From the NCBI GenBank assembly GCA_013141495.1, contig JABFQV010000005.1:1-64000 (forward strand): 64,000 nucleotides of DNA, in the 5' to 3' direction. The DNA is from Methylotenera sp. (GTDB taxonomy: Bacteria > Pseudomonadota > Gammaproteobacteria > Burkholderiales > Methylophilaceae). This document shows positions 1-64,000 of the stretch, piece by piece. Under the pieces are notes generated by a model. That model was given only the letters and a program-made list of their open reading frames with translations. It was not told the DNA's origin and did not search any database. Each line of letters opens with the position of its first letter. Position 1 is the first letter of the stretch. Position numbers and translations under genes: made by a program.

Positions 1-27
1 CCTAAATCCTAGCCCCTACCCCCTGAT

Positions 28-1131
28 TTACCTGATTTTCAAACTAGCCAAACCAATTAACACCAGCATCATGCTGATAATCCAGAAGCGCACCACTACT
101 TGCGTTTCTTTCCAACCTTTTTGCTCATAATGATGATGCAAAGGTGCCATCAAGAAGATGCGCCTACCTGTCCCGGTTTTGTATTTGGTGTATTTGAAGT
201 ACAGCACCTGCAACGCCACTGAAACAGTCTCAATCACAAAAACACCGCCCATAATGAACAAAATGATTTCTTGTCGCACAATGACAGCCACAATCCCTAA
301 CGCCGCCCCCAGTGCCAATGCGCCTACGTCACCCATGAATACTTCTGCCGGATAAGCGTTAAACCATAAAAACCCTAAACCTGCGCCCACCATCGCCGCA
401 CAGAACACAGCCAACTCGCCCGCCCCAGGCACATAAGGAATGCTTAAATACTTGGAAAAATAAAAGTGACCCGTGACATAAGCAAATATGGCCAAAGCAC
501 CCGCCACCATCACGGTTGGCATAATAGCCAGTCCATCAAGACCATCGGTCAGATTCACCGCATTGCTACTACCCACCACCACCAAGTAGGTCAGCACGAT
601 AAACGCCAAGCCGCTCATTGGAATGACCAAACTTTTAAAAAACGGAATTAACAAAGTCGTTTCGGCAGGCACTACGGCGGTTTGCTGTAAAAATATTGCC
701 ACGCTAAAACCCACCACCGACTGCCAAAAATATTTTTCTTTAGCAGACAACCCTTTAGGATTGCGATGTACAACTTTGCGCCAATCGTCCACCCAGCCAA
801 TAATGCCAAAACCCAAGGTGGTGAATAACACCACCCACACAAACCGGTTACTTAAATCTGCCCATAGCAACGTTGATATGGCAATGGAAACCAAGATCAA
901 AGCACCGCCCATGGTTGGCGTACCCGCTTTAATTAAATGCGTTTGCGGGCCATCATCACGCACTGATTGGCCGACTTTGTAGTACGTAAGCTTACGAATC
1001 AACGTTGGGCCCACTACAAATGAAATGGTTAACGCCGTAAGCGTGGCAAGCACGGCACGCAATGTGATGTAGTCAAACACGTGAAAACCACGGATATCTT
1101 TTGCCAGCCATTGCGCTAATTCGAGTAACAT
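28..1131 (-). CDS. mraY: Phospho-N-acetylmuramoyl-pentapeptide-transferase MraY
   Basis: Integral membrane enzyme that moves phospho-MurNAc-pentapeptide from UDP onto undecaprenyl phosphate, making lipid I. The 367-residue length and about ten hydrophobic segments fit the family. Visible signatures are the DDGPQTH loop near residue 59, the paired Asp115-Asp116 in [14 protein letters not shown] with Asp196, [11 protein letters not shown] with Asp268, and the HHH cluster at 332-334 in [10 protein letters not shown]; these match the Mg2+ and nucleotide binding residues of the family. It is the last complete gene of the cluster in this window. The gap to murF is 21 bases, so it is probably in the same transcript. 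murD would be expected beyond the left edge. Confidence 0.97.
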
Positions 1132-1152
1132 TTTTAAATTCTCCCAATACGC

Positions 1153-2508
1153 TTATTGTTTGCTTGCTACTAACAAATTCACCACACGTTCCATTTGCAT
1201 AAAGCGTGATCCCTTTACCAGTACCGTTGTGCTACTTGTGAGCTGAGGCAACACCGCCTCAGCAATCTCTTCCGGCGAGCTAAAATGCTGCGCACCAACA
1301 CCAAAGCTTTTCACCATTTCAATGCTTAATTTACCTAGGCAATAGAGTGTTGTTAGCCCAGCCGCCTTGGCATAAGCACCAATTTCTGCATGCATATTGT
1401 TAGCTTCAGAGCCTAATTCACCCATGTCACCCAATACCAGGATTTTCTCTCCGGCATATTTAGCCAGCACATCTATCGCGGCGCGCATTGAGTCCGGGTT
1501 TGCGTTATAAGTGTCGTCAATCAACAGCGCACCATGGCATGCAGCCTTAAGCTCCAAGCGCCCATACACACCGCTAAAATTTTCCAAGCCTTGAGCTATG
1601 TCTGCATTTGAAACACCCAATGCAAAAGCGGCTGTACTCGCAGCCAATGCGTTACTGATGTTATGTGCGCCTTGTACTTTTAACTTAAACTCCACGCGAC
1701 CATTAGGCGTATCTAAATTCATTAAACTAACGCCTTGTAACTCTTGATAGTTAGCCGTGACATCTGCCTGCTGACTTAAGCCAAAAGTGACTACTTTCCT
1801 ATTCGTATTAAGCGCGAGCCAATCAGCCGCATATTCGCTATCAGCGTTAATTACTGCCACACCGTCAGCCTGCAAGCCTGAAAAAATCTCGCCTTTGGCA
1901 AGGGCGATATTTGCACGTGAGCCTAGCTCACCAATATGCGCAGACCCTACGTTGTTAATCACCGCTACATTGGGTTTAGCAATATGTGTTAAGTAATCAA
2001 TTTCACCCAAATGATTCATACCCATTTCAACTACTGCATACTTGTGGCTTGCATGCATTTTGAGTAGCGTCAGCGGCACACCAATATCGTTATTCAAGTT
2101 GCCATAAGTGGCATGCACCTTGTCACTGCCCCTGGCAGCCACACTCAAAATTGCAGCAAGCATTTCTTTAGTGGTGGTTTTACCGTTACTACCTGTGATT
2201 GCAACCACAGGTGCGTCAAACTTGCTACGCCAGTATTTGGCTAATTCACCTAAAGCCAAGCGCGTATCCTGCACAAGCAATGCCGGCTCAACCTCAACTG
2301 CGCTGTCCGATACCATCACCGCTGCCGCACCTTTTTTAATAGCTTCATCCGCAAATGTATTGCCATCAAAATTTTCGCCTTTAAGTGCCACGAACAGTTG
2401 ACCCGCTTTGACATTGCGGCTATCACTGCCTACAGAGTCAAACTGCACATCAGCACCCACGCGTTTTGCATTGAGCGCAATAGCAGCTTCAGACAAATGC
2501 ATCATCAT
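1153..2508 (-). CDS. murF: UDP-MurNAc-tripeptide--D-Ala-D-Ala ligase MurF
   Basis: Cytoplasmic Mur ligase that adds D-Ala-D-Ala to the UDP-MurNAc-tripeptide using ATP. At 451 residues it has the usual three-domain length. The N-terminal domain carries the DSR motif at 29-31, and the ATP loop ITGSNGKTTTKEM runs from about residue 104. The DDTYNANPDSM stretch in the second half is typical of MurF. The start ATG (the first of three in a row) overlaps the murE stop as ATGA, which points to translational coupling. Confidence 0.97.
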   Translation of the reverse strand: MMMHLSEAAIALNAKRVGADVQFDSVGSDSRNVKAGQLFVALKGENFDGNTFADEAIKKGAAAVMVSDSAVEVEPALLVQDTRLALGELAKYWRSKFDAPVVAITGSNGKTTTKEMLAAILSVAARGSDKVHATYGNLNNDIGVPLTLLKMHASHKYAVVEMGMNHLGEIDYLTHIAKPNVAVINNVGSAHIGELGSRANIALAKGEIFSGLQADGVAVINADSEYAADWLALNTNRKVVTFGLSQQADVTANYQELQGVSLMNLDTPNGRVEFKLKVQGAHNISNALAASTAAFALGVSNADIAQGLENFSGVYGRLELKAACHGALLIDDTYNANPDSMRAAIDVLAKYAGEKILVLGDMGELGSEANNMHAEIGAYAKAAGLTTLYCLGKLSIEMVKSFGVGAQHFSSPEEIAEAVLPQLTSSTTVLVKGSRFMQMERVVNLLVASKQ

Positions 2509-4028
2509 GGTTTCACCGCCACATCATCTGCGGCTACGTCAGATTTAGTTGCCAGATTATCTGAAGCCCTTCTGTTGTATGGGCCTGCGTACACCACCCA
2601 ATTAGCAAGCACCTCTTCTGCAACTGCGGCATCGCTAAATGGCGCTCTAACGCCTGCGGCTTCCTGATAATTTTCATGCCCTTTACCAGCCACCAGAACA
2701 ACGTCCCCCTTGCGTGCCAGTTGTATCGCCTGCGCGATAGCACTGGCGCGGTCTGGCTCCATCACGGGTAGAACTGTCATTCCGCGTACTATCTGCTGAA
2801 CAATATGGTCAGGGTTTTCATTGCGCGGGTTATCTGATGTCACAATCACACGGTCAGCTAACCGAGCGGCTACTGCGCCCATCAATGGGCGCTTACCTGC
2901 ATCGCGGTCTCCGCCGCAACCAAACACGCAAATCAACTTGCCTTGCACTTGTTCGCGCAATGTTGACAATACATTCTCTAAAGCATCTGGGGTATGCGCA
3001 TAATCAACCACGACCAAAGGTTTCTCACCGCCGCCAAATTGCTGCATACGCCCAAGCACCGGCTTGATTTTAGCAATCGCCGCCACCGCATCTGACAAAC
3101 TCACATCAAAAGCCAATAAAGTGGCCAATACCGCCAATACGTTGTAGGCGTTAAAGCGCCCCAGTACCGGCGCGTTAACAACGGCATCGCCTTGCGGCGT
3201 AGCCACTTGCATGGTTAAACCATGTTGATGCAATTGCAGTGCTACACCGCGCACCTCGCCGTGCGTCAAACCGTAAGTCATTACAGGCTTACTCTGCATG
3301 TTGAGTGATGCAGCAACGCCTTGCCCAAACGCATCATCCGCATTCAGTATCGCCATGCCCAGCCCTTGCCAGGCAAACAATTGCTGCTTGGCAGCCGCGT
3401 AATCTTGCATGGTTTCGTGATAATCAAGATGGTCACGCGTTAAATTGGTCAGCACAGCTAAGTCAAACTCCACACCATTGACACGGCCCTGATGCAAGCC
3501 ATGTGATGAAACCTCCATGGCAACGGCATCTGCTCCATGCTGCACATAGTCAGCCAGCATGGCTTGTAACAGAATTGCATCGGGCGTGGTGTTACTCGCC
3601 TCGACCAAGCCCATGCCGTGAGCATCAACAAAGCCATTGCCTATGGTGCCAATGACCGCTGTTTTTTGACCCAATGCACTCAATGCTTGTGCAATCCACT
3701 GACTCACCGAGGTTTTACCATTGGTACCCGTCACGCCTATCATGCCCAGCTTACGTGATGGATACTGATAAAACTCTGCCGCGACTTGTCCTACCTGACT
3801 TTTTAAATCAGTCACCGCTATATTGCTTACTTCAAACGCAGGGTTCCAAACAAAATTCTTGGCGTCCCATGCCACACCAGTTGCACCGGCTTGAATGGCC
3901 TGCGCAATATAATTGCGTCCATCGCTATGCACACCTGGATATGCCAAAAACAAAGTGCCGACCTTCACTTGACGGCTATCTGCCGTAATTGAAGTGAATT
4001 GTTGATTGAATGATGAAAGTAAGGTCAT
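2505..4028 (-). CDS. murE: UDP-MurNAc-L-Ala-D-Glu--meso-diaminopimelate ligase MurE
   Basis: Adds the third amino acid of the peptidoglycan stem peptide. The P-loop VTGTNGKTSV lies near residues 99-108. The DNPR signature at 399-402 is the motif that selects meso-diaminopimelate rather than lysine, as expected for a Gram-negative. The N-terminal ADSR element is at 16-19. The protein is 507 residues, slightly long, because a polar, poorly conserved tail of about 25 residues follows the VLANWV segment. The stop overlaps murF by 4 bases and the start overlaps the ftsI stop by 4 bases. Confidence 0.97.
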   Translation of the reverse strand: MTLLSSFNQQFTSITADSRQVKVGTLFLAYPGVHSDGRNYIAQAIQAGATGVAWDAKNFVWNPAFEVSNIAVTDLKSQVGQVAAEFYQYPSRKLGMIGVTGTNGKTSVSQWIAQALSALGQKTAVIGTIGNGFVDAHGMGLVEASNTTPDAILLQAMLADYVQHGADAVAMEVSSHGLHQGRVNGVEFDLAVLTNLTRDHLDYHETMQDYAAAKQQLFAWQGLGMAILNADDAFGQGVAASLNMQSKPVMTYGLTHGEVRGVALQLHQHGLTMQVATPQGDAVVNAPVLGRFNAYNVLAVLATLLAFDVSLSDAVAAIAKIKPVLGRMQQFGGGEKPLVVVDYAHTPDALENVLSTLREQVQGKLICVFGCGGDRDAGKRPLMGAVAARLADRVIVTSDNPRNENPDHIVQQIVRGMTVLPVMEPDRASAIAQAIQLARKGDVVLVAGKGHENYQEAAGVRAPFSDAAVAEEVLANWVVYAGPYNRRASDNLATKSDVAADDVAVKP

Positions 4029-5749
4029 ATACTCTCCTTCACGTCTTCAACATCGCTAGAAATCACTACGTTATTATTAGGCGCATCTTGTGGCACAGCC
4101 AGCATACGCAAAGCATCTGCCATCACGGCGCTAAATACTGGCGCCGCTACCGTACCACCGTAGTACTCACCACTACTTGGGTCGTCTATCATCACCGCCA
4201 TAATCAAGCGCGGGTTGGACGCTGGCGCCATGCCGACAAATGAACCTACATATTTATTTTTCTCGTAGCCGTGATCACCCAACTTATGCGTAGTCCCTGT
4301 TTTACCCGCCACACGGTATCCCAACACTTGCGCCTTCAACGCAGTACCACCAGGCAACACAACCAACTCCAGCATATCTTTGACTTCATGCGCAGTTTTA
4401 GCAGAAAACACCTGCGCGCCTACTGGAACATCTTTTAACTTAAGCAGTGATACCGGCTTTATTTCACCATCATTAGCAAAAACGGTATAAGCCCGCGCCA
4501 ACTGCAACAATGTGACACTAATACCGTGACCATAAGACATCGTTGCCTGCTCAATAGGGCGCCATGTTTTGTAATCGCGCACCCGCCCGGTTGCCTCGCC
4601 AGGGAAGCCAATACGTGTTTTTGCACCAAAGCCTATTTGATTATAGATATTCCACAAATACTGAGGCTCCAGGGACAACGCCATTTTGACAGCACCCACA
4701 TTGGATGACTTCTGTATCACCTCAGACACTGTTAACACGCCATGCGGATGCGCATCATGAATCGTTGCAGAACCAATAGTCATGTAACCAGGTGCTGTCT
4801 GAATTTGCGTATCAGGCTGGTATTTACCGGACTCCAAAGCCGCCGCCGCTGTTACCGTTTTCATGGTTGAGCCAGGCTCAAACGTATCTGTAATCGCGCG
4901 GTTACGCGTTTTACCAGCAATATTTACTGGGTTATTCGGGTTGTAAGTTGGCACGTTTACCATCGCCAGCACTTCACCCGTTTTAGCATCCAGCACAACC
5001 GCCGCACCTGCCGCCGCGTTATATTTTGCCACCGCCTTTGATAATTCCCGATGCGCTAAATATTGAATTCTCCTATCAATAGACAACGTAACATCATGAC
5101 CATCTTGCGGCACTTTAACGGCTTCCAAATCCTCAATAATGTGACCCGCCCTATCTTTAATCACACGGCGACTACCACCTTTACCTGATAAGGTATCGTT
5201 CATCGTCAGTTCAAAGCCTTCTTGGCCTTTGTCATCAATCCCCGTAAAGCCAACCAAGTGCGCTGTAACATCGCCAGCCGGATAATACCGCTTATATTCA
5301 CGTTGCAAATACACGCCAGGGATCTCCAACTTCATCACCTCAGCTGCCAATTCAGGTGAAACCCGACGCTTTAAATACACAAACTCGCGCTCGTTGTTTG
5401 CAAGCTTTTTATCGACCACTGCCACTTTCAAACCTAACAAATCAGCAATTTTTTTGGTTTGGTTTGCATTGATTTTTACGTCAGATGGATTGGCCCACAC
5501 CGATTCAACTGGTGAACTAATCGCCAACAACTCACCGTACCTATCGGTAATTTTTCCACGTTGTGACGGCAAAGCCAGTGTACGGTTATAACGTGCATCG
5601 CCTTTTTCTTGCAAAAAGCGCTTATGAAAACTTTGTAAATAAACACTACGCCCCAACAAAGCTGCAAAGCCCAATAACACCAACACCAACAAAAGGCGAC
5701 GGCGCCATGCGGGCAATTTCACAACAACCATTGGTGTAGGCATCGCCAT
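4025..5749 (-). CDS. ftsI: Division-specific transpeptidase FtsI (PBP3)
   Basis: Class B penicillin-binding protein that crosslinks septal peptidoglycan with FtsW. One N-terminal membrane anchor lies at about 16-38, followed by the PBP dimer domain and a transpeptidase domain. The active-site motifs are all present: SxxK at Ser294-Lys297, SSN at 348-350 and KTGT at 483-486. At 574 residues it is typical for Proteobacteria. The start codon shares its A with the ftsL TAA stop, and its end overlaps murE. Confidence 0.96.
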   Translation of the reverse strand: MAMPTPMVVVKLPAWRRRLLLVLVLLGFAALLGRSVYLQSFHKRFLQEKGDARYNRTLALPSQRGKITDRYGELLAISSPVESVWANPSDVKINANQTKKIADLLGLKVAVVDKKLANNEREFVYLKRRVSPELAAEVMKLEIPGVYLQREYKRYYPAGDVTAHLVGFTGIDDKGQEGFELTMNDTLSGKGGSRRVIKDRAGHIIEDLEAVKVPQDGHDVTLSIDRRIQYLAHRELSKAVAKYNAAAGAAVVLDAKTGEVLAMVNVPTYNPNNPVNIAGKTRNRAITDTFEPGSTMKTVTAAAALESGKYQPDTQIQTAPGYMTIGSATIHDAHPHGVLTVSEVIQKSSNVGAVKMALSLEPQYLWNIYNQIGFGAKTRIGFPGEATGRVRDYKTWRPIEQATMSYGHGISVTLLQLARAYTVFANDGEIKPVSLLKLKDVPVGAQVFSAKTAHEVKDMLELVVLPGGTALKAQVLGYRVAGKTGTTHKLGDHGYEKNKYVGSFVGMAPASNPRLIMAVMIDDPSSGEYYGGTVAAPVFSAVMADALRMLAVPQDAPNNNVVISSDVEDVKESI

Positions 5750-6066
5750 TATTGCGCCGCCTCATTTATAGTTTTATTAGGTACGTTAAGCGGCAAAGCA
5801 ACCTCCGCAACAGTAACCACTTGAATACGCTTTGCGTCTGGCACCTGCATTAACAACTGTTGCGTCGCCACTTGCTCGATACGTGAATGCATTGCCCATG
5901 TACTTTGCTCTAGCTGCAATTGCCCGTACTCTTGCTTAAATTGCTTTTCCGCTTCGCTCAAATGCTCAAGTTCAATATAAAGCTTGCGCGCCTTGTGCTG
6001 CGCATTCACCAAACCCAATGCCGAGAACATCAGTGCAAAAAACAAAATGAGGTTAAGGCGCGTCAT
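5749..6066 (-). CDS. ftsL: Cell division protein FtsL
   Basis: Small bitopic division protein that forms a complex with FtsB and FtsQ and helps activate FtsWI. It has 105 residues with a short cytoplasmic start, one membrane helix at about 4-22, then a charged heptad-like coiled coil (residues 25-65). Sequence conservation in this family is low, so the call rests on position between rsmH and ftsI, size and topology. The start overlaps the rsmH stop as ATGA. Confidence 0.9.
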
Positions 6067-7157
6067 ACGACTAACGTCCGCTCTGCTACGCGCAATACCG
6101 CACTGCGTGAACGTGGATTAGCCTTCACTTCTTTTGCGCTGGGCTTAATCGTCTTACCTACACTCTTCAATTTAGGCTGCGGCAAATCTGCGGCACGTAC
6201 CGGAAAGTTAGCAGGCAAATCATCACGATTTTCCTGATCACGAATAAACTGCTTTACGATGCGATCTTCAAGCGAATGAAAGCTGATCACCGCCAACCGA
6301 CCTTGTGGCGCCAATAAAGCCAGGCACTGTGGCAGGGTTAGCGATAACTCCTCAAGCTCCTGATTGACGAAAATCCGTAAAGCTTGAAATGTGCGCGTTG
6401 CGGGATTCTGCCCTGGCTCAAACCGCGTGACTGCGCCTGCCACGATCTGGGCAAGTTGCCCTGTAGTGGTGATGGCGCGCCCGTCATTGCGCTCCGCAAT
6501 AATCGCCCTTGCAATCGACTTAGCAAACCGTTCTTCACCATAATTTTTTATAACCTCCGCTAATTGCTGCTCTGTTGTATTGGCGATAAATTCCGCCGCT
6601 GTTTTGCCACCACTCTGGTCCATACGCATATCCAGCGGCGCATCGTATCTAAAACTGAAACCACGTTCGGCCTCATCAATCTGCGGAGATGAAATACCCA
6701 AGTCCAGCAAAATGCCATCTACCTTTTTAATCCCCATCTCAGCCAGCTTTGCCTGCATCGCCGCAAAGTGACTATGTACGATACTAAAGCGCGGATCATT
6801 GACAGACTTGCCAGACGCAATCGCATGTAAATCGCGATCAAACGCAATCAAGCGCCCACCGTCACCCAGTTGCGCCAAAATTTTTCTTGAATGCCCGCCA
6901 CGACCAAACGTGCCGTCCACATAGACACCATTGGGCTTAATGGCCAGCGCTTGCACAGCCTCATCCAGCAGCACAGTAATATGCGCATTAGCTGATGAAG
7001 CTTCATCTATATTTTGGTTCTGATTTGGATTTAATGCTGACACTTCTAGTGGGTACTTTTCTAACTTATCAGCGCCACTCAAAGCCGATGTTTGTCGAGG
7101 CGCTTTTTTTGAAGACAATAATGCTTTGGTGGGCGCGCTGTTCACGCCCTTAGTCAC
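6063..7157 (-). CDS. rsmH: 16S rRNA m4C1402 methyltransferase RsmH
   Basis: SAM-dependent enzyme that methylates N4 of 16S rRNA C1402. RsmI, encoded at 10587-11438, adds the 2'-O-methyl group to the same nucleotide. The SAM-binding motif [11 protein letters not shown] is at about 80-90 and the SFHSLEDR motif is near the C-terminus. The start chosen is GTG at 7157, because it overlaps the mraZ stop as GTGA. No ATG lies between it and the conserved core. This leaves about 58 non-conserved residues before [10 protein letters not shown], where family members usually start within a few residues. A downstream GTG or TTG start therefore remains possible. Confidence 0.93.
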
Positions 7158-7600
7158 AGCGAGAAGCCCTCTAATTCTGCAGGCATGGTAAAGCCTTCGT
7201 CCTGCATCACTTGTTCCAGTTGGGCGCGCCAAGCCTCCATATTCCATAATTCAAAATGGCTACCCTGACCCACCAACATCACTTCTTTGTCTAAGCCGGC
7301 AAAATCACGCAACACAGGCGACACCAGCATACGGCCTGCACTATCAAGTGAAATGTCTTCAGCAAACCCCACCAACAAACGTTGCAACGCACTGGATTGC
7401 TTATCAAATGATGACAACGCCATCATCTTGGCCTGAATTGGCTCCCACGCCGGTTGTGGATACAGTAGCAAGCAACGGTGCGGATGCGCTGTCAACACCA
7501 AGTTACCGGCGCACTCAAGCTGCAATGCCTCCCTGTGCTTAGTTGGCACAGCGAGCCTGCTTTTAGCATCCAAACTTAAATGTGTAGCGCCGCGAAACAT
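7154..7600 (-). CDS. mraZ: Transcriptional regulator MraZ
   Basis: DNA-binding protein that represses its own division-cluster promoter and can also inhibit RsmH. It has 148 residues with two SpoVT/AbrB-type half-domains: the first begins at about residue 5 with the DAKSR motif at 11-15, and the second around residue 84 with DSAGR. It is the first gene of the cluster. The matching GTGGG boxes lie about 190-215 bases upstream of its start, so the transcript has a long leader. The ATG at 7600 has an AAAGG about 14 bases upstream, rather far for a ribosome site. Confidence 0.95.
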
Positions 7601-7657
7601 ATGTTCGTTATTTACCTTTAAAGACCCACACCATCAAACAACACGAATCTTAATCAA

Positions 7658-7683
7658 CCATCTTTAAAAACCATCTTTAAAAA
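7658..7683. repeat. Tandem 13-nt direct repeat in the mraZ leader
   Basis: Two adjacent exact copies of CCATCTTTAAAAA, followed by a run of six or seven A and then G residues. They lie in the predicted 5' leader of mraZ. No function is evident; replication slippage would explain it. Confidence 0.6.
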
Positions 7684-7789
7684 AAGGGGGGAACTGCCTA
7701 ACGCTTTTAACAAACCCTTAGTAGTTATCAAACTGCAACAAAAATGCACTTAGAGATTACATCCCCAACATTACAAAAATGAGCAATTC

Positions 7790-7814
7790 CCCACAAAACC
7801 CCACTTTTTCCCAC
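7790..7814 (-). promoter_or_regulatory. Three MraZ boxes (operator)
   Basis: On the minus strand GTGGG occurs three times at an exact 10-base period (plus-strand CCCAC at 7790-7794, 7800-7804 and 7810-7814). MraZ of other bacteria binds TGGGN repeats separated by 5 bases, which is the same arrangement. The boxes start right after the -10 element, so bound MraZ would cover the transcription start. This is the expected autoregulatory operator. Confidence 0.88.
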
Positions 7815-7822
7815 TAATCTGC

Positions 7823-7851
7823 ACTATAGATAAAAAAATAGCGCAATGCAA
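7823..7851 (-). promoter_or_regulatory. Sigma-70 promoter of the mraZ division cluster
   Basis: Reading the minus strand, TTGCAT (7846-7851) is followed after exactly 17 bases by TATAGT (7823-7828). The predicted start is near 7816, inside the first MraZ box. The remaining intergenic DNA from about 7860 to 8040 is AT-rich and shows no gene or clear signal. Confidence 0.8.
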
Positions 7852-8043
7852 GCGCTTTTTTGCTATTTTTTCTTTATAGGTCAATGACTTAGCGCATTTT
7901 CATGATAAAAATAATATCGTTATAAATTAAGTACATACAAAACTATGTGAATGTAGATTATTAGAACAACTCTGAAAGCATTTGAATTGTAATTACAGGT
8001 GGATTGCAGGAGAAAATCGATGTGATGATAAAGAGAAGTTTAA

Positions 8044-8112
8044 CCAGCTTGATACAAAGCCCGTAAAGGGCTTGTCCGTGGAATACATGCGGTAAACCGC
8101 ATTATTCACACG
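8044..8112. repeat. Partial copy of a structured repeat, beside the rnpB 3' end
   Basis: Contains a hairpin AAGCCC-GTAAA-GGGCTT (8057-8073), then CCGTGGAATA and a second hairpin ATGCGG-TAAA-CCGCAT (8087-8102), then TATTCACACG. The last 38 bases align closely with 57801-57839, where the stem reads ATGCGC-TAAA-GCGCAT: the bases differ but the pairing is kept. It lies just 3' of RNase P RNA on the minus strand and could act as its terminator or processing hairpin, though a strong U-run is missing. Confidence 0.7.
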
Positions 8113-8128
8113 CCAAAGAGTAAAAAAC

Positions 8129-8448
8129 GAAGCTGGCCGATAAGCCGGGTTCTGTCGTGCATTACTGCACGTAACAGTCATTCATCTAGGCGCACAATTA
8201 CTCATGCGCTCAAGCAACCTACCCGCTGGCAACGCGAGCCACGTCAATGCCAGCCTATTTGGTCTTGCTGCGAATGGAGGTTACCGCGTTTCACCGTAAC
8301 TTAATACGCTCGTCTCTGTGGCCCTATTCCGCGCCTTATACTTGGTTTCCCAAGCTTTCAGCGTACGGCCGTTAGCCGTCATCCCGCTCTTTGCAGCCCG
8401 GACTTTCCTCCCCTCACTTACGTGAGCGGCGACTGTCTAGCCAGCTTC
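8129..8448 (-). ncRNA. rnpB: RNase P RNA, bacterial class A
   Basis: RNA subunit of the tRNA 5'-processing ribozyme. On the minus strand it begins GAAGCTGGCTAGACAGTCGC, followed by the conserved GAGGGGAGGAAAGTCCGGGC, and ends with CTAGATGAATGACTGT, ACAGAACCCGGCTTATCGGC and the closing CAGCTTC strand that pairs with the 5' end. These are the universal P-RNA core blocks. A TAAAAT sequence six bases before the 5' end is a likely -10 element; no good -35 is seen, because that position falls in the neighbouring inverted repeat. Ends are estimated from the terminal helix. Confidence 0.95.
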
Positions 8449-8470
8449 AATTGTATTTTATCACGCCTCA

Positions 8471-8551
8471 CCGTCATTCTGAGCACAGCGAAGAATCCAG
8501 AAGTTCGTACATTCTAAAATGCTAGATTCTTCGCTGTGCTCAGAATGACGG
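8471..8551. repeat. Perfect 27-bp inverted repeat upstream of rnpB
   Basis: The left arm 8471-8497 (starting CCGTCATTCTGAGCACAGCG) and the right arm 8525-8551 are exact reverse complements, separated by 27 bases. The core, GTCATTCTGAGCxxAGCGAAGAATC, resembles a dispersed repeat that I recall from many unrelated bacterial genomes. It covers the -35 side of the rnpB promoter. Confidence 0.85.
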
Positions 8552-8594
8552 GGCTTGAGAAGGTTTTGACTTTAAATCCCCTGCTACCGCACCT

Positions 8595-8750
8595 GTGCTG
8601 CTCAGCTTCATGGGAGCTTTCGGCAATCGGCTGTTTGAGCCAAAAGGTTTTATTGGCGAGTTTTCACATCAGAACAATTGCTTTAGCAATTCGTGATGAT
8701 GGGGATGACCTTTACGGTTGCCGATTGCCGCCCATGAGGCTGAGCAACAC
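8595..8750. repeat. Structured repeat, copy 1 (long bulged hairpin)
   Basis: The left arm 8595-8631 and right arm 8720-8750 pair along about 31 positions with only two mismatches. The exception is a six-base bulge AGCTTT (8615-8620) present only in the left arm, between TCATGGG and CGGCAATCGG. The enclosed part holds a further hairpin AATTGC-TTTA-GCAATT flanked by CATCA/TGATG. The copy at 57752-57874 has the same plan, including the bulge. No protein-coding gene is supported in 8552-8945. Confidence 0.8.
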
Positions 8751-8842
8751 AGAAATCAAGCGGTAGGGGGTAGCCTTTCACAACCGACTTAGTGCTTTAG
8801 CACTTAGCGAGGTTGGGGACGCCCCTTGCGGGTGTTGCTTTG

Positions 8843-8876
8843 GTTTCTTTCTTTTGGCTAAGCAAAAGAAAGAAAC
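8843..8876. repeat. Pyrimidine/purine 14-bp hairpin of the structured repeat region
   Basis: GTTTCTTTCTTTTG (8843-8856) and its exact complement CAAAAGAAAGAAAC (8863-8876) enclose six bases and are followed by TCGCC. A hairpin of different sequence but the same position and flank occurs at 57929-57960. Two smaller hairpins (AGTGC-TTTA-GCACT near 8793-8806 and one around 8880-8900) lie beside it. Confidence 0.75.
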
Positions 8877-8945
8877 TCGCCAGTCGCGCGAAAGCGACCA
8901 CTTACATACGGCGCAATGCCTTCCAGTTATTACACCCTACGTGCT

Positions 8946-9524
8946 CTACGAAGCAATAGCTTTATAAATATTTGCAATCTTAGTATTAATCTGTGCAGCA
9001 AGTTGCTGCGACTCACGCATGAGCGACTGCACCCGCTCCAAATTATTTTGATGCTGCAACCAAACATCCTCACCAACAATAGCCACGAAATCTATTTGCG
9101 TAGGCGCCTTGGAGCACTCGTAAACTTCCAGTCGCTTAATGCGCTCCGAAATGTCTTTAATACCACGCGTTGACGGCGAAAGCTTCGCATTACTAAGCAT
9201 CCAAGCTCTCCACTCCTTATTACCCTTAGATTGGTTACATTTCCCGCAAGAAGGTACTAAATTGTGAATTTCAGAAATGAAGCCTGTGGGTTTCTTGTTT
9301 TTGACTAAGGGGCGAAGATGATCCCATTCAGAAACAGCGCCACCGCAATATACACACTGAAATGACTGAGGCGTCATAGACAATAACTCAAGGGCATTTC
9401 TAACATCTTCATCTGTAGGAAGAACTATAGGAATAATAGAATTTATAAATGCGTTTGTGATACTTGAAGATCGCCCAGTAATCTTCATCGGGGTTGGCAT
9501 TCTGAATAAGGACAAATATTCCAT
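8946..9524 (-). CDS. HNH endonuclease family protein
   Basis: 192 residues with an HNH/zinc-ribbon nuclease core in the middle: CVYCGG, then EWDHLRPLV, then an HNLVPSCGKCNQSKGNKEW block, giving the CxxC...H...N...CxxC...K pattern of HNH enzymes. It would cut DNA, but no partner or specificity can be read from the sequence. Residues 130-192 look helical. The gene starts 10 bases after the pyrC stop on the same strand, so it is probably co-transcribed, and it is followed by structured repeats. Codon use looks more AT-rich than pyrC. ATG codons at residues 9 and 13 are alternative starts. It is likely an acquired gene and could be a small defence or mobile nuclease. Confidence 0.8.
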   Translation of the reverse strand: MEYLSLFRMPTPMKITGRSSSITNAFINSIIPIVLPTDEDVRNALELLSMTPQSFQCVYCGGAVSEWDHLRPLVKNKKPTGFISEIHNLVPSCGKCNQSKGNKEWRAWMLSNAKLSPSTRGIKDISERIKRLEVYECSKAPTQIDFVAIVGEDVWLQHQNNLERVQSLMRESQQLAAQINTKIANIYKAIAS

Positions 9525-9534
9525 TATAGATACA

Positions 9535-10569
9535 CTAAATAAACTTCCAATGCACCATCTGCTCCGCCCTCAACGGCACCAACACATCCCCGTCATAAGG
9601 CAAACTCCCCGGCACTTTCCAGCTTTCTTTCACCAAGGTAATTCGCTCGGTATTACGTGGCAATCCGTAAAAGTCCGCCCCGTAAAAACTGGCAAACCCT
9701 TCCAACTTATCCAGCGCGTTAGCCGCCGCAAACACTTCTGCATATAACTCCATGGCAGTGCGCGCTGTGTACATGCCCGCGCAGCCACAAGCCGCCTCTT
9801 TGGTATGCTTGGCATGCGGCGCGCTATCAGTGCCTAAAAAGAATTTAGGGTTACCAGATATAGCCGCTTTAACCAAAGCCAAGCGATGCTCCTCACGTTT
9901 CAAGATAGGTAAACAGTAGTGATGTGGCTGAATACCGCCTTTGAACATGTCATTTCGGTTCATTAGCAAATGGTGCGCAGTAATCGTAGCCGCAACATTG
10001 TTTGGATATTGCATCACAAAATCAGCCGCATCTTTCGTGGTGATATGCTCAAACACAATTTTTAACGCTGGAAATTTTTTCAATAACGGGATCATGTTGC
10101 GTTCAATAAACACACGTTCACGGTCAAACACATCCACGTCGCTGTCAGTCACTTCAGCATGCACCAACAAAGGCACACCCAACTTTTCCATCGCCGCCAA
10201 AGCGTCAACACAATGCCCCAGATTGGTCACACCAGAATCGCTATTGGTGGTTGCGCCCGCAGGGTAAAGCTTAACGCCATGGATAAGACCGCTCGCTTTT
10301 GCTATTTCCTCAGCACTTGTATTATCGGTGAGGTACAACGTCATGAGCGGCTCAAACTGCATGCCAGCTGGTAGCGCCTCAATAATACGTTGACGGTAGG
10401 CAACCGCCAATTCTGTTGTCGTGACAGGTGGGCGCAAGTTAGGCATGACAATGGCGCGTGCGAACTGCCTGGCGGTATCTGGCAGTACTGCTCTAAGTGC
10501 AGCACCATCTCTTAAATGCAAATGCCAGTCATCTGGGCGCGTAATGGTAAGAGAGTCTATTTTATTCAT
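9535..10569 (-). CDS. pyrC: Dihydroorotase PyrC
   Basis: Zinc enzyme of pyrimidine synthesis that cyclises carbamoyl-aspartate to dihydroorotate. The class II (E. coli-like) form is indicated by the 344-residue length and the [10 protein letters not shown] motif (His16, His18). Other signatures are GVKLYP with the Lys100 expected to be carboxylated, VHAEV with His137, FEHITT, and GTDSAPH near 246-252. It lies 17 bases downstream of rsmI and is probably in the same transcript. Confidence 0.97.
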
Positions 10570-10586
10570 GGTCGAATCGCTTATGG

Positions 10587-11438
10587 TTATTCAGGTTGTT
10601 GTTTTAACTGTAGTGCAAACTCATACAAAACATTTTTCTTTTCATGGGTGATTTCAGTCGCTAGCTTCACCGCCTGCTTTAGCGGCAAGTCAGCAAGCAA
10701 CAATTTCAAAACCCTTACGGTATCTTCAGAAATCTCTTCGGCCTCTTTAACAGCGGCCGCTTCTACCAACAGCACAAACTCGCCACGCTGCTGGTTGGCA
10801 TCTGCTTGCAGCCACGCCTCAGCCTCGCCCAAACTGCAGCTATAAATCGTTTCAAAGGTTTTAGTGAGCTCACGTGCAAAGGTAATGCGGCGCTCTGCAC
10901 CCAACACAGCCGACATATCCACGATACTCTCGATAATGCGATGCGGCGCTTCATAAAAAACCAGCGTCACCGTTTGTGGCTTTAGCGCCTCAAGTGCTTT
11001 GCGCCGCGCCGCACCACTGGCGGGTAAAAAACCGTGAAACAGAAAGCCATTTTGCGCAATGCCAGAGGCTGACAACGCTGCAATGACTGCACTTGCGCCT
11101 GGAATTGGCACCACTTTAACACCAGCCTTACGCACCAAAGCAACCACCACCGCGCCCGGGTCGCTAATACCTGGGGTGCCTGCATCGGTCACTAGCGCAA
11201 TGCTTTGCCCCGCATTTAATTGCGATAATAATTTCTCAGCGGATTGATGCTCATTATGCTCATGTACCGCAATGAGTTTTTTAGCGATGCCAAAGTGTGA
11301 CAACAAGCCAGAGGTATGGCGCGTATCTTCCGCCGCGATAGCATCTACGGTTTTAAGAACGTCCAACGCACGCAAGGTAATATCTTGTAGATTTCCAATT
11401 GGCGTGGCAACAACATATAATATGCCTATAGGATGCAA
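10587..11438 (-). CDS. rsmI: 16S rRNA 2'-O-ribose C1402 methyltransferase RsmI
   Basis: SAM-dependent methyltransferase of the tetrapyrrole-methylase fold, acting on the same nucleotide as RsmH. Motifs seen are [12 protein letters not shown] at about 10-21, [14 protein letters not shown] at about 36-49, GTPGISDPG near 87-95 and FHGFLPASG near 132-140. The length of 283 residues is normal. The only usable start is TTG at 11438; an in-frame stop lies a short way upstream and no ATG precedes the conserved VATPIGN. The start region overlaps the first codons of the divergent lpoA reading frame, so the promoters of the two genes must overlap each other's 5' ends. Confidence 0.94.
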
Positions 11439-11444
11439 AATTTG

Positions 11445-13100
11445 ATGACCAAAAAATTAGTTAACGCCATTTTAGCAACATGCCTGCTTTTTGGCAGTTT
11501 ATATTTACCCGCTTTTGCCGCTGAGGCAAATGGCGCTCAGCCTGCAGCAGTAAAACCTCCAGTTAAAAAATCCGCTGAAAATTACTTTTTAGAGGGTACC
11601 CGTTGCCTGCAGCAAAAAAAAATAGCGTGTGCGACATTGGCTTTGGCCAACATTTCAAGCTTATCGCCTTATGCAAAACTGCTTAAAGGCAGCATCGCCT
11701 GGAGCGAGAGCCGCGTTGATGAGTCATTACTTTTATTACTGCCACTGCAATCTGAAAAGCTCCTCATTATCGACGCCAAAATCAGTTTACATCAGCACCT
11801 GGCTAAGGCCTTCGCAAGCCTTGGAGATACACAACAGGCACTGTGGCATTTAATGCAAGCAGAAGCCGCTGTGATCAGCGCAGAACAGGAAGCTAAAGTA
11901 AGCCACATTGAAAACACACATCAAGAAATTTGGGCTTTATTAAGCAATCAATCACAAAACCAACTGATCACCATGCGTGGAGACAATACCGATAATGAGT
12001 TTCAAGGCTGGATAGACTTGAGCCTAGCCGCCAAAAATCAAGATGCGGCAACCAGCATTGCAAGCTGGCTGACTTATTATCCTGACCACAACGCCAGAGC
12101 CTTGGCGAAAAACCTCGCACTTCAATCAAACGCCAACGCCTCCAAAATAAGCCCTGTTACACAAGGCAGTATTGCCCTAATTTTACCCATTACAGATGAA
12201 GCTAACATCACGCAAGCCGAAGCTTTTCAGCAAGGGCTACAAGCCGCATTGACTAAACATGGTCTAAACAATGAAATTAAAACCTACATCAGCGCAAACA
12301 ACTTAGAAGCCATCATCGAACAGTATGCTCAGGCAAAAAGTGAAGGTGCTACTTACTTTATCGCCCTCCAGCTATCCGATGATGACACCCCCGCCGACAT
12401 GGCAAGCTATTTAGATGCTCATCACATTCTAAGCATTGGCTTGCCGCTGAAACATGAAGCCACGCGAATGGCAAAATTTGCGGCTAGCCATGCCATGCAG
12501 CATCTTTTGATTATTAACACTGACAGCGAAGCAGCGCAAGCAATGACCACTAGCTTTCGCGCGGCTTGGCAGGCTGAGTTAGGTGCTAGCGATCAAAATG
12601 ATCAAATAAGCGCCATTACATTACCTGATGGCGTAACCGCAGAAGAACTCAACCTATTCGACCTTAAGGCGCAAGTGGCGGCAATAGGCCACGACATGGT
12701 AGTGCTGACAATGTCGGCCTCTGACGTGCGCACAATAAGACCGCACCTCAACATCAGCACGCCTACGTTGGCATTTTCTGACGTCAATGACACATCATCT
12801 TCAGACACCACGCTCAACGCGCTACGTTTTGTCGATATTCCGTTTTTGCTGCCGACAAACAATGTTGCGTTTACCGCCTATAAGGATGCCAGTGCCAATC
12901 TGAATTCAAATGAACTATTACGCTGGTTTGCATTAGGCGTCGATGCCCTACAATTGCTTGCCGCCAGCAAGCAGGCTAATAACAGTGAAGTGATCATCAA
13001 CGGCCTAACCGGCGAACTCACGCTTGATCAAGCAGGCCACATCAATCGTCAGTTATCAATGGCCAGATTCACTTTTAATGGCATCAAACTAGAGCAATGA
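11445..13100 (+). CDS. lpoA: Penicillin-binding protein activator LpoA-like
   Basis: Periplasmic protein of the LpoA/YraM family, which stimulates PBP1A in enterics. The N-terminal half is helical and TPR-like; the C-terminal half (from about residue 240, SIALILPITDEANIT) has the type I periplasmic-binding fold without an evident ligand site. It has 551 residues from ATG 11445; an ATG at 11433 is also possible but overlaps the rsmI start codon. The signal peptide (MTKKLVNAILATC...AFA-AE) looks like a Sec type I signal. The only Cys, in LATC, is followed by more hydrophobic residues and is a poor lipobox, unlike the enteric lipoprotein. The order rsmI, lpoA, yraN supports the call. Confidence 0.85.
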   Translation: MTKKLVNAILATCLLFGSLYLPAFAAEANGAQPAAVKPPVKKSAENYFLEGTRCLQQKKIACATLALANISSLSPYAKLLKGSIAWSESRVDESLLLLLPLQSEKLLIIDAKISLHQHLAKAFASLGDTQQALWHLMQAEAAVISAEQEAKVSHIENTHQEIWALLSNQSQNQLITMRGDNTDNEFQGWIDLSLAAKNQDAATSIASWLTYYPDHNARALAKNLALQSNANASKISPVTQGSIALILPITDEANITQAEAFQQGLQAALTKHGLNNEIKTYISANNLEAIIEQYAQAKSEGATYFIALQLSDDDTPADMASYLDAHHILSIGLPLKHEATRMAKFAASHAMQHLLIINTDSEAAQAMTTSFRAAWQAELGASDQNDQISAITLPDGVTAEELNLFDLKAQVAAIGHDMVVLTMSASDVRTIRPHLNISTPTLAFSDVNDTSSSDTTLNALRFVDIPFLLPTNNVAFTAYKDASANLNSNELLRWFALGVDALQLLAASKQANNSEVIINGLTGELTLDQAGHINRQLSMARFTFNGIKLEQ

Positions 13101-13456
13101 TATTCAAACAGCAAGCGAAACACCTTGTAGAAGGCAATGCTGCCGAGCAATTGGCTGCAACTTTTTTGCAGCAAAAGGGACTCAAGCTTATAGAAAAAAA
13201 TTTTCGTTGCCCGCATGGTGAAATTGATTTGATCATGCAAGACGGAAAAACATTAGTCTTTATTGAAGTGCGCTTGCGTAGTAGCGCCAATTTTGGCGGC
13301 GCGGCGATGAGCATCACCCCATCTAAACAACAAAAACTGACACGCACTGCAGAGCGCTATTTACAAATTCATGGCAATACAGACTGCCGCTTTGATGTTG
13401 TTTTAATGCAGTCAACACGAATAAACGCAGTAGAATGGATACAAAATGCTTTTTAG
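13097..13456 (+). CDS. yraN: YraN family nuclease-like protein (UPF0102)
   Basis: 119-residue protein of the YraN family, which has a PD-(D/E)XK nuclease-like fold and unknown cellular role. The motif GEIDLIM at 41-47 and LVFIEVRLR at 53-61 give the expected catalytic-type Asp44 and Glu57; the usual Lys of EVK is Arg here. The start overlaps the lpoA stop by 4 bases (ATGA). The gene order rsmI/lpoA/yraN/dolP matches E. coli except that diaA is absent. Confidence 0.92.
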   Translation: MIFKQQAKHLVEGNAAEQLAATFLQQKGLKLIEKNFRCPHGEIDLIMQDGKTLVFIEVRLRSSANFGGAAMSITPSKQQKLTRTAERYLQIHGNTDCRFDVVLMQSTRINAVEWIQNAF

Positions 13457-13518
13457 AAACTCCTTATAGCTTGCAAAAAAGCGAACCTATTAACACTCAC
13501 ACGCAAAGGATATTAAAC

Positions 13519-14088
13519 ATGAAATTATCTTTCAAATTATTAGCCGCACTCGCACTCGCCTCACAAATTACCGCTTGCGTGCCCGTCATAGTTGGCGGCG
13601 CCGCAGCAGGCGGCGCAATGGCTGCGGACAGACGTACTTCTGGCGTTTATGTGGAAGATGAAAACATTGAGCTTAAGTCCACAAAAAGCATACACGACAC
13701 ACTGGGAGAAAATGCGCACGTCAACATTACCAGCTTTAAAGGCAATGTATTGTTAACCGGTGAAGTCCCTGACGAAAACGCTAAAACCAAAGCGGGAGAT
13801 ATCGTGATTGCAACGGAAAGCGTGCGTAGTGTCATCAACGAAATCACTATTGGGCCTAAAACCTCTGTCAGTTCGCGTGCTAATGATGCTTATTTAACCT
13901 CAAAAGTAAAAGCACAGTTCGTTACAGAAAATCGCTTTCAGGCCAATTACGTTAAAGTTGTCACTGAAAACGGCGTGGTTTACCTCATGGGTTCTGTCAC
14001 ACAAAAAGAAGCCGATGATGCAGTTGAAATTGCGCGCAATACCAGCGGCGTAACTAAAGTAGTTAAAGTTTTTGAGTATTTACCATAA
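13519..14088 (+). CDS. dolP: BON-domain lipoprotein, DolP/YraP-like
   Basis: Outer-membrane lipoprotein of the DolP (YraP) family, linked to envelope integrity and BAM function in E. coli. From ATG 13519 it has 189 residues. This start is chosen because AAAGGA precedes it and it yields a proper lipoprotein signal, with lipidated Cys20 in QITAC. A Gly/Ala-rich linker (24-36) follows, then two BON domains at about 48-112 and 122-187, each ending in a VxxVxN or TKVVKV pattern. Upstream in-frame codons lack a signal peptide. Confidence 0.88.
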   Translation: MKLSFKLLAALALASQITACVPVIVGGAAAGGAMAADRRTSGVYVEDENIELKSTKSIHDTLGENAHVNITSFKGNVLLTGEVPDENAKTKAGDIVIATESVRSVINEITIGPKTSVSSRANDAYLTSKVKAQFVTENRFQANYVKVVTENGVVYLMGSVTQKEADDAVEIARNTSGVTKVVKVFEYLP

Positions 14089-14111
14089 CGATCGCAAGCG
14101 TAACCAGCGTA

Positions 14112-14145
14112 CCGCCCTCATGCAAGCGCAAGCAGGCGAGGGCGG
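14112..14145 (+). terminator. Possible terminator after dolP
   Basis: CCGCCCTC (14112-14119) pairs with GAGGGCGG (14138-14145) around a GC-rich loop. A second small hairpin AAAATCC...GGATTTT follows. There is no clear U-run directly after the first stem, so it is a weak candidate. Confidence 0.45.
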
Positions 14146-14245
14146 AAAATCCTCATGGAGGATGGATTTTAAATTGCTTTAACAATGCTATAATCATCAG
14201 TCAATTTTAAAAGCTACAAGCAGCGTAAATACTGGTAAACAATAA

Positions 14246-14560
14246 ATGAGCACAAACCCAACAACACAAACCAATAACGAAATAATTATTGAGGGCAACA
14301 CGCGCGCGGGCAAGCCTTTTCGTCCTAGCGACTGGGTTGACCGCATGTGCAGTACCTATGCCACTTTTGGTGAAGATCGAAAACTTAAATACTCACCTTA
14401 CCTTAAGCCCAGAGTCGTCAACGGCGTTCGTTGCTTAGCGGTAGATTTAAAACTGAAAACCGTAAACCCAGAAGGCTATGCACAATTGATGCACTTTGCT
14501 GAAGAAAATCAACTTAACGTGCTAGATGGCTCTGGCAATAGCATTCCAGTACCCAATTAA
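14246..14560 (+). CDS. DUF3579 family protein
   Basis: 104-residue cytoplasmic protein matching the DUF3579 family of Betaproteobacteria by the pattern IIEGNTRAGKPFRPSDWVDRM followed by YSPYLKP and NPEGYAQLMHFAEENQL. The function is unknown; there is no signal peptide, membrane helix or catalytic motif. A TATAAT near 14190 is a likely -10 element about 55 bases upstream. It stands alone between dolP and the convergent TlpA-like gene. Confidence 0.8.
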   Translation: MSTNPTTQTNNEIIIEGNTRAGKPFRPSDWVDRMCSTYATFGEDRKLKYSPYLKPRVVNGVRCLAVDLKLKTVNPEGYAQLMHFAEENQLNVLDGSGNSIPVPN

Positions 14561-14633
14561 ACTTCAAACCAAGATTTGAGAGCGCTGTAAATTTGCGCAT
14601 GAAATTGCGCTCATGCTTAACGGCATGGGCCAT

Positions 14634-15107
14634 TTAATTTTTAACGACACCAATCATTTTCTCTATGTATTGTTTAGTGATCAAGCCACGCTTGATTTTA
14701 ACCAGCACACCTTGAGGGTTGTAGATAAAAGTCGTAGGTAGCACCTCAGCTGAGCCTAATTGCGCAACAACCTCATCATCACCCAAAACTATCGGATATG
14801 AAATATACATATCCTCCACGTACTCGTTAACCTCTTTTACATCTTGATAATCAAATACCACGCCTAAGACCATTAAATCCGTTTTTCTGCGTTTATCGTA
14901 TAGACTAACAAGGTCCGGCACCTCTTCCAAGCACGGCGGGCACCAAGTAGCCCAGTAGTTAACCAGCACCCACTTACCTTTATACTGAGATAACTGATAC
15001 TTATTCCCTAGCATGTCTTTTAGAGCAAAATCAGCGGTAGTTTTAGCCTCGGCGATTGATACCTGACTAAAAGTTAACACCAGCAATCCCAACATAAGGT
15101 TTTTCAT
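14634..15107 (-). CDS. TlpA-like periplasmic thiol-disulfide protein
   Basis: Thioredoxin-fold protein exported to the periplasm. From ATG 15107 it has 157 residues with a signal peptide (MKNLMLGLLVLTFSQVSIAEA), an AhpC/TSA-Redoxin-like start (DFALKDMLGNKY) and the active site WCPPC around residue 54-58. The cis-Pro site is LPTTF. CPPC is the TlpA/ResA/CcmG variant, suggesting reduction of a specific periplasmic protein such as apocytochrome c; the actual partner is unknown. An upstream ATG (15131) would add eight residues and disturb the signal. Confidence 0.85.
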   Translation of the reverse strand: MKNLMLGLLVLTFSQVSIAEAKTTADFALKDMLGNKYQLSQYKGKWVLVNYWATWCPPCLEEVPDLVSLYDKRRKTDLMVLGVVFDYQDVKEVNEYVEDMYISYPIVLGDDEVVAQLGSAEVLPTTFIYNPQGVLVKIKRGLITKQYIEKMIGVVKN

Positions 15108-15269
15108 CGATGTTTTTTCAAAAATGCGCATTTTGGCATATTAAACCTTGAACTCGCCTCAAGGTAAGTGGCTCATAAAAATTACAAATCACGGTATTTT
15201 ACTAGTGAAAATTAGCGCTATATCATACAATGACGCTAATGCTTTGATTGATTTGGTAAAAAGTTAAAA

Positions 15270-16877
15270 ATGGCACTAAACCTCAACATTCCAGATTTAC
15301 AAGACGACCCCATTTTTATTGCCGAGACGCGCCCGCAAAAAATCAACAAAGCGCTAGCAGACCTAAAAACTGAAACCGCCATGGATATGGCAACATATTT
15401 GCATGCCGAGCTAGAAACCTTAAATCAACAAAAAGTCTCTGCAAGTAGCAGGCTACAAGCGTTGGACAGTTACCGCCCACACCTGATGCGAACCACTCTG
15501 GCGCTAGCTGAGAGTTACAGAAAATCAGCCCTGCCCTTGCATGACGAAGCCCATCTAGCCGCAACCACAGCAGGCGCATTATGGCTTGAATTGGGCTACG
15601 GCTACAAACATGCCTTGGTGGATTTGCAAAATCAGCTCATCAAGTTAGGCGCAGATAAAAACTCAGCACACGCCATACAATATGCCATGCACGCAATTGC
15701 AGAGCATGCCTTAGTCTATTATCAAACCTACGTCACACCTCCTGAACATATTTGGAGTGATTTTCATCAACTCTACTTTTGTGCGGTACAACTCGATATA
15801 CAAAATATAAGTGTTCAACATGCTTATATGGCGACTGAAAAAAATATTGACCCTAACTTAGCATCTGCATGCCTAGTAAACTCAATCGAAAACACCTATA
15901 AACATGCATTACTCATGTCACTGGCGGAACCGCAGCACCTGATACAACAAGACATCAGGCTGATTGCCGAGTATTTAGCGCATTACATTCATCACACGCA
16001 AATCAGCGCCGTCACGGCACTGGATAACACTTCTGGTGCATTTGTCATTGACCTGAGTTCAAACAAACCGCCAACGCCTTACAACAAGCAAAATAGTCAG
16101 CCAAACCCGCTCACTGACATTTTATTTCAAACGATTGACCTGGTGCGCACGATGCATCTGGATTTAAGCCAGCTACAACGCAATCAATTACCTAAAAATG
16201 GTAGCATTCCAGCGGATGCCAATCGTGAAGATTATGCAGAGCTACTCACCTACCTTATTAAGCATTGGGGCATCACTCCGCACCGTATTTTCAATCGTTC
16301 ACTTAAAAATGGTGATGTTGACTTGGTTGTGGGCATTAGCGCCATTTGGCAGGCTTCTGAGCAAGGTGTCATAAAAACCAATAATGCAGATAACCATCCA
16401 ATTTCAGACTTCAGCTCGATACCAAGCTCCCCTGCCACTTCTTCACGCTGGAAAACGCTAAACATCAGCGCGACAGGCATACTCATGAGGCGCCATCATA
16501 CAGCTGAGAAAAACATCCGGATTGGAGATTTAATCGGCATTAAAGGTAAAGGCGAACCCCACTGGTCAATTGGCATCATCCGCTGGGCTAACTGCGGGAA
16601 TAGAGATCGATTGGATATAGGCGTACAATTCATCGCACCACAAGCACACGGTGCTATAGCAACCATGAGCGGGGGTAGCCAAGATAAACGCGTGTTATTA
16701 TTATCTGAGATCGTAGCTATTAAACAAGCTACAACCATTATTGCACCAAGAGGCACGTATGAGCCTGCACGGCAATTAACTTTGACGTACAATAACAAAA
16801 TCAAACAAATCATGCTAACTAGGCTAGTAGAGCGATCCCACTATGCTGAACGCATCCAATACAGCATTGTTGGTTAA
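15270..16877 (+). CDS. PilZ-like domain protein with long helical N-terminus
   Basis: 535 residues, cytoplasmic, no signal or membrane helix. Residues 1-330 are mostly helical. The C-terminal part contains a PilZ-like module: TLNISATGILMRR near 393-405 (the DxSxxG-type element, here NISATG), IGDLIGIKG, and LDIGVQFIAP near 450. Cyclic-di-GMP binding also needs an RxxxR motif; SSRWKT just before the domain offers only one Arg, so binding is uncertain. It resembles long betaproteobacterial proteins of unknown role. It stands alone, upstream of trxA. The domain call is moderate, the function unknown. Confidence 0.6.
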   Translation: MALNLNIPDLQDDPIFIAETRPQKINKALADLKTETAMDMATYLHAELETLNQQKVSASSRLQALDSYRPHLMRTTLALAESYRKSALPLHDEAHLAATTAGALWLELGYGYKHALVDLQNQLIKLGADKNSAHAIQYAMHAIAEHALVYYQTYVTPPEHIWSDFHQLYFCAVQLDIQNISVQHAYMATEKNIDPNLASACLVNSIENTYKHALLMSLAEPQHLIQQDIRLIAEYLAHYIHHTQISAVTALDNTSGAFVIDLSSNKPPTPYNKQNSQPNPLTDILFQTIDLVRTMHLDLSQLQRNQLPKNGSIPADANREDYAELLTYLIKHWGITPHRIFNRSLKNGDVDLVVGISAIWQASEQGVIKTNNADNHPISDFSSIPSSPATSSRWKTLNISATGILMRRHHTAEKNIRIGDLIGIKGKGEPHWSIGIIRWANCGNRDRLDIGVQFIAPQAHGAIATMSGGSQDKRVLLLSEIVAIKQATTIIAPRGTYEPARQLTLTYNNKIKQIMLTRLVERSHYAERIQYSIVG

Positions 16878-17009
16878 TACAATTTTTCTAACCAGATTGA
16901 ATAAAATCAATTTATAACAGCTCTTCTAACATTTGATGCTTCACGAAACTGTTTTTTTTCGTTACGATACACATTTATTCACAAAATAATATTCAATTGA
17001 GGTTTTTCT

Positions 17010-17336
17010 ATGAGTGAACACATCACACACCTTAGCGATGCAAGTTTTGAACAAGACGTTTTGCAGTCACAACTTCCAGTCTTGGTGGACTACTGGGCAG
17101 AATGGTGTGGTCCATGCAAAATGATTGCGCCAATTTTAGATGAAATTTCAAAAGAGTACGCGGGGCGCCTCAAAGTAGGTAAGTTAAATATTGATGATAA
17201 TCAACAAACACCACCTAAATATGGCATTCGTGGCATTCCTACCCTCATGCTTTTTAAAAATGGCAATGTAGAAGCAACCAAAGTAGGTGCATTATCCAAA
17301 TCTCAATTAACAGCGTTTATTGACAGCAACATCTAA
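17010..17336 (+). CDS. trxA: Thioredoxin
   Basis: Cytoplasmic disulfide reductase of 108 residues, the standard Trx length. Active site WCGPC with Cys33 and Cys36, buried Asp27 in LVDYWA, and cis-Pro in [11 protein letters not shown]. The usual NPxTA segment reads [13 protein letters not shown] plausible promoter (TTCACG, 17 bases, TACGAT) lies just upstream. It is followed by its own terminator and then rho, as in many Proteobacteria. Confidence 0.95.
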
Positions 17337-17361
17337 ACCCTTTACGCTTAGCGTTATATTT

Positions 17362-17407
17362 AAATGCTTGGTTTTTCTGAAGTAGCATCATTCAAAACCA
17401 AGCATTT
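17362..17407 (+). terminator. Terminator after trxA
   Basis: AAATGCTTGGTTTT (17362-17375) and AAAACCAAGCATTT (17394-17407) form a perfect 14-bp stem with an 18-base loop, ending in a short T-rich stretch. It separates trxA from rho. Confidence 0.7.
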
Positions 17408-17490
17408 TCTCACCAGCTATTAAATAACTCCTAGCAACTAAACTCTTAGCATTATCCATCTTCACACCAATCTTGTTTTAGCGAGACCTC

Positions 17491-18750
17491 ATGCATTTAT
17501 CAGACCTTAAGCACCTTCCCGTTACCGAGTTAGTTGAAATGGCAATAGCCAATGAAATTGACAACGCCAGCCGCATGCGCAAACAAGACTTAATTTTTGC
17601 TATTTTGAAAAATAAAGCAAAAAAAGGTGAAAGCATTTTCGGTGATGGTACACTTGAAGTGCTACAAGATGGCTTTGGTTTTCTACGCTCTCCAGACACA
17701 TCGTACCTTGCCGGGCCCGATGATATTTACGTGTCACCTTCCCAAATCAGACGTTTTAACCTACATACAGGCGACAGCGTTCAAGGTGAAATTCGAATTC
17801 CAAAAGACGGTGAGCGCTACTTTGCTTTAGTTAAAGTAGATATGGTGAATGATGAAGCGCCAGAAAATACCAAGCATAAAATATTGTTTGAAAACCTGAC
17901 GCCATTATTCCCAACAATTCCACTCACCTTAGAACGCGACATTAAAGGTGCAGAAAACATCACCAGCCGCGTTATTGACATGATTGCGCCTATTGGTCGC
18001 GGTCAGCGTGGTTTACTGGTCGCTAGCCCTAAAAGCGGCAAAACGGTCATGATGCAAAATATAGCGCATGCTATTACCGCTAACCATCCTGATGTAATTC
18101 TAATTGTGCTGCTCATTGATGAGCGTCCTGAAGAAGTGACCGAAATGACCCGCTCAGTCAAAGGTGAAGTAGTCGCCTCTACCTTTGATGAACCTGCTAC
18201 ACGCCATGTACAAGTGGCTGAAATGGTCCTTGAAAAGGCAAAACGCCTAGTTGAGCACAAAAAGGATGTCGTGATTCTACTTGACTCTATAACTCGTCTG
18301 GCGCGCGCTTACAATACGGTGATTCCATCATCTGGCAAGGTACTCACGGGTGGTGTAGATGCAAATGCATTACAACGTCCTAAGCGCTTTTTTGGTGCGG
18401 CACGAAACATTGAAGAAGGTGGCTCACTGACAATTATCGCTACAGCCCTTGTTGATACTGGCTCACGCATGGATGATGTGATCTATGAAGAATTCAAAGG
18501 TACGGGCAATATGGAAATTCATCTTGATCGCAAGATGGCTGAAAAACGCCAATACCCAGCTATCAATGTTAATAAATCTGGAACCCGCCGTGAAGAGCTC
18601 CTGATTGAGAAAGATGTACTGCAAAAAATCTGGGTATTACGTAAGCTGCTTTACCCGATGGACGACATGGAAGCAATGGAATTCTTGCTAGACAAAATCA
18701 AGGCTACAAAAAATAACGCGGACTTTTTTGACAGTATGCGCAGAGGCTAA
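17491..18750 (+). CDS. rho: Transcription termination factor Rho
   Basis: Hexameric RNA-dependent ATPase that ends transcription. It has 419 residues, the E. coli size. The N-terminal helical Rho-N part spans 1-45, the RNA-binding cold-shock-like domain about 50-120 (DGFGFLRS), Walker [11 protein letters not shown] near 179-188, the Walker B region [15 protein letters not shown], and the R-loop [21 protein letters not shown]. Nothing is missing. Confidence 0.98.
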
Positions 18751-18773
18751 TAATTCACCCAAGCATTTTAAAC

Positions 18774-18802
18774 TTGCGCCACCCGTTAATAGTAAATATA
18801 AT
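18774..18802 (+). promoter_or_regulatory. Promoter of rpmE2
   Basis: TTGCGC (18774-18779) and TATAAT (18797-18802) are separated by exactly 17 bases. The predicted start is near 18809, giving a leader of about 67 bases before rpmE2. Confidence 0.75.
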
Positions 18803-18875
18803 GGCGGGCTACCGCGAAAATGCGTAATCTAATTTTTGCCGTATCATTCGGCAATCAATATTGAGGCTATATATT

Positions 18876-19118
18876 ATGAAAGATGGAATTCATCCAGAAT
18901 ACCGCGAGGTCGTATTTCAAGACGTCGGCGCTGACTTTAGTTTTATCACACGCTCTACTATCGCGGCTCGCGCCACCATTAAATGGACAGATGGTAAAGA
19001 ATACCCACTAGTAAAAATCGAGGTGTCATCAAAATCTCACCCGTTTTATACTGGCAAACAAATGATTTTAGACACGGCAGGTCGTGTTGATAAATTCCGT
19101 AAAAAATACGGTATGTAA
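18876..19118 (+). CDS. rpmE2: Ribosomal protein bL31, type B (zinc-free)
   Basis: Large-subunit protein of 80 residues. The start is ATG 18876, preceded by TTGAGG; the sequence [10 protein letters not shown] is the normal bL31 beginning. It has no CxxC zinc ligands and carries the longer [27 protein letters not shown] end, which defines type B. Type B bL31 is zinc-independent and in many bacteria is induced under zinc starvation, but here it may be the only copy; no Zur site was recognised. Confidence 0.95.
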
Positions 19119-19155
19119 GTATAAATTGCGAGCAAGCTCACAATTTGTTATCTAC

Positions 19156-19180
19156 AAAAGGCAGCTTAGGCTGCCTTTTT
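19156..19180 (+). terminator. Terminator after rpmE2
   Basis: AAAAGGCAGC and GCTGCCTTTT form a 10-bp stem with the loop TTAG, followed by further T residues. A textbook intrinsic terminator. Confidence 0.9.
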
Positions 19181-19246
19181 ATTTTGATGTTGATTAGTAT
19201 CGTATAAAATAGTCCTTAAATTAATTAAATATCACTCACTCAAAAA

Positions 19247-20899
19247 ATGCGATTTCAACTTGATCACGATTGGCAAGGTAATATGGCAAGCCCACGTGCA
19301 CGCGTGGGTGAGAGTGCAAAAACACAGCTACTGCTTATTTTATGCGCAATATGGGTAATTTTAGGCTTAACTGGGCACGCCCCTTGGAAGCCACTAGAAG
19401 TCCCTAGCATCAACATTGTTAAAAGTATTGCTCAAGGTGGTAGCTTCATTGCGCCATTAGTTGCTGGTGAGCCAACGGTCACGTCGCCGCCACTTTATTA
19501 TTTAACTGCAGCTGCAAGCGCTAAACTACTTAGCCCATTATTTGATATGCACGATGGTGCTAGGCTCGTAAATATCATATGGATGACCATTGTGTTGCTG
19601 ATGGTTGGAATGACCGGTCGAGAGTTATGGGCGCGAGGCGTAGGACGCCATGCAACGTTTATTATGATAGGCACAATCGGCCTCGTAATGAGCGCTCACA
19701 GCTTAAATGCGGAGGTCGCCAGCCTGGCAAGTACTGCCACGGGCTTTTATGCATTAGCACTATCAAAACGGCGGCCTTGGCGCGCCAGCGGCCTACTTGG
19801 GCTCGCCATAGGTGTTGGCTTTTTATCTACAGGCTTAATGTCTCCATTGATTTTATTAGCAACAGCACTATTACTACCGATACTCTTTAAAGCATGGCGC
19901 ACTAAAAGTTTCGCTACCACGGTTAGCGCTGCCGTTGCTATTGCCAGCCCTTTAGCTGCGAGCTGGCTAGTTCTGCTTTATATGCAACAGCCAATATTAT
20001 TCGAACAGTGGCTACAAACCAATTTGCATGGATTTAATCAAACTAATCATTTATATTTTTTACGAATTTTAATTTGGTACGCTTGGCCCGCGTTACCATT
20101 GGCACTTTGGGGACTTTGGCGCCACCGCCATCAACTCGCAACAAAACCAAAATTTCAACTCATCCTTACATTCTTTATTTGCAGCCTATTATTGCTAGGT
20201 CTTGGCGCAAACTCTAAAGACATTAGCGCATTGCCGTTACTGCTACCGCTAGTCGCGCTAGGCGCCGGCAGTGTAGAGCACCTTAAACGAGGCGCAGCTG
20301 CCGCATTGAACTGGTTTGGAATTACCTTATTTGGCTTAATTGGCTTTTTAGTCTGGCTAGGCTGGCTCGCTATGCTCACTGGCTACCCCGCTAAAATCAA
20401 AGAACGGATGCAATTTCTATCGGGGTCAGATGCAACGCATTTCAGCTGGGTTGCATTTGTAATCGCATGCATCATCACCATCATTTGGGTTTTGACTTGC
20501 TTACGTGCAAAACAAAGTAACAAATCAACGGTAACTAACTGGGCTGTTGGCTTGACGTTTAGCTGGGGTTTACTAATGACGCTTTGGCTACCTTGGATTG
20601 ATGCGGTTAAAAGCTACCAACCGGTTTTTATGGGAATGCAAAAATCACTACCTGCTGACTTTAATTGCATCAGTAGTTTAAACGTTGGGCAATCTCAACA
20701 TTTATTGTTGCACTATTACACTGATATCAATTTGCATCCCGTTCAGCCCACGCATCAAGTCAGTTGCAATCTATATCTGATACAAGACGAAAAAGGTGTA
20801 GGCAAGATGCAACCGAGCGATGAATGGACGCTTATCTGGCGAGGAAAGCGAATTGCTGATAGAAAAGAGAGTTTCAGGTTATTTCAACGCCAGCAATGA
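19247..20899 (+). CDS. Membrane glycosyltransferase, ArnT/PMT (GT39/GT83)-like
   Basis: 550 residues with about ten to twelve hydrophobic helices and the topology of ArnT-like enzymes that move sugars from polyprenyl phosphate to a periplasmic acceptor. The first periplasmic loop (WKPLEVPSINIVKSI, from about residue 47) aligns with the WxPDEARYAEIA motif of the family, but only Glu51 of the DE pair is kept; the preceding position is Leu. TSPPLYYL corresponds to the KPPLYYW element. The donor and acceptor cannot be told. Start 19247 has a weak ribosome site; ATG at 19283 is an alternative. No operon partner. Confidence 0.7.
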   Translation: MRFQLDHDWQGNMASPRARVGESAKTQLLLILCAIWVILGLTGHAPWKPLEVPSINIVKSIAQGGSFIAPLVAGEPTVTSPPLYYLTAAASAKLLSPLFDMHDGARLVNIIWMTIVLLMVGMTGRELWARGVGRHATFIMIGTIGLVMSAHSLNAEVASLASTATGFYALALSKRRPWRASGLLGLAIGVGFLSTGLMSPLILLATALLLPILFKAWRTKSFATTVSAAVAIASPLAASWLVLLYMQQPILFEQWLQTNLHGFNQTNHLYFLRILIWYAWPALPLALWGLWRHRHQLATKPKFQLILTFFICSLLLLGLGANSKDISALPLLLPLVALGAGSVEHLKRGAAAALNWFGITLFGLIGFLVWLGWLAMLTGYPAKIKERMQFLSGSDATHFSWVAFVIACIITIIWVLTCLRAKQSNKSTVTNWAVGLTFSWGLLMTLWLPWIDAVKSYQPVFMGMQKSLPADFNCISSLNVGQSQHLLLHYYTDINLHPVQPTHQVSCNLYLIQDEKGVGKMQPSDEWTLIWRGKRIADRKESFRLFQRQQ

Positions 20900-20949
20900 A
20901 TTTATGGATTCGCACCATACAACTCTTGCAGTTAAAATAACCTTGCTAG

Positions 20950-21168
20950 CTACACGCTCAGATGGTCTTTAATAGCACTTTGCACTTGTGCATGTAGTCC
21001 AACACCAGCTTGCTCGGCCACATATTGCGCAATTTGCTTACGCATCGGCAACGCCCAAAACTTATTAAGATGATCAGCAATATCTTTTTGAGAATGGCTT
21101 TGGTCTGGGTATGACTCGTAAAAATCACCAATCTGATTGGCCATTGAAATTAAACGTTGAATATCCAT
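20950..21168 (-). CDS. fdsD: Formate dehydrogenase delta subunit FdsD
   Basis: 72-residue protein with the FdsD family pattern: MDIQRLISMANQIGDFYES, then DIADHLNKFWALPMRKQIA. It is required for activity or stability of the Fds complex in other bacteria, though it is not a redox subunit. It is the last gene of the fdsGBA-fdhD-fdsD set, 58 bases after fdhD. Confidence 0.92.
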   Translation of the reverse strand: MDIQRLISMANQIGDFYESYPDQSHSQKDIADHLNKFWALPMRKQIAQYVAEQAGVGLHAQVQSAIKDHLSV

Positions 21169-21226
21169 TTGTTTCCTAGTTTTTCTGTCACTTTATAGTT
21201 TTACATCAATCCTGGTTTACATCAAT

Positions 21227-22087
21227 TTATTGGTACAGAATTCTCTCACTGTTGCTATACACCACATGCCGATTATCTCTAGCAAAACCGACTAGGGTTA
21301 GTCCACTCTGCTCTGCCACCCGCACTGCCAAACCCGTAGGGGCTGAAACCGCCACCAACAAGCTGATACCTGCGCTAGCCGTTTTTTGCACCATTTCAAA
21401 ACTAGCGCGACTGGTGGTTACAACAAAGCCGGCTTCACGCTTGATTTTAGCCAATGCGCCAACTAACTTATCCAATGCGTTATGCCGCCCAACGTCTTCA
21501 CGCACGATGCTTACCGTTCCATCTGCAAGCACATAGGCACTGGCGTGGGTCGCGCCAGTTTTTTGTTGCAAGCTTTGCCAAGATTGTATTGCACGTAACC
21601 CTTTAATGATGCTACTTACCTCAACCTTATTTTGCATGGCTAACGGTTCTGGATAACGCATCGCCTGCGCTAAATTCTCTGCGCCACATAAACCGCAGCC
21701 TGTTTTACCAGCCAACGTACGCCGGCGCTCTTTTAGCTGTGCAAAACGTTCACTGGCGATGTCGCAGTGCAACTCAATACCGTTACTTTGTACTTGCACC
21801 TCAATACCATAAAGCTCGCTAGCGTTATGCACAATACCTTCACTGAGTGAAAACCCCAGCGCAAAGTCTTCTAAGTCTTGCGCCGTGGCGAGCATTACCG
21901 CATGCGAAATACCATTGTAAATCAAGGCAACAGGCGTTTCTTCCGCCAAACAATCCTGCGTTTGCTTCAACTTACCTTCACACCATTGCAATACGGTAAC
22001 CGTACTCAATGGAACATCTAAAACCTGTGCATTAGCCAACTTTAACGGCTTCGGCTTTTGCTTTATCTGTTTTTTGTGCAAAAGCAA
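21227..22087 (-). CDS. fdhD: Formate dehydrogenase accessory sulfurtransferase FdhD (FdsC)
   Basis: Transfers sulfur to the molybdenum cofactor so that the formate dehydrogenase becomes active. The signature TGCGLCGAENL carries the two sulfur-relay cysteines (CGLCG), followed by the DVGRHNALDKLVG motif and TSRASFEMVQKT. The start is uncertain: TTG at 22087 overlaps fdsA by 56 bases, and a TTG at 22039, just before the fdsA stop, would give 270 residues. Neither has a strong ribosome site, and both imply coupling to fdsA. Confidence 0.93.
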   Translation of the reverse strand: MLLHKKQIKQKPKPLKLANAQVLDVPLSTVTVLQWCEGKLKQTQDCLAEETPVALIYNGISHAVMLATAQDLEDFALGFSLSEGIVHNASELYGIEVQVQSNGIELHCDIASERFAQLKERRRTLAGKTGCGLCGAENLAQAMRYPEPLAMQNKVEVSSIIKGLRAIQSWQSLQQKTGATHASAYVLADGTVSIVREDVGRHNALDKLVGALAKIKREAGFVVTTSRASFEMVQKTASAGISLLVAVSAPTGLAVRVAEQSGLTLVGFARDNRHVVYSNSERILYQ

Positions 22088-24941
22088 TTTGTGCTTCGCT
22101 AAAGGTTTTGTAATGTTTTTGCCAATCAGATAACTGGCTTACCCGCGCCACCTGCACTGCCGTTACTTTAAACTCAGGACAATTAGTCGCCCAATCAGAG
22201 TTATCTGTCGTAATAACATTAGCACCTGACTCCGGATGATGGAACGTGGTGTAAACCACACCCACCTGTACGCGCTCTGTAATTTTAGCGCGTAATACGG
22301 TTTCACCGGCACGGCTGGCAATGCCAACCCAGTCGCCTTCTTTAATACCACGCTCTTCGGCATCATGTGGATGAATCTCTAAGATATCCTCTGGATGCCA
22401 AGCAGTGTTTTGCGTTCTGCGTGTTTGCGCACCAACGTTGTATTGCGACAGAATACGTCCTGTTGTGAGTATCAACGGGAATTTCGCATTTACTTTTTCA
22501 GTCGTGGGCACATATTGGGTAATAAAGAATTTGCCTTTACCGCGCACAAATTCATCGATATGCATCACCGGCGTTCCCTCTGGATGCTCATCGTTACATG
22601 GCCATTGCACACTACCCAGTTCATCTAACTTTTTAAAACTAACCCCCTTGAAGGTCGGTGTTAAACGTGCAATTTCATCCATAATTTCTGATGCATGGCT
22701 GTAATCCATAGGGTAGCCCAACGCCGCAGACAACTTGGCGGTTACCTGCCAATCTTCCATGCCGGCCTCTTGTTTACCATTGCTGTCAAGACCACTATTT
22801 TTAGGCGCCATCACGCGACGTACCGGTGAAATACGGCGTTCTGCATTGGTGAAGGTGCCGCTTTTCTCAAGGAAAGATGCCCCCGGAAAGAACACATGCG
22901 CGAACATGGCGGTTTCATTCAAGAATAAATCCTGCACAATCACACATTCCATATTTTCCAGCGCATGCGTTACATGCTGGGTATTGGGGTCTGATTGCAC
23001 AATATCTTCACCTACGCAGTACAAGGCCTTGAAACTGCCTTCACTGGCTTGATCTAACATGTTAGGAATGCGCAAGCCAGGCTCTTTACTTAGCGGCCGA
23101 CCCCAAGCTGATTCAAACAGTGCTCGCGTAGCATCATCTGCCACGTGACGGTAGCCTGGAAACTCGTGTGGCATAGAGCCCATGTCACATGAACCTTGCA
23201 CGTTATTTTGACCGCGTAATGGATTAACACCCACACCCTCACGACCTATATTGGCGGTTGCCATGGCAAGGTTTGCAATACCCATAACGGTGGTAGAGCC
23301 TTGACTATGCTCAGTCACACCCAAGCCATAATAAATCGCAGCATTGCCGCCTGTTGCATACAACCTTGCCGCTGCACGTATATCTTCAGCTTTAATGCCG
23401 AGCTCGCTTGATAAAGCTTCCGGTGAGTTCTCCGCAAGTGCCACAAAATCACGCCATGCCACAAAGGAATCCCACTCACAACGCGCTTTAACAAAATCTT
23501 CCTGCACTAAACCTTCGGTCACAATCACGTGGGCCAAGGCTGAAACTAACGCTACATTGGTGCCTGGGCGTAGTTTTAAATGATGGTCGGCACGTATATG
23601 CGGAGAGTTAGCGACTAAATCAATTTCACGCGGGTCAGCAATAATCAATTTTGCACCTTCACGCAGGCGACGCTTCATTTGTGATGCAAATACCGGATGA
23701 CCGTCTGTCGGGTTTGCGCCAATAATCAAAATTACGTCTGATTGCATCACAGAATCAAAGGTTTGCGTACCTGCAGACTCACCCAACGTTTGCTTTAATC
23801 CATACCCCGTTGGGCTATGGCAAACGCGTGCGCAGGTATCTACATTGTTCACACCGAATACGGCACGAATCAGTTTCTGTGTGACATAGACCTCTTCATT
23901 GGTACAACGCGATGAGGTAATGCCGCCGATTGCATCTTTACCATAGGTGGTATTGATACGACTAAGCTCACTAGCAGCGTAGTTAATCGCTTCATCCCAG
24001 CTCACTTGTTGCCATGGGTCTTGAATACTTTTACGTATCATAGGTGTGGTGATACGGTCTTTATGCGTTGCATAACCCCAGGCAAACCGCCCTTTTACAC
24101 ATGAGTGACCATGATTGGCGCCACCATGCTTACTTGGCGTCATGCGCACCACTTCTTCGCCTTTCATTTCAGCGTCAAAACTACAACCCACGCCACAATA
24201 GGCACAGGTCGTTGTCACACTATGCTCAGGTGTGCCTGCTGCAATGACGGTTTTTTCAATCAGTGTTGCTGTTGGGCAGGCTTGTACGCAGGCGCCACAG
24301 GATACACATTCAGAATCCATGAAATCTTTATTGCCAGCGGATACTTTTGAGTCAAAGCCGCGCCCGGAAATAGTTAAAGCAAACGTGCCTTGCGTTTCTT
24401 CACATGCACGCACACAGCGCGAGCAAACAATACATTTGCTCGGGTCAAACGTGAAATACGGGTTGGATTCGTCTTTTTCCGCTTTTAAATGGTTCTCTCC
24501 ATCATAGCCGTAGCGTACTTCGCGCAGACCTACTGCGCCAGCCATATCTTGCAATTCGCAATCACCATTAGTGGCGCAAGTCAGGCAATCCAGCGGATGA
24601 TCAGAGATATAAAGCTCCATGGTGCCACGGCGAATATCTGCCAATTTTGGCGTTTGCGTATGGACGACTAAACCTTCAGCTACCGGCGTAGTGCAAGACG
24701 CCGGATAGCCACGACGGCCTTCAATTTCTACCAAACACAGACGGCATGAACCAAACGGCTCCAAGCTATCGGTTGCGCAAAGTTTAGGCACCATTACACC
24801 TGCCAACGCAGCCGCGTGCATAATAGATACACCATCAGCCACCGTCACTTGTCTATCATCAACCGTCAGCGTGATTTGTTTTGTTGATTGACTAACGGGC
24901 GTGCCGTAATCTACTTTTGGGTTGTATTTAATTTCATCCAT
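22032..24941 (-). CDS. fdsA: NAD-dependent formate dehydrogenase alpha subunit FdsA
   Basis: Catalytic molybdenum subunit, oxidising formate to CO2. From ATG 24941 (AAGGA lies 8 bases upstream) it has 969 residues. Cofactor sites in order: [2Fe-2S] Cys55/66/69/83; His115 with Cys119/122/128; two ferredoxin-type sites at Cys170-180 and Cys212-222; [4Fe-4S] Cys246/249/253/281; and the Mo ligand Cys374 followed by His375 in CARVCHSPT. Both catalytic-site residues of Mo/W formate dehydrogenases are present, and Cys rather than selenocysteine is used. Electrons pass to FdsB and FdsG. Confidence 0.97.
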   Translation of the reverse strand: MDEIKYNPKVDYGTPVSQSTKQITLTVDDRQVTVADGVSIMHAAALAGVMVPKLCATDSLEPFGSCRLCLVEIEGRRGYPASCTTPVAEGLVVHTQTPKLADIRRGTMELYISDHPLDCLTCATNGDCELQDMAGAVGLREVRYGYDGENHLKAEKDESNPYFTFDPSKCIVCSRCVRACEETQGTFALTISGRGFDSKVSAGNKDFMDSECVSCGACVQACPTATLIEKTVIAAGTPEHSVTTTCAYCGVGCSFDAEMKGEEVVRMTPSKHGGANHGHSCVKGRFAWGYATHKDRITTPMIRKSIQDPWQQVSWDEAINYAASELSRINTTYGKDAIGGITSSRCTNEEVYVTQKLIRAVFGVNNVDTCARVCHSPTGYGLKQTLGESAGTQTFDSVMQSDVILIIGANPTDGHPVFASQMKRRLREGAKLIIADPREIDLVANSPHIRADHHLKLRPGTNVALVSALAHVIVTEGLVQEDFVKARCEWDSFVAWRDFVALAENSPEALSSELGIKAEDIRAAARLYATGGNAAIYYGLGVTEHSQGSTTVMGIANLAMATANIGREGVGVNPLRGQNNVQGSCDMGSMPHEFPGYRHVADDATRALFESAWGRPLSKEPGLRIPNMLDQASEGSFKALYCVGEDIVQSDPNTQHVTHALENMECVIVQDLFLNETAMFAHVFFPGASFLEKSGTFTNAERRISPVRRVMAPKNSGLDSNGKQEAGMEDWQVTAKLSAALGYPMDYSHASEIMDEIARLTPTFKGVSFKKLDELGSVQWPCNDEHPEGTPVMHIDEFVRGKGKFFITQYVPTTEKVNAKFPLILTTGRILSQYNVGAQTRRTQNTAWHPEDILEIHPHDAEERGIKEGDWVGIASRAGETVLRAKITERVQVGVVYTTFHHPESGANVITTDNSDWATNCPEFKVTAVQVARVSQLSDWQKHYKTFSEAQIAFAQKTDKAKAEAVKVG

Positions 24942-24962
24942 GATGTTATCCTTAATCTGCAA

Positions 24963-26531
24963 CTAACCCGCTTTAGATTCTTGAGAAAGACCGAAGTCTC
25001 CAATACCAAAATCTTCGCCGAAGTGATTGAGTGCGCTTAATACTGGGTAAGGCGTCATACCGCCCAACGCACAAAGCGAGCCATTGAGCATGGTGTCGCT
25101 TAAATCGCGCACGAGTGCAATGTTCTTCGCATGGTCTTTACCGCTGGTGATTTTATCAATCACTTCCACGCCGCGTGTAGAACCTATGCGGCACGGCGTA
25201 CATTTACCGCAGGATTCAATTGCACAAAACTCAAACGCATAACGCGCCATTTTTGCCATATCCACGCTGTCGTCAAACGCCACGATGCCGCCATGACCTA
25301 ACACTGCCCAAATTTTAGTAAATTCTTCATAATCCAGCGGGGTATCAAATTGGCTTTCTGGCAAATAGGCACCCAGCGGACCGCCAACTTGGACGGCACG
25401 AATTGGTTTACCAGTAAAAGAACCGCCGCCAAAGTCATATAACAATTCACGTAAAGTTGCACCAAACGCCAACTCCACCAAGCCGCTGTGCTTGAGGTTA
25501 CCTGCAAGCTGTATTGGCAATGTGCCGCGTGAGCGCCCCATGCCATAGTCAGCGTAAAATTGTGCGCCTTTATCTAAAATAATTGGCACTGTAGCGAGAG
25601 AAATCACATTATTCACTACCGTTGGCTTACCGAACAAACCTTCAATGGCGGGTAGTGGTGGTTTAAAACGAACCAAACCACGTTTACCTTCTAAACTCTC
25701 TAACAATGAGGTTTCTTCACCACAGACATAGGCGCCCGCAGCACGGCGCACTTCTAGATGGAACGCCTTGCCGCTACCCAAAACGTTGTCACCCAAGTAA
25801 CCCGCTTTTTCTGCGTTAGCGATGGCTTCATTAAGGGCTATAAGCGCATGTGGATACTCACTGCGCAAATAAATATATCCGCGTGTAGCACCAACGGCCA
25901 CACCTGCAATCGTCATGCCTTCAATCAGCACGAATGGGTCACCCTCCATAATCATGCGATCTGAATAAGTGCCTGAGTCACCTTCATCGGCATTACATAC
26001 GATATATTTTTGCTCAGCTTCACAGCCAAGCACAGTATTCCATTTAATTCCGGTAGGGAAAGCCGCGCCACCGCGACCACGCAAACCCGAGTCAGTAACG
26101 ATTTTTACAATATCCTCACCCGATAATTTAAGTGCGTTTTTCAGGCCGTTGTAACCATCGTGCGCAATATAATCATCCAAAGAAACTGGGTCTGTAACAC
26201 CTACCCGGGCAAAAGTTAAACGTTGCTGCTTTTTAAGCCAAGCAATCTCTTCAGTTAAACCTAAACTCAAGGCATGCGCCTTACCATCGATAAAGCCTGC
26301 GTCAAATAGCGATGGCACATCTTTTACTTTTACCGGGCCGTAAGCCACTCGACCGTTAGCCGTTGCAACTTCCACCATCGTTTCCAGCCAATAAAGACCA
26401 CGAGAACCATTGCGAATAACTTCAACGTCTAAACCACGATTTTTCGCCTCGGCTACCACCGCAATAGCTACTTTATCAGCGCCCATTGCCAAAGCGCTTG
26501 AATCGCGGGGGATATATATTTTAGTAACCAT
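24963..26531 (-). CDS. fdsB: Formate dehydrogenase beta subunit FdsB (NuoF-like)
   Basis: Flavin subunit that reduces NAD+. The N-terminal 100 residues resemble a thioredoxin-like NuoE-type fold without its cysteines; the remainder is NuoF-like. It has the NADH/FMN motif GRGGAAFPTG at about 152-161 and the [4Fe-4S] ligands ESCGKCTPCR (Cys441, 444, 447) with Cys487. At 522 residues it is normal. Its start is adjacent to the fdsG stop (1-base overlap). Confidence 0.97.
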   Translation of the reverse strand: MVTKIYIPRDSSALAMGADKVAIAVVAEAKNRGLDVEVIRNGSRGLYWLETMVEVATANGRVAYGPVKVKDVPSLFDAGFIDGKAHALSLGLTEEIAWLKKQQRLTFARVGVTDPVSLDDYIAHDGYNGLKNALKLSGEDIVKIVTDSGLRGRGGAAFPTGIKWNTVLGCEAEQKYIVCNADEGDSGTYSDRMIMEGDPFVLIEGMTIAGVAVGATRGYIYLRSEYPHALIALNEAIANAEKAGYLGDNVLGSGKAFHLEVRRAAGAYVCGEETSLLESLEGKRGLVRFKPPLPAIEGLFGKPTVVNNVISLATVPIILDKGAQFYADYGMGRSRGTLPIQLAGNLKHSGLVELAFGATLRELLYDFGGGSFTGKPIRAVQVGGPLGAYLPESQFDTPLDYEEFTKIWAVLGHGGIVAFDDSVDMAKMARYAFEFCAIESCGKCTPCRIGSTRGVEVIDKITSGKDHAKNIALVRDLSDTMLNGSLCALGGMTPYPVLSALNHFGEDFGIGDFGLSQESKAG

Positions 26532-27025
26532 TACGCTTTAGCCTCCGCATGTCGTACTTCCAAAATCAGCGCATCTAAATCTGCCGCCGTCACACGTCCG
26601 TATATTTCGTCACCCACCATCACTGAGGGCGACAGCGCGCAGTTACCCAAACAGTAAACCGGCTCTAACGTAATCGCACCGTCTGCGGTAGTTTGGTGAT
26701 AATCAACATTCAAACATTTTTTTGCGTGCGCTTCCAAAGCTTCAGAACCCATGGCTTGGCAAGATTCTGCGCGGCAAATCTGCATCACATGCTGACCGGC
26801 CTTATGAGTGCGAAAATGATGATAAAACGTCACCACGCCATGCACCTCTGCCACAGATAACGCCAACGCTTTAGATATTGGCGCATAAGCGGCCTCTGGA
26901 ATAAAGCCGATACTATCCTGAATAGCATGTAGCAGTGGCAACAAAGCACCAGGTCTATGCTGGTGCAGGACGATTAACCCATGGATAGTTGCGCCCATCT
27001 CTTGTGTTGAATGTGAATCTAGCAA
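26531..27025 (-). CDS. fdsG: Formate dehydrogenase gamma subunit FdsG (NuoE-like)
   Basis: [2Fe-2S] subunit of the NAD-reducing module, 164 residues, with ligands Cys84, Cys89, Cys125 and Cys129 in CRAESC and CLGNC. The likely start is TTG at 27025, because GGAGAG lies six bases before it; ATG at residue 10 is the alternative. First gene of the fds operon, divergent from moaA. Confidence 0.95.
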
Positions 27026-27035
27026 GCTATTCTCT

Positions 27036-27100
27036 CCAAAACGACTATTATTACGATTTTATAATGCTACTATAATATAGTTGCTAATTGCTATTTAATC
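27036..27100. promoter_or_regulatory. Divergent fds / moaA control region
   Basis: An 84-base AT-rich gap between the divergent starts. It holds overlapping -10-like elements in both directions: TATAAT at 27060-27065 and 27071-27076 on plus, TATAGT at 27069-27074 on minus. The part around 27067-27084 is nearly palindromic. No -35 element stands out, so activation by a regulator (FdsR-like in other species) is plausible but unproven. Confidence 0.5.
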
Positions 27101-27109
27101 CGACAAGTA

Positions 27110-28135
27110 ATGATTGAAAAAGTGCCTAATTCTACGCAAAACCTCCCCCATCAACTCAGCGACCAATTTGGTCGGAAAGTTGACTACATCCGGCTATCCA
27201 TCACCGATCGCTGTGACTTCCGTTGCGTTTATTGCATGTCTGAGGACATGACTTTTTTGCCGCGCGACGAAGTATTAAGCTTAGAGGAATGCGCACGACT
27301 GGTAAACGTGTTTGTGTCATTAGGTGTGAGTAAAGTACGCATCACTGGCGGCGAGCCTTTAGTGCGTAAAAATGCACTTTGGTTATTTGAAGAAATCGGC
27401 AAACTTAAAAACTTAAAAGAGTTAGTGCTTACTACCAACGGCAGCCAACTGGAAAAACAAGCTCAAGATTTAAAAAACGCCGGCGTAAAACGCATCAACA
27501 TCAGCTTAGACAGCCTAGATGCAACCCGCTTCAAAAACATCACGCGCACCGGTGAGTTAGATCAAGTATTGCGCGGCGTACAAGCCGCCAAACTTGCAGG
27601 CTTTAACAGCATAAAACTCAACACCGTATTGATGCGTGGTTTTAACGACGATGAAATCCTGCCATTAGTTGACTTTGCCATTCAACAAGCTGTTGATATT
27701 TCATTCATTGAAGAAATGCCACTAGGCGATGTCAACCATACGCGTGAATCTACTTTTGTGAGCAATGCGGACACTTTGAAATTTCTACAAAGTAAGCACC
27801 CACTTATCAGCAGCGCCGAAACAACTGGCGGGCCTGCACGTTACTGGCGTGTAGCCAATACTCAAACAAAAATTGGCTTTATCTCACCGCACAGCCACAA
27901 CTTTTGTGAAAGCTGCAACCGCGTACGCATCACCTGCAAAGGCGAGCTTTATTTGTGTTTAGGGCAAGAAGATAAAATTGAACTAATGCCACTTTTACGC
28001 GCACACCCCAATGACGACCAACCTTTGATTAGCGCAATTTTAAATAGCATGGCCGTTAAACCCAAAGGGCACGACTTTGACCTACGCCGTGCAGAACCCT
28101 CAATCGTCCGTTTCATGTCACACACAGGCGGCTAA
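27110..28135 (+). CDS. moaA: GTP 3',8-cyclase MoaA
   Basis: Radical SAM enzyme for the first step of molybdenum cofactor synthesis. The SAM-cluster motif CDFRCVYC gives Cys35, Cys39 and Cys42. The second cluster lies in CESCNRVRITCKGELYLC in the C-terminal part, and the essential GG end is present (SHTGG). It has 341 residues. It runs with mobA and moeA and away from the Mo-dependent fds genes, so the block supplies their cofactor. Confidence 0.97.
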   Translation: MIEKVPNSTQNLPHQLSDQFGRKVDYIRLSITDRCDFRCVYCMSEDMTFLPRDEVLSLEECARLVNVFVSLGVSKVRITGGEPLVRKNALWLFEEIGKLKNLKELVLTTNGSQLEKQAQDLKNAGVKRINISLDSLDATRFKNITRTGELDQVLRGVQAAKLAGFNSIKLNTVLMRGFNDDEILPLVDFAIQQAVDISFIEEMPLGDVNHTRESTFVSNADTLKFLQSKHPLISSAETTGGPARYWRVANTQTKIGFISPHSHNFCESCNRVRITCKGELYLCLGQEDKIELMPLLRAHPNDDQPLISAILNSMAVKPKGHDFDLRRAEPSIVRFMSHTGG

Positions 28136-28138
28136 ACA

Positions 28139-28723
28139 TTGCCCATTTCAGCCATCATACTTGCAGGCGGCCGCGCCACCCGCATGGGCGGCGTAGATAA
28201 AGGCTTAGTACAGTTACAACAAAAACCACTGATCCAACACGTAATCAAACGCTTAAAACCACAAGTAGATGAAATCATCATCAACGCCAACCGTGAAGTG
28301 AGTCAATACAAAACTCTGGGTTACCCTGTACTGCAAGATGAAAACGCTGATTTTTTAGGTCCGTTGGCAGGCTTTAGCTTAGGTTTAAAACATGCCAAAC
28401 ACGACTACCTACTCACCGTACCATGTGATTCACCGTTATTACCGCCAGATTTAGCAAAACGTTTAATGCAGGGGTTAATTGAAAACAATGCGGATATTGC
28501 CGTGGCCACAAGTGAAGGTAACGTGCACCCCGTATTTAGTTTATGTAAAAAAAACGTGCTACCTAGCCTAACGGCGTATATAACAAACGGTGAGCGTCGC
28601 GTGAGTGCCTGGCAAAAAAGTCAACGTTATACAGAGGTTGATTTTAGTGATGCCGTTGACGCTTTCATCAACCTCAATACGCTTGAAGATTTATCAGCGC
28701 TAGAATTGAAATTACGCAACTAG
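28139..28723 (+). CDS. mobA: Molybdenum cofactor guanylyltransferase MobA
   Basis: Couples GMP to molybdopterin to give the MGD form needed by Fds. The nucleotide-binding motif LAGGRATRMGGVDKG is at 8-22 and PCDSPLLP follows near 99-106. It has 194 residues. The start is TTG at 28139, three bases after the moaA stop, and no ATG precedes the conserved AGG motif. Confidence 0.95.
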   Translation: MPISAIILAGGRATRMGGVDKGLVQLQQKPLIQHVIKRLKPQVDEIIINANREVSQYKTLGYPVLQDENADFLGPLAGFSLGLKHAKHDYLLTVPCDSPLLPPDLAKRLMQGLIENNADIAVATSEGNVHPVFSLCKKNVLPSLTAYITNGERRVSAWQKSQRYTEVDFSDAVDAFINLNTLEDLSALELKLRN

Positions 28724-28801
28724 TCTAATCTACATCGCTAATTAGAATTAAAATGATAATAGAAGTGACACCAATATTATTTTGAAAACAAATTTCCTCA
28801 A

Positions 28802-30085
28802 ATGAGTAAACCAACCACGATTTCACAATTGATCTCAAACCCTAGCTGCCTAGATGACTACGATCCAAACTCGATGCCCGTCGCCAAAGCGCGGTTATTT
28901 ATTCAGCAGTTTTTAAGTCCGGTATGCGAGGCTGAGTTTTTACCTTTGCGAGAGAGTTTGGGGCGCGTGTTGGCGGCGGACATTTTGTCGCCATCTAATG
29001 TGCCAAATTACGATAACTCGGCGATGGATGGTTATGCGTTTAATGCGGCTGATATTGACGTAGCGTTGCCCACACGTTTAAAGGTGATTGGCACTGCTTT
29101 TGCGGGCAAGGCGTTTGATGGCATTTTAGCAAGCGGTGACTGTGTACGTATTATGACGGGTGCCGCCATGCCAAAAGGTGCAGACACTGTGGTTGTGCAA
29201 GAAAAAGTATCGCTAGACGCTAACACCATTACATTCTTTGATGCGCCAAAGCCGCGTGCCAATGTGCGCTACACGGGTGAGGATTTGCGTATTGGTCAAA
29301 CCGTACTCGCTACAGGGCATTTAATGCGCCCGGCTGATTTAGGTTTAATTGCATCGCTAGGCATTGCTGATGTGAGCGTGTATCGCAAGTTGAAAGTGGC
29401 ATTTTTTTCAACCGGTGACGAGTTAATGAGCGTTGGCAAGCCGCTTGAAATTGGCCAGGTTTATGATAGCAACCGTTACACGCTTTATGGCATGTTAAGT
29501 CGTTTGGGTGTAGAAATCATTGACCTTGGCGCGATTGCAGATGACCCTGCGTTACTTGAAGCTACTTTGTTGAATGCGGCAAAGCAGGCCGATGTAGTCA
29601 TTACCAGCGGTGGCGTTTCCGTAGGTGAGGCTGATTATATGAAGCTGTTACTCGCCAAGCATGGGCAGGTGATGTTTTGGAAAGTCGCCATGAAACCAGG
29701 CAGGCCACTTGCTTATGGCAAAGTTGCGAATGCGCATTACTTTGGCTTACCAGGCAACCCAGTAGCGGTGATGGTGACATTTTACCAATTTGTACGTGAG
29801 GCAATGTTGCGGTTAATGGGGCAACCCAATCCGGCTCCGTTGCCAGTGTTTAAAGTAGAATGTACGCAAGCCATTAAAAAACTTACGGGGCGTACTGAGT
29901 TTCAGCGCGGCATTTTGTTTGCCGATACTGATGGTAGCTGGCGCGTAAAACCCACGGGTGCGCAAGGTTCTGCCTTGTTAAGCTCAATGTCGTTAGCTAA
30001 TTGCTTTATTGTGTTGGATGAAAACGTTGGCAACCTTGATGCTGGGGCGTTGGTACAGGTACAAGTGTTAGATGGCCTTATTTAA
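28802..30085 (+). CDS. moeA: Molybdopterin molybdenumtransferase MoeA
   Basis: Inserts molybdenum into adenylylated molybdopterin. It has 427 residues with the family blocks YDNSAMDGYAF, ARIMTGAAMP-type (VRIMTGAAMPKGADTVV), FFSTGDELMSVG, ITSGGVSVGEADY and FGLPGNPVAVMVTF. About 40 extra N-terminal residues precede the usual start. It lies 78 bases after mobA. Confidence 0.96.
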   Translation: MSKPTTISQLISNPSCLDDYDPNSMPVAKARLFIQQFLSPVCEAEFLPLRESLGRVLAADILSPSNVPNYDNSAMDGYAFNAADIDVALPTRLKVIGTAFAGKAFDGILASGDCVRIMTGAAMPKGADTVVVQEKVSLDANTITFFDAPKPRANVRYTGEDLRIGQTVLATGHLMRPADLGLIASLGIADVSVYRKLKVAFFSTGDELMSVGKPLEIGQVYDSNRYTLYGMLSRLGVEIIDLGAIADDPALLEATLLNAAKQADVVITSGGVSVGEADYMKLLLAKHGQVMFWKVAMKPGRPLAYGKVANAHYFGLPGNPVAVMVTFYQFVREAMLRLMGQPNPAPLPVFKVECTQAIKKLTGRTEFQRGILFADTDGSWRVKPTGAQGSALLSSMSLANCFIVLDENVGNLDAGALVQVQVLDGLI

Positions 30086-30240
30086 GGCACCCTTAATTCA
30101 CATGTTTACCGCTTATTGTATCTGGCTAAATACAGCCAATTGCATTAAGGTTTCAAATAGCGATTAAGCTTGTTGTATAATTTTCGTTTGGTTTATTGCT
30201 TCTCATCTTTTAACTTTAATCACGCAGGCACTTCTTTCTT

Positions 30241-30972
30241 TTGAATATCGCAGTTCACCAATCCATCACGCATACAAACACACTGCTCTGGGCCATAATC
30301 GGCTCATTGTTGTTGCATGGTTTGCTGGTATTGGTGATACCGGACATGAAGCTGGATGAAGCAAAAGCGCCGGACATCTTAGAAGTTGCGTTGGTTAAAA
30401 AACCAGAGCCTCCTCCGCCCGTCGTGCCGCCAGAGCCTGTTCAGCCGCAACCAAAAGTCATACAGCCAAAACCTTTGCCTAAACCTATTGCAAAGCCGCT
30501 ACCGACGCCTGTGGTAGAAAAAATTGAGCCTGTGGTTGAGCAACCAACTCAAGCGCCGCTACCCGACGTCATTGCGGTAGCGCCAAAAGCTGAAGTTACT
30601 CCTCCTGTGCACATAGTGCAGACACCTTTGCCAGTAAAGCCTGAGCCTACGCCGCCAACTGTTAACCAAGCAGACATCGACGATGCGCGTGGAAGATATG
30701 GCAACGCGTTATGGAACGCGATTAGCAAACATAAAAAATACCCTAAAATTGCACAAATGCGAGGTTGGCAAGGCGAGGCAACGGTGGAGCTGTTGCTTGA
30801 TGGTAGCGGTAAGATAAAGTCTAAGAAAATTGTCCAATCTAGTGGTTACGAGGCGCTGGATAAACAGGCCTTAGAAATGGTTGAAAAAGCACAGCCTTTT
30901 CCCACGCCACCTGAAGCCTTACGTGGGAACAATTTCACAATTACTGTGCCTGTGCCATTTAAGCTTGAATAA
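30241..30972 (+). CDS. tonB: Energy transducer TonB
   Basis: Transmits proton-motive force from ExbBD to outer-membrane receptors. It has an N-terminal membrane anchor at about 17-35 with the SxxxH-type start (SLLLHGLLV), a proline-rich spacer with many EPxP and KP repeats (50-140), and a C-terminal TonB domain (YPKIAQMRGWQGEATVELLLDGSG to the VPVPFKLE end). It has 243 residues and a TTG start at 30241. No exbBD is adjacent. In methylotrophs TonB systems are also linked to lanthanide uptake, but nothing here ties this copy to it. Confidence 0.9.
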   Translation: MNIAVHQSITHTNTLLWAIIGSLLLHGLLVLVIPDMKLDEAKAPDILEVALVKKPEPPPPVVPPEPVQPQPKVIQPKPLPKPIAKPLPTPVVEKIEPVVEQPTQAPLPDVIAVAPKAEVTPPVHIVQTPLPVKPEPTPPTVNQADIDDARGRYGNALWNAISKHKKYPKIAQMRGWQGEATVELLLDGSGKIKSKKIVQSSGYEALDKQALEMVEKAQPFPTPPEALRGNNFTITVPVPFKLE

Positions 30973-31001
30973 CACCTTTATCGTCAGCCTACCTACACGC
31001 A

Positions 31002-32480
31002 GTGACTAAGAAAAAACATTCGCTTAAAGATCTCCTGCTCATTCATGAGCTCGCTTTTATTTTGCTCATCTTTTTAGTCTCTGTCGTTGGCGCTATTGGC
31101 ATTCATTTGCAACAGCAATCTAGTCAGGAATCCAACCGCATCAATTTAGTGGTGCAAGAAGTTCAACAAACACGTGGTGATTTATACCGCCAAATGAAAG
31201 AGCTATTTGACGCTTATTTTTTGGACGACATTGAAGCGCGTACTGAATATAACAATTTCACACACTCAGTTGAAAACCACTTTAACCAATTGCAAAAAAT
31301 TGCTGTCGGCGATGCCGAAAAAACCGCCATCAATGAGCTACATGCCGGCTATCAGGCTTTTGTAAGCGAAACCTCAGCCCTGTTTGACCAGCACTCAACG
31401 CTCACCAGTGATGACCTTAAAAAAATACTCAATACTGACCTTGAAGCCGGGCTTTTTAATCGCTACGAAACACTGCTCGCGCGTACTGAACAACTACTCA
31501 ACCAAAAGCAAATTGAGCTTGATGCCCAACTTGAAGAGAGTAAACACAAATCTACTTTTTTATTATTTACACCGTTAATTTTGGCGATTTTATTGCTGAT
31601 ATTCTCTCGCATATTTTTAAAACGCTCAATTGTAAAGCCGATTGAGGGTGTGCTTAAAGCCACGGCGGAAATCAGTGCCGGCAACCTTAATCATAAAGCC
31701 CCTGATGAAGGTATTGAAGAGCTCGCCTCGCTATCAAAAGCGATTAACGAGATGGCCGACAAGTTACTCAACAGCCAAGAGAATTTAGTGCGTACCGAAA
31801 AGCAAGCCGCGCAAGGTTTACTGGTACCCATGCTGGCGCACAACATCCGCAACCCTTTAGCGAGCATTCGCGCCACGGCGCAGGTGATGGATGACCCCGA
31901 ACATGATGCTGAAACACGGGAATCATTACAAGGCATTATCAACACTGTAGATCGGCTTGAACGCTGGACCGGTGCTTTGCTCGCTTATTTGCACCCGCTA
32001 AAACCTCAGCCTAGCAATACCAGAATCAAAGATATTGTAGAAGGTGCATTGGAGCCACTTCAACAAAAAATTGCCAAAAAATCCATCCAGCTCACGCTAC
32101 CAATCTGGCCAAAAACAAATGCTATTAAAAGTGATTATATTTTTACGGATCAGCATCTATTAGAACAGGTGATTTACAACCTGCTATTAAATGCAGTAGA
32201 TGCCTCGAGCAATCAGGGCGCAATAGCTATCCAACTAAAAATCACCTCTAACGCTTTTACTCTAGAATTATCAGACCATGGTAGCGGCATGCCATTCATC
32301 CCGGATCCTAGCGCGATGAACGCCCCTACGACTAAAAGATTTGGCACCGGGCTTGGTATTCCGTTCGCCTTCAAAGTATGTGACGCCCTGGGTGGGCAGC
32401 TACAATTTGTGGCAAGGCCTGAGGGCGGCACCAGCGTGATTATCTCTCTACCTAAAAACTTACATCTACCCGACCAATAA
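31002..32480 (+). CDS. Membrane sensor histidine kinase
   Basis: 492 residues. Membrane helix at about 15-35, a periplasmic helical sensor region (36-183), a second helix at about 185-206, a HAMP domain (207-258), then a kinase core. The H-box is MLAHNIRNPLASI with phospho-acceptor His280; the N-box is NLLLNAVDAS, G1 is DHGSGM and G2 is GTGLGIPFA. The start is GTG 31002, 29 bases after tonB. No response regulator is adjacent, so it is an orphan kinase here and its signal is unknown. Confidence 0.88.
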   Translation: MTKKKHSLKDLLLIHELAFILLIFLVSVVGAIGIHLQQQSSQESNRINLVVQEVQQTRGDLYRQMKELFDAYFLDDIEARTEYNNFTHSVENHFNQLQKIAVGDAEKTAINELHAGYQAFVSETSALFDQHSTLTSDDLKKILNTDLEAGLFNRYETLLARTEQLLNQKQIELDAQLEESKHKSTFLLFTPLILAILLLIFSRIFLKRSIVKPIEGVLKATAEISAGNLNHKAPDEGIEELASLSKAINEMADKLLNSQENLVRTEKQAAQGLLVPMLAHNIRNPLASIRATAQVMDDPEHDAETRESLQGIINTVDRLERWTGALLAYLHPLKPQPSNTRIKDIVEGALEPLQQKIAKKSIQLTLPIWPKTNAIKSDYIFTDQHLLEQVIYNLLLNAVDASSNQGAIAIQLKITSNAFTLELSDHGSGMPFIPDPSAMNAPTTKRFGTGLGIPFAFKVCDALGGQLQFVARPEGGTSVIISLPKNLHLPDQ

Positions 32481-32619
32481 TCACCCGCAATTTTATAAGC
32501 AGCGCTAACTGCCGTCTTTCATCGAAAAAATGTCGTTTTCATGAAATATCCGCTTGCCTTAATAAGGCTTTTTATCAACAATGATGCTTAGGCTCTAAAC
32601 ATAGAAGATTGATACCGTA

Positions 32620-33075
32620 ATGCTAAACCAACCTGCACCAGACTTTCAGTTACCGGCAACCGGCGGCAACACTTTTCAACTTTCAAATTATTTAGGCAAA
32701 ACGGTCGTCATTTATTTTTATCCTAAAGACTCAACGCCAGGCTGCACCACACAAGGTATCCAGTTCAGAGATGCCTATCCGCAATTTCAGCAACACAACA
32801 CAGAAATTTTTGGTGTATCGCGTGACAGTTTAAAGTCACATGAAAACTTTAAGGCTAAATTCACCTTTCCGTTTGAATTGCTAGCCGATACTGAAGAGCT
32901 TGCCTGCTCGCTATTTAATGTGATTAAAATGAAAAATATGTACGGCAAACAAGTACGCGGTATTGAACGTAGCACTTTTGTTGTTGATAAAAATGGAACG
33001 CTAGTAAAAGAATGGCGTGGCGTTAAAGTAGATGGGCACGCCGCAGAAGTTTTAAACTTTATTCAAACGCTTTAA
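32620..33075 (+). CDS. bcp: Peroxiredoxin Bcp / PrxQ
   Basis: Thiol peroxidase of 151 residues. The peroxidatic Cys42 sits in DSTPGCTTQG. The resolving Cys five residues later in E. coli Bcp is replaced by Gly47; the only other Cys is Cys96 in EELACSLFN. Some PrxQ proteins resolve through a Cys in helix 3, so Cys96 could serve, or the enzyme may work as a 1-Cys form. It is followed by phoH on the same strand. Confidence 0.94.
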   Translation: MLNQPAPDFQLPATGGNTFQLSNYLGKTVVIYFYPKDSTPGCTTQGIQFRDAYPQFQQHNTEIFGVSRDSLKSHENFKAKFTFPFELLADTEELACSLFNVIKMKNMYGKQVRGIERSTFVVDKNGTLVKEWRGVKVDGHAAEVLNFIQTL

Positions 33076-33142
33076 GTCTGATTAAAAACGTCTTAATTCA
33101 AATACTTTAATTTTGTTTAATCACCTTCATAGAAAGTAATGT

Positions 33143-34540
33143 ATGGCTAACAAAAACATCGGTGGCGCCAAACTGTTTGTCCTTGATACCAATGTGTTAA
33201 TGCATGACCCTTCTTCACTGTTCCGCTTTGAAGAGCATGACATTTACCTGCCCATGGTCACATTGGAGGAGCTTGATAACAATAAAAAAGGCCTCACTGA
33301 AGTTGCGCGCAATGCACGCCAAGTCAGCCGTAGTTTAGAAGAAATCGTCGGCACTGATTTAACCAATTTAGAGCTTGGTAGCCCTTTATCACTTAATGGC
33401 AACAAGCAAGCAACGGGTCGCTTATTTTTACAAACCAAAGAACTTAATATAGAACTACCAGGGTTAGCAGGCAGTAAGGCCGATAACCAAATTATTAGCG
33501 TGGTCATTTGCTTACAAAAACAACACACCGACCGCCAAGTGGTGTTAGTGAGCAAAGACATCAACGTGCGCATTAAAGCCCGCGCCATGGGCGTGCTGGC
33601 AGAAGACTACTTTAACGATAAAGTTTTAGAAGATACCGATATTTTATACAGTGGCATGACAGAACTGCCGGCTAACTTTTGGGATCAGCACAGTAAGGCA
33701 ATGGAATCCTGGCAAGAATCTGGCCGCATGTTTTACCGGCTCACAGGGCCTTTATGTAAAACTTTTCTCGTCAATGAGTTTGTTTATTACGAGTTTGAAA
33801 AACCTTTTCATGCGATTGTGCGTAATATCGATGGCGATACCGCAGTGCTTGAAGTGGTGAAAGATCACCTACTGCCCAAACATAATGTGTGGGGCATTAC
33901 AGCACGTAACCGTGAACAGAACTTTGCCCTCAATTTATTGTTAGACCCAGAAATAGACTTTGTGAGTTTATTAGGGCAAGCCGGTACCGGTAAAACATTA
34001 CTCACGCTCGCGGCTGCACTGACTCAAGTGCTTGATAAAAAAATCTACACTGAAATTATCATGACGCGCGTTACAGTGCCTGTTGGCGAAGATATTGGCT
34101 TTTTACCTGGCACTGAAGAAGAAAAAATGACGCCATGGATGGGTGCGCTTGAAGATAACCTAGATGTGCTGAATAAAAGTGATGATGATGCAGGTGACTG
34201 GGGACGTGCCGCAACGCAAGATTTAATTCGTACCCGCATTAAAATAAAATCACTTAACTTTATGCGCGGTCGCACTTTTTTAAATAAATTTTTAATTATT
34301 GATGAAGCGCAAAATTTAACCCCGAAACAGATGAAAACACTCATTACTCGCGCAGGCCCTGGCACCAAAGTCGTGTGTTTAGGTAATATCGCGCAAATAG
34401 ATACGCCCTATTTAACTGAGGGCAGTTCTGGACTAACTTACGTGGTTGACCGCTTTAAAGGCTGGAACCATAACGGACACATCACCTTGCAACGTGGTGA
34501 GCGTTCACGTCTTGCAGATTTTGCTGCAGAAGCCTTATAG
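33143..34540 (+). CDS. PhoH family protein with PIN domain (YlaK/PhoH2-like)
   Basis: 465 residues. The N-terminal PIN-type ribonuclease domain (about 9-150) starts with FVLDTNVLMHD and includes the acidic residues of LEELD and SKDINVRIKA. The C-terminal PhoH ATPase carries Walker A GQAGTGKT at 278-285 and Walker B LIIDEAQN with Asp387-Glu388. PIN-PhoH proteins act as sequence-specific RNA helicase/ribonucleases in other bacteria. It follows bcp by 67 bases. Confidence 0.93.
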   Translation: MANKNIGGAKLFVLDTNVLMHDPSSLFRFEEHDIYLPMVTLEELDNNKKGLTEVARNARQVSRSLEEIVGTDLTNLELGSPLSLNGNKQATGRLFLQTKELNIELPGLAGSKADNQIISVVICLQKQHTDRQVVLVSKDINVRIKARAMGVLAEDYFNDKVLEDTDILYSGMTELPANFWDQHSKAMESWQESGRMFYRLTGPLCKTFLVNEFVYYEFEKPFHAIVRNIDGDTAVLEVVKDHLLPKHNVWGITARNREQNFALNLLLDPEIDFVSLLGQAGTGKTLLTLAAALTQVLDKKIYTEIIMTRVTVPVGEDIGFLPGTEEEKMTPWMGALEDNLDVLNKSDDDAGDWGRAATQDLIRTRIKIKSLNFMRGRTFLNKFLIIDEAQNLTPKQMKTLITRAGPGTKVVCLGNIAQIDTPYLTEGSSGLTYVVDRFKGWNHNGHITLQRGERSRLADFAAEAL

Positions 34541-34632
34541 ATGAGATTAAATATGCATCATTCAAGGCAATGCACTAGAGGTACAATACTACGCAATGCA
34601 AAAAACCCATGTAATCACAAAGTTTTTATCCA

Positions 34633-35802
34633 ATGAAGATGTGTAAGGGATTTTACACCTTACTGCTAGCGCAATTCACATCTGCGCTAGCTGACAATGC
34701 GTTACTGTTTGCCGCCATTGCACTACTTGCACAAATGAACTCTCCTGACTGGCATACCCCTTTACTGCAACAGTTTTTTGTTATTGCCTATATCTTGCTT
34801 GCCCCTTTTGTAGGATCATTCGCAGATGCCCTGCCTAAGGGGCGCGTCATGTTTATTGCCAACGCTATTAAATTTACAGGTAGCCTTGCAATGGTTCTAG
34901 GCATGCCACCTTTATATGCGTACGGTATCGTTGGCATTGGTGCTGCAGCCTACTCACCTGCAAAATATGGCATTTTAACTGAACTATTACCCCCAGAAAA
35001 ACTTGTTAGCGCCAACGGCTGGATGGAAGGCTCCACTGTAATCGCCATTATTTTAGGGGCAATTATAGGTGGAATATTGGCGAGCCATGACCCTTACTTG
35101 GCAATGATATTGATCACTGCCCTGTATATGCTCGCGGCCATATTTAACATCTATATTCCAAAGTTACCGATTGATCATAAGCTCCCCAAGAAAAACCCGG
35201 TATTTATGCTAATTGATTTTTGGCATTCATTTAAAGCCTTATGGATGGATGCACGCGGACAAGTTTCACTCGCAGTGACCACTCTGTTTTGGGGGGCAGG
35301 CGCAACCTTACGCCTAGTCGTTATCGCCTGGGCAGCCAGTGCACTTAACTTTGGCCTTGAGCAGGCCACGCAACTTATGGCGCTACTGGCCGTTGGCATT
35401 GCGGTTGGCTCAGTGGTCGCCGCACGTTATATCAAGTTAGAACAAAGTACCAAAGTGTTGCCAGCAGGCATCGTCATGGGCTTACTTGTAGTAGTAATGG
35501 CGTTTGTACAGCATTGGCAAGTAGCGGCAGCGCTGTTATTTATTATCGGTGCACTTGCCGGGTTCTTTGTGGTGCCATTAAATGCGTTGTTACAGCACAG
35601 AGGGCACGAGTTAGTGGGAGCGGGGCATTCCATAGCGGTACAGAACTTCAATGAGCATATTGGGATACTGTTGCTACTTGGTGCTTATCTGCTCATGGTG
35701 AAGGCTGAAATCTCAAATAATACAATCGTGATTGCATTTGGGCTTTTTGTTAGCTTATGCATGATAATTATCCATAGACGTTACCGTTACATGAACAAAT
35801 AA
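34633..35802 (+). CDS. lplT: Lysophospholipid transporter LplT-like MFS protein
   Basis: 389-residue permease of the major facilitator superfamily with about twelve hydrophobic helices. The pattern FYTLLLAQFTSALADNALLFAAI at the start, PAKYGILTELLPPEKLVSANGWMEGSTV in the middle and GFFVVPLNALLQHRGHELVGAGHSIAVQNFNEH matches LplT. LplT flips lysophospholipids inward for reacylation; the acyltransferase partner (Aas) is not in the window. Confidence 0.88.
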   Translation: MKMCKGFYTLLLAQFTSALADNALLFAAIALLAQMNSPDWHTPLLQQFFVIAYILLAPFVGSFADALPKGRVMFIANAIKFTGSLAMVLGMPPLYAYGIVGIGAAAYSPAKYGILTELLPPEKLVSANGWMEGSTVIAIILGAIIGGILASHDPYLAMILITALYMLAAIFNIYIPKLPIDHKLPKKNPVFMLIDFWHSFKALWMDARGQVSLAVTTLFWGAGATLRLVVIAWAASALNFGLEQATQLMALLAVGIAVGSVVAARYIKLEQSTKVLPAGIVMGLLVVVMAFVQHWQVAAALLFIIGALAGFFVVPLNALLQHRGHELVGAGHSIAVQNFNEHIGILLLLGAYLLMVKAEISNNTIVIAFGLFVSLCMIIIHRRYRYMNK

Positions 35803-35842
35803 AACCATCGCATCATTAAATCGCCTGCAACTTTAAGTGGTA

Positions 35843-37189
35843 TCAATGTAACTTTACCTGCGCCTCAGTGCGTCTTGAAATAATGCGCGACAATGTGAAT
35901 AACGCCATACTCCAAAAGCCATGTAACGCCATCAAATGTAGCTTATATAGCGATTGATACATCGTGCGTGCAATCAAGCCTTCTACTACCAAGCTACCGC
36001 CAGAAAGCGCGCCCATCAAATTACCCACAGTGGTATAACTGCCTAAATTTACCAATGATCCATAATCGCGATAGGTAAATTCAGGTAAGTTACTTTTGCC
36101 AGCTACCCGATACTTAACGGTTTTCAACAACATCGAAGCCTGCTGATGCGCAGCCTGTGCGCGAGGCGGCACAGTTTCATCACCATGACCTACCCAAGGG
36201 CACGCAGCACAATCACCAAAAGCAAAAATATTTTCATCCAGCGTGGTCTGTAAATTACGATTAACCACAAGCTGATTGATACGATTGGTTTCAAGTCCAG
36301 CTATTTCATGTAGAAAGTCTGGCGCTTTAATACCGGCCGCCCAAACGACTAATGCAGATGGAATAAAGCGCCCACTGTGCGTTTGTACACCCTTGCTAGT
36401 GACCTCTGTCACGCGCTCACCCGTATAAAGATGTACACGTAACTTCCTTAGCTCCAAATCAACAGAATCAGAGAGTTTAGGCGGTAGTGCAGGTAGCACA
36501 CGGTCACTTGCCTCTATCAATGAAATTTGTATATCTCGGTCTGGGTCGATTTTATCCAAACCGTAAGCGGCTAGTTCGCGCGTAGTATTGTGTAACTCAG
36601 CAGATAACTCGACACCAGTCGCACCAGCACCCACAATAACCACCTCTAACTGGCCAGCTTGTATAGGAGTAGCTTGTGTTTGAGCACGCAATAAAGCATT
36701 GTGCAAACGTCGATGAAAGCGCTCAGCCTGATCTTGTGTATCGAGTGCAATCGAATGCTCCTGAGCACCCTTCACACCAAAATCATTGGTAGTACTGCCA
36801 ACGGCAATAATTAATGTGTCATATTTAAAAGTACGGCGTGGAATCACCTCCACCCCATCTTCATCATAATTTGGTGCAATAGATATTTCACGTTTAGCGC
36901 GGTTCAAACTATCCATGCTACCTAAACGAAATTTGAAATGATGCCAGTGTGCTTGAGCCAAATAAACTAACTCATGCTTTTCCGGGTTCATGCTTCCCGC
37001 TGCAATTTCATGCAATAGTGGCTTCCATACATGCGTTTTAGATTTATCAATGAGCGTAATGCAGGCTTTACCCTGCCGACCTAGTGAGTCGCCAAGCTTT
37101 GTTGCCAACTCAAGTCCGCCAGCACCGCCGCCAACAATAACGACATGGTGCAAATCATGCTGTTCATTGATACTCACAAAAGCCCTCAC
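35843..37189 (-). CDS. ndh: Type II NADH dehydrogenase (NDH-2)
   Basis: Single-subunit flavoprotein that moves electrons from NADH to quinone without pumping protons. Two dinucleotide-binding folds are seen: VVIVGGGAGGLELAT at about 17-31 for FAD and VVIVGAGATGVELSAEL near 185-200 for NADH. The FAFGDCAACP motif and AQAAHQQ segment are typical. It has 448 residues with a C-terminal amphipathic/hydrophobic stretch for membrane attachment. It lies downstream of the xox genes but behind a strong terminator, so it is probably a separate transcript. Confidence 0.93.
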   Translation of the reverse strand: MRAFVSINEQHDLHHVVIVGGGAGGLELATKLGDSLGRQGKACITLIDKSKTHVWKPLLHEIAAGSMNPEKHELVYLAQAHWHHFKFRLGSMDSLNRAKREISIAPNYDEDGVEVIPRRTFKYDTLIIAVGSTTNDFGVKGAQEHSIALDTQDQAERFHRRLHNALLRAQTQATPIQAGQLEVVIVGAGATGVELSAELHNTTRELAAYGLDKIDPDRDIQISLIEASDRVLPALPPKLSDSVDLELRKLRVHLYTGERVTEVTSKGVQTHSGRFIPSALVVWAAGIKAPDFLHEIAGLETNRINQLVVNRNLQTTLDENIFAFGDCAACPWVGHGDETVPPRAQAAHQQASMLLKTVKYRVAGKSNLPEFTYRDYGSLVNLGSYTTVGNLMGALSGGSLVVEGLIARTMYQSLYKLHLMALHGFWSMALFTLSRIISRRTEAQVKLH

Positions 37190-37312
37190 TTATTCTAATT
37201 TATCTGCAATCTTGGTTGTGATTATAAATCAATAATGACAAAAAAATGAGTCTAAAAACCATGCTTCACTATTGCTAGCATGACCATTAAGTTGAGATTG
37301 CAAACCTTCAAA

Positions 37313-37355
37313 TAAAAACGCGCTTACTGCATGACACAGTAAGCGCGCTATTTTT
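37313..37355 (-). terminator. Terminator after the lipoprotein cytochrome
   Basis: On the minus strand a stem of about 11 bp (CGCGCTTACTG/CAGTAAGCGCG) with a seven-base loop is followed by TTTTTATTT. It closes the xox region ahead of ndh. Confidence 0.88.
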
Positions 37356-37367
37356 CTAGACTTACAA

Positions 37368-37898
37368 CTATTCGTTACCAGTAACTCCTGTACCCTGACT
37401 GCGGATCCAAGCAATGACTTTCAATGCCTCATCTGGGGTAATGCCATTTTTTGGATCGGTCGGGTCCATCAAACCAATTCCTTTAGCCCCCATACCACCG
37501 TTAGTGCCATGCCAAATCGTTTCAAACATGCCTTTATTAGTCGCATTTTTAGCGTATTTAAAGTTAGGGCCAATTAAACCAGGCGCTACTGCACCTTCAG
37601 CGTGCCCACCATGACAAGCAACGCATGAATACATTTGGAATACTTTTTTACCCTTGGCAATCGCTTCCTCATTACCAATATACGGATTTTTACCTGTCGC
37701 CAAAAATTCTTTAGCACTAGGTGTGTCAAACAAAACAACATCAATTTTTAATGGTGCGCCATCTTGTGTTGTTACAAAATCTATCGCCTTACCTGCAGAA
37801 GCTTCTGGCGTAGCGCCATTAGACGATGCATCAGAACCAGATTTACCACATGCGCCTAATGTTGCTAATAGCGCAGCTAACAGTAAATATTTATTCAT
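37368..37898 (-). CDS. XoxG-like cytochrome c, predicted lipoprotein
   Basis: Class I cytochrome c of 176 residues from ATG 37898. The chosen start gives a clean lipoprotein signal, MNKYLLLAALLATLGAC, with lipidated Cys17 followed by a Ser/Gly/Asn-rich linker. One haem site CVACH (Cys92, Cys95, His96) and candidate axial Met137 or Met145. It is a paralogue of the neighbouring xoxG (DGAPLKI, FDTPxAKEFLATGK, NKGMFETIWHGTNGGMGAKG all shared). It probably receives electrons from XoxF, or relays them, while anchored to a membrane. Upstream in-frame ATGs add a sequence that would spoil the signal. Confidence 0.9.
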   Translation of the reverse strand: MNKYLLLAALLATLGACGKSGSDASSNGATPEASAGKAIDFVTTQDGAPLKIDVVLFDTPSAKEFLATGKNPYIGNEEAIAKGKKVFQMYSCVACHGGHAEGAVAPGLIGPNFKYAKNATNKGMFETIWHGTNGGMGAKGIGLMDPTDPKNGITPDEALKVIAWIRSQGTGVTGNE

Positions 37899-37960
37899 AA
37901 TCAATATTCCATTCATTGTAATAAAATGTAACCTGATTAACATTTTACAACAAAATAATA

Positions 37961-37990
37961 AAAAAACGGCCACATATGTGGCCGTTTTTT
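37961..37990. terminator. Bidirectional terminator between the two cytochrome genes
   Basis: A perfect 30-base palindrome: AAAAAACGGCCACA pairs with TGTGGCCGTTTTTT around TATA at most. It lies 3' of xoxG and 5' of the second cytochrome gene, so transcription from xoxG should largely stop here. It would give the second cytochrome lower or independent expression. Confidence 0.9.
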
Positions 37991-38021
37991 CTATCTACAG
38001 TCTAATTACTTAATCTAACAA

Positions 38022-38525
38022 TTACTCATTACCCGTAATCTTAGAATTACTGCGAATAAAAGCAATTACTTTTAACACATCATCTGCTTTCAAACCCTCT
38101 GTTGGATCTTCTGGCACCATTAACCCTAGACCTTTAGCACCCATACCGCCATTTGTACCATGCCAAATAGTTTCGAACATACCCTTGTTGGTTAGGTTTT
38201 TAGCATACTTCATAGTAGAACCAGTTAAGCCTGGGGCAATTGCGCCCTCGCCATGACCACCGTGACAGGCATTGCAAGAATATAAATTAAATTTCTTTTT
38301 ACCTGCTTTAATTGCATCTTCATTACCAACATATTTGTTTTTCCCTGTCGCCAAAAATTCTTTAGCTACTGGCGTATCAAATGATTCCGGCTTAATGTTG
38401 AGTGGAGAACCGTCCTGAGTTGCAACCAGCACAATGTCTGCCGCTGTTGCATTTACAGAAACCAAACCCGCCAACGCGAACAAACTAACAAACAATGCTG
38501 ACTTTAATGTTTTATTGCCTAACAT
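38022..38525 (-). CDS. xoxG: Cytochrome c XoxG, electron acceptor of XoxF
   Basis: Soluble periplasmic cytochrome cL of 167 residues. A Sec signal peptide ends near NATA-AD (residue 29). One haem site CNACH with Cys84, Cys87 and His88; Met128 or Met136 can be the sixth ligand. GGATAGC-type spacing to a GGAGA ribosome site supports the ATG at 38525. Gene order xoxF-xoxJ-xoxG is the known arrangement for this system. Confidence 0.93.
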   Translation of the reverse strand: MLGNKTLKSALFVSLFALAGLVSVNATAADIVLVATQDGSPLNIKPESFDTPVAKEFLATGKNKYVGNEDAIKAGKKKFNLYSCNACHGGHGEGAIAPGLTGSTMKYAKNLTNKGMFETIWHGTNGGMGAKGLGLMVPEDPTEGLKADDVLKVIAFIRSNSKITGNE

Positions 38526-38654
38526 GCTATCTCCTAATCTTTATCACAAAATGAGCTACGTTCCCCTCATGCTGGCGCATTACTGAACTCGTAGCTGCTT
38601 AACGTATATATTATTTATTTGGTTGACGATTGCACTCAAATTAACGGCGTCATC

Positions 38655-39596
38655 TTACTCTAATTTCGAGCTAGCGTCACTATGCTCAGCTTTAGCTTTA
38701 GTTGCACCCTTACGATAAACTTTCATCACACTATCACCATCAACTACTGCGACATGCGGAATGCCATAATCATCTAAAATTTTGTTGATTTTGTCTTTGT
38801 TTCTTTCTAGCGCACCTTCAATCATAGCCATGCGGTCTTTGTCTTTTTTACGTACCGCTACTGATATATTCCAAAACTCTTTACCCTTTACATTTTCATT
38901 TTCATACTCAGGAATCATCACTACTTCTAGCGGAACTTTAGATTGCTTGGCAAAATAACCACCAATTGGGCCCCATACTACTGCGACATCAATTTCACCC
39001 TTTACTAAATCATCCACTAAATAACTTGGCGGGAAATTTAAATCACGTTGCATACGGTAAGGTCTGGCATTTGCAATCAAACCATGCGCATCCATAGGGA
39101 TGGTCGCAGGGCTTTGACCCACCACACCAATGATTGCTCTTTTAAGGTCTGGGCTATCCCAATTAGTGATGTTATAGCCGCTATCTTTTTTGTAGATAAA
39201 CACATGGCCAGAACGATAATAGGGCTTGGTGGTGCGCAGGGCGTCATTGTCAGATGATGTACTCATAATGACATCACAGCGCATCGCATTAATGGTATTT
39301 CTTAAAAAACCTTGTCGGTTATATGCGTATGTGTAACTGAGCTTTTTACCCAAGTCTTTAGCAAGCACTTCGGCGATTTTATCTTCAAAACCCTCTTGTT
39401 TTAAATTTGAGTATGGCATGTTGTCAGGATCCGCACAGACTTTAAATTCAGATTCATCTACTACTCGTCTGACCTCACCAATACGTCCCTCATCTGCATT
39501 GAGTGTTGGAATTTCCAGGTCCGCTGCATAACTGACGCTAGGCAAGACTGCCATCATGGCAATTAAACCTAACACTTTATTCACACGTTTCAACAT
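38655..39596 (-). CDS. xoxJ: XoxJ periplasmic binding-like protein
   Basis: 313 residues from ATG 39596, chosen because AAGGAA precedes it and the protein then begins with a standard signal peptide (MLKRVNKVLGLIAMMAVLPSVSYA). The mature part has the bacterial solute-binding protein 3 fold: FKVCADPDNMPYSN, a VDLxGF-like segment, RCDVIMSTSSDND and DVAVVWGPIGGYFA. XoxJ (and MxaJ) is thought to help assemble or activate the methanol dehydrogenase. It is 129 bases upstream of xoxG. Confidence 0.93.
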   Translation of the reverse strand: MLKRVNKVLGLIAMMAVLPSVSYAADLEIPTLNADEGRIGEVRRVVDESEFKVCADPDNMPYSNLKQEGFEDKIAEVLAKDLGKKLSYTYAYNRQGFLRNTINAMRCDVIMSTSSDNDALRTTKPYYRSGHVFIYKKDSGYNITNWDSPDLKRAIIGVVGQSPATIPMDAHGLIANARPYRMQRDLNFPPSYLVDDLVKGEIDVAVVWGPIGGYFAKQSKVPLEVVMIPEYENENVKGKEFWNISVAVRKKDKDRMAMIEGALERNKDKINKILDDYGIPHVAVVDGDSVMKVYRKGATKAKAEHSDASSKLE

Positions 39597-39768
39597 TGTT
39601 ATTTCCTTATTTAAATACGACAGGATTTCTGCCAACTAACTTGAGAGTATTCCTTACTTTAAAAGTTCTTTTAACTTAACGATATCACCCTATATTGTAA
39701 CTAAATTTTGCAGCTTAGGTTAGCGCTAAACTGGGGCTTTATCACAACTAATTACGCCAACCCCTAAA

Positions 39769-39798
39769 AAAAACGCCCCGACTAATCGGGGCGTTTTT
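39769..39798. terminator. Terminator after xoxF
   Basis: AAAAACGCCCCGA and TCGGGGCGTTTTT form a 13-bp stem with a four-base loop, with runs of A and T on both sides. It lies about 65 bases after the xoxF stop and would end most xoxF transcripts before xoxJ. Confidence 0.92.
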
Positions 39799-39862
39799 AT
39801 TTACTACATTTGAACTAACTTGAACAAGTCAGCTAATAATTAAATTGTTTTACAACAGTTAA

Positions 39863-41734
39863 TTATAGGCTAAATACGTTCAATGCACCGCCGCCAGGAG
39901 CCGCGTTGTATTTTACTAGTTCAGCATAACCACCAGCAGCACCTAAAGCGTCTGTTGGAGTAGTCATACCAAGGTTCATCGCAACACCAGCCCAGCCACC
40001 GATACCTGATAGCACGCCAACGTATTGTTTACCTTTTTGACCGTATGTGAATGCATTACCAATCACACCTGAACCTACTTGGAATTTCCAAAGTTCTTTA
40101 CCTGATTTAGCATCAACAGCTTTGAACCAACGATCTAATGTACCGTAGAACACTAAATCAGTAGCAGTTGTTAAAGCACCACCCCAAGCAGAGAATTTCT
40201 CTTTGTTGTACCAAACTTTTTTGTTTGTCATTGGGTCATAAGCAGCGAAGCCACCCATAACACCGTCAGGACCTGGGAACATAGTCAATGTAGCACCAAC
40301 CCAAGGTTGACCAGCAACATATTTAGACTCAACTGGCTCGTATGTCATACATACGTGGTTCAATGGAGAATAGATCAAACCAGTTTTTGGTGAGTATGCA
40401 GCTGGTTGTTGGTCTTTAGTACCCAATGCAGCTGGACAAACGCCTTTAGCATTGTAATCTTGGTGAGTTGAAGCTGAAGCTAATTTGTTAGGCACGCCTG
40501 TTTTCAAATCAACGCCAGTTGCCCAGTTAACAAATGGGTGAACTTTTTCAGCAGCTACCAATTTACCGTTACCAGCATGCCATGTGTATGCAAAGCCGTT
40601 ACGGTCATGATGCCAAGCGTATGTTTTGCCACCCTTGTCAAACAAGATTACTTCGTTAATACCATCGTAATCCCACTCATCATGTGGAGTCATTTGCATG
40701 CCCCATTTTGCAACGCCAGTATCTAAGTCACGAGCAAAAATAGTCATAGACCATTTGTTATCGCCTGGACGTACATCTGGATTCCAAACTGATGGGTTAC
40801 CTGTTCCGTAGTAAACCAAGTTTGTACGTGCATCATACGGCCACCAGCCCCATGTAGAACCACCACCATGTTGCCAACCATCTTTAACTGCTTGTGGTTT
40901 TAACCATGTACGTGTACCAAGATCTTTTTCGCCAATTTTCAATTGGTCGTTAGGGATTGGTTTGAAAGAACCGCCTAATTTGTTACCACCGTTTACGTCT
41001 TGGTAAACTGATAATGCACTGTACTCAGGTGTATCTTTGTTGAAGTCAGCACCGATTAACACTTCAGCGTCTGGGCCTGTTGAGTAAGCTTTCCATGCTA
41101 AAGAACCGTCTTTGATGTTGTAAGCTGCTAAGAAGCAACGTACACCAAACTCAGCACCTGAACAACCTGTAAGCACTTTGTCTTTAATTACGTGTGGAGC
41201 ATTAGTATTTGTAGCACCAACTTTTGGATCATTTACTAATGTTGACCATACTTTAGCACCAGTTTTAGCGTCTAAAGCAACCAAGTTACCATCATTTTGT
41301 TGCAAGTAGATTTTACCGTCGCCGTAGCCTAAACCACGTGAAACGTTATCGCAACATAATACAGCTTGTACTGATGGATCTTGTTTTGGGAAATAAGACC
41401 ATGAGATTTTTTGGTTGTCGTTTAAGTCAAGTGCATATACGTTGTTTGGGAATGCTGTATGTACATACATCATGTTACCAACAACAACAGGTGAACCTTC
41501 GTGACCACGGTTTACACCAGTAGCGAATGTCCAAGCTGCTTTAAGGTTTTTAACGTTACCTTTGTTAACTTGTGCTAAAGCACTGTAACCTTGGTTGTTG
41601 TGCTGACCACGTGGGTGAGCCCAGTTGTTTGAATCTTTAAGTGCCGCTTCTTGGTCTGCTGCAGCTGATGCCACTAATGGCAATGCCATACCAGCAACTA
41701 AGCCAAGAGCCAATTTGATTTTGTTGATTTGCAT
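39863..41734 (-). CDS. xoxF: Lanthanide-dependent methanol dehydrogenase XoxF
   Basis: Periplasmic PQQ enzyme oxidising methanol to formaldehyde or formate. It has 623 residues with a signal peptide ending near VASAAA-DQ. The adjacent Cys127-Cys128 disulfide is present. Metal and active-site residues are Glu195, Asn313 and Asp355, plus Asp357 in EWDYDG; this second Asp is what marks lanthanide-binding XoxF against calcium-binding MxaF, where it is Ala. Eight-bladed propeller tryptophan motifs (such as AWTFATG, WKFQVGSG) recur. The clade, probably XoxF4 given the taxon, is inferred. It is strongly codon-biased, suggesting high expression. Confidence 0.97.
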   Translation of the reverse strand: MQINKIKLALGLVAGMALPLVASAAADQEAALKDSNNWAHPRGQHNNQGYSALAQVNKGNVKNLKAAWTFATGVNRGHEGSPVVVGNMMYVHTAFPNNVYALDLNDNQKISWSYFPKQDPSVQAVLCCDNVSRGLGYGDGKIYLQQNDGNLVALDAKTGAKVWSTLVNDPKVGATNTNAPHVIKDKVLTGCSGAEFGVRCFLAAYNIKDGSLAWKAYSTGPDAEVLIGADFNKDTPEYSALSVYQDVNGGNKLGGSFKPIPNDQLKIGEKDLGTRTWLKPQAVKDGWQHGGGSTWGWWPYDARTNLVYYGTGNPSVWNPDVRPGDNKWSMTIFARDLDTGVAKWGMQMTPHDEWDYDGINEVILFDKGGKTYAWHHDRNGFAYTWHAGNGKLVAAEKVHPFVNWATGVDLKTGVPNKLASASTHQDYNAKGVCPAALGTKDQQPAAYSPKTGLIYSPLNHVCMTYEPVESKYVAGQPWVGATLTMFPGPDGVMGGFAAYDPMTNKKVWYNKEKFSAWGGALTTATDLVFYGTLDRWFKAVDAKSGKELWKFQVGSGVIGNAFTYGQKGKQYVGVLSGIGGWAGVAMNLGMTTPTDALGAAGGYAELVKYNAAPGGGALNVFSL

Positions 41735-41844
41735 ATTTAATCTCCAAAGTTAAACTACTAAGGTTGTTAATAATTCCACCGTAACGAGTTGGCGTTTTTT
41801 GATGTAATCTCAAATTCTCAACTCATTAGTAAAACTATTTTTTA

Positions 41845-41859
41845 GCACAGTTCCTGTGC
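41845..41859. promoter_or_regulatory. 15-bp palindrome just after the xoxF start site
   Basis: GCACAG-TTC-CTGTGC is a perfect inverted repeat with 6-base arms. It spans about +4 to +18 relative to the predicted xoxF transcription start, a position suited to a repressor operator, or to a small hairpin at the mRNA 5' end. The regulator is unknown. Confidence 0.55.
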
Positions 41860-41868
41860 GTATTTGGG

Positions 41869-41897
41869 ACTATATCCCAGTCAATCACGAATTGCAA
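41869..41897 (-). promoter_or_regulatory. xoxF promoter
   Basis: On the minus strand TTGCAA (41892-41897) and TATAGT (41869-41874) are separated by exactly 17 bases. Transcription would start near 41862, giving a leader of about 128 bases with an AACTTTGGAGATT ribosome site. The other half of the gap (41900-42022), upstream of the divergent peptidase gene, shows no clear signal. Confidence 0.75.
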
Positions 41898-42022
41898 TAC
41901 ATTAGTTACAATTTACTTACATTTAAGTGCAAATAAATATTTTGTTATGCATTATTATGGTGGGGAGCAACCAATCAATATAAAATGTTGTTTATAATCA
42001 TATAGAAAGCTTACAGTCAAAC

Positions 42023-42982
42023 ATGCAAAACACCATTTACAACTTGTATCCTGAATTGGAAATTCACGCTCAACATACGCTTAAAGCTGATGATTTACAT
42101 GAAGTTTATTACGAGGTTTGCGGCAACCCGAATGGCATGCCGATCGTTTTTTTACATGGCGGGCCCGGCGGTGGATGCAATCCTACTCAGCGCCGTTTTT
42201 TTGACCCCACTCATTATAGAATCATTCTTATTGATCAACGCGGATGTGGTCGTAGTAAGCCTTTAGGTGCTGTTGACAAAAATACCACCAGCGATTTAGT
42301 CAATGATATAGATTTAATCCGTCAGCAGTTAGGCATTCAACAATGGCTTGTATTTGGCGGCTCTTGGGGCAGTACGCTGGCGTTGGCTTATGCCTCGCAA
42401 CACACATCGCATGTTTCTGGCTTGATTTTGCGTGGTGTATTTTTAAGTCACCCCAGTGAGCTAGCTTGGTTTTTAGGGACGGTTAAAACATTCTTCCCAG
42501 CACCTTGGCAGCGTTTATGTGAATTTTTACCAGCCAATGTGAGAGATATTCCTTTAAACGCATACGAGCAGCTTATTTTTAGTGATGATACTAATGTAAG
42601 TATTCCTGCCGCCATTCAATGGAACGCTTTTGAAAGCAGCATTATGACCTTATTGCCAAGACCGGCTAGTGCGAATGAAGTTGACGGTAAAGTAGAACTT
42701 GCACGCGCTAGAGTGCAGATTCATTATATTAAGCATGATTGTTTTGTTGGTGACCGTGATTTACTAGCTGAAGCCGCATTAAAGCTTGCGCATGTGCCAA
42801 CTGTGATTGTGCAGGGACGTTACGACATGGTGTGCCCGCCAATTACAGCATGGGAGCTTAGCCGCGCAATGCCGCATGCAGAGCTTCATATTATTGAAGA
42901 CGCAGGGCATTCTGCAATGGAAGCCGGCACCACCTCGGCTTTAGTGGCGGCGACTGAGAAATTTAAATACTTAATTGCTTAG
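42023..42982 (+). CDS. pip: Proline iminopeptidase
   Basis: Alpha/beta-hydrolase that removes N-terminal proline from peptides. The oxyanion-hole motif HGGPGGGCNPTQRRFFDP starts near residue 45, DQRGCGRS near 71-78, and the nucleophile Ser114 sits in GGSWGS. The catalytic Asp lies in QGRYDMVCPP and the His in EDAGHSAME. It has 319 residues, matching the family. Divergent from xoxF, single gene. Confidence 0.94.
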   Translation: MQNTIYNLYPELEIHAQHTLKADDLHEVYYEVCGNPNGMPIVFLHGGPGGGCNPTQRRFFDPTHYRIILIDQRGCGRSKPLGAVDKNTTSDLVNDIDLIRQQLGIQQWLVFGGSWGSTLALAYASQHTSHVSGLILRGVFLSHPSELAWFLGTVKTFFPAPWQRLCEFLPANVRDIPLNAYEQLIFSDDTNVSIPAAIQWNAFESSIMTLLPRPASANEVDGKVELARARVQIHYIKHDCFVGDRDLLAEAALKLAHVPTVIVQGRYDMVCPPITAWELSRAMPHAELHIIEDAGHSAMEAGTTSALVAATEKFKYLIA

Positions 42983-43055
42983 CATCATTACTACAACGGC
43001 GTAATCTAAACGATTGTTAAATTAAATATCATCAATATAGTTTCTAAAACATGTC

Positions 43056-44351
43056 ATGAAAAAAGTAACCTTTACCGCTGCTAAAAAAAATGAATTGCGC
43101 AAGGCAATTAACATGCCGCGCGAGGCGTATGCTAAACAACGCTATAACACGCCCTTATTTGTATTGCATGAAATGTTAAACGCTTTTCAGCGACACAACG
43201 TGCTGGGGTTGTCTGCCTCGCTCTCTTTTTATGCCATGTTTGCGCTTATTCCACTGGTATTGCTGATGTTTTTCCTGTTAAGCCAATTGGTGTTTAGCTC
43301 CGACTATGCAATCGTTAAATTGGCTATTGTTACTGGCAACTTGGTTCCCCAATTAAGTAATACCATTATGCTTGAGGTGTATAACGCGTCTAAGCAGCAA
43401 GCTGCATGGGGGGCGCTGGGTTTGTTTGTATTGCTTTGGGCAGTTACGCCTTTGGCTGGCGCTATGCGCTCTACCTTTTATCACATCGCGGCAATGGTAG
43501 AGGCGCCCTCATTTGTACGCCGAAAAATTAAAGATATGCTGGCTATTATCTGCATGTTATTTCTGTTTTTTTTGTTTACCTTTGCAGGGCTATTGCTAGA
43601 AAAAAGCATTGCATTTATTGGTGCCAATAGCTGGCTGATGCAATTTGGCATATTGGCAATGCTTATTTCGCTTAGCCTGACTACACTATTGATTGCTGCT
43701 TTTTACTTTGCATTTTTCCCGGTGCGCCTATCTATTAAGCATATTTTTATTGGGGCTTTATTTACCGCGCTTCTTTGGTTAATCATGCGACCAGCCTTTA
43801 CGCTGTTTTTATCGGTCAATACTTCTTATGGTGCTGTATTTGGTAGCATGAAAAATTTATTCATCTCAATCACTTGGCTTTACTTTAACTTTGCCGTGTT
43901 TTTACTAGGTACTGAGTTAATCGCTACTTTAAGAAAAAAAGATGTTTTGCTACTTAAGGGTTTATTTGAAGACAAAACATCGGCCACGTTGCGCAACCAA
44001 ACCAATTACGTGCAAAAGCTGATGCAACGCTATGGCAAAACTTACGCGCGTGGCGATTACATTTTTAAGCACGGTGATACTAGCCATTGCATGTATTATC
44101 TAGTGGACGGGCAAGTGCAGCTATTACAACACGGCCAGCGACTACGCACCATTGAGGCGGGTAACTACTTTGGTGAAATGGCGATGCTATCAAACACGCC
44201 CACCATTGCCGATGCGGTTGTATCTTCAGAACAAGCTGACGTAATATCGATGCAACCTGACAATATTGAAACGCTATTATTGGATGAACCACAAGTTGCC
44301 ATGAAATTTCTGCGGCAACTGGCGGGTCGATTACAAAAGCGTAATGAATAG
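43056..44351 (+). CDS. YihY/BrkB-type membrane protein fused to a cyclic-nucleotide-binding domain
   Basis: 431 residues. The first 290 form the YihY/UPF0761 membrane domain (six hydrophobic helices, with ALSFYAMFALIPLVLLMFF near the start and FGSMKNLFISITWLYFNFAVFLLGTELIATLR at its end). A cNMP/CAP-type beta-roll domain follows from about 322 to 425, including GDYIFKHGDTSHCMYYLVDGQ and the phosphate-binding-cassette-like GNYFGEMAMLSNTPTIADAV. The usual GE...R(S/T)A element reads GEMAMLSNTPTIADA, without the Arg, so true cAMP binding is doubtful. The role is unknown; the older RNase BN label for YihY is a misannotation. Confidence 0.82.
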   Translation: MKKVTFTAAKKNELRKAINMPREAYAKQRYNTPLFVLHEMLNAFQRHNVLGLSASLSFYAMFALIPLVLLMFFLLSQLVFSSDYAIVKLAIVTGNLVPQLSNTIMLEVYNASKQQAAWGALGLFVLLWAVTPLAGAMRSTFYHIAAMVEAPSFVRRKIKDMLAIICMLFLFFLFTFAGLLLEKSIAFIGANSWLMQFGILAMLISLSLTTLLIAAFYFAFFPVRLSIKHIFIGALFTALLWLIMRPAFTLFLSVNTSYGAVFGSMKNLFISITWLYFNFAVFLLGTELIATLRKKDVLLLKGLFEDKTSATLRNQTNYVQKLMQRYGKTYARGDYIFKHGDTSHCMYYLVDGQVQLLQHGQRLRTIEAGNYFGEMAMLSNTPTIADAVVSSEQADVISMQPDNIETLLLDEPQVAMKFLRQLAGRLQKRNE

Positions 44352-44434
44352 TTTTGTTTTAAAATAAGCAGATTAAGCAAAATTAAATTCAAAACTAAAT
44401 CTAAGTGAAGTTAAAAACCTAAGCAGGATTAAAC

Positions 44435-45967
44435 ATGGCAAAGCAACCTCAATCTTTTGACCAACAACCAAGCCAGTTGGAAATGCAACCAGTGTTGCAG
44501 TGGTTTAATTCTGGAAAACTAGCTGAGGCTGAACATGCCGCCCAAAAGTTAGTATCACGTTACCCAAACACATTTATCCTTTATCAGATTTTAGGGATTG
44601 CTCAAGATGGCTTATCTAAGTTTGATGCTGCAGTAGCAAGCTACACCAAAGCGTTAGCGCTACAACCCAATACACCGGACCTACATTTTAATTTGGGAAT
44701 TGCGCTTACTAATATCGGGCAATTAGAACAAGCTGCCAATAGCTACCATAAAGCCATCGCGCTTAACCCGAAGTTTTTTGAGGCTTATGCCAACTTAGGC
44801 ACTCTGTTGCAAAAACAAGGCATGCTTGAAGAGGCTATTAAAAACTACCGCGCCGCGCTTAGCATTCATGCTGACCCTAGAGGGCATTTTAACTTAGGCA
44901 CCGCACTACGCGACGAAGGCAAGCTCGATGCGGCAATTACGCACTTCAAGTCTGCAATCGCCATGTTTCCTAACTACGCAGATGCACACAATTACCTCGG
45001 TGAGTGCCTACGCGACCAAGGCAATATGGAGGATGCGATTAAAAGCTACCTGGACACACTCAAACTAAACCCAAACCACGCCGGTGCCAATTACAACATG
45101 GGTGAATTTTTATACCTTGCGGGGCGCTTTGATGAAGCAGTGACGCATTTTGAGCGCTCCAAGCTAGATGACTGGGAAGAACGCGCACTATATTGCACCT
45201 ACAAAGCCGAGCATTTTGATACGTTTAAAACCAAGCTGGATGAAATAGTTCGCACCCATAAAAAGCATGACGCACCATTCTTGGCAACACTATCAACACA
45301 CTATGCCACCAATTTCGGTGTAGAAGATACCTATAACTTCTGTAAAAATGGCTTTGATTTCGTTTATCAGCACAGCATCAGAGAATTAGCCGAGCCGAAT
45401 AGTCAGTTTCTTCAAGACTTATTAAACGACATCGACAACACTGCGATTGAAGTGCGCGCGCAAGGCATGATTATCAATGGCAAGCAATCTGCGGGCAATC
45501 TGTTTAAACGCCCGGAAGCATCATTCAGAAAATTAGGCGAACTGGTTAAGCAAGAGTTTATTAATTACAAAAACCGCTTTGCAGGGGCTGATTGCGAGCT
45601 CATGAAATCGTTTCCACAAGAACTTGAATTCACCAGCTCATGGTATGTTCGGTTGCGTCGTGGCGGCTTTGTAGATAGACATATCCACGAAGTCGGCTGG
45701 ATAAGCGGTGCGGTGTATCTTGTGTTGCCTAAAGATAAACAAGACCCGCTGGAAGGCTGCTTTGAGTACGGCTTACATGGTGACAATTACCCACAAAAAC
45801 ATAACAACTTCCCTGTTGGTATTGCCACACCTAGCGTGGGTGATATTGTGCTGTTTCCATCCTCACTGTTTCACCGTACCATCCCCTTTAACTCAAATGA
45901 GGAGCGTATTTGTATTGCTTTTGACTTAAAACCGGAAGGTGATATTTTCAGGCATTCTAATTATTAG
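44435..45967 (+). CDS. TPR protein with C-terminal 2OG-Fe(II) oxygenase-like domain
   Basis: 510 residues. TPR repeats fill about 20-255 (recurring LAEAEHAAQ, PDLHFNLG, AYANLG, YNMGEFLY units). The C-terminal domain (about 390-500) fits the putative 2OG-Fe(II) oxygenase type: RHIHEVGWISGAVYLVLP with His416 and His418, GDIVLFPSSLFHRTIPF with His480, and Arg491 in EERICIAFD as a likely 2-oxoglutarate anchor. Such proteins occur beside glycosylation genes and may modify proteins; the substrate is unknown. It lies between yihY and a nucleotidyltransferase on the other strand. Confidence 0.8.
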   Translation: MAKQPQSFDQQPSQLEMQPVLQWFNSGKLAEAEHAAQKLVSRYPNTFILYQILGIAQDGLSKFDAAVASYTKALALQPNTPDLHFNLGIALTNIGQLEQAANSYHKAIALNPKFFEAYANLGTLLQKQGMLEEAIKNYRAALSIHADPRGHFNLGTALRDEGKLDAAITHFKSAIAMFPNYADAHNYLGECLRDQGNMEDAIKSYLDTLKLNPNHAGANYNMGEFLYLAGRFDEAVTHFERSKLDDWEERALYCTYKAEHFDTFKTKLDEIVRTHKKHDAPFLATLSTHYATNFGVEDTYNFCKNGFDFVYQHSIRELAEPNSQFLQDLLNDIDNTAIEVRAQGMIINGKQSAGNLFKRPEASFRKLGELVKQEFINYKNRFAGADCELMKSFPQELEFTSSWYVRLRRGGFVDRHIHEVGWISGAVYLVLPKDKQDPLEGCFEYGLHGDNYPQKHNNFPVGIATPSVGDIVLFPSSLFHRTIPFNSNEERICIAFDLKPEGDIFRHSNY

Positions 45968-46024
45968 CGTCGCCATTGAATCCTAAGCGGGCTTAATGGG
46001 GTTAGTCCTTTGCAAAACATGTGA

Positions 46025-47146
46025 TTAACCCTCTTCCACAGGCTTGCGTGCATCATCTATCATAAATTCAAGCCTGGCTTCAGTGATGTCAACTTGTGTA
46101 TCGAGAATTGGATCAATACATTTATTACCAAAAATAATTTTACCTTCTAAATTAGCTAAACTGCCCACCCGCGTATAGTCTTCTACGATACAATTTTTAA
46201 TAACAGCACCACTTTCTACCACACAATTGGCACCTATCACTGCCGGCCCCACAATAGTGGCACCCGCTTCAATCTTAGTACTGCCGCCAATGTAAACAGG
46301 TGGCGTAATATGCACCTGGTCTAAATCAATATTTAAATTAATCCCCACATGCACACCTGGCCTCACTTCCTTACCTGGCATTTTAAAACCGATCACTTCA
46401 CCATTGAGTATTTTGCTGGTGACCGTCCACACATCGTGGACATTACCAATATCTAACCACTGAAACGGCAAGTCGATGCCAATAAAAGCCAACTTCTCTT
46501 GTACTAACTTTGGCAACAACTCGCCACCAATGTCATACGCGACGTCAGATGGAATGTAGTTAAAAATTTCCGGCTCAAAAATGTAAATACCCGTACTCGC
46601 CAAATTAGAAACGGCATCCTCAGGGGTGGGTTTTTCTTGAAATTGAACAATACGATCATTTTCATCTAACGCAACGATGCCATACTTAAACACCTCATCA
46701 TGCGGCACTTGCTTAAGAATAACGCTGGCAATCGCCTGCTTTTGACGATGAATCTCCAATGCCTTAGTAATATCTAAATCAATCCAGGCATCTCCACATA
46801 ACACGATAAATGTTTCATCAAAAAATCCTGAAAAATCCTGAATTTTCTTCATGCCGCCAGCAGAGCCAATGGGCAAGCTCGTCACAACCCCATCAGCTGA
46901 TATTTTCCCCTCATAAGAATAGGCGATGCTGACACCAAACTGCTCACCGTCTCTAAAGTAATTTTCAATCACGGGCGCTAAATGGCTGGTATTTACCATG
47001 ATTTCATTGACCCCATGTTTTTTAAGCAGATCTATCAGGTATTCCATGACAGGCTTTCTTATCAATGGAATCATAGGTTTAGGTATTTCGTGCGTAATCG
47101 GCTGAACCCTGGTTCCCTTGCCCGCACCTAGTATCATTGCTTTCAT
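46025..47146 (-). CDS. NDP-sugar nucleotidyltransferase with left-handed beta-helix
   Basis: 373 residues. The N-terminal nucleotidyltransferase fold begins MILGAGKGTRVQPITHEIPKPMIPL (a GxGxRxxP...KPM motif at 7-23), with CGDAWIDLD near 113. A left-handed beta-helix follows from about 265 (IGGSTKIEAGATIVGPAVIGANCVVESGAVI). It is related to mannose-1-phosphate guanylyltransferase and glucose-1-phosphate transferases, but the exact sugar cannot be decided. Probably serves polysaccharide or glycan synthesis. Confidence 0.85.
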   Translation of the reverse strand: MKAMILGAGKGTRVQPITHEIPKPMIPLIRKPVMEYLIDLLKKHGVNEIMVNTSHLAPVIENYFRDGEQFGVSIAYSYEGKISADGVVTSLPIGSAGGMKKIQDFSGFFDETFIVLCGDAWIDLDITKALEIHRQKQAIASVILKQVPHDEVFKYGIVALDENDRIVQFQEKPTPEDAVSNLASTGIYIFEPEIFNYIPSDVAYDIGGELLPKLVQEKLAFIGIDLPFQWLDIGNVHDVWTVTSKILNGEVIGFKMPGKEVRPGVHVGINLNIDLDQVHITPPVYIGGSTKIEAGATIVGPAVIGANCVVESGAVIKNCIVEDYTRVGSLANLEGKIIFGNKCIDPILDTQVDITEARLEFMIDDARKPVEEG

Positions 47147-47279
47147 ATGGATAGTTTTATTTTCATGTGATTGATAGGTAGCTTAATGCAATTTTAACTT
47201 TATAAGTCAATCCAACATCCCTGAAATAGGCTACTCTTACTTGTTCAGAGCGCTTACACCAGGACTTATGAATAATGAC

Positions 47280-47492
47280 TCACGCTAGAATATCGGCTTT
47301 TTTATGCCACAATGTAGCAGCACCAAACATAATGTAATTAAAAGCAGCAACGGCTAGGTAACAAAGTGCTACCTCTGAAATAAAATCACCTACAGGCCGA
47401 TTGTTAACGAACACATAACCCAGCCCGATAGTCAAAAACAAAGTAGCGCTTATTGTGAGTATATTTGCGAAGCGTTTTAGCCAAATTTTCAT
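47280..47492 (-). CDS. Small two-helix membrane protein
   Basis: 70 residues with two hydrophobic helices at about 12-29 and 38-60 and Arg/Lys at both ends (MKIWLKRF, WHKKADILA). No recognised family. It is divergent from the next small gene. A short AT-rich gap with no strong ribosome site leaves the call moderate. Confidence 0.5.
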   Translation of the reverse strand: MKIWLKRFANILTISATLFLTIGLGYVFVNNRPVGDFISEVALCYLAVAAFNYIMFGAATLWHKKADILA

Positions 47493-47556
47493 ATTTATCT
47501 TTGTGTGTTGATGGTTATACTAGACGAAGTAATCATTATATTGGAGAACACGAACA

Positions 47557-47784
47557 ATGAAAAAACTATACTACATTGATTTTCCACAGGAACACTTAGA
47601 AAATCAATTGCACAGCTATCGTTGCGCTTACTGCAAAGTTGAAACAACGACCATCAATGGCAACTTAGAAGGTCATCTTCCAACGTGTGAATATAGACTA
47701 AAGTTAGAGAATGCTGGATATGATGCCATCTCTAACGACGCATCAAAAACACTGGCATTGCACGACGCGGATGATTTTGACTAA
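47557..47784 (+). CDS. Small putative zinc-binding protein
   Basis: 75 residues, good ribosome site (TTGGAGAA) 12 bases before ATG. CAYCKVETTTINGNLEGHLPTC offers Cys26, Cys29, a His and Cys48 as a CCHC-like zinc site. The rest is polar and acidic. No known family recognised. First of two plus-strand genes in the small-gene cluster. Confidence 0.6.
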   Translation: MKKLYYIDFPQEHLENQLHSYRCAYCKVETTTINGNLEGHLPTCEYRLKLENAGYDAISNDASKTLALHDADDFD

Positions 47785-47864
47785 TCATTGACTCAGGCAC
47801 TTTTTAGCAATCAACTTGGTCTATATTTCATGTTTAATGGTTCTTTTAGATAGCACGTTGAAAC

Positions 47865-48239
47865 ATGGACAAGCACACAACGCCTAAAAATTCGCATCTG
47901 GACAGCATTGTAGCTGATGCGCGCCGCCACAACGCTGAACGTGATGCAAGTTATCGCGAGCAAGCACTCAAACTCTATCCGTGGGTTTGTGGCCGATGCG
48001 CGCGTAAATTCTCTGGTGTGCGCCTACGTGAACTTACCGTTCACCACAAAGACCACAATCACGACAACAACCCGCCTGATGGTAGCAACTGGGAGTTACT
48101 ATGTTTGTACTGCCATGAAAACGAGCATGCACGCATTTTGGATGAGTCGTTACGAAACAGAACAAACAGAGAGCCAACCAACGCCGCAAAACACAACCCA
48201 TTTGCAAACTTAGCTACGATGTTAAAGCAGAAAAAATAA
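47865..48239 (+). CDS. yajD: YajD-like HNH nuclease
   Basis: 124 residues matching YajD of E. coli, an HNH protein of unknown role. CGRCARKF (Cys42, Cys45), LTVHHKDHNHDNNPPDGSNWELLCLYCHENEH (His60, His61, Cys80, Cys83) give the complete HNH and zinc-ribbon residues. YajD-type genes are widely conserved in Gamma- and Betaproteobacteria, so this is more likely core than mobile. Confidence 0.85.
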   Translation: MDKHTTPKNSHLDSIVADARRHNAERDASYREQALKLYPWVCGRCARKFSGVRLRELTVHHKDHNHDNNPPDGSNWELLCLYCHENEHARILDESLRNRTNREPTNAAKHNPFANLATMLKQKK

Positions 48240-48329
48240 TAGCGCATAAAGGCATGTGTGAAAGTTCATGCGGTCTTTAACTCGTAGCCCATTTATAACG
48301 TAGCGCATAGCCTCTCGGCCGTTAAAGTG

Positions 48330-48623
48330 TTACAACACATCATACTCACGTGACTCATAAGCCTCGCGGAATCTAGCGTTTATCGCATCAATATCATCAA
48401 TCGGCTGATCATCAACTGCAGGAGTACGAGGTGCCGTTGCTTTAGCTGCGCTTTTTACTGTTGCCTCTGTATTTAATAACCACTTTTCAAACGGCGCCGA
48501 ATCGAGTCCTTCTGGGACGTACCATAGCTTTAATTCTGCATTCCATCGAGCGCCTAATGCCTTGGCCTGGTCTTTTTCATTAAATGGCACTTTAAGTTTA
48601 ATGTTACTACTATTCATAATCAC
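48330..48623 (-). CDS. DUF5710 domain protein
   Basis: 97 residues. The segment KLKVPFNEKDQAKALGARWNAELKLWYVPEG (6-36) fits the DUF5710 pattern found at the ends of primases, DNA methylases and conjugative proteins. Here it stands alone with a short acidic tail (DDQPIDDIDAINARFREAYESREYDVL). The function is unknown; an association with DNA is inferred only from the family. Confidence 0.7.
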   Translation of the reverse strand: MIMNSSNIKLKVPFNEKDQAKALGARWNAELKLWYVPEGLDSAPFEKWLLNTEATVKSAAKATAPRTPAVDDQPIDDIDAINARFREAYESREYDVL

Positions 48624-48727
48624 CCTGATATTTTGTACTAACTGTATGGTTGCGTGTTAATCATTGAGAATTAATCAGCTAAAACCACTTTAATAAGCTT
48701 ATACACCCTGAATAGTCTGGGTGATAG

Positions 48728-48994
48728 TCAATCGGCCGTAGCCTTATCCTGACCAACATCGCGCAACATAACGCCATAAAGCGCCTCTACCTTTTCTCTA
48801 GCCCACGGCGTCTTTCGTAGAAACTTCAAGCTTGAGGCAACGCTTGGGTCATTAGTGAAGCAGCGTATCGCAATACGTTCAGACAAGCCTACCCAGCCAT
48901 AATAAGCCACCAGCGCCTTAACCAAGGTCTCAAGCGTAATGCCGTGCAATGGGTTGTTAGGTTGTTTGGGAGGGGCAGGCGGCGTCATAGGCAT
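48728..48994 (-). CDS. VF530 family DNA-binding protein (DUF2132)
   Basis: 88 residues. [60 protein letters not shown] is the VF530 family pattern, a small helical fold said to bind DNA. It has a Pro-rich lead ([12 protein letters not shown]). The exact function is not known. Same strand as its small neighbours but with gaps of about 90-100 bases. Confidence 0.85.
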
Positions 48995-49084
48995 TTATCT
49001 TCCTAAGATTGAAGTGCCGTAAATTAAGCTGTAATTACAATACATTGGTTGCAGTATGGCAAACCAATGTACGCACTAAAAAAT

Positions 49085-49345
49085 TTACTGCAATGGTTTT
49101 ACAGCGGCTTTTCTACCTGGCGCAGCAGGTGGAATCGTCCCGGCAATTCGGCACAATAAGCCTTCAACAGGCTTTCCATTGATAAACTTAGTCACACTGC
49201 AACTAGAAATTTCACCACGTTCAGAAAGGCTAATTAAAGTTGAACGTACAGTAGAAATTTCCAAGTCCATGCCTGCGGCTATTTCCCAGTCAGCTTGCTG
49301 CCCGTGCTTCTTCAAATATTGTAAAACTTGGGTCGAATACATCAC
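49085..49345 (-). CDS. Small winged-helix-like protein
   Basis: 86 residues. Residues 4-55 look like a winged-helix unit: VLQYLKKHGQQADWEIAAGMDLEISTVRSTLISLSERGEIS, with the helix-turn-helix around DWEIAAGMDLEISTVRSTL. A Gly/Pro/Lys-rich tail follows. Its start overlaps the stop of the DUF2934 gene by 4 bases (ATGA), so the two are a translational pair. Possible regulator of the pair. Confidence 0.6.
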   Translation of the reverse strand: MMYSTQVLQYLKKHGQQADWEIAAGMDLEISTVRSTLISLSERGEISSCSVTKFINGKPVEGLLCRIAGTIPPAAPGRKAAVKPLQ

Positions 49346-49575
49346 GATTTTATTGCATCAATCTGAGCTTCTGCTTCAGCCCAGAATGCATGCGGGTCAC
49401 CCACGAACCCGTTATGCTCAGCAATATAGTAAGCCGCTTTCTGTATTACTTCGTAACGCTCCTGGTTACTTAAAACAGGCGTCACTTTCTTTGCGCGCGG
49501 TTTAGGCTTAGCCTTCTCAACGCCAGTATCTAAGGCCGGAGCCTTTTTTACTACAGGTTTTTTAGTTTGAGTCAT
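49342..49575 (-). CDS. DUF2934 family protein
   Basis: 77 residues. A Lys/Pro-rich N-terminus (KKPVVKKAPA...KPKPRAKK) is followed by the DUF2934 block RYEVIQKAAYYIAEHNGFVGDPHAFWAEAEAQI. The function is unknown; the basic tail suggests nucleic acid contact. First gene of a two-gene unit beside tRNA-Ile. Confidence 0.75.
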   Translation of the reverse strand: MTQTKKPVVKKAPALDTGVEKAKPKPRAKKVTPVLSNQERYEVIQKAAYYIAEHNGFVGDPHAFWAEAEAQIDAIKS

Positions 49576-49649
49576 GATGAATCCTTGTCATTATTAGTTA
49601 CTAATGGAAGCGACTTACATGAACAAAGCCATGCAAGCCGCCTCTGTAT

Positions 49650-49728
<79 letters not shown>

Positions 49729-49755
49729 AAAACTTTAACAACCATTTATTTTAGA

Positions 49756-51693
49756 TTAGTCTTGACCAGTTTCCAAGAAGCTTCTTAATCTTTCTGAACG
49801 CGTAGGATGACGTAACTTTCGCAATGCCTTCGCTTCGATTTGACGAATACGCTCGCGTGTTACGTCAAATTGTTTACCCACTTCTTCTAGCGTGTGGTCA
49901 GTATTCATTTCAATGCCAAAGCGCATACGTAGCACTTTTGCCTCACGTGGCGTCAGTGATTCTAATACTTCACTGGTTGCATCACGCAGGCTGGCATAAA
50001 CAGCTGCATCTACTGGCGCAAGCGTTGCACTATCTTCAATAAAGTCACCTAAATGTGAATCTTCGTCATCCCCAATCGGGGTTTCCATTGAAATTGGCTC
50101 TTTACTAATTTTTAAGATTTTACGAATCTTATCTTCAGGCATTTCCATTTTTTCTGCTAGCAAAGCTGGATCTGGCTCCACACCTGTTTCTTGCAGAATT
50201 TGGCGGCTGATACGATTCATTTTGTTAATCGTTTCAATCATGTGCACGGGAATACGGATTGTACGCGCTTGGTCAGCAATGCTACGTGTAATGGCCTGAC
50301 GAATCCACCATGTAGCATAGGTTGAAAACTTGAAGCCACGACGATATTCAAATTTATCAACCGCCTTCATCAAACCAATATTGCCTTCTTGGATTAGATC
50401 CAAAAATTGCAGGCCACGATTAGTGTATTTTTTAGCAATTGAAATCACCAATCGCAAGTTAGCTTCAATCATCTCGCGTTTGGCCCGACGTGCACGTGCT
50501 TCGCCTGTCGTCATCTGCTTGTTGATTTCTTTTAGCTCTTTGGTTGAAATGCCAACTTTAGTTTCTAAATCAATTAAACGTTGCTGCTGATCTAAAACTG
50601 AGTGATTATAACGAGCTAGTTTTTCAACATAAGGCTTATCTACCTTGAGTTCTTCAGCCAGCCAATTTAAATTACTTTCGTTACCCGGGAACGACTTAAT
50701 GAAATGCAAGCGCGGCATGCCTGACTTCTCTACACAGAAATCCAATACTTTACGCTCATGACCGCGCACGTCTTCTACCAACTTACGTACTTGGTCGCAC
50801 AGGCTTTCAATTTGCTTTGGAGAAAAACGGAATGCGGCAAGCTCAACTAAAATTTCAGCCAATAACGCTTGATACTCAAGATCTTGTGAGCCTTTAGCAG
50901 GTAGAATTACCGTCATTTTTTGATGCGCAGCGCGCACAACTTCAAATCGTTTAAGCAACTCTTCTTTAAGCTTAGCTAATGCCTCTGCAGAAATAGCGGC
51001 TGCTTTAGCACCATCTTCATCGCCATCCTCGTCTTCTTCAGACCCTTCATCTTCTTCATCTTCTTCTGAATCTTCGGTTATCGCATCATCTAAACCGATG
51101 TCAGAGTCAATTAAGCCATCCACTAAATCATCTACACTTAATTCATCTTTTTCTACTTTTTCAACCAACTCCAGCAAGGCGCCAATCGATGTTGGGCAAG
51201 CAGCAATGGCTTGCACCATGTGCTTTAAACCATCCTCAATACGGCGCGCAATTTCAATTTCACTTTCACGCGTTAGCAAATCAACGGTCCCCATCTCGCG
51301 CATATACATACGCACGGGGTCGGTAGTACGGCCAAAGTCAGAGTCAACGGTCGCGAGCGCTTGCTCAGCCTCTGCTACAGCATCTTCATCAGTCACAGCT
51401 GCCGGCGCGTCAGACATTAACAACGCCTCGGCATCAGGCGCTTCTTCATACACCTGAATGCCCATGTCGTTAATCATGCCGATAATGCCGTCTATCTGCT
51501 CTGACCCTTGCACATCATCAGGCAAGTGATCGTTAATTTCAGCATAAGTAAGGTAGCCGCGCTCTTTACCCAATATAATTAGGGTTTTTAGTCTAGTGCG
51601 ACGCTCCTCCGCGCTTACTTCTTGCGAGTTTGCCAACTCGAGTTCACCTGATTTTTTTTCAGCTACCTGATCGCTTTTCTTTGGTCTAGCCAT
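49756..51693 (-). CDS. rpoD: RNA polymerase primary sigma factor RpoD
   Basis: Housekeeping sigma-70, 645 residues. Region 1.1 spans about 30-85 ([13 protein letters not shown]). Region 1.2 contains [25 protein letters not shown] sequence, and the non-conserved region carries an acidic run of about 25 residues, nearly all Asp/Glu, near 208-232. Region 2 has [27 protein letters not shown] and the -10 recognition segment [15 protein letters not shown]. Region 4 has the HTH ending [19 protein letters not shown]. All essential parts are present. It follows dnaG by 85 bases. Confidence 0.98.
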
Positions 51694-51720
51694 GACTTAC
51701 CTCTAAAATTGATGCTTCTA

Positions 51721-51742
51721 CCATGCTGTGCAGCACGCATGG
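51721..51742. repeat. Imperfect palindrome between dnaG and rpoD
   Basis: CCATGCTGTG-CAGCACGCATGG folds on itself with CCATGC pairing GCATGG and GTG pairing CAC across a bulge. In E. coli the dnaG-rpoD gap carries an RNA processing site; this hairpin in the same place is a candidate for such a site or a weak attenuator. Confidence 0.4.
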
Positions 51743-51778
51743 TGAATAATATTACCGTAACCAAACATTATAACAGAT

Positions 51779-53524
51779 TTAAGCCCTATTTTGACTGGGT
51801 TTACTGCCCACCGATCTCAGCAGGGTGATTTCATCTTCAGTCAGGCTGTTTAATGGCTTTTCACTAATACGGGCTAACAACAATGCTTGTTGCCGATGCG
51901 AGTAGGCGTCTTGCAACTGCTGCCTAGCACCCATTAACTCCTGCGTAAGATCCAAGGTTTCATCTAAAGCACTCAACTCACGCTCCAACTCGCGCAACAC
52001 CGTTGCCTGTACACGGCTTTCAAGCTCGCGCAATAAAACCACCAGTTTAGAATGAGGGTGTTGCAGGCAAATTTCAATAGCCTGCCGCAACAAAACACCT
52101 TCTTCAGCATGATCATCAATCCACAACAAATCTTCTTGGTTTGCCAACGCCGGATGCATCAGCAACATTAAACAAAAACGTTTTTGTAATGATACCGCGG
52201 TACGTGTAAGCTTTGGTCTAGCCTTTGCTGGCACTTTATTTAAATTTGGCAGCTTAAGCAGGCTTTGCATTTCATCGGTGGATAACTGTGCTAATTCTGC
52301 TACTTTTTTTCGCAAATACATGGCGCTGCGCGGCGCATTGATTTGTTGCATAATCGGCTCAGCTTCATTCAAAAAGCGCACACGGTCTTCTTGGCTTTGC
52401 AAGGTGTTATTTTCACTGAGATGTTGCAAGATATACTGCGAAAGTGGCATCGCCGCTTTAATTTCCGCCTCAAATTTTTCACGCCCAAACTCACGTATAT
52501 AAGAATCCGGATCATGTGCTTTGGGTAGAAACAAGAACGAGAGCTTTAAGCCATCCGTAAGTGCCGGCAATGCATTCATAGCTGCGCGCCAGGCGGCGGT
52601 AAGCCCTGCGCTATCGCCATCAAAACAAAATACAATTTCATCCGTTTGGCGCATAAGTTTAGTGATATGAAATGGGGTCGTGGCCGTGCCCAACGCCGCC
52701 ACTGCATATTCAATGCCATATTGCGCTAACGCTACAACATCCATATAGCCTTCAACCACCAGCACCCGCCCTGCATCACGAATAGCACGTCGCGCTAAAA
52801 ATAAACCGTACAGCTCATGACCTTTTTGAAACAACGGTGTTTCAGGTGAGTTGTAATATTTTGGCGTATCTTCGGCGTTAATCACGCGGCCACCAAAACC
52901 AATCACCTGTCCTTTTTGGTCATGAATTGGAAACATGATACGGTCACGAAAACGATCATAGCGTTTGCCTTGCTCATTCTCAACCACCAAACCCGCGATG
53001 TTTAATACCTCATTGTCATAATTCGGAAAAACACTTTGCAGGTTCTGCCAGCCCGCCGGCGCATAACCCACTTGAAACTTAGCCGCCACCTGCCCGCTCA
53101 GACCGCGACTTTTTAAATACTCAATAGCACGATCAGATTTTTTTAGCTCAGCTTTGTAATATTGCGCCGCTTGCTGCAAGGCATCTTGCAAACCAACCAC
53201 CACTTTAGGTGCAGGCTTGTCAGGGTCACGCGCTTCTTGAGGAACACTCATCCCTACCATGCGCGCAAGCTCATTGATGGATTCAACAAAGCTTAAACCT
53301 TGATACTCCATTAAAAACCCCACTGCCGTACCATGTGCGCCGCAACCAAAACAATGATAAAACTGCTTGGTGGGGCTTACGGTAAAACTGGGGGATTTTT
53401 CATTATGAAACGGACAGCAGGCAGAGTAATTAGCACCAGCTTTTTTAAGCGGCACACTTTTATCAACCACATCAACAATATCAACACGGTTGAGGAGCTC
53501 TTGAATAAAACTTTCAGGTATCAA
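51779..53524 (-). CDS. dnaG: DNA primase DnaG
   Basis: Makes RNA primers at replication forks. The N-terminal zinc-binding domain has Cys37, His40, Cys58 and Cys61 (CCPFHNEKSPSF, HCFGCG). The RNA polymerase domain includes GFGGRVI, the TOPRIM motif VVEGYMDVVALAQYGI and FCFDGDSAG. The C-terminal helicase-binding part (about 430-581) is helical. It has 581 residues, the E. coli length. It is separated from the preceding yqeY by a terminator, so it must have its own promoter in 53525-53580. Confidence 0.97.
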   Translation of the reverse strand: MIPESFIQELLNRVDIVDVVDKSVPLKKAGANYSACCPFHNEKSPSFTVSPTKQFYHCFGCGAHGTAVGFLMEYQGLSFVESINELARMVGMSVPQEARDPDKPAPKVVVGLQDALQQAAQYYKAELKKSDRAIEYLKSRGLSGQVAAKFQVGYAPAGWQNLQSVFPNYDNEVLNIAGLVVENEQGKRYDRFRDRIMFPIHDQKGQVIGFGGRVINAEDTPKYYNSPETPLFQKGHELYGLFLARRAIRDAGRVLVVEGYMDVVALAQYGIEYAVAALGTATTPFHITKLMRQTDEIVFCFDGDSAGLTAAWRAAMNALPALTDGLKLSFLFLPKAHDPDSYIREFGREKFEAEIKAAMPLSQYILQHLSENNTLQSQEDRVRFLNEAEPIMQQINAPRSAMYLRKKVAELAQLSTDEMQSLLKLPNLNKVPAKARPKLTRTAVSLQKRFCLMLLMHPALANQEDLLWIDDHAEEGVLLRQAIEICLQHPHSKLVVLLRELESRVQATVLRELERELSALDETLDLTQELMGARQQLQDAYSHRQQALLLARISEKPLNSLTEDEITLLRSVGSKPSQNRA

Positions 53525-53580
53525 AGTTAATCTGCACTTATAGGTTTATTGATAATTTTAGCTTACTTTTTGCCGCAAAC

Positions 53581-53604
53581 AAAAAAGGAGCTTATCGCTC
53601 CTTT
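53581..53604 (-). terminator. Terminator between yqeY and dnaG
   Basis: AAAGGAGC and GCTCCTTT form an 8-bp stem with a five-base loop; on the minus strand it is followed by TTTTTTG. It lies about 45 bases after the yqeY stop. Confidence 0.88.
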
Positions 53605-53648
53605 AATATCAACTGCATGTATCTACAACACTTGGTTTATAGCAAACT

Positions 53649-54092
53649 TTAAGCTAAACGCGTTTTAATCAAACCTGAAATCGTCCCCATATCCGCCTTA
53701 CCTGCAACCAGCGGCTTGATTGCCGCCATCACTTTACCCATATCTTTAATGCCTGTAGCCCCAGTATCAACGACTACTTTATCTAAAATGCTAAGCAGTT
53801 CGGCTTCAGTCAGTTGCTGTGGTAAATAAGTTTGCAACACGCTCACTTCATATTTTTCAATATCAGCCAGGTCATCTCGTTTTGCAGACTCATACGCCGC
53901 AATTGAGTCGCGACGTTGCTTCAGCATTTTTTCAATAGCAGTGATGACGTCAGCATCGGTTAACTCAATACGCTCATCTACTTCACGCTGTTTAATTGCC
54001 GCCTGCAACAAACGAATCGCACCTAAACGCGCACTATCTTTAGCGCGCATTGCCGTTTTCATGTCTTCAGTAATTTGTAACTTAAGGCTCAT
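53649..54092 (-). CDS. yqeY: GatB/YqeY domain protein
   Basis: 147 residues, all helical, matching YqeY: LKLQITEDMKTAMRAKDSARLGAIRLLQAAIKQREVDER, then LKQRRDSI and KMGTISG-like (KADMGTISGLIKTRLA) at the end. It resembles the tail domain of GatB and may act in tRNA-related metabolism; the exact role is unknown. Its place behind rpsU and ahead of dnaG is conserved in Betaproteobacteria. Confidence 0.94.
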   Translation of the reverse strand: MSLKLQITEDMKTAMRAKDSARLGAIRLLQAAIKQREVDERIELTDADVITAIEKMLKQRRDSIAAYESAKRDDLADIEKYEVSVLQTYLPQQLTEAELLSILDKVVVDTGATGIKDMGKVMAAIKPLVAGKADMGTISGLIKTRLA

Positions 54093-54114
54093 TTAACTTT
54101 GTGCGTTCTAATAA

Positions 54115-54438
54115 TTAGGCGTTAGTGTTGATGTAGGTATCGAAATTAGCTTGATAGTCAGCCACATTTTCAGTCAGCGCTAATTTGTATTGATTCACAA
54201 AGTAATCAATCGCGGCCGATTTTTCAGCCTCAAACGCTTCTTTGCTACCGCACTGCGAGGCAATAACAAATGCATTAAACCGCGCTGAAGCATAGGCAAA
54301 ACCTGCGCTTACCACACCGCGATCAACCGCTGCCGCTTGCTCATTGGCGCTGGCAATAAATGCATCCGCCACACCCCAGAACGCTTCGTCCGGCTTAGCT
54401 TCTGCATTAGCTGGCTCTGTAAGCTTTTTATCGACCAT
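54115..54438 (-). CDS. DUF3144 family protein
   Basis: 107 residues. EAFWGVADAFIASANEQ, RGVVSAGFAYASARFNAFVIAS and AAIDYFVNQYKLALTENVADYQANFD fit the DUF3144 family. It is cytoplasmic, helical and of unknown function. It lies between rpsU and yqeY with short gaps, so it is probably in the same transcript. Confidence 0.82.
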   Translation of the reverse strand: MVDKKLTEPANAEAKPDEAFWGVADAFIASANEQAAAVDRGVVSAGFAYASARFNAFVIASQCGSKEAFEAEKSAAIDYFVNQYKLALTENVADYQANFDTYINTNA

Positions 54439-54450
54439 GCTACCAGCTAA

Positions 54451-54663
54451 CTAGTATAGTTTTGCTGGAAGCGTTTGTTTCAGCAAACGACGATACTGAC
54501 GCTTAACAGCGGCAGCAGCTTTACGTTTACGTTCCCAAGTTGGCTTTTCATAAAATTCGCGAGCGCGAAGATCATTCAATAAACCTGTTTTTTCAATTAA
54601 GCGTTTAAAACGGCGAAGGGCAACGTCAAACGGCTCATTTTCTTTTACGCGTACACTAGACAT
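54451..54663 (-). CDS. rpsU: Ribosomal protein bS21
   Basis: 70-residue basic protein of the small subunit, needed for initiation on many mRNAs. [26 protein letters not shown] and [16 protein letters not shown] are the family pattern. First gene of the rpsU-DUF3144-yqeY transcript, divergent from tsaD. Confidence 0.97.
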
Positions 54664-54904
54664 TCATTCTCTCTTATCGGAACAATATGGTTCAAATTAT
54701 AGGGTTTAAGTTATGCTCAAGCTTCTAACAACCACCCAAGCGACAACTTAAAAGTTAGTGCGCACGGTTTAGAAACTGAGAAAAGCCGACTATTTTAATC
54801 GTATAATCGTTTTTATTCAATTACTTTTATGCATTTTTAGGTTTAATGCGTAATAATTCAACTTTTACATCTAGCGAGCTTCAGCAAATGCGTGAATTTC
54901 AATT

Positions 54905-55924
54905 ATGTTAGTCTTGGGTGTTGAATCATCCTGCGACGAAACTGGCGTTGCATTATACGATACCGAACACGGTTTGCTTGCGCACGCGCTATATTCACAG
55001 GTTGAAATGCATGCGGAATACGGTGGCGTAGTGCCAGAGCTCGCCTCACGCGATCATATTCGTCGCGTGTTGCCTCTGACCGAAACGGCGCTCAAAGAGG
55101 CCAACAAAACTTTACAAGACATTGACGCTATCGCCTACACGCAAGGACCCGGCTTATCTGGCGCACTACTGGTAGGCACCAGCTTTGCTGAATCGCTCGC
55201 CTTTAGCTTGCAAATCCCCACTATTCAGGTACATCACCTTGAAGGGCATTTACTGGCGCCGTTACTAGAAGAAAATCCGCCCGACTTTCCATTTGTGGCA
55301 CTATTGGTTTCAGGCGGACATAGTCAATTGATGCGCGTAGATGGCGTAGGTGAATACGAATTGCTTGGCGACACCTTAGATGATGCTGCTGGCGAAGCTT
55401 TTGATAAAACAGCGAAATTATTAGGCTTGGGCTATCCAGGCGGCCCTGCGTTATCTAAACTTGCGCTAAGCGGAAAGCCTCGGTTTAAGCTACCGCGCCC
55501 TTTGCTTAACAGTTGCGATTTAAACTTTAGCTTCAGCGGGCTGAAAACTTCAGTATTGACACTTACCAACCAACACCAACCTTTAGATGACGAAACCAAG
55601 GCCGACATTGCCTACGAGTTTCAAGAAGCTGTTACTGAAGTGCTCACAACAAAATGCATGAAAGCATTGCGCGAAACAGGTTTGGATAACTTAATTGTTT
55701 CTGGTGGCGTGGGTGCCAATGCGAAATTACGTGAAAAACTCAATGTCGCTACTAAACGCAAGCTATGCACCGTTAGCTATCCGCGTTTAGAGTTTTGTAC
55801 AGATAACGGCGCCATGATTGCCTTTGCGGGGGCAATGAGACTCAAGGCAACGCACGGTGGCAATAAAAATTATGGCTTTAGCGTAAAGCCAAGGTGGAAT
55901 TTAGCTGAGTTGCTAAAACCTTAA
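54905..55924 (+). CDS. tsaD: tRNA N6-adenosine threonylcarbamoyltransferase TsaD
   Basis: Transfers the threonylcarbamoyl group to A37 of ANN-decoding tRNAs, with TsaB and TsaE. Iron ligands His111 and His115 in VHHLEGH, the ATP-binding VESSCDET at 6-13, [15 protein letters not shown] and the Asp in FCTDNGAM are all present. It has 339 residues. Divergent from rpsU, the usual arrangement. Confidence 0.97.
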
Positions 55925-55960
55925 TTTACCCAAACACAGATAAATTTCATCTGTAGCTAT

Positions 55961-56578
55961 CTATTTTTTGCCAAACCCAGACTCTGTACCCGCCAGCAGT
56001 TTTTGAATATTGCTTCTATGGCGCCAAATTAAGAATATAGACATCACTAAAACTGTGATCACATAATCTTTATAAGGTAGCAAGAACCACGCAAACACTG
56101 GTGCCAACGCCGCAGCAGCAATAGCCGCTAATGATGAATAACGCGAAACTGCAAACACCAATAGCCAAGTAACCAATGCAGCCAAAGCCAATAAAGGCGA
56201 TATTGCCAACATCACACCCAAGGCAGTTGCCACACCCTTACCGCCTTTAAATCGGTAATAAACAGGGTACAAATGTCCAAAAAATACCGCCAAGCCCACA
56301 GCACTGACTACCCACATAAGCATGCCAGACTGCAATGCCAACCAAACCGGAAACCATCCTTTAAACACATCGCCCAATAAAGTAAGTAAAGCTGCTGATT
56401 TTTTACCACTGCGCGCGACATTAGTTGCGCCGATATTGCCACTACCCACTGTCCGTGGATCAGGCAAGCCAAATAATTTACTGACTAAAATTCCAAAAGC
56501 AATTGAACCTAACAGATACGCTGCAACAATCCAAACTACTGGTACTAACGTAACCGGTATAAAACCTAACTCATTCAT
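55961..56578 (-). CDS. plsY: Acyl-phosphate--glycerol-3-phosphate acyltransferase PlsY
   Basis: Membrane enzyme for the first acylation in phospholipid synthesis, 205 residues with five hydrophobic segments. Motif 1 is GSGNIGATNVAR, motif 2 FKGGKGVAT with GHLYPVYYRFKGGKG, and motif 3 IWRHRSNIQKLLAGTE. Convergent with tsaD and divergent from folB, a common neighbourhood. Confidence 0.96.
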   Translation of the reverse strand: MNELGFIPVTLVPVVWIVAAYLLGSIAFGILVSKLFGLPDPRTVGSGNIGATNVARSGKKSAALLTLLGDVFKGWFPVWLALQSGMLMWVVSAVGLAVFFGHLYPVYYRFKGGKGVATALGVMLAISPLLALAALVTWLLVFAVSRYSSLAAIAAAALAPVFAWFLLPYKDYVITVLVMSIFLIWRHRSNIQKLLAGTESGFGKK

Positions 56579-56643
56579 AATAATATGCTCTAAAATCCAA
56601 TTACCGCATTCTAAACCATCGCAAAACTGTAGGCATCATATTT

Positions 56644-56997
56644 ATGGACATCATATTTTTAAGCGAAGTCAAAGTACAAACCAAACTCGGCGTGCCTGAG
56701 TGGGAGCGCATGACCCCGCAAACCATCATCCTAGACATAGAGATTGGCTACGATTTAAGTAAAGCCTGTAAAAGCGATGATGTGAACGACACGATAGACT
56801 ACGGTGCAGTGGTAAACCGCGTACGCGAAACATTAAGCGACAATAGCTTTCAATTGGTAGAAACACTCGCGGAACATATTTGCCAATTGATTCTGAAGGA
56901 ATTTTGTGCGTTGAGTGTGAAGATTAAAGTAGCTAAACCTGCGATATTGCCGGGGTTGAAGGCTTTGGGCGTGGTGATTGAACGGAGCAGACCTTAG
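56644..56997 (+). CDS. folB: Dihydroneopterin aldolase FolB
   Basis: Folate pathway enzyme, 117 residues. LSEVKVQTKLGVPEWER and DTIDYGAVVNRV, with QLVETLAEHICQ, match FolB; the active-site Glu and Lys (VKIKVAKPAILPG) are present. The EEP nuclease gene starts six bases after its stop. Confidence 0.95.
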   Translation: MDIIFLSEVKVQTKLGVPEWERMTPQTIILDIEIGYDLSKACKSDDVNDTIDYGAVVNRVRETLSDNSFQLVETLAEHICQLILKEFCALSVKIKVAKPAILPGLKALGVVIERSRP

Positions 56998-57003
56998 CTT
57001 AAT

Positions 57004-57756
57004 ATGAAAATAGTAACTTGGAATTGTAATGGTGCTTTTCGTAAAAAGTTTGAGCATTTAATTCATATAAATGCTGACATTTACATTATTCAAGAGTGTG
57101 AAGATCCAGAAAAGTGTAAAGATCTACCATATAAAAACTGGGCGTCAAATTATCTTTGGATTGGAAACAATAAAAATTCAGGCTTAGGTGTGTTCGCTAA
57201 AGAAAATATTTTACTAAAATCACTTGATTGGGAGTCTGCCGGCCTACAATCTTTTATCCCTTTTGTAATAAACAATGAATTTACAGTGTTAGCAGTTTGG
57301 ACAAAGCAGGCAAATTCGCCAACATTTCAATACATTGGACAGTTATGGAAATATCTACAAGCTCATCAATCAAAGCTTTGTTCAGCAAACTCAATCATCT
57401 GTGGAGATTTCAATAGCAATACTTGCTGGGACAAGTGGGACCGTTGGTGGAATCACTCAGATGTAGTCAATGATTTAGCTAAAATAAACATTCATAGCAT
57501 TTATCATCATGCTAATAACTTAGCGCAAGGCAAAGAAACTACACCAACATTCTATCTACATAGAAATTTAGAAAAGCCTTATCACATAGATTATGCATTT
57601 GCTTCATCTAAGTTATTAGCTTCTGCAAGCCTAGAAATTGGTACCTTCAACGAATGGATTTCATTAAGTGATCATATGCCAATCATTTTCCAAATTCATC
57701 AAAAATTCCCAACGGAGCAAATCCCCCTTACACCACGCCGAGCAACGCAGGCATAA
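57004..57756 (+). CDS. Endonuclease/exonuclease/phosphatase (EEP) family protein
   Basis: 250 residues, cytoplasmic. EEP fold signatures in order: VTWNCNGAFRKKF at 4-16, IIQECED near 29 with the catalytic Glu, ICGDFNSN near 138-145, HIDYAFAS near 198-205, and SLSDHMPIIFQI near 220-231 with the terminal Asp-His. So the catalytic set of Mg-dependent nucleases is complete; a substrate cannot be assigned. It is AT-richer than folB and xerD and probably acquired. Its last codons and TAA stop lie inside the left arm of a structured repeat, so the protein end (TPRRATQA) is repeat-derived. Confidence 0.8.
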   Translation: MKIVTWNCNGAFRKKFEHLIHINADIYIIQECEDPEKCKDLPYKNWASNYLWIGNNKNSGLGVFAKENILLKSLDWESAGLQSFIPFVINNEFTVLAVWTKQANSPTFQYIGQLWKYLQAHQSKLCSANSIICGDFNSNTCWDKWDRWWNHSDVVNDLAKINIHSIYHHANNLAQGKETTPTFYLHRNLEKPYHIDYAFASSKLLASASLEIGTFNEWISLSDHMPIIFQIHQKFPTEQIPLTPRRATQA

Positions 57757-57874
57757 AGGGAGTTTTCAGCAAGCGGCTGTTTGAGACCGCAAGGGTCTTC
57801 CCCGTGGAATATATGCGCTAAAGCGCATTATTCACACGTGAAGCGTAGCGAGTTTCCGATTGCTGCCCTTTATG
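57752..57874. repeat. Structured repeat, copy 2 (long bulged hairpin)
   Basis: CATAAAGGG (57752-57760), a six-base bulge AGTTTT, and CAGCAAGCGG (57767-57776) pair with CCGATTGCTG-CCCTTTATG (57856-57874). Inside are the hairpin AGACC...GGTCT and the long hairpin CGTGGAATAT-ATGCGC-TAAA-GCGCAT-TATTCACACG. The plan is that of 8595-8750: the same arm order and the same bulge position, with different paired bases. The left arm includes the stop codon of the EEP gene. Confidence 0.8.
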
Positions 57875-57928
57875 TTGAGTAGCGCAGGGAAGGCGGAGCC
57901 CGTGGGGTTGGGGTGTCTTTTTGTTTGG

Positions 57929-57960
57929 GTACTTTATTTTGGACAAGCAAAATAAAGCAC
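57929..57960. repeat. 13-bp hairpin following structured repeat copy 2
   Basis: GTACTTTATTTTG (57929-57941) and CAAAATAAAGCAC (57948-57960) pair with one mismatch across a six-base loop and are followed by CTCGCC and a small hairpin TCGCCTAGAGGCGA. It corresponds in place and flank to 8843-8876, though the stem sequence is largely different. Confidence 0.75.
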
Positions 57961-58004
57961 CTCGCCTAGAGGCGAAAAGAAATGGTGCAAGCTTCACCAC
58001 TTTA

Positions 58005-58039
58005 CCCTCACCCCAGCCCTCTCCCTTAAATGGAGAGGG
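58005..58039. repeat. CCCTCACCCCAGCCCTCTCCC-type dispersed repeat
   Basis: CCCTCACCCCAGCCCTCTCC followed by a hairpin CCCTCTCC/GGAGAGGG (58017-58039). I recall this short motif as a dispersed repeat in many unrelated bacterial genomes. It lies next to the 3' end of xerD; together with the repeats at 57752-57960 it fills the xerD-EEP gap. Confidence 0.65.
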
Positions 58040-58047
58040 AGCAATCA

Positions 58048-58956
58048 TCACCCCCGAGGATGATGCATGCTATGCAACTGCTTCAACCGCTCCCGCGCCA
58101 CATGCGTATATATCTGCGTAGTAGAAATATCTGAATGCCCCAATAACATCTGAACCACCCGTAAATCTGCGCCATGATTGAGCAAATGTGTTGCAAAAGC
58201 ATGTCGCAATACATGCGGTGACATGTGCTTGGTGATACCCGCCAACAATGCATACCGCTTAATCAGGTACCAAAACGCTTGTCGTGTCATCGCCTCCCCG
58301 CGATTCGTCACAAACAAGGCATCTGATAAGCGTTTTTGCAAAATCTTGCCTCTGGCTTCTTTTAAATAGCGCGAAATCCAATCTGCGGCTTCTTCACCCA
58401 TGGGTACCAAGCGTGTTTTACTGCCTTTACCAGTGACGCGCACCACGCTGTCACTCACGCTCACCTCAGTAGTCTTAATTGAAACCAGCTCAGATACACG
58501 CAAACCACAGGCATATAACAGCTCCAGCATGGCTCTATCACGCAGGCCAGCAGGCTCGCTTAAATTTGGCGCATTGAGCAATGCCACCACTTCATCTTCA
58601 TTGAGGCTCTTGGGCAGGCTACGTGGCAGCTTAGGCGACTCTATCTGTAGCGTTGGATCTACATTCATTCTATTTTCACGCAGCAGGTAGCGATAAAAGC
58701 GCCGCAGGCTGGCGATTAGGCGACTAATGCTACGTGGCTTACTTTGTGGAAATTTCACCGCAAGGTACTGCTGAATGTCAGCCTGCTCTACAGTAAGCAG
58801 CTGCTTGCTCTGGCTGGGTAGCCAAAGTGCGAAAGTGGTTAGATCAAGCCGATAACTTTCTAACGTATTTTTCGCCAAGCCGTCTTCTAGCCAGAGGTGG
58901 TCAATAAACGCATCTAACTCGGCCACATCGGCAGGAATTAACACAGTCTCACTCAC
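58048..58956 (-). CDS. xerD: Site-specific tyrosine recombinase XerD
   Basis: Resolves chromosome dimers at dif with XerC. The N-terminal SAM-like domain (DAFIDHLWLEDGLAKNTLESYRLDL) is XerD-like rather than XerC-like. The catalytic residues are in ACGLRVSELVS (Arg), TGKGSKTRLVP (Lys), SPHVLRHAFATHLL (His, Arg), LLGHSDISTTQIYTHV (His, Tyr). The start is given as GTG 58956, because AAAGG lies 8 bases before it; TTG at 58962 is the alternative. It overlaps the ogt end. 302 residues. Confidence 0.93.
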   Translation of the reverse strand: MSETVLIPADVAELDAFIDHLWLEDGLAKNTLESYRLDLTTFALWLPSQSKQLLTVEQADIQQYLAVKFPQSKPRSISRLIASLRRFYRYLLRENRMNVDPTLQIESPKLPRSLPKSLNEDEVVALLNAPNLSEPAGLRDRAMLELLYACGLRVSELVSIKTTEVSVSDSVVRVTGKGSKTRLVPMGEEAADWISRYLKEARGKILQKRLSDALFVTNRGEAMTRQAFWYLIKRYALLAGITKHMSPHVLRHAFATHLLNHGADLRVVQMLLGHSDISTTQIYTHVARERLKQLHSMHHPRG

Positions 58957-59446
58957 TGCCAAAACCTTTCACGCCTTCATGCTGCAACAACCACTGTTTG
59001 ATGCCCAAACCATTAGCCTTGCCTTGCATAAAGCCGCCTATGCCATTCTTTGCCACGACACGATGACATGGGACCACCAAAGGCAACTGGTTTGCACCGC
59101 AGGCGTTGGCGACTGCTCGCGGCCCTGAGCCTATCTGAACGGCTAACTCGCCATAAGTGCGCGTTTGTCCAGATGGAATTGCGGCAATCGCCTGCCACAC
59201 ACGCTGCTGAAATGCAGACCCTTGTTGCGCAAGGGGTAATTCAAAACGTGCTTTAGGCTGCTGCAAATATTGTTTGATCTGCTCGCAGGCAAGCTTCACT
59301 AGAAGATGTGTAGATTCTTTTTCAATTTGAACTGACGCAGGCAAAAGCTCAATCGCTAACTGCCCTTCGTACACAGCGATTACTACTGCGCCAAAAGGTG
59401 TATTGATTAAAGCATTATCATTAAAAGATACAGTGGTTATTGACAT
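58949..59446 (-). CDS. ogt: Methylated-DNA--protein-cysteine methyltransferase
   Basis: Suicide repair protein for O6-methylguanine. The acceptor Cys127 lies in PCHRVV. The wing and helix residues RTYGELAVQIGSGPRAVANACGANQLPLVVPCHRVVAKNGIGGF are complete. It has 165 residues with a divergent N-terminal half, so it is an Ogt/AGT-type protein without Ada regulatory domains. It overlaps xerD by about 8 bases and is transcribed with it. Confidence 0.93.
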   Translation of the reverse strand: MSITTVSFNDNALINTPFGAVVIAVYEGQLAIELLPASVQIEKESTHLLVKLACEQIKQYLQQPKARFELPLAQQGSAFQQRVWQAIAAIPSGQTRTYGELAVQIGSGPRAVANACGANQLPLVVPCHRVVAKNGIGGFMQGKANGLGIKQWLLQHEGVKGFGSE

Positions 59447-59493
59447 GCGATGATGTTAAACCAAAGAGCATATTCCGCAAACGTTTACACAAT

Positions 59494-59530
59494 AAAAAAA
59501 GCCCCAACGACTTTCATCTATTGGGGCTTT
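59494..59530 (-). terminator. Terminator of the rpsP-rplS operon
   Basis: AAAGCCCCAA (59498-59507) and TTGGGGCTTT (59521-59530) form a 10-bp stem; on the minus strand it runs into TTTTTTTATT. It lies about 30 bases after the rplS stop. Confidence 0.9.
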
Positions 59531-59558
59531 GCGTGCCGTACGCACTGACTTTCGAGTC

Positions 59559-59954
59559 TTACGCTTTTTCTACCGGCGCTAAAACTTCTCTTTCACGTGC
59601 TACTAATTTTTCTTTAATACGTGCTGATTTACCTGAACGCTCACGTAGGTAGTACAGTTTCGCACGACGTACATCACCGCGACGTTTCACTTCAATGCTA
59701 GCGATTAGCGGTGAGTAAGTTTGGAATGTACGCTCAACACCTTCACCAGATGAAATTTTACGCACGATGAATGATGAATTCAAGCCACGGTTACGTTTAG
59801 CAATTACAACACCTTCGTATGACTGCACACGTTTACGTGTACCTTCAACGACGTTTACGCCGATTACTACAGTGTCGCCTGGTGCAAAAACAGGAATCGT
59901 TTTGCCTAAACGGGCAATTTCTTCCTCTTCTAACATTTTAATAATATCTGCCAT
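59559..59954 (-). CDS. rplS: Ribosomal protein bL19
   Basis: Large-subunit protein at the 30S/50S interface, 131 residues. [55 protein letters not shown] is the family core. The C-terminal part ends [14 protein letters not shown], a little longer than usual. Last gene of the operon. Confidence 0.97.
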
Positions 59955-60029
59955 TTTGTTATCCTTTATATCGCCTTGGGTTTAACCTTGGCGGGTTCCT
60001 TTTAATTATGAAGAGCTTGTTCCTGCTAT

Positions 60030-60767
60030 CTAACTTTCTTGTAGCAGCCGTGCTTCTTCTTTCGTCAACGGCCTTGCGGCCAATAATTCGGGACGTTGAT
60101 CCCGAGTTCTGTGCAATGACATCTTCAAACGCCACTGTTTAATCTTTGCATGATTACCCGAGGTTAAAACCTCAGGTACGCTCACGCCGTTATATTGTTC
60201 TGGTCGAGTATAGTGCGGGCAATCTAATAGACCATCTACAAATGAATCTTCAATTGCAGAATCACTATCGCCCAAACTGCCTGGCAACTGCCTAACAATC
60301 GCATCGATTAACGCCATAGCGGGTAACTCGCCGCCACTTAATACGTAATCACCGATGGATAACTCTTCATCTACTTCTGCGTCTATCAGGCGCTGATCAA
60401 CGCCTTCATACCGACTAGTAAGCAATACCAAGCCTTGTTTCTTACTTAACTGCATGACCTTTTCATGCGTCAGCGGTTTACCCGCTGGCGAAAGATGGAT
60501 GACCCAACTTTCAATATTCTCTGCTGCCTGCTTATCTTTCGCGGCATTGATGGCTTTTTCTAACGGCTCAGCCAGCATCACCATGCCAGGGCCACCACCA
60601 TAAGGCCGATCATCAACCGTTTTATGGTTATCAGTGGTGAAATCGCGCGGATTCCAAAACTGCATTTCATAAATACCTTGCTGCAACGCTCTGCTAGTAA
60701 TGCCATATTTTGTTATAGCATCAAACATTTCAGGAAACAGCGTGACAACCTCAAACTTAAACGCCAT
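60030..60767 (-). CDS. trmD: tRNA (guanine37-N1)-methyltransferase TrmD
   Basis: Methylates G37 of tRNAs to prevent frameshifting. SPOUT-fold motifs: [20 protein letters not shown] near 55-74, [15 protein letters not shown] near 110-124 and [27 protein letters not shown] near 131-158. It has 245 residues. Second last gene of the rpsP operon, about 20 bases after rimM. Confidence 0.97.
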
Positions 60768-60788
60768 GATTGAATCTAAGAGCCATCA

Positions 60789-61367
60789 CTAGAAATCCGC
60801 ATCCCAATCAACCAGCATCGTTTTTGCTTTTATATCGACTTCAAGCACAACCTCCGCCGTAAATGGTAGCAATCTTTCTTGCGGCTTTTCTTTACCCGTT
60901 GCTTTAGCTGAAGTTTCTGCTGTAGCTACTAACTTAACCGGGTCGGCTCTCACGGCAATCACATCATTGGCACCAGTTTCAAACACGTCTACAATTAAGC
61001 CAAAATCAACATCTTGCTTGTTTTTAACGCGCACACCAATTAAATCAGACCAGTAATACTCATTGTCTTCAGCCTCTGGCAACTGATCTCTAGGTACGGC
61101 TATTTGCTTACCTTTGCAAGCAAGTGCCGCATCTCGATCATCAATACCTTTAAGCTTAACTACCAATACGTCATTGTGTACTTTGGCGGTTTCAACGATT
61201 AACTCACGCCAATCGTCACCTTTACCAAGCCACCACGTGTCATAGTCAAACAGGCCGTCAAACGCTTCCGTATCTGGCACAACTTTTAGCCAGCCAAAAA
61301 CGCCATAAGGCGCAACAATGCGCCCCATAACTACCATATCACTGACTACTAAATTATTGGTCGCCAA
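60789..61367 (-). CDS. rimM: 16S rRNA processing protein RimM
   Basis: Assembly factor for the 30S head that binds uS19. It has 192 residues with an N-terminal RimM barrel (VVMGRIVAPYGVFGWLKV near 11-28) and a C-terminal PRC barrel (YYWSDLIGVRVKNK, GLIVDVFETGANDVIAV, LLPFTAEVVLEVDIKAKTMLVDW). A polar insertion of about 20 residues (ATAETSAKATGKEKPQER) precedes the LLPF block. Confidence 0.95.
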   Translation of the reverse strand: MATNNLVVSDMVVMGRIVAPYGVFGWLKVVPDTEAFDGLFDYDTWWLGKGDDWRELIVETAKVHNDVLVVKLKGIDDRDAALACKGKQIAVPRDQLPEAEDNEYYWSDLIGVRVKNKQDVDFGLIVDVFETGANDVIAVRADPVKLVATAETSAKATGKEKPQERLLPFTAEVVLEVDIKAKTMLVDWDADF

Positions 61368-61422
61368 AACAACTCACAGACTTTAATTTTTTGTTGGGTG
61401 ACTCATCACCCAAGTGTGAAAA

Positions 61423-61914
61423 TTAAGCGTCAGCTGCTGGCGTTTCTGTAGCTTCAGCTGGTGCTTCAACAGCAGCTTCTGCTTCAGCAGCTTTAGCTGC
61501 GGCTGCAGCCTCTGCGGCTTGCGCTGCTTCTGCAGCGGCTTTAGCGTCAGCTTCTGCCTTAGCAGCATCAGCGGCAGCTTTAACTTTAGCTGCTTCTACT
61601 GCGGCAACTTTAGCTTTAGCAGCTTCTGCCTTAGCAGCATCTTTAACTTTAGCAGCAATCGCAGCTTCAGGACCTTTAGCGTGGAACTTAACCAAGCGTG
61701 CAACGGTATCTGACAATTGCGCGCCATTGCTTTGCCAGTGTGTAACACGAGCCAAGTCAATACGTAAGCCTTCAGCACCTGCGCTAGCAGATGGGTTGTA
61801 AAAACCAACGCGCTCAATAAAACGGCCATCGCGACGATTGCGTGAATCAGCTACAACTACGTTGTAGAAAGGAGTTTTTTTCGCGCCACCACGAGCTAAA
61901 CGAATAATAACCAT
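61423..61914 (-). CDS. rpsP: Ribosomal protein bS16 with long Ala-rich tail
   Basis: Small-subunit assembly protein. Residues 1-82 are a normal bS16 ([41 protein letters not shown]...[20 protein letters not shown]). The remaining 80 residues are almost entirely Ala, Lys, Glu and Asp in a repeating [12 protein letters not shown] pattern and should form a long helix; bS16 normally ends near residue 80-90. The tail is encoded by GC-biased, repetitive codons. First gene of the rpsP-rimM-trmD-rplS operon. Confidence 0.95.
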
Positions 61915-61958
61915 AATCTTTGTTCTCTTTGTGAATAATTTAAAGCAGAAAGGCGCGG

Positions 61959-61988
61959 ATTTTACGTCATTTCCAACTCATTTGGCAA
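61959..61988 (-). promoter_or_regulatory. Promoter of the rpsP operon
   Basis: On the minus strand TTGCCA (61983-61988) is separated by 18 bases from TAAAAT (61959-61964), followed by the GC-rich CCGCGCC at the likely start site, which resembles a stringent-control discriminator. The leader would be about 40 bases. Confidence 0.7.
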
Positions 61989-62042
61989 GCTATTTATCTA
62001 TATTTATCTGCTATGTGCTGATTTATTGATAAAATTAATTAC

Positions 62043-62184
62043 AGGGCGCCTCTAATAATTCAAATTTTTAAGTCAGACAAGGCGCGAACGAAAAATCATG
62101 ACGCCGCATATATTGATATGCAAGGAATGATTTTTTGTGAGTAACGCAGTATGACGACGAAATTTGAATTATTAGAGATGCCCT
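62043..62184. repeat. 142-bp element with 25-nt inverted ends
   Basis: The left end (62043-62067, AGGGCGCCTCTAATAATTCA...) and right end (62160-62184) are reverse complements with two mismatches. The interior holds a TCAGACAAGGCGCGAACG-type segment and a GTGAGTAACGCAGTATGACG segment, with no coding potential. It has MITE-like dimensions, and I recall similar sequences in other Nitrosomonadales genomes. It lies between queC and the rpsP promoter, at the 3' side of queC. Confidence 0.75.
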
Positions 62185-62195
62185 ACAGGTTAAAT

Positions 62196-62876
62196 CTAAC
62201 AATTTGCTTTGTAGCGCGTCGGATCCGTCAAACCCGCAGCTGCAAAGCCTTCACGGCGCAGGCGGCACGAATCACACAAGCCACATGCCTCACCGTGATT
62301 ATCCGCCTGATAGCATGAAGCCGTCATGGCATAATCCACACCTAATTGTGTACCAAGCTGCACAATCTGCGCCTTGGTCATATCAATTAAAGGTGCATGA
62401 ACCGTAATCGTTTTACCTTCCACCGCACTTTTGGTGGCTAAATTGGCCATTGTTTGAAAAGCTGTTACATATTCGCCACGGCAGTCAGGGTACCCTGAAT
62501 AATCTAACGCATTTACACCAATGAAAATATCTTGCGACCCCAGCACCTCCGCCCATGCTAACGCCAACGATAACATGATGGTATTACGTGCAGGCACATA
62601 AGTAATTGGAATGCCTGTCGTAGCGCTTTCAGGAACCGCAATCGCGTCATCGGTCAATGCTGAGCCGCCAAATAAAGATAGATCCAGTTGAGCCGTTTTG
62701 TGCGCAGTAGCACCCATGACTTTGGCTACATTTTTAGCCGCCTCTAATTCAGCAATATGCCGTTGGTGATAATCCAAGCTCAAGCAATAGCACTCAAACC
62801 CCTGGTTACGTGCAAAAGCCAATACCGTGGCAGAGTCTAACCCACCAGACAGCAACACAACAGCGCGCTTCTTCAT
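62196..62876 (-). CDS. queC: 7-cyano-7-deazaguanine synthase QueC
   Basis: ATP-dependent enzyme of queuosine synthesis, converting CDG to preQ0. The PP-loop [16 protein letters not shown] is at 7-22. The zinc ligands are near the C-terminus, in [25 protein letters not shown]. It has 226 residues. Its start overlaps the queE stop by 4 bases (ATGA). Confidence 0.97.
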
Positions 62877-63511
62877 TTACCTGCCACCTCACCCCATAAT
62901 ATTTTGTGCAGTTGCAATTGCATACGTACCGGCAACCTGTCTGCCAACACCCATTCAGCTAATTCAGCAGGATTCACTTGACTATAAACTGGTGAAAATA
63001 ACACCGGACATTTCTCGTTTATTTTATAGTCCGCTAATATCTCTTTTGCCCAATCGTAATCTGTGCGACTGCACAGCACAAACTTAACTTCATCGGTTGG
63101 TTTAAGATGCGCTAAATTACCCCACAAATTGTTTTTCAGCTCACCTGAATCTGGTGTTTTTATATCCAAAATCACTGAAACACGCTTATCCACCGGGCTA
63201 ATGTCAATGGCGCCACCAGTCTCAAGCGACACGTTATAACCCGCATCACACAAGGCTTTGAGCAACACATGGCAATCTTTTTGTGCAAGTGGCTCACCAC
63301 CGGTAACGGTGACATATTGCGTACCAAACTCAGTCACTTTGGCCAAAATATCATTAATTTCCATGTTGCTACCACCGCTGAAAGCATAAGCAGTATCGCA
63401 ATACACGCAACGCATGGGGCAACCCGTGAGGCGCACAAATACCGTAGGCAAACCTACGCGCGTAGATTCGCCTTGTAGCGAGTAAAAGATTTCGTGAATT
63501 TTAAGCTTCAT
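62873..63511 (-). CDS. queE: 7-carboxy-7-deazaguanine synthase QueE
   Basis: Radical SAM enzyme making CDG, the QueC substrate. The cluster ligands are Cys31, Cys35 and Cys38 in [31 protein letters not shown] at the start and [10 protein letters not shown] are family motifs. It has 212 residues. The 55-base gap above it holds a terminator for the preceding gene, so queE needs its own promoter just before 63511. Confidence 0.96.
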
Positions 63512-63530
63512 TTGATATTTTGCGCAGTAT

Positions 63531-63565
63531 AAAAAAATAGCGCCAACTTGTATTGGCGCTATTTT
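63531..63565 (-). terminator. Terminator after cpoB
   Basis: AAAATAGCGCCAA (63534-63546) and TTGGCGCTATTTT (63553-63565) form a perfect 13-bp stem with a six-base loop. The minus-strand side continues in seven T, ending the cpoB transcript. A small second inverted repeat CGCTAA...TTAGCG lies just before it. Confidence 0.9.
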
Positions 63566-63627
63566 AACTTAAAAAGATGCGCTAATTTAAGTTAGCGTCA
63601 GGCTTAAGTTAATGTTTCTCTGATAGA

Positions 63628-64000
63628 TTACCTAATTGCCTCTAATGCTTTTAACCGCTTTTGCGCCGTTGGCGTTACATCACTATTAGGAAACTTGGCG
63701 ATTAAATCACGCAACGTTTTTTTAGCTCCCGGCACCAAACCCAATTGAATTTGGCTATTGGCCATATTCAGCATAGCATCAGGTACTAATGGACTTTCAG
63801 CATGCGTATCCAGTAATTTTTGTTGTGTAGCAATAGCGGATTTATAATTCTTTAATGCAAATTGCGAATAACCCAATCCATAAATAGCATCGGCCGAAAA
63901 CGCGCTATTGGGGTAATCTTTGACAAATTTATCATAAGCATTAAAAGCATCTTTATGCTTAGATTCTTTTGACAAACCATTGGCAAGCTCAAGTAATTGA
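63628..64000 (-). CDS. cpoB: Tol-Pal system protein CpoB (YbgF), C-terminal part
   Basis: Partial gene, cut by the right edge of the window; the reading frame stays open through 64000. The visible 123 residues are tandem TPR repeats (AFNAYDKFVKDYPNSAFSADAIYGLGYSQF, AIATQQKLLDTHAESPLVPDAMLNMANSQIQL, GAKKTLRDLIAKFPNSDVTPTAQKRLKAL), the usual C-terminal domain of CpoB, which links PBP1B and Tol during constriction. queE-queC downstream of tol-pal-cpoB is a common proteobacterial order, supporting the call. Confidence 0.9.
   Translation of the reverse strand, partial: QLLELANGLSKESKHKDAFNAYDKFVKDYPNSAFSADAIYGLGYSQFALKNYKSAIATQQKLLDTHAESPLVPDAMLNMANSQIQLGLVPGAKKTLRDLIAKFPNSDVTPTAQKRLKALEAIR

Follow-up and report, generated by a model that had tools for sequence, protein, structure and literature searches.

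We could show that the window, that is, the complete analysed stretch of 64,000 nucleotides from Methylotenera sp., contains two copies of a palindromic repeat, here termed element A, which has long and variable self-complementary arms and a nearly invariant tip and which recurs in the genomes of several phyla. A preliminary description of this DNA had interpreted the two sites as one family of bulged hairpins. This observation is real but mixes two families, as a smaller REP-like repeat, element B, is nested in both copies of A. Element A is widespread yet patchy in its distribution and uncatalogued in the resources searched. On balance, A is probably a non-autonomous mobile palindrome whose folded form would be recognised by a factor acting in trans, probably as single-stranded DNA.

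The two intervals originally compared correspond to the first hairpin of A (H1), and the element extends past their ends into two further hairpins, H2 and H3. It is composed of the variable arms with a one-sided bulge, which lies some 10 positions beneath the tip, of the tip TGTYTGAGCGNAGCGAGTT itself, of H2 and of H3. H1 is more than 100 nt long and its foot reads mostly CCCC...GGGG in alignment A1 (see below). In agreement with the preliminary description both intervals fold as long hairpins (8595-8750: -77.4 kcal/mol, z -8.4; 57735-57890: -60.3 kcal/mol, z -3.4), and both have a six-base bulge on the left side with differing paired flanks. The features of the window are as follows.

about 57723-57974, plus strand: element A, copy 1 (H1, H2 and H3), from the match of model R1 and the family alignments, ends set by eye against relatives
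57761-57766, plus strand: one-sided bulge AGTTTT of copy 1, from the sequence and the unpaired columns 51-56 of A1
57786-57843, plus strand: element B, 58 nt, inside the tip of copy 1 between GTTTGAG and CGTAGCGAG, from B copies elsewhere and insert-free relatives
57844-57913, plus strand: right half of the tip, CGTAGCGAGTTT, and right arm of H1, copy 1, from the sequence and alignment A1 of relatives, end set by eye
57928-57961, plus strand: H2 of copy 1, A/T-rich, GGTACTTTATTTTG / CAAAATAAAGCACC with one mismatch, from the sequence, with equivalents in other phyla by eye
57963-57974, plus strand: H3 of copy 1, a short hairpin CGCC-TAGA-GGCG, from the sequence
about 8578-8898, plus strand: element A, copy 2 (H1, H2 and H3), from the R1 match, the sequence and relatives
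8615-8620, plus strand: one-sided bulge AGCTTT of copy 2, from the sequence and columns 51-56 of A1
8632-8663, plus strand: tip of copy 2 with extended apical stem, TGTTTGAG-CCAA...TTGG-CGAGTTT, from the sequence, the apices of relatives being alike
8664-8720, minus strand: insert of B type, 57 nt, reversed, in copy 2 between GAGTTT and CCGATTG, missing from the paralogue C14
8779-8834, minus strand: third insert of B type, in the tail of copy 2, missing from C14
8843-8876, plus strand: H2 of copy 2, GTTTCTTTCTTTTG / CAAAAGAAAGAAAC, from the self-complementary match and the sequence
8883-8898, plus strand: H3 of copy 2, GTCGC-GCGAAA-GCGAC, from the sequence
8058-8112, plus strand: solitary element B just past the 3' end of rnpB, 84% identical to 57784-57838

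Copy 1 is flanked by an endonuclease-like ORF and by xerD (gene names assigned by eye from the sequence), copy 2 by an ORF ending at 8946 and by the 5' side of rnpB (8125-8448, minus strand). For the two copies in the window neither ends nor target duplications could be demonstrated. The ORF 57004-57756, by eye Endonuclease/exonuclease/phosphatase-like, takes its final codons (TPRRATQA) from the left arm of A. Directly upstream of rnpB, at 8471-8551, there is an inverted pair of CCGTCATTCTGAGCACAGCGAAGAATCC..., a CGTC-tagged REP-type dimer which is separate from A and overlaps the sole promoter-like match upstream of rnpB.

The preliminary description had also pointed to compensating changes in inner stems with TAAA or TTTA loops. 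The stems exist as reported (ATGCGC/GCGCAT at 57813-57828, ATGCGG/CCGCAT at 8087-8102 and AATTGC/GCAATT at 8676-8691), but they are not equivalent parts of one element: they belong to the separate element B, whose inserts several relatives of the A copies lack, and therefore the compensating changes are differences between B copies. Likewise, the stretch around 8087 is a solitary B and not a partial copy of the long hairpin; model R1 reports nothing at 8087-8102 up to an E value of 1. Element B measures about 57 nt, in which a small hairpin of the GACC-GCAA-GGGTC type is separated by a short spacer from an imperfect hairpin, CGTGGAATA...TATTCACACG. Besides 8058-8112, it is found alone at three further places of the same genome. 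In the two copies of A the B inserts occupy different sites and have opposite orientations. C14, a close paralogue of A in the own genome, is free of both inserts of copy 2, and in the relatives L042, L043 and L044 the A element of the xerD locus is present with an empty site corresponding to 57786. The insert of the 8664-8720 type is also found at loci L056, L064 and L133 and that of 8779-8834 at L041 and L184; both were assigned to B by their layout (small hairpin, CCCC spacer, TAAA-loop hairpin) and not by identity of the stem letters. Among the loci examined, the inner stems are clean in eight of ten distinct B copies caught by one regular expression and have five different sequences. With its tag and its imperfect stem-loop with covarying stem, B has the build of REP-like elements with RAYT. 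A position next to a RAYT gene was not found for B, the two PF01797 genes of the own genome adjoining other repeats (by eye). At L069 (G000:C19:117747-118070) a Y1 transposase gene lies between inverted GGGGTCAGACACGATT repeats (about 1150-1170 and 1916-1936), which fits the TIR-associated type (TIRYT) as given in section 16 of PMC3733652. A second Y1 transposase gene, at L070 (G000:C18:75688-76056), lies between GTAGGGTGGG-type repeats (about 1321-1420 and 2035-2065) that are likely a GTAG REP set of this genome.

The pairing of the arms of A was analysed in two alignments. A1 holds 23 copies of Methylotenera and near relatives (source titles known for part of them), including C14 and C15 of the own genome and leaving out the copies of the window; four of its 27 references were set aside, namely L056, L064 and one of L133, which carry B inserts, and L062 with an odd left arm. 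A2 holds 22 of 28 Bacteroidota-type references, one of which comes from a viral contig; the remaining six are extra copies from loci already represented. In A1, where 11 of the 23 rows are xerD-locus orthologues and the cells are therefore not independent, 94.8% of the cells in 31 pairs are paired and 14 pairs show changes on both sides; in A2 these values are 94.0%, 32 and 19. The covariation score amounts to 0.331 in A1 (shuffled 0.153, slid at most 0.112) and to 0.462 in A2 (shuffled 0.173, slid at most 0.142), and none of 500 shuffles reached it in either case, although both structures were derived from the same alignments and are thus favoured by them. The number of further pair types is not distinct from shuffles, being reached by 39 (A1) and 48 (A2) of 500. 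The same conclusion is obtained free of any alignment: in 86 distinct genome copies the own arms pair with a mean of -38.0 kcal/mol, as compared to -20.5 kcal/mol when arms are swapped between copies, and the own arms are better in 82 copies and no better in four. For 31 distinct copies from genomes of the class the values are -41.1 and -19.2 kcal/mol. The bulge is equally regular, as columns 51-56 of A1 are unpaired in the consensus and hold five or six letters in all 23 rows, and A2 has five columns opposite one. Model R1, which was built from A1 and hence trained without the window copies, matches the window at 57713-57926 (E 4.2e-30) and 8567-8783 (E 5.2e-23). Thus, the similarity of the two sites goes beyond chance and A is a repeat family with covarying arms and copies in related genomes; a lack of further copies or stems that do not covary, which the preliminary description had named as evidence against it, was looked for, and neither was found.

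The tip contains the heptamer GCGNAGC, in which N is free: in 143 exact distinct copies it is A in 49, C in 43, T in 38 and G in 13. Most of these copies had been retrieved by means of the motif itself, which makes them identical in part by construction, and information comes solely from inexact and secondary copies. Hairpins contain 22 of the 28 inexact copies, and 17 of these 22 differ at position 1, which belongs to the stem and is outside the 19-mer; other differences are at position 11 (three copies) and at positions 3, 7 and 10 (one each). In 66 copies of the genus, collected with a pattern that leaves the apex free between fixed TGTTTGAG and CGAGTTT, the apical loop is GNA in 23 cases, GNNA in seven, another loop of up to six in 11 and longer in 25, on two apical pairs in 34 copies, three or more in 31 and one in a single copy. 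The d(GCGNAGC) mini-hairpin is familiar as a laboratory structure, and tandem G-A pairs are a known motif; the TGA to the left and the GAG to the right of the heptamer could form such pairs, judged from the letters. According to PMC4686876, a GNA or GNNA loop closed by two or more G-C pairs makes an exceptionally stable DNA mini-hairpin, with a Tm of 78 C for GCGAAGC. The tip of A shares the heptamer of this system and also has its GNNA variants. A tip of this kind, possibly extended by the G-A pairs, suggests that folded single-stranded DNA is favoured over RNA. Our literature searches recognised no repeat family built on d(GCGNAGC).

On the contrary, A might be a structured RNA of transcripts, for example a 3'-UTR structure or a terminator, with hairpins selected as RNA and an incidental dispersal. 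We regard this as unlikely, albeit worth serious consideration. The strong covariation in A1 and A2 would be expected, a T-rich stretch often follows H1 (by eye), and the xerD-locus copy of the window lies between convergent genes. Among 122 copies with mechanically called ORFs the 3' end of the left neighbour faces A in 58 of 96 cases (58 versus 38) and 18 contexts are convergent versus eight divergent, but the right neighbour is free of orientation bias (49 versus 48). Terminator-like sites number three at 57600-58100 (shuffle mean 0.5) and two at 8400-9000 (shuffle mean 0.8), but all five are short stems inside or beside A, and the scan allows only loops of 3-8 and therefore cannot judge the whole H1. 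The bias for 3' ends, the few divergent contexts and the terminator-like sites fit an RNA role or plain promoter avoidance. Against an RNA stands the loop itself, GNA being a triloop typical of DNA, whereas RNA is expected to prefer GNRA or UUCG. In addition, no Rfam family reaches its gathering score over A: in the window only rnpB and a tRNA do so, and none does in 16 distant loci. Sub-threshold matches are confined to microRNA models and one L20 leader; over A, MIR4416 scores highest (8597-8750, 22.6 bits, cut-off 70). In this point the preliminary description, which knew of no named family, is in agreement with the stretches searched.

The dispersal of A speaks for a mobile palindrome. The 22-mer GGCTGTTTGAGCGNAGCGAGTT is present in at least 119 stretches of genome contigs, and the source titles of 80 of them name Pseudomonadota, Bacteroidota, Nitrospinota, Nitrospirae, Deltaproteobacteria, Lentisphaerae, Lachnospiraceae, Falkowbacteria and Parcubacteria, with many MAGs. 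As a measure of prevalence the exact 22-mer was rejected: it occurs in only one of 369 genomes of the class, the own one, and it misleads in that the stem contributes its first bases. With three mismatches allowed in 17 carriers these first bases vary with the stem, and the 19-mer TGTYTGAGCGNAGCGAGTT was used instead; at this setting the 22-mer exceeds its reversed control in the 17 carriers, the control itself matching in five (for example, 44 versus 9 in Ralstonia pickettii and 8 versus 5 in Variovorax). Of the 369 class genomes 30 have the 19-mer (the own genome among them), as do 25 of 272 genera; a single genome has up to 32 copies, and the reversed pattern is found in none of the 369. 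Within the own family an A-specific pattern, which misses copies with a B insert, is positive in 25 of 187 genomes, none of them outside the own genus; a count of 104 of 187 obtained with a DNA query was discarded, as matches to A, to B and to the tail are pooled in it. In Ralstonia, Nitrospinota, Bacteroidota and class genomes H1 is followed by H2-like tails (by eye). A Ralstonia-type copy at L124 (about 6835) has no H2/H3 tail, as if it had been deleted. When two cores are less than 500 nt apart, they form mostly inverted pairs: 24 of 27 such pairs are minus-plus with the tails outward and 163 to 404 nt apart (134 loci, leaving out 15 loci of one MAG). As to a coding role, 34 of 122 copies lie inside mechanical ORFs of at least 100 aa.

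Carriage by phages or plasmids was considered and rejected. Searches with a 231-nt copy gave no phage or plasmid match; a 39-nt core of A gives weak matches in four plasmid records and none in phages or E. coli. The exact 22-mer is found in no viral contig. The 19-mer occurs in 87 viral stretches, many of which are not hairpins and some of which are intergenic DNA of contigs that we guess to be filamentous phages, such as L225; in 17 of 48 distinct viral occurrences (16 of 42 and 1 of 6) the own arms are more than 8 kcal/mol better than swapped ones. At L213 (-503 to 577 around the motif) the 19-mer lies inside a stop-to-stop frame of 359 residues on the opposite strand. The viral contigs L225, L239, L251, L253, L258, L267, L278 and L295 have a common left flank ending in GCGCCAG and TGTTTGAGCGAAGCGAGTT; several of them diverge after TGTTTGAGCGAAGCGAGTT, and thus the 19-mer may mark a junction there.

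Signs of mobility come from one genome. The MAG AUK125 (G191, titled Deltaproteobacteria) has 37 exact tips, and the copies examined, which hardly differ from each other, end sharply in GGGCTTGG and CCAAGCCC. Perfect 8-bp duplications flank two of the five complete copies with both flanks (L197 and L199) and none of the other three, which suggests a staggered double-strand cut and not the known single-strand HUH/Y1 route. Copies of Methylotenera would move in the same way as those of AUK125; the latter are devoid of H2 and H3 and may therefore not represent the window copies. A REP-type TnpA, which the preliminary description had suggested looking for, does not stand up as the general partner of A, because PF01797 is present in eight of 17 carrier genomes and missing in nine, some of these being drafts. 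Among the copies listed, no exact copy has a PF01797 gene within 3 kb, and the nearest is about 4 kb away (G196:C224). All-against-all comparison of the frames of at least 100 residues around the copies found no enzyme partner either: three of the four largest groups (15, 15, 14 and 11 loci) mainly reflect orthologous surroundings of xerD within the genus, and the phylum-spanning groups, one of 15 loci and one of nine that includes a UvrA/ABC-like example, had the look of big and common superfamilies, among which there may still be a partner.

The ends and duplications of AUK125 would also suit an ordinary MITE family, for which a DDE transposase cutting with an 8-bp stagger would be responsible and the tip would be a mere structural relic. 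We consider this improbable. The ends differ among the aligned lineages and the tip does not, and the AUK125 draft showed neither a longer element sharing the ends of the copies nor an autonomous partner.

A further, somewhat less probable explanation is that the matching of the arms arises mainly by mutation, either by template-switch correction of near-palindromes or by exchange between copies, and not by selected pairing. Correction of long palindromes by template switching is known. At the rnpB locus of the genus, for which 50 of 52 genomes gave a match, A lies upstream in eight of 30 loci examined, with a degenerate copy in one more (by eye), and in different Methylotenera species (L328-L335 and L342) it occupies one orthologous position with unrelated arm classes, which suggests, as far as the sequences can tell, an exchange of arms between copies. 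The patchy occupation of this locus also counts for the mobile reading of A. Its lack at the other rnpB loci could reflect loss as well as lack of gain. Correction, on the other hand, should erase the one-sided bulge, which persists in both alignments, and leaves the invariant tip unexplained. A chance likeness of unrelated hairpins, to which only the modest z score of the 57735 copy could lend credit, can practically be dismissed in view of the E values of R1 and the empty reversed-pattern control.

When compared to known systems, A resembles the REP/BIME elements of the GTAG and CGTC super-families with RAYT, which are characterised in PMC3733652 as intergenic palindromes with covarying stems and inverted pairs, some lying inside other palindromes; the high copy number per genome is likewise shared. 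These elements measure 20-40 bp, A is several times longer and, unlike them, has the near-invariant 19-nt tip across phyla and the H2/H3 tails. A does not have the GTAG/GTGG tag that marks the foot of the 20-40 nt palindromes of GTAG-type REPs (the foot of A1 is mostly CCCC...GGGG), nor is there a common CGTC foot in A1 or A2 (by eye). REPs of some Y1 subclasses have bulged stems and atypical structures occur in Bacteroidetes, according to PMC6006769, and an overlap of A with published REP sequences given only in figures is possible; our letter and topic searches of the open-access literature, to which sequences inside figures are closed, recognised no such family among the matches listed. With MITEs and the enterobacterial RU/ERIC-type repeats (PMC2759123) A has in common that it is short, non-coding, dispersed and palindromic, and the AUK125 copies are similar in their sharp ends and, at two of five copies, in their 8-bp duplications. 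On the contrary, the ends of A are not common to the aligned lineages, and conservation is found in its centre instead of its termini. Finally, the attC sites of integrons are folded from a single strand, their bulges being fixed and the letters of their stems variable, and by analogy A may be likened to them; in attC, however, the conserved letters are at the stem base and in A in the tip.

Taken together, we suggest the following course of events for A as a mobile palindrome. A is a dispersed non-coding repeat whose stem letters are free provided that the pairing holds, with an A/T-rich hairpin after H1 and in several lineages a short third hairpin. A trans-acting factor would recognise the folded element, probably while the DNA is single-stranded, and its target would be the GCGNAGC mini-hairpin with GNA loop and the flanking TGA and GAG; selection would thus act on tip and shape and not on the stem letters. 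The copies lie mostly in intergenic DNA, often as inverted pairs with outward tails, and later serve as landing places for the smaller REP-like B, the source of the inner stems.

Methylotenera, Ralstonia, Bacteroides, Nitrospinota and candidate phyla all retain the 19-nt tip on dissimilar stems, and therefore something widespread appears to read the shape. Tentatively, and with considerable doubt, A could stand for a cross-phylum class of mobile hairpins with a single-stranded-DNA head of GNA mini-hairpin and tandem G-A pairs and with stems of any sequence, read by a widespread putative enzyme unrelated to Y1 transposases. Identification of the reader of the tip would account for the spread or the action of a large class of intergenic palindromes and place the ultra-stable GNA mini-hairpin in a natural setting.
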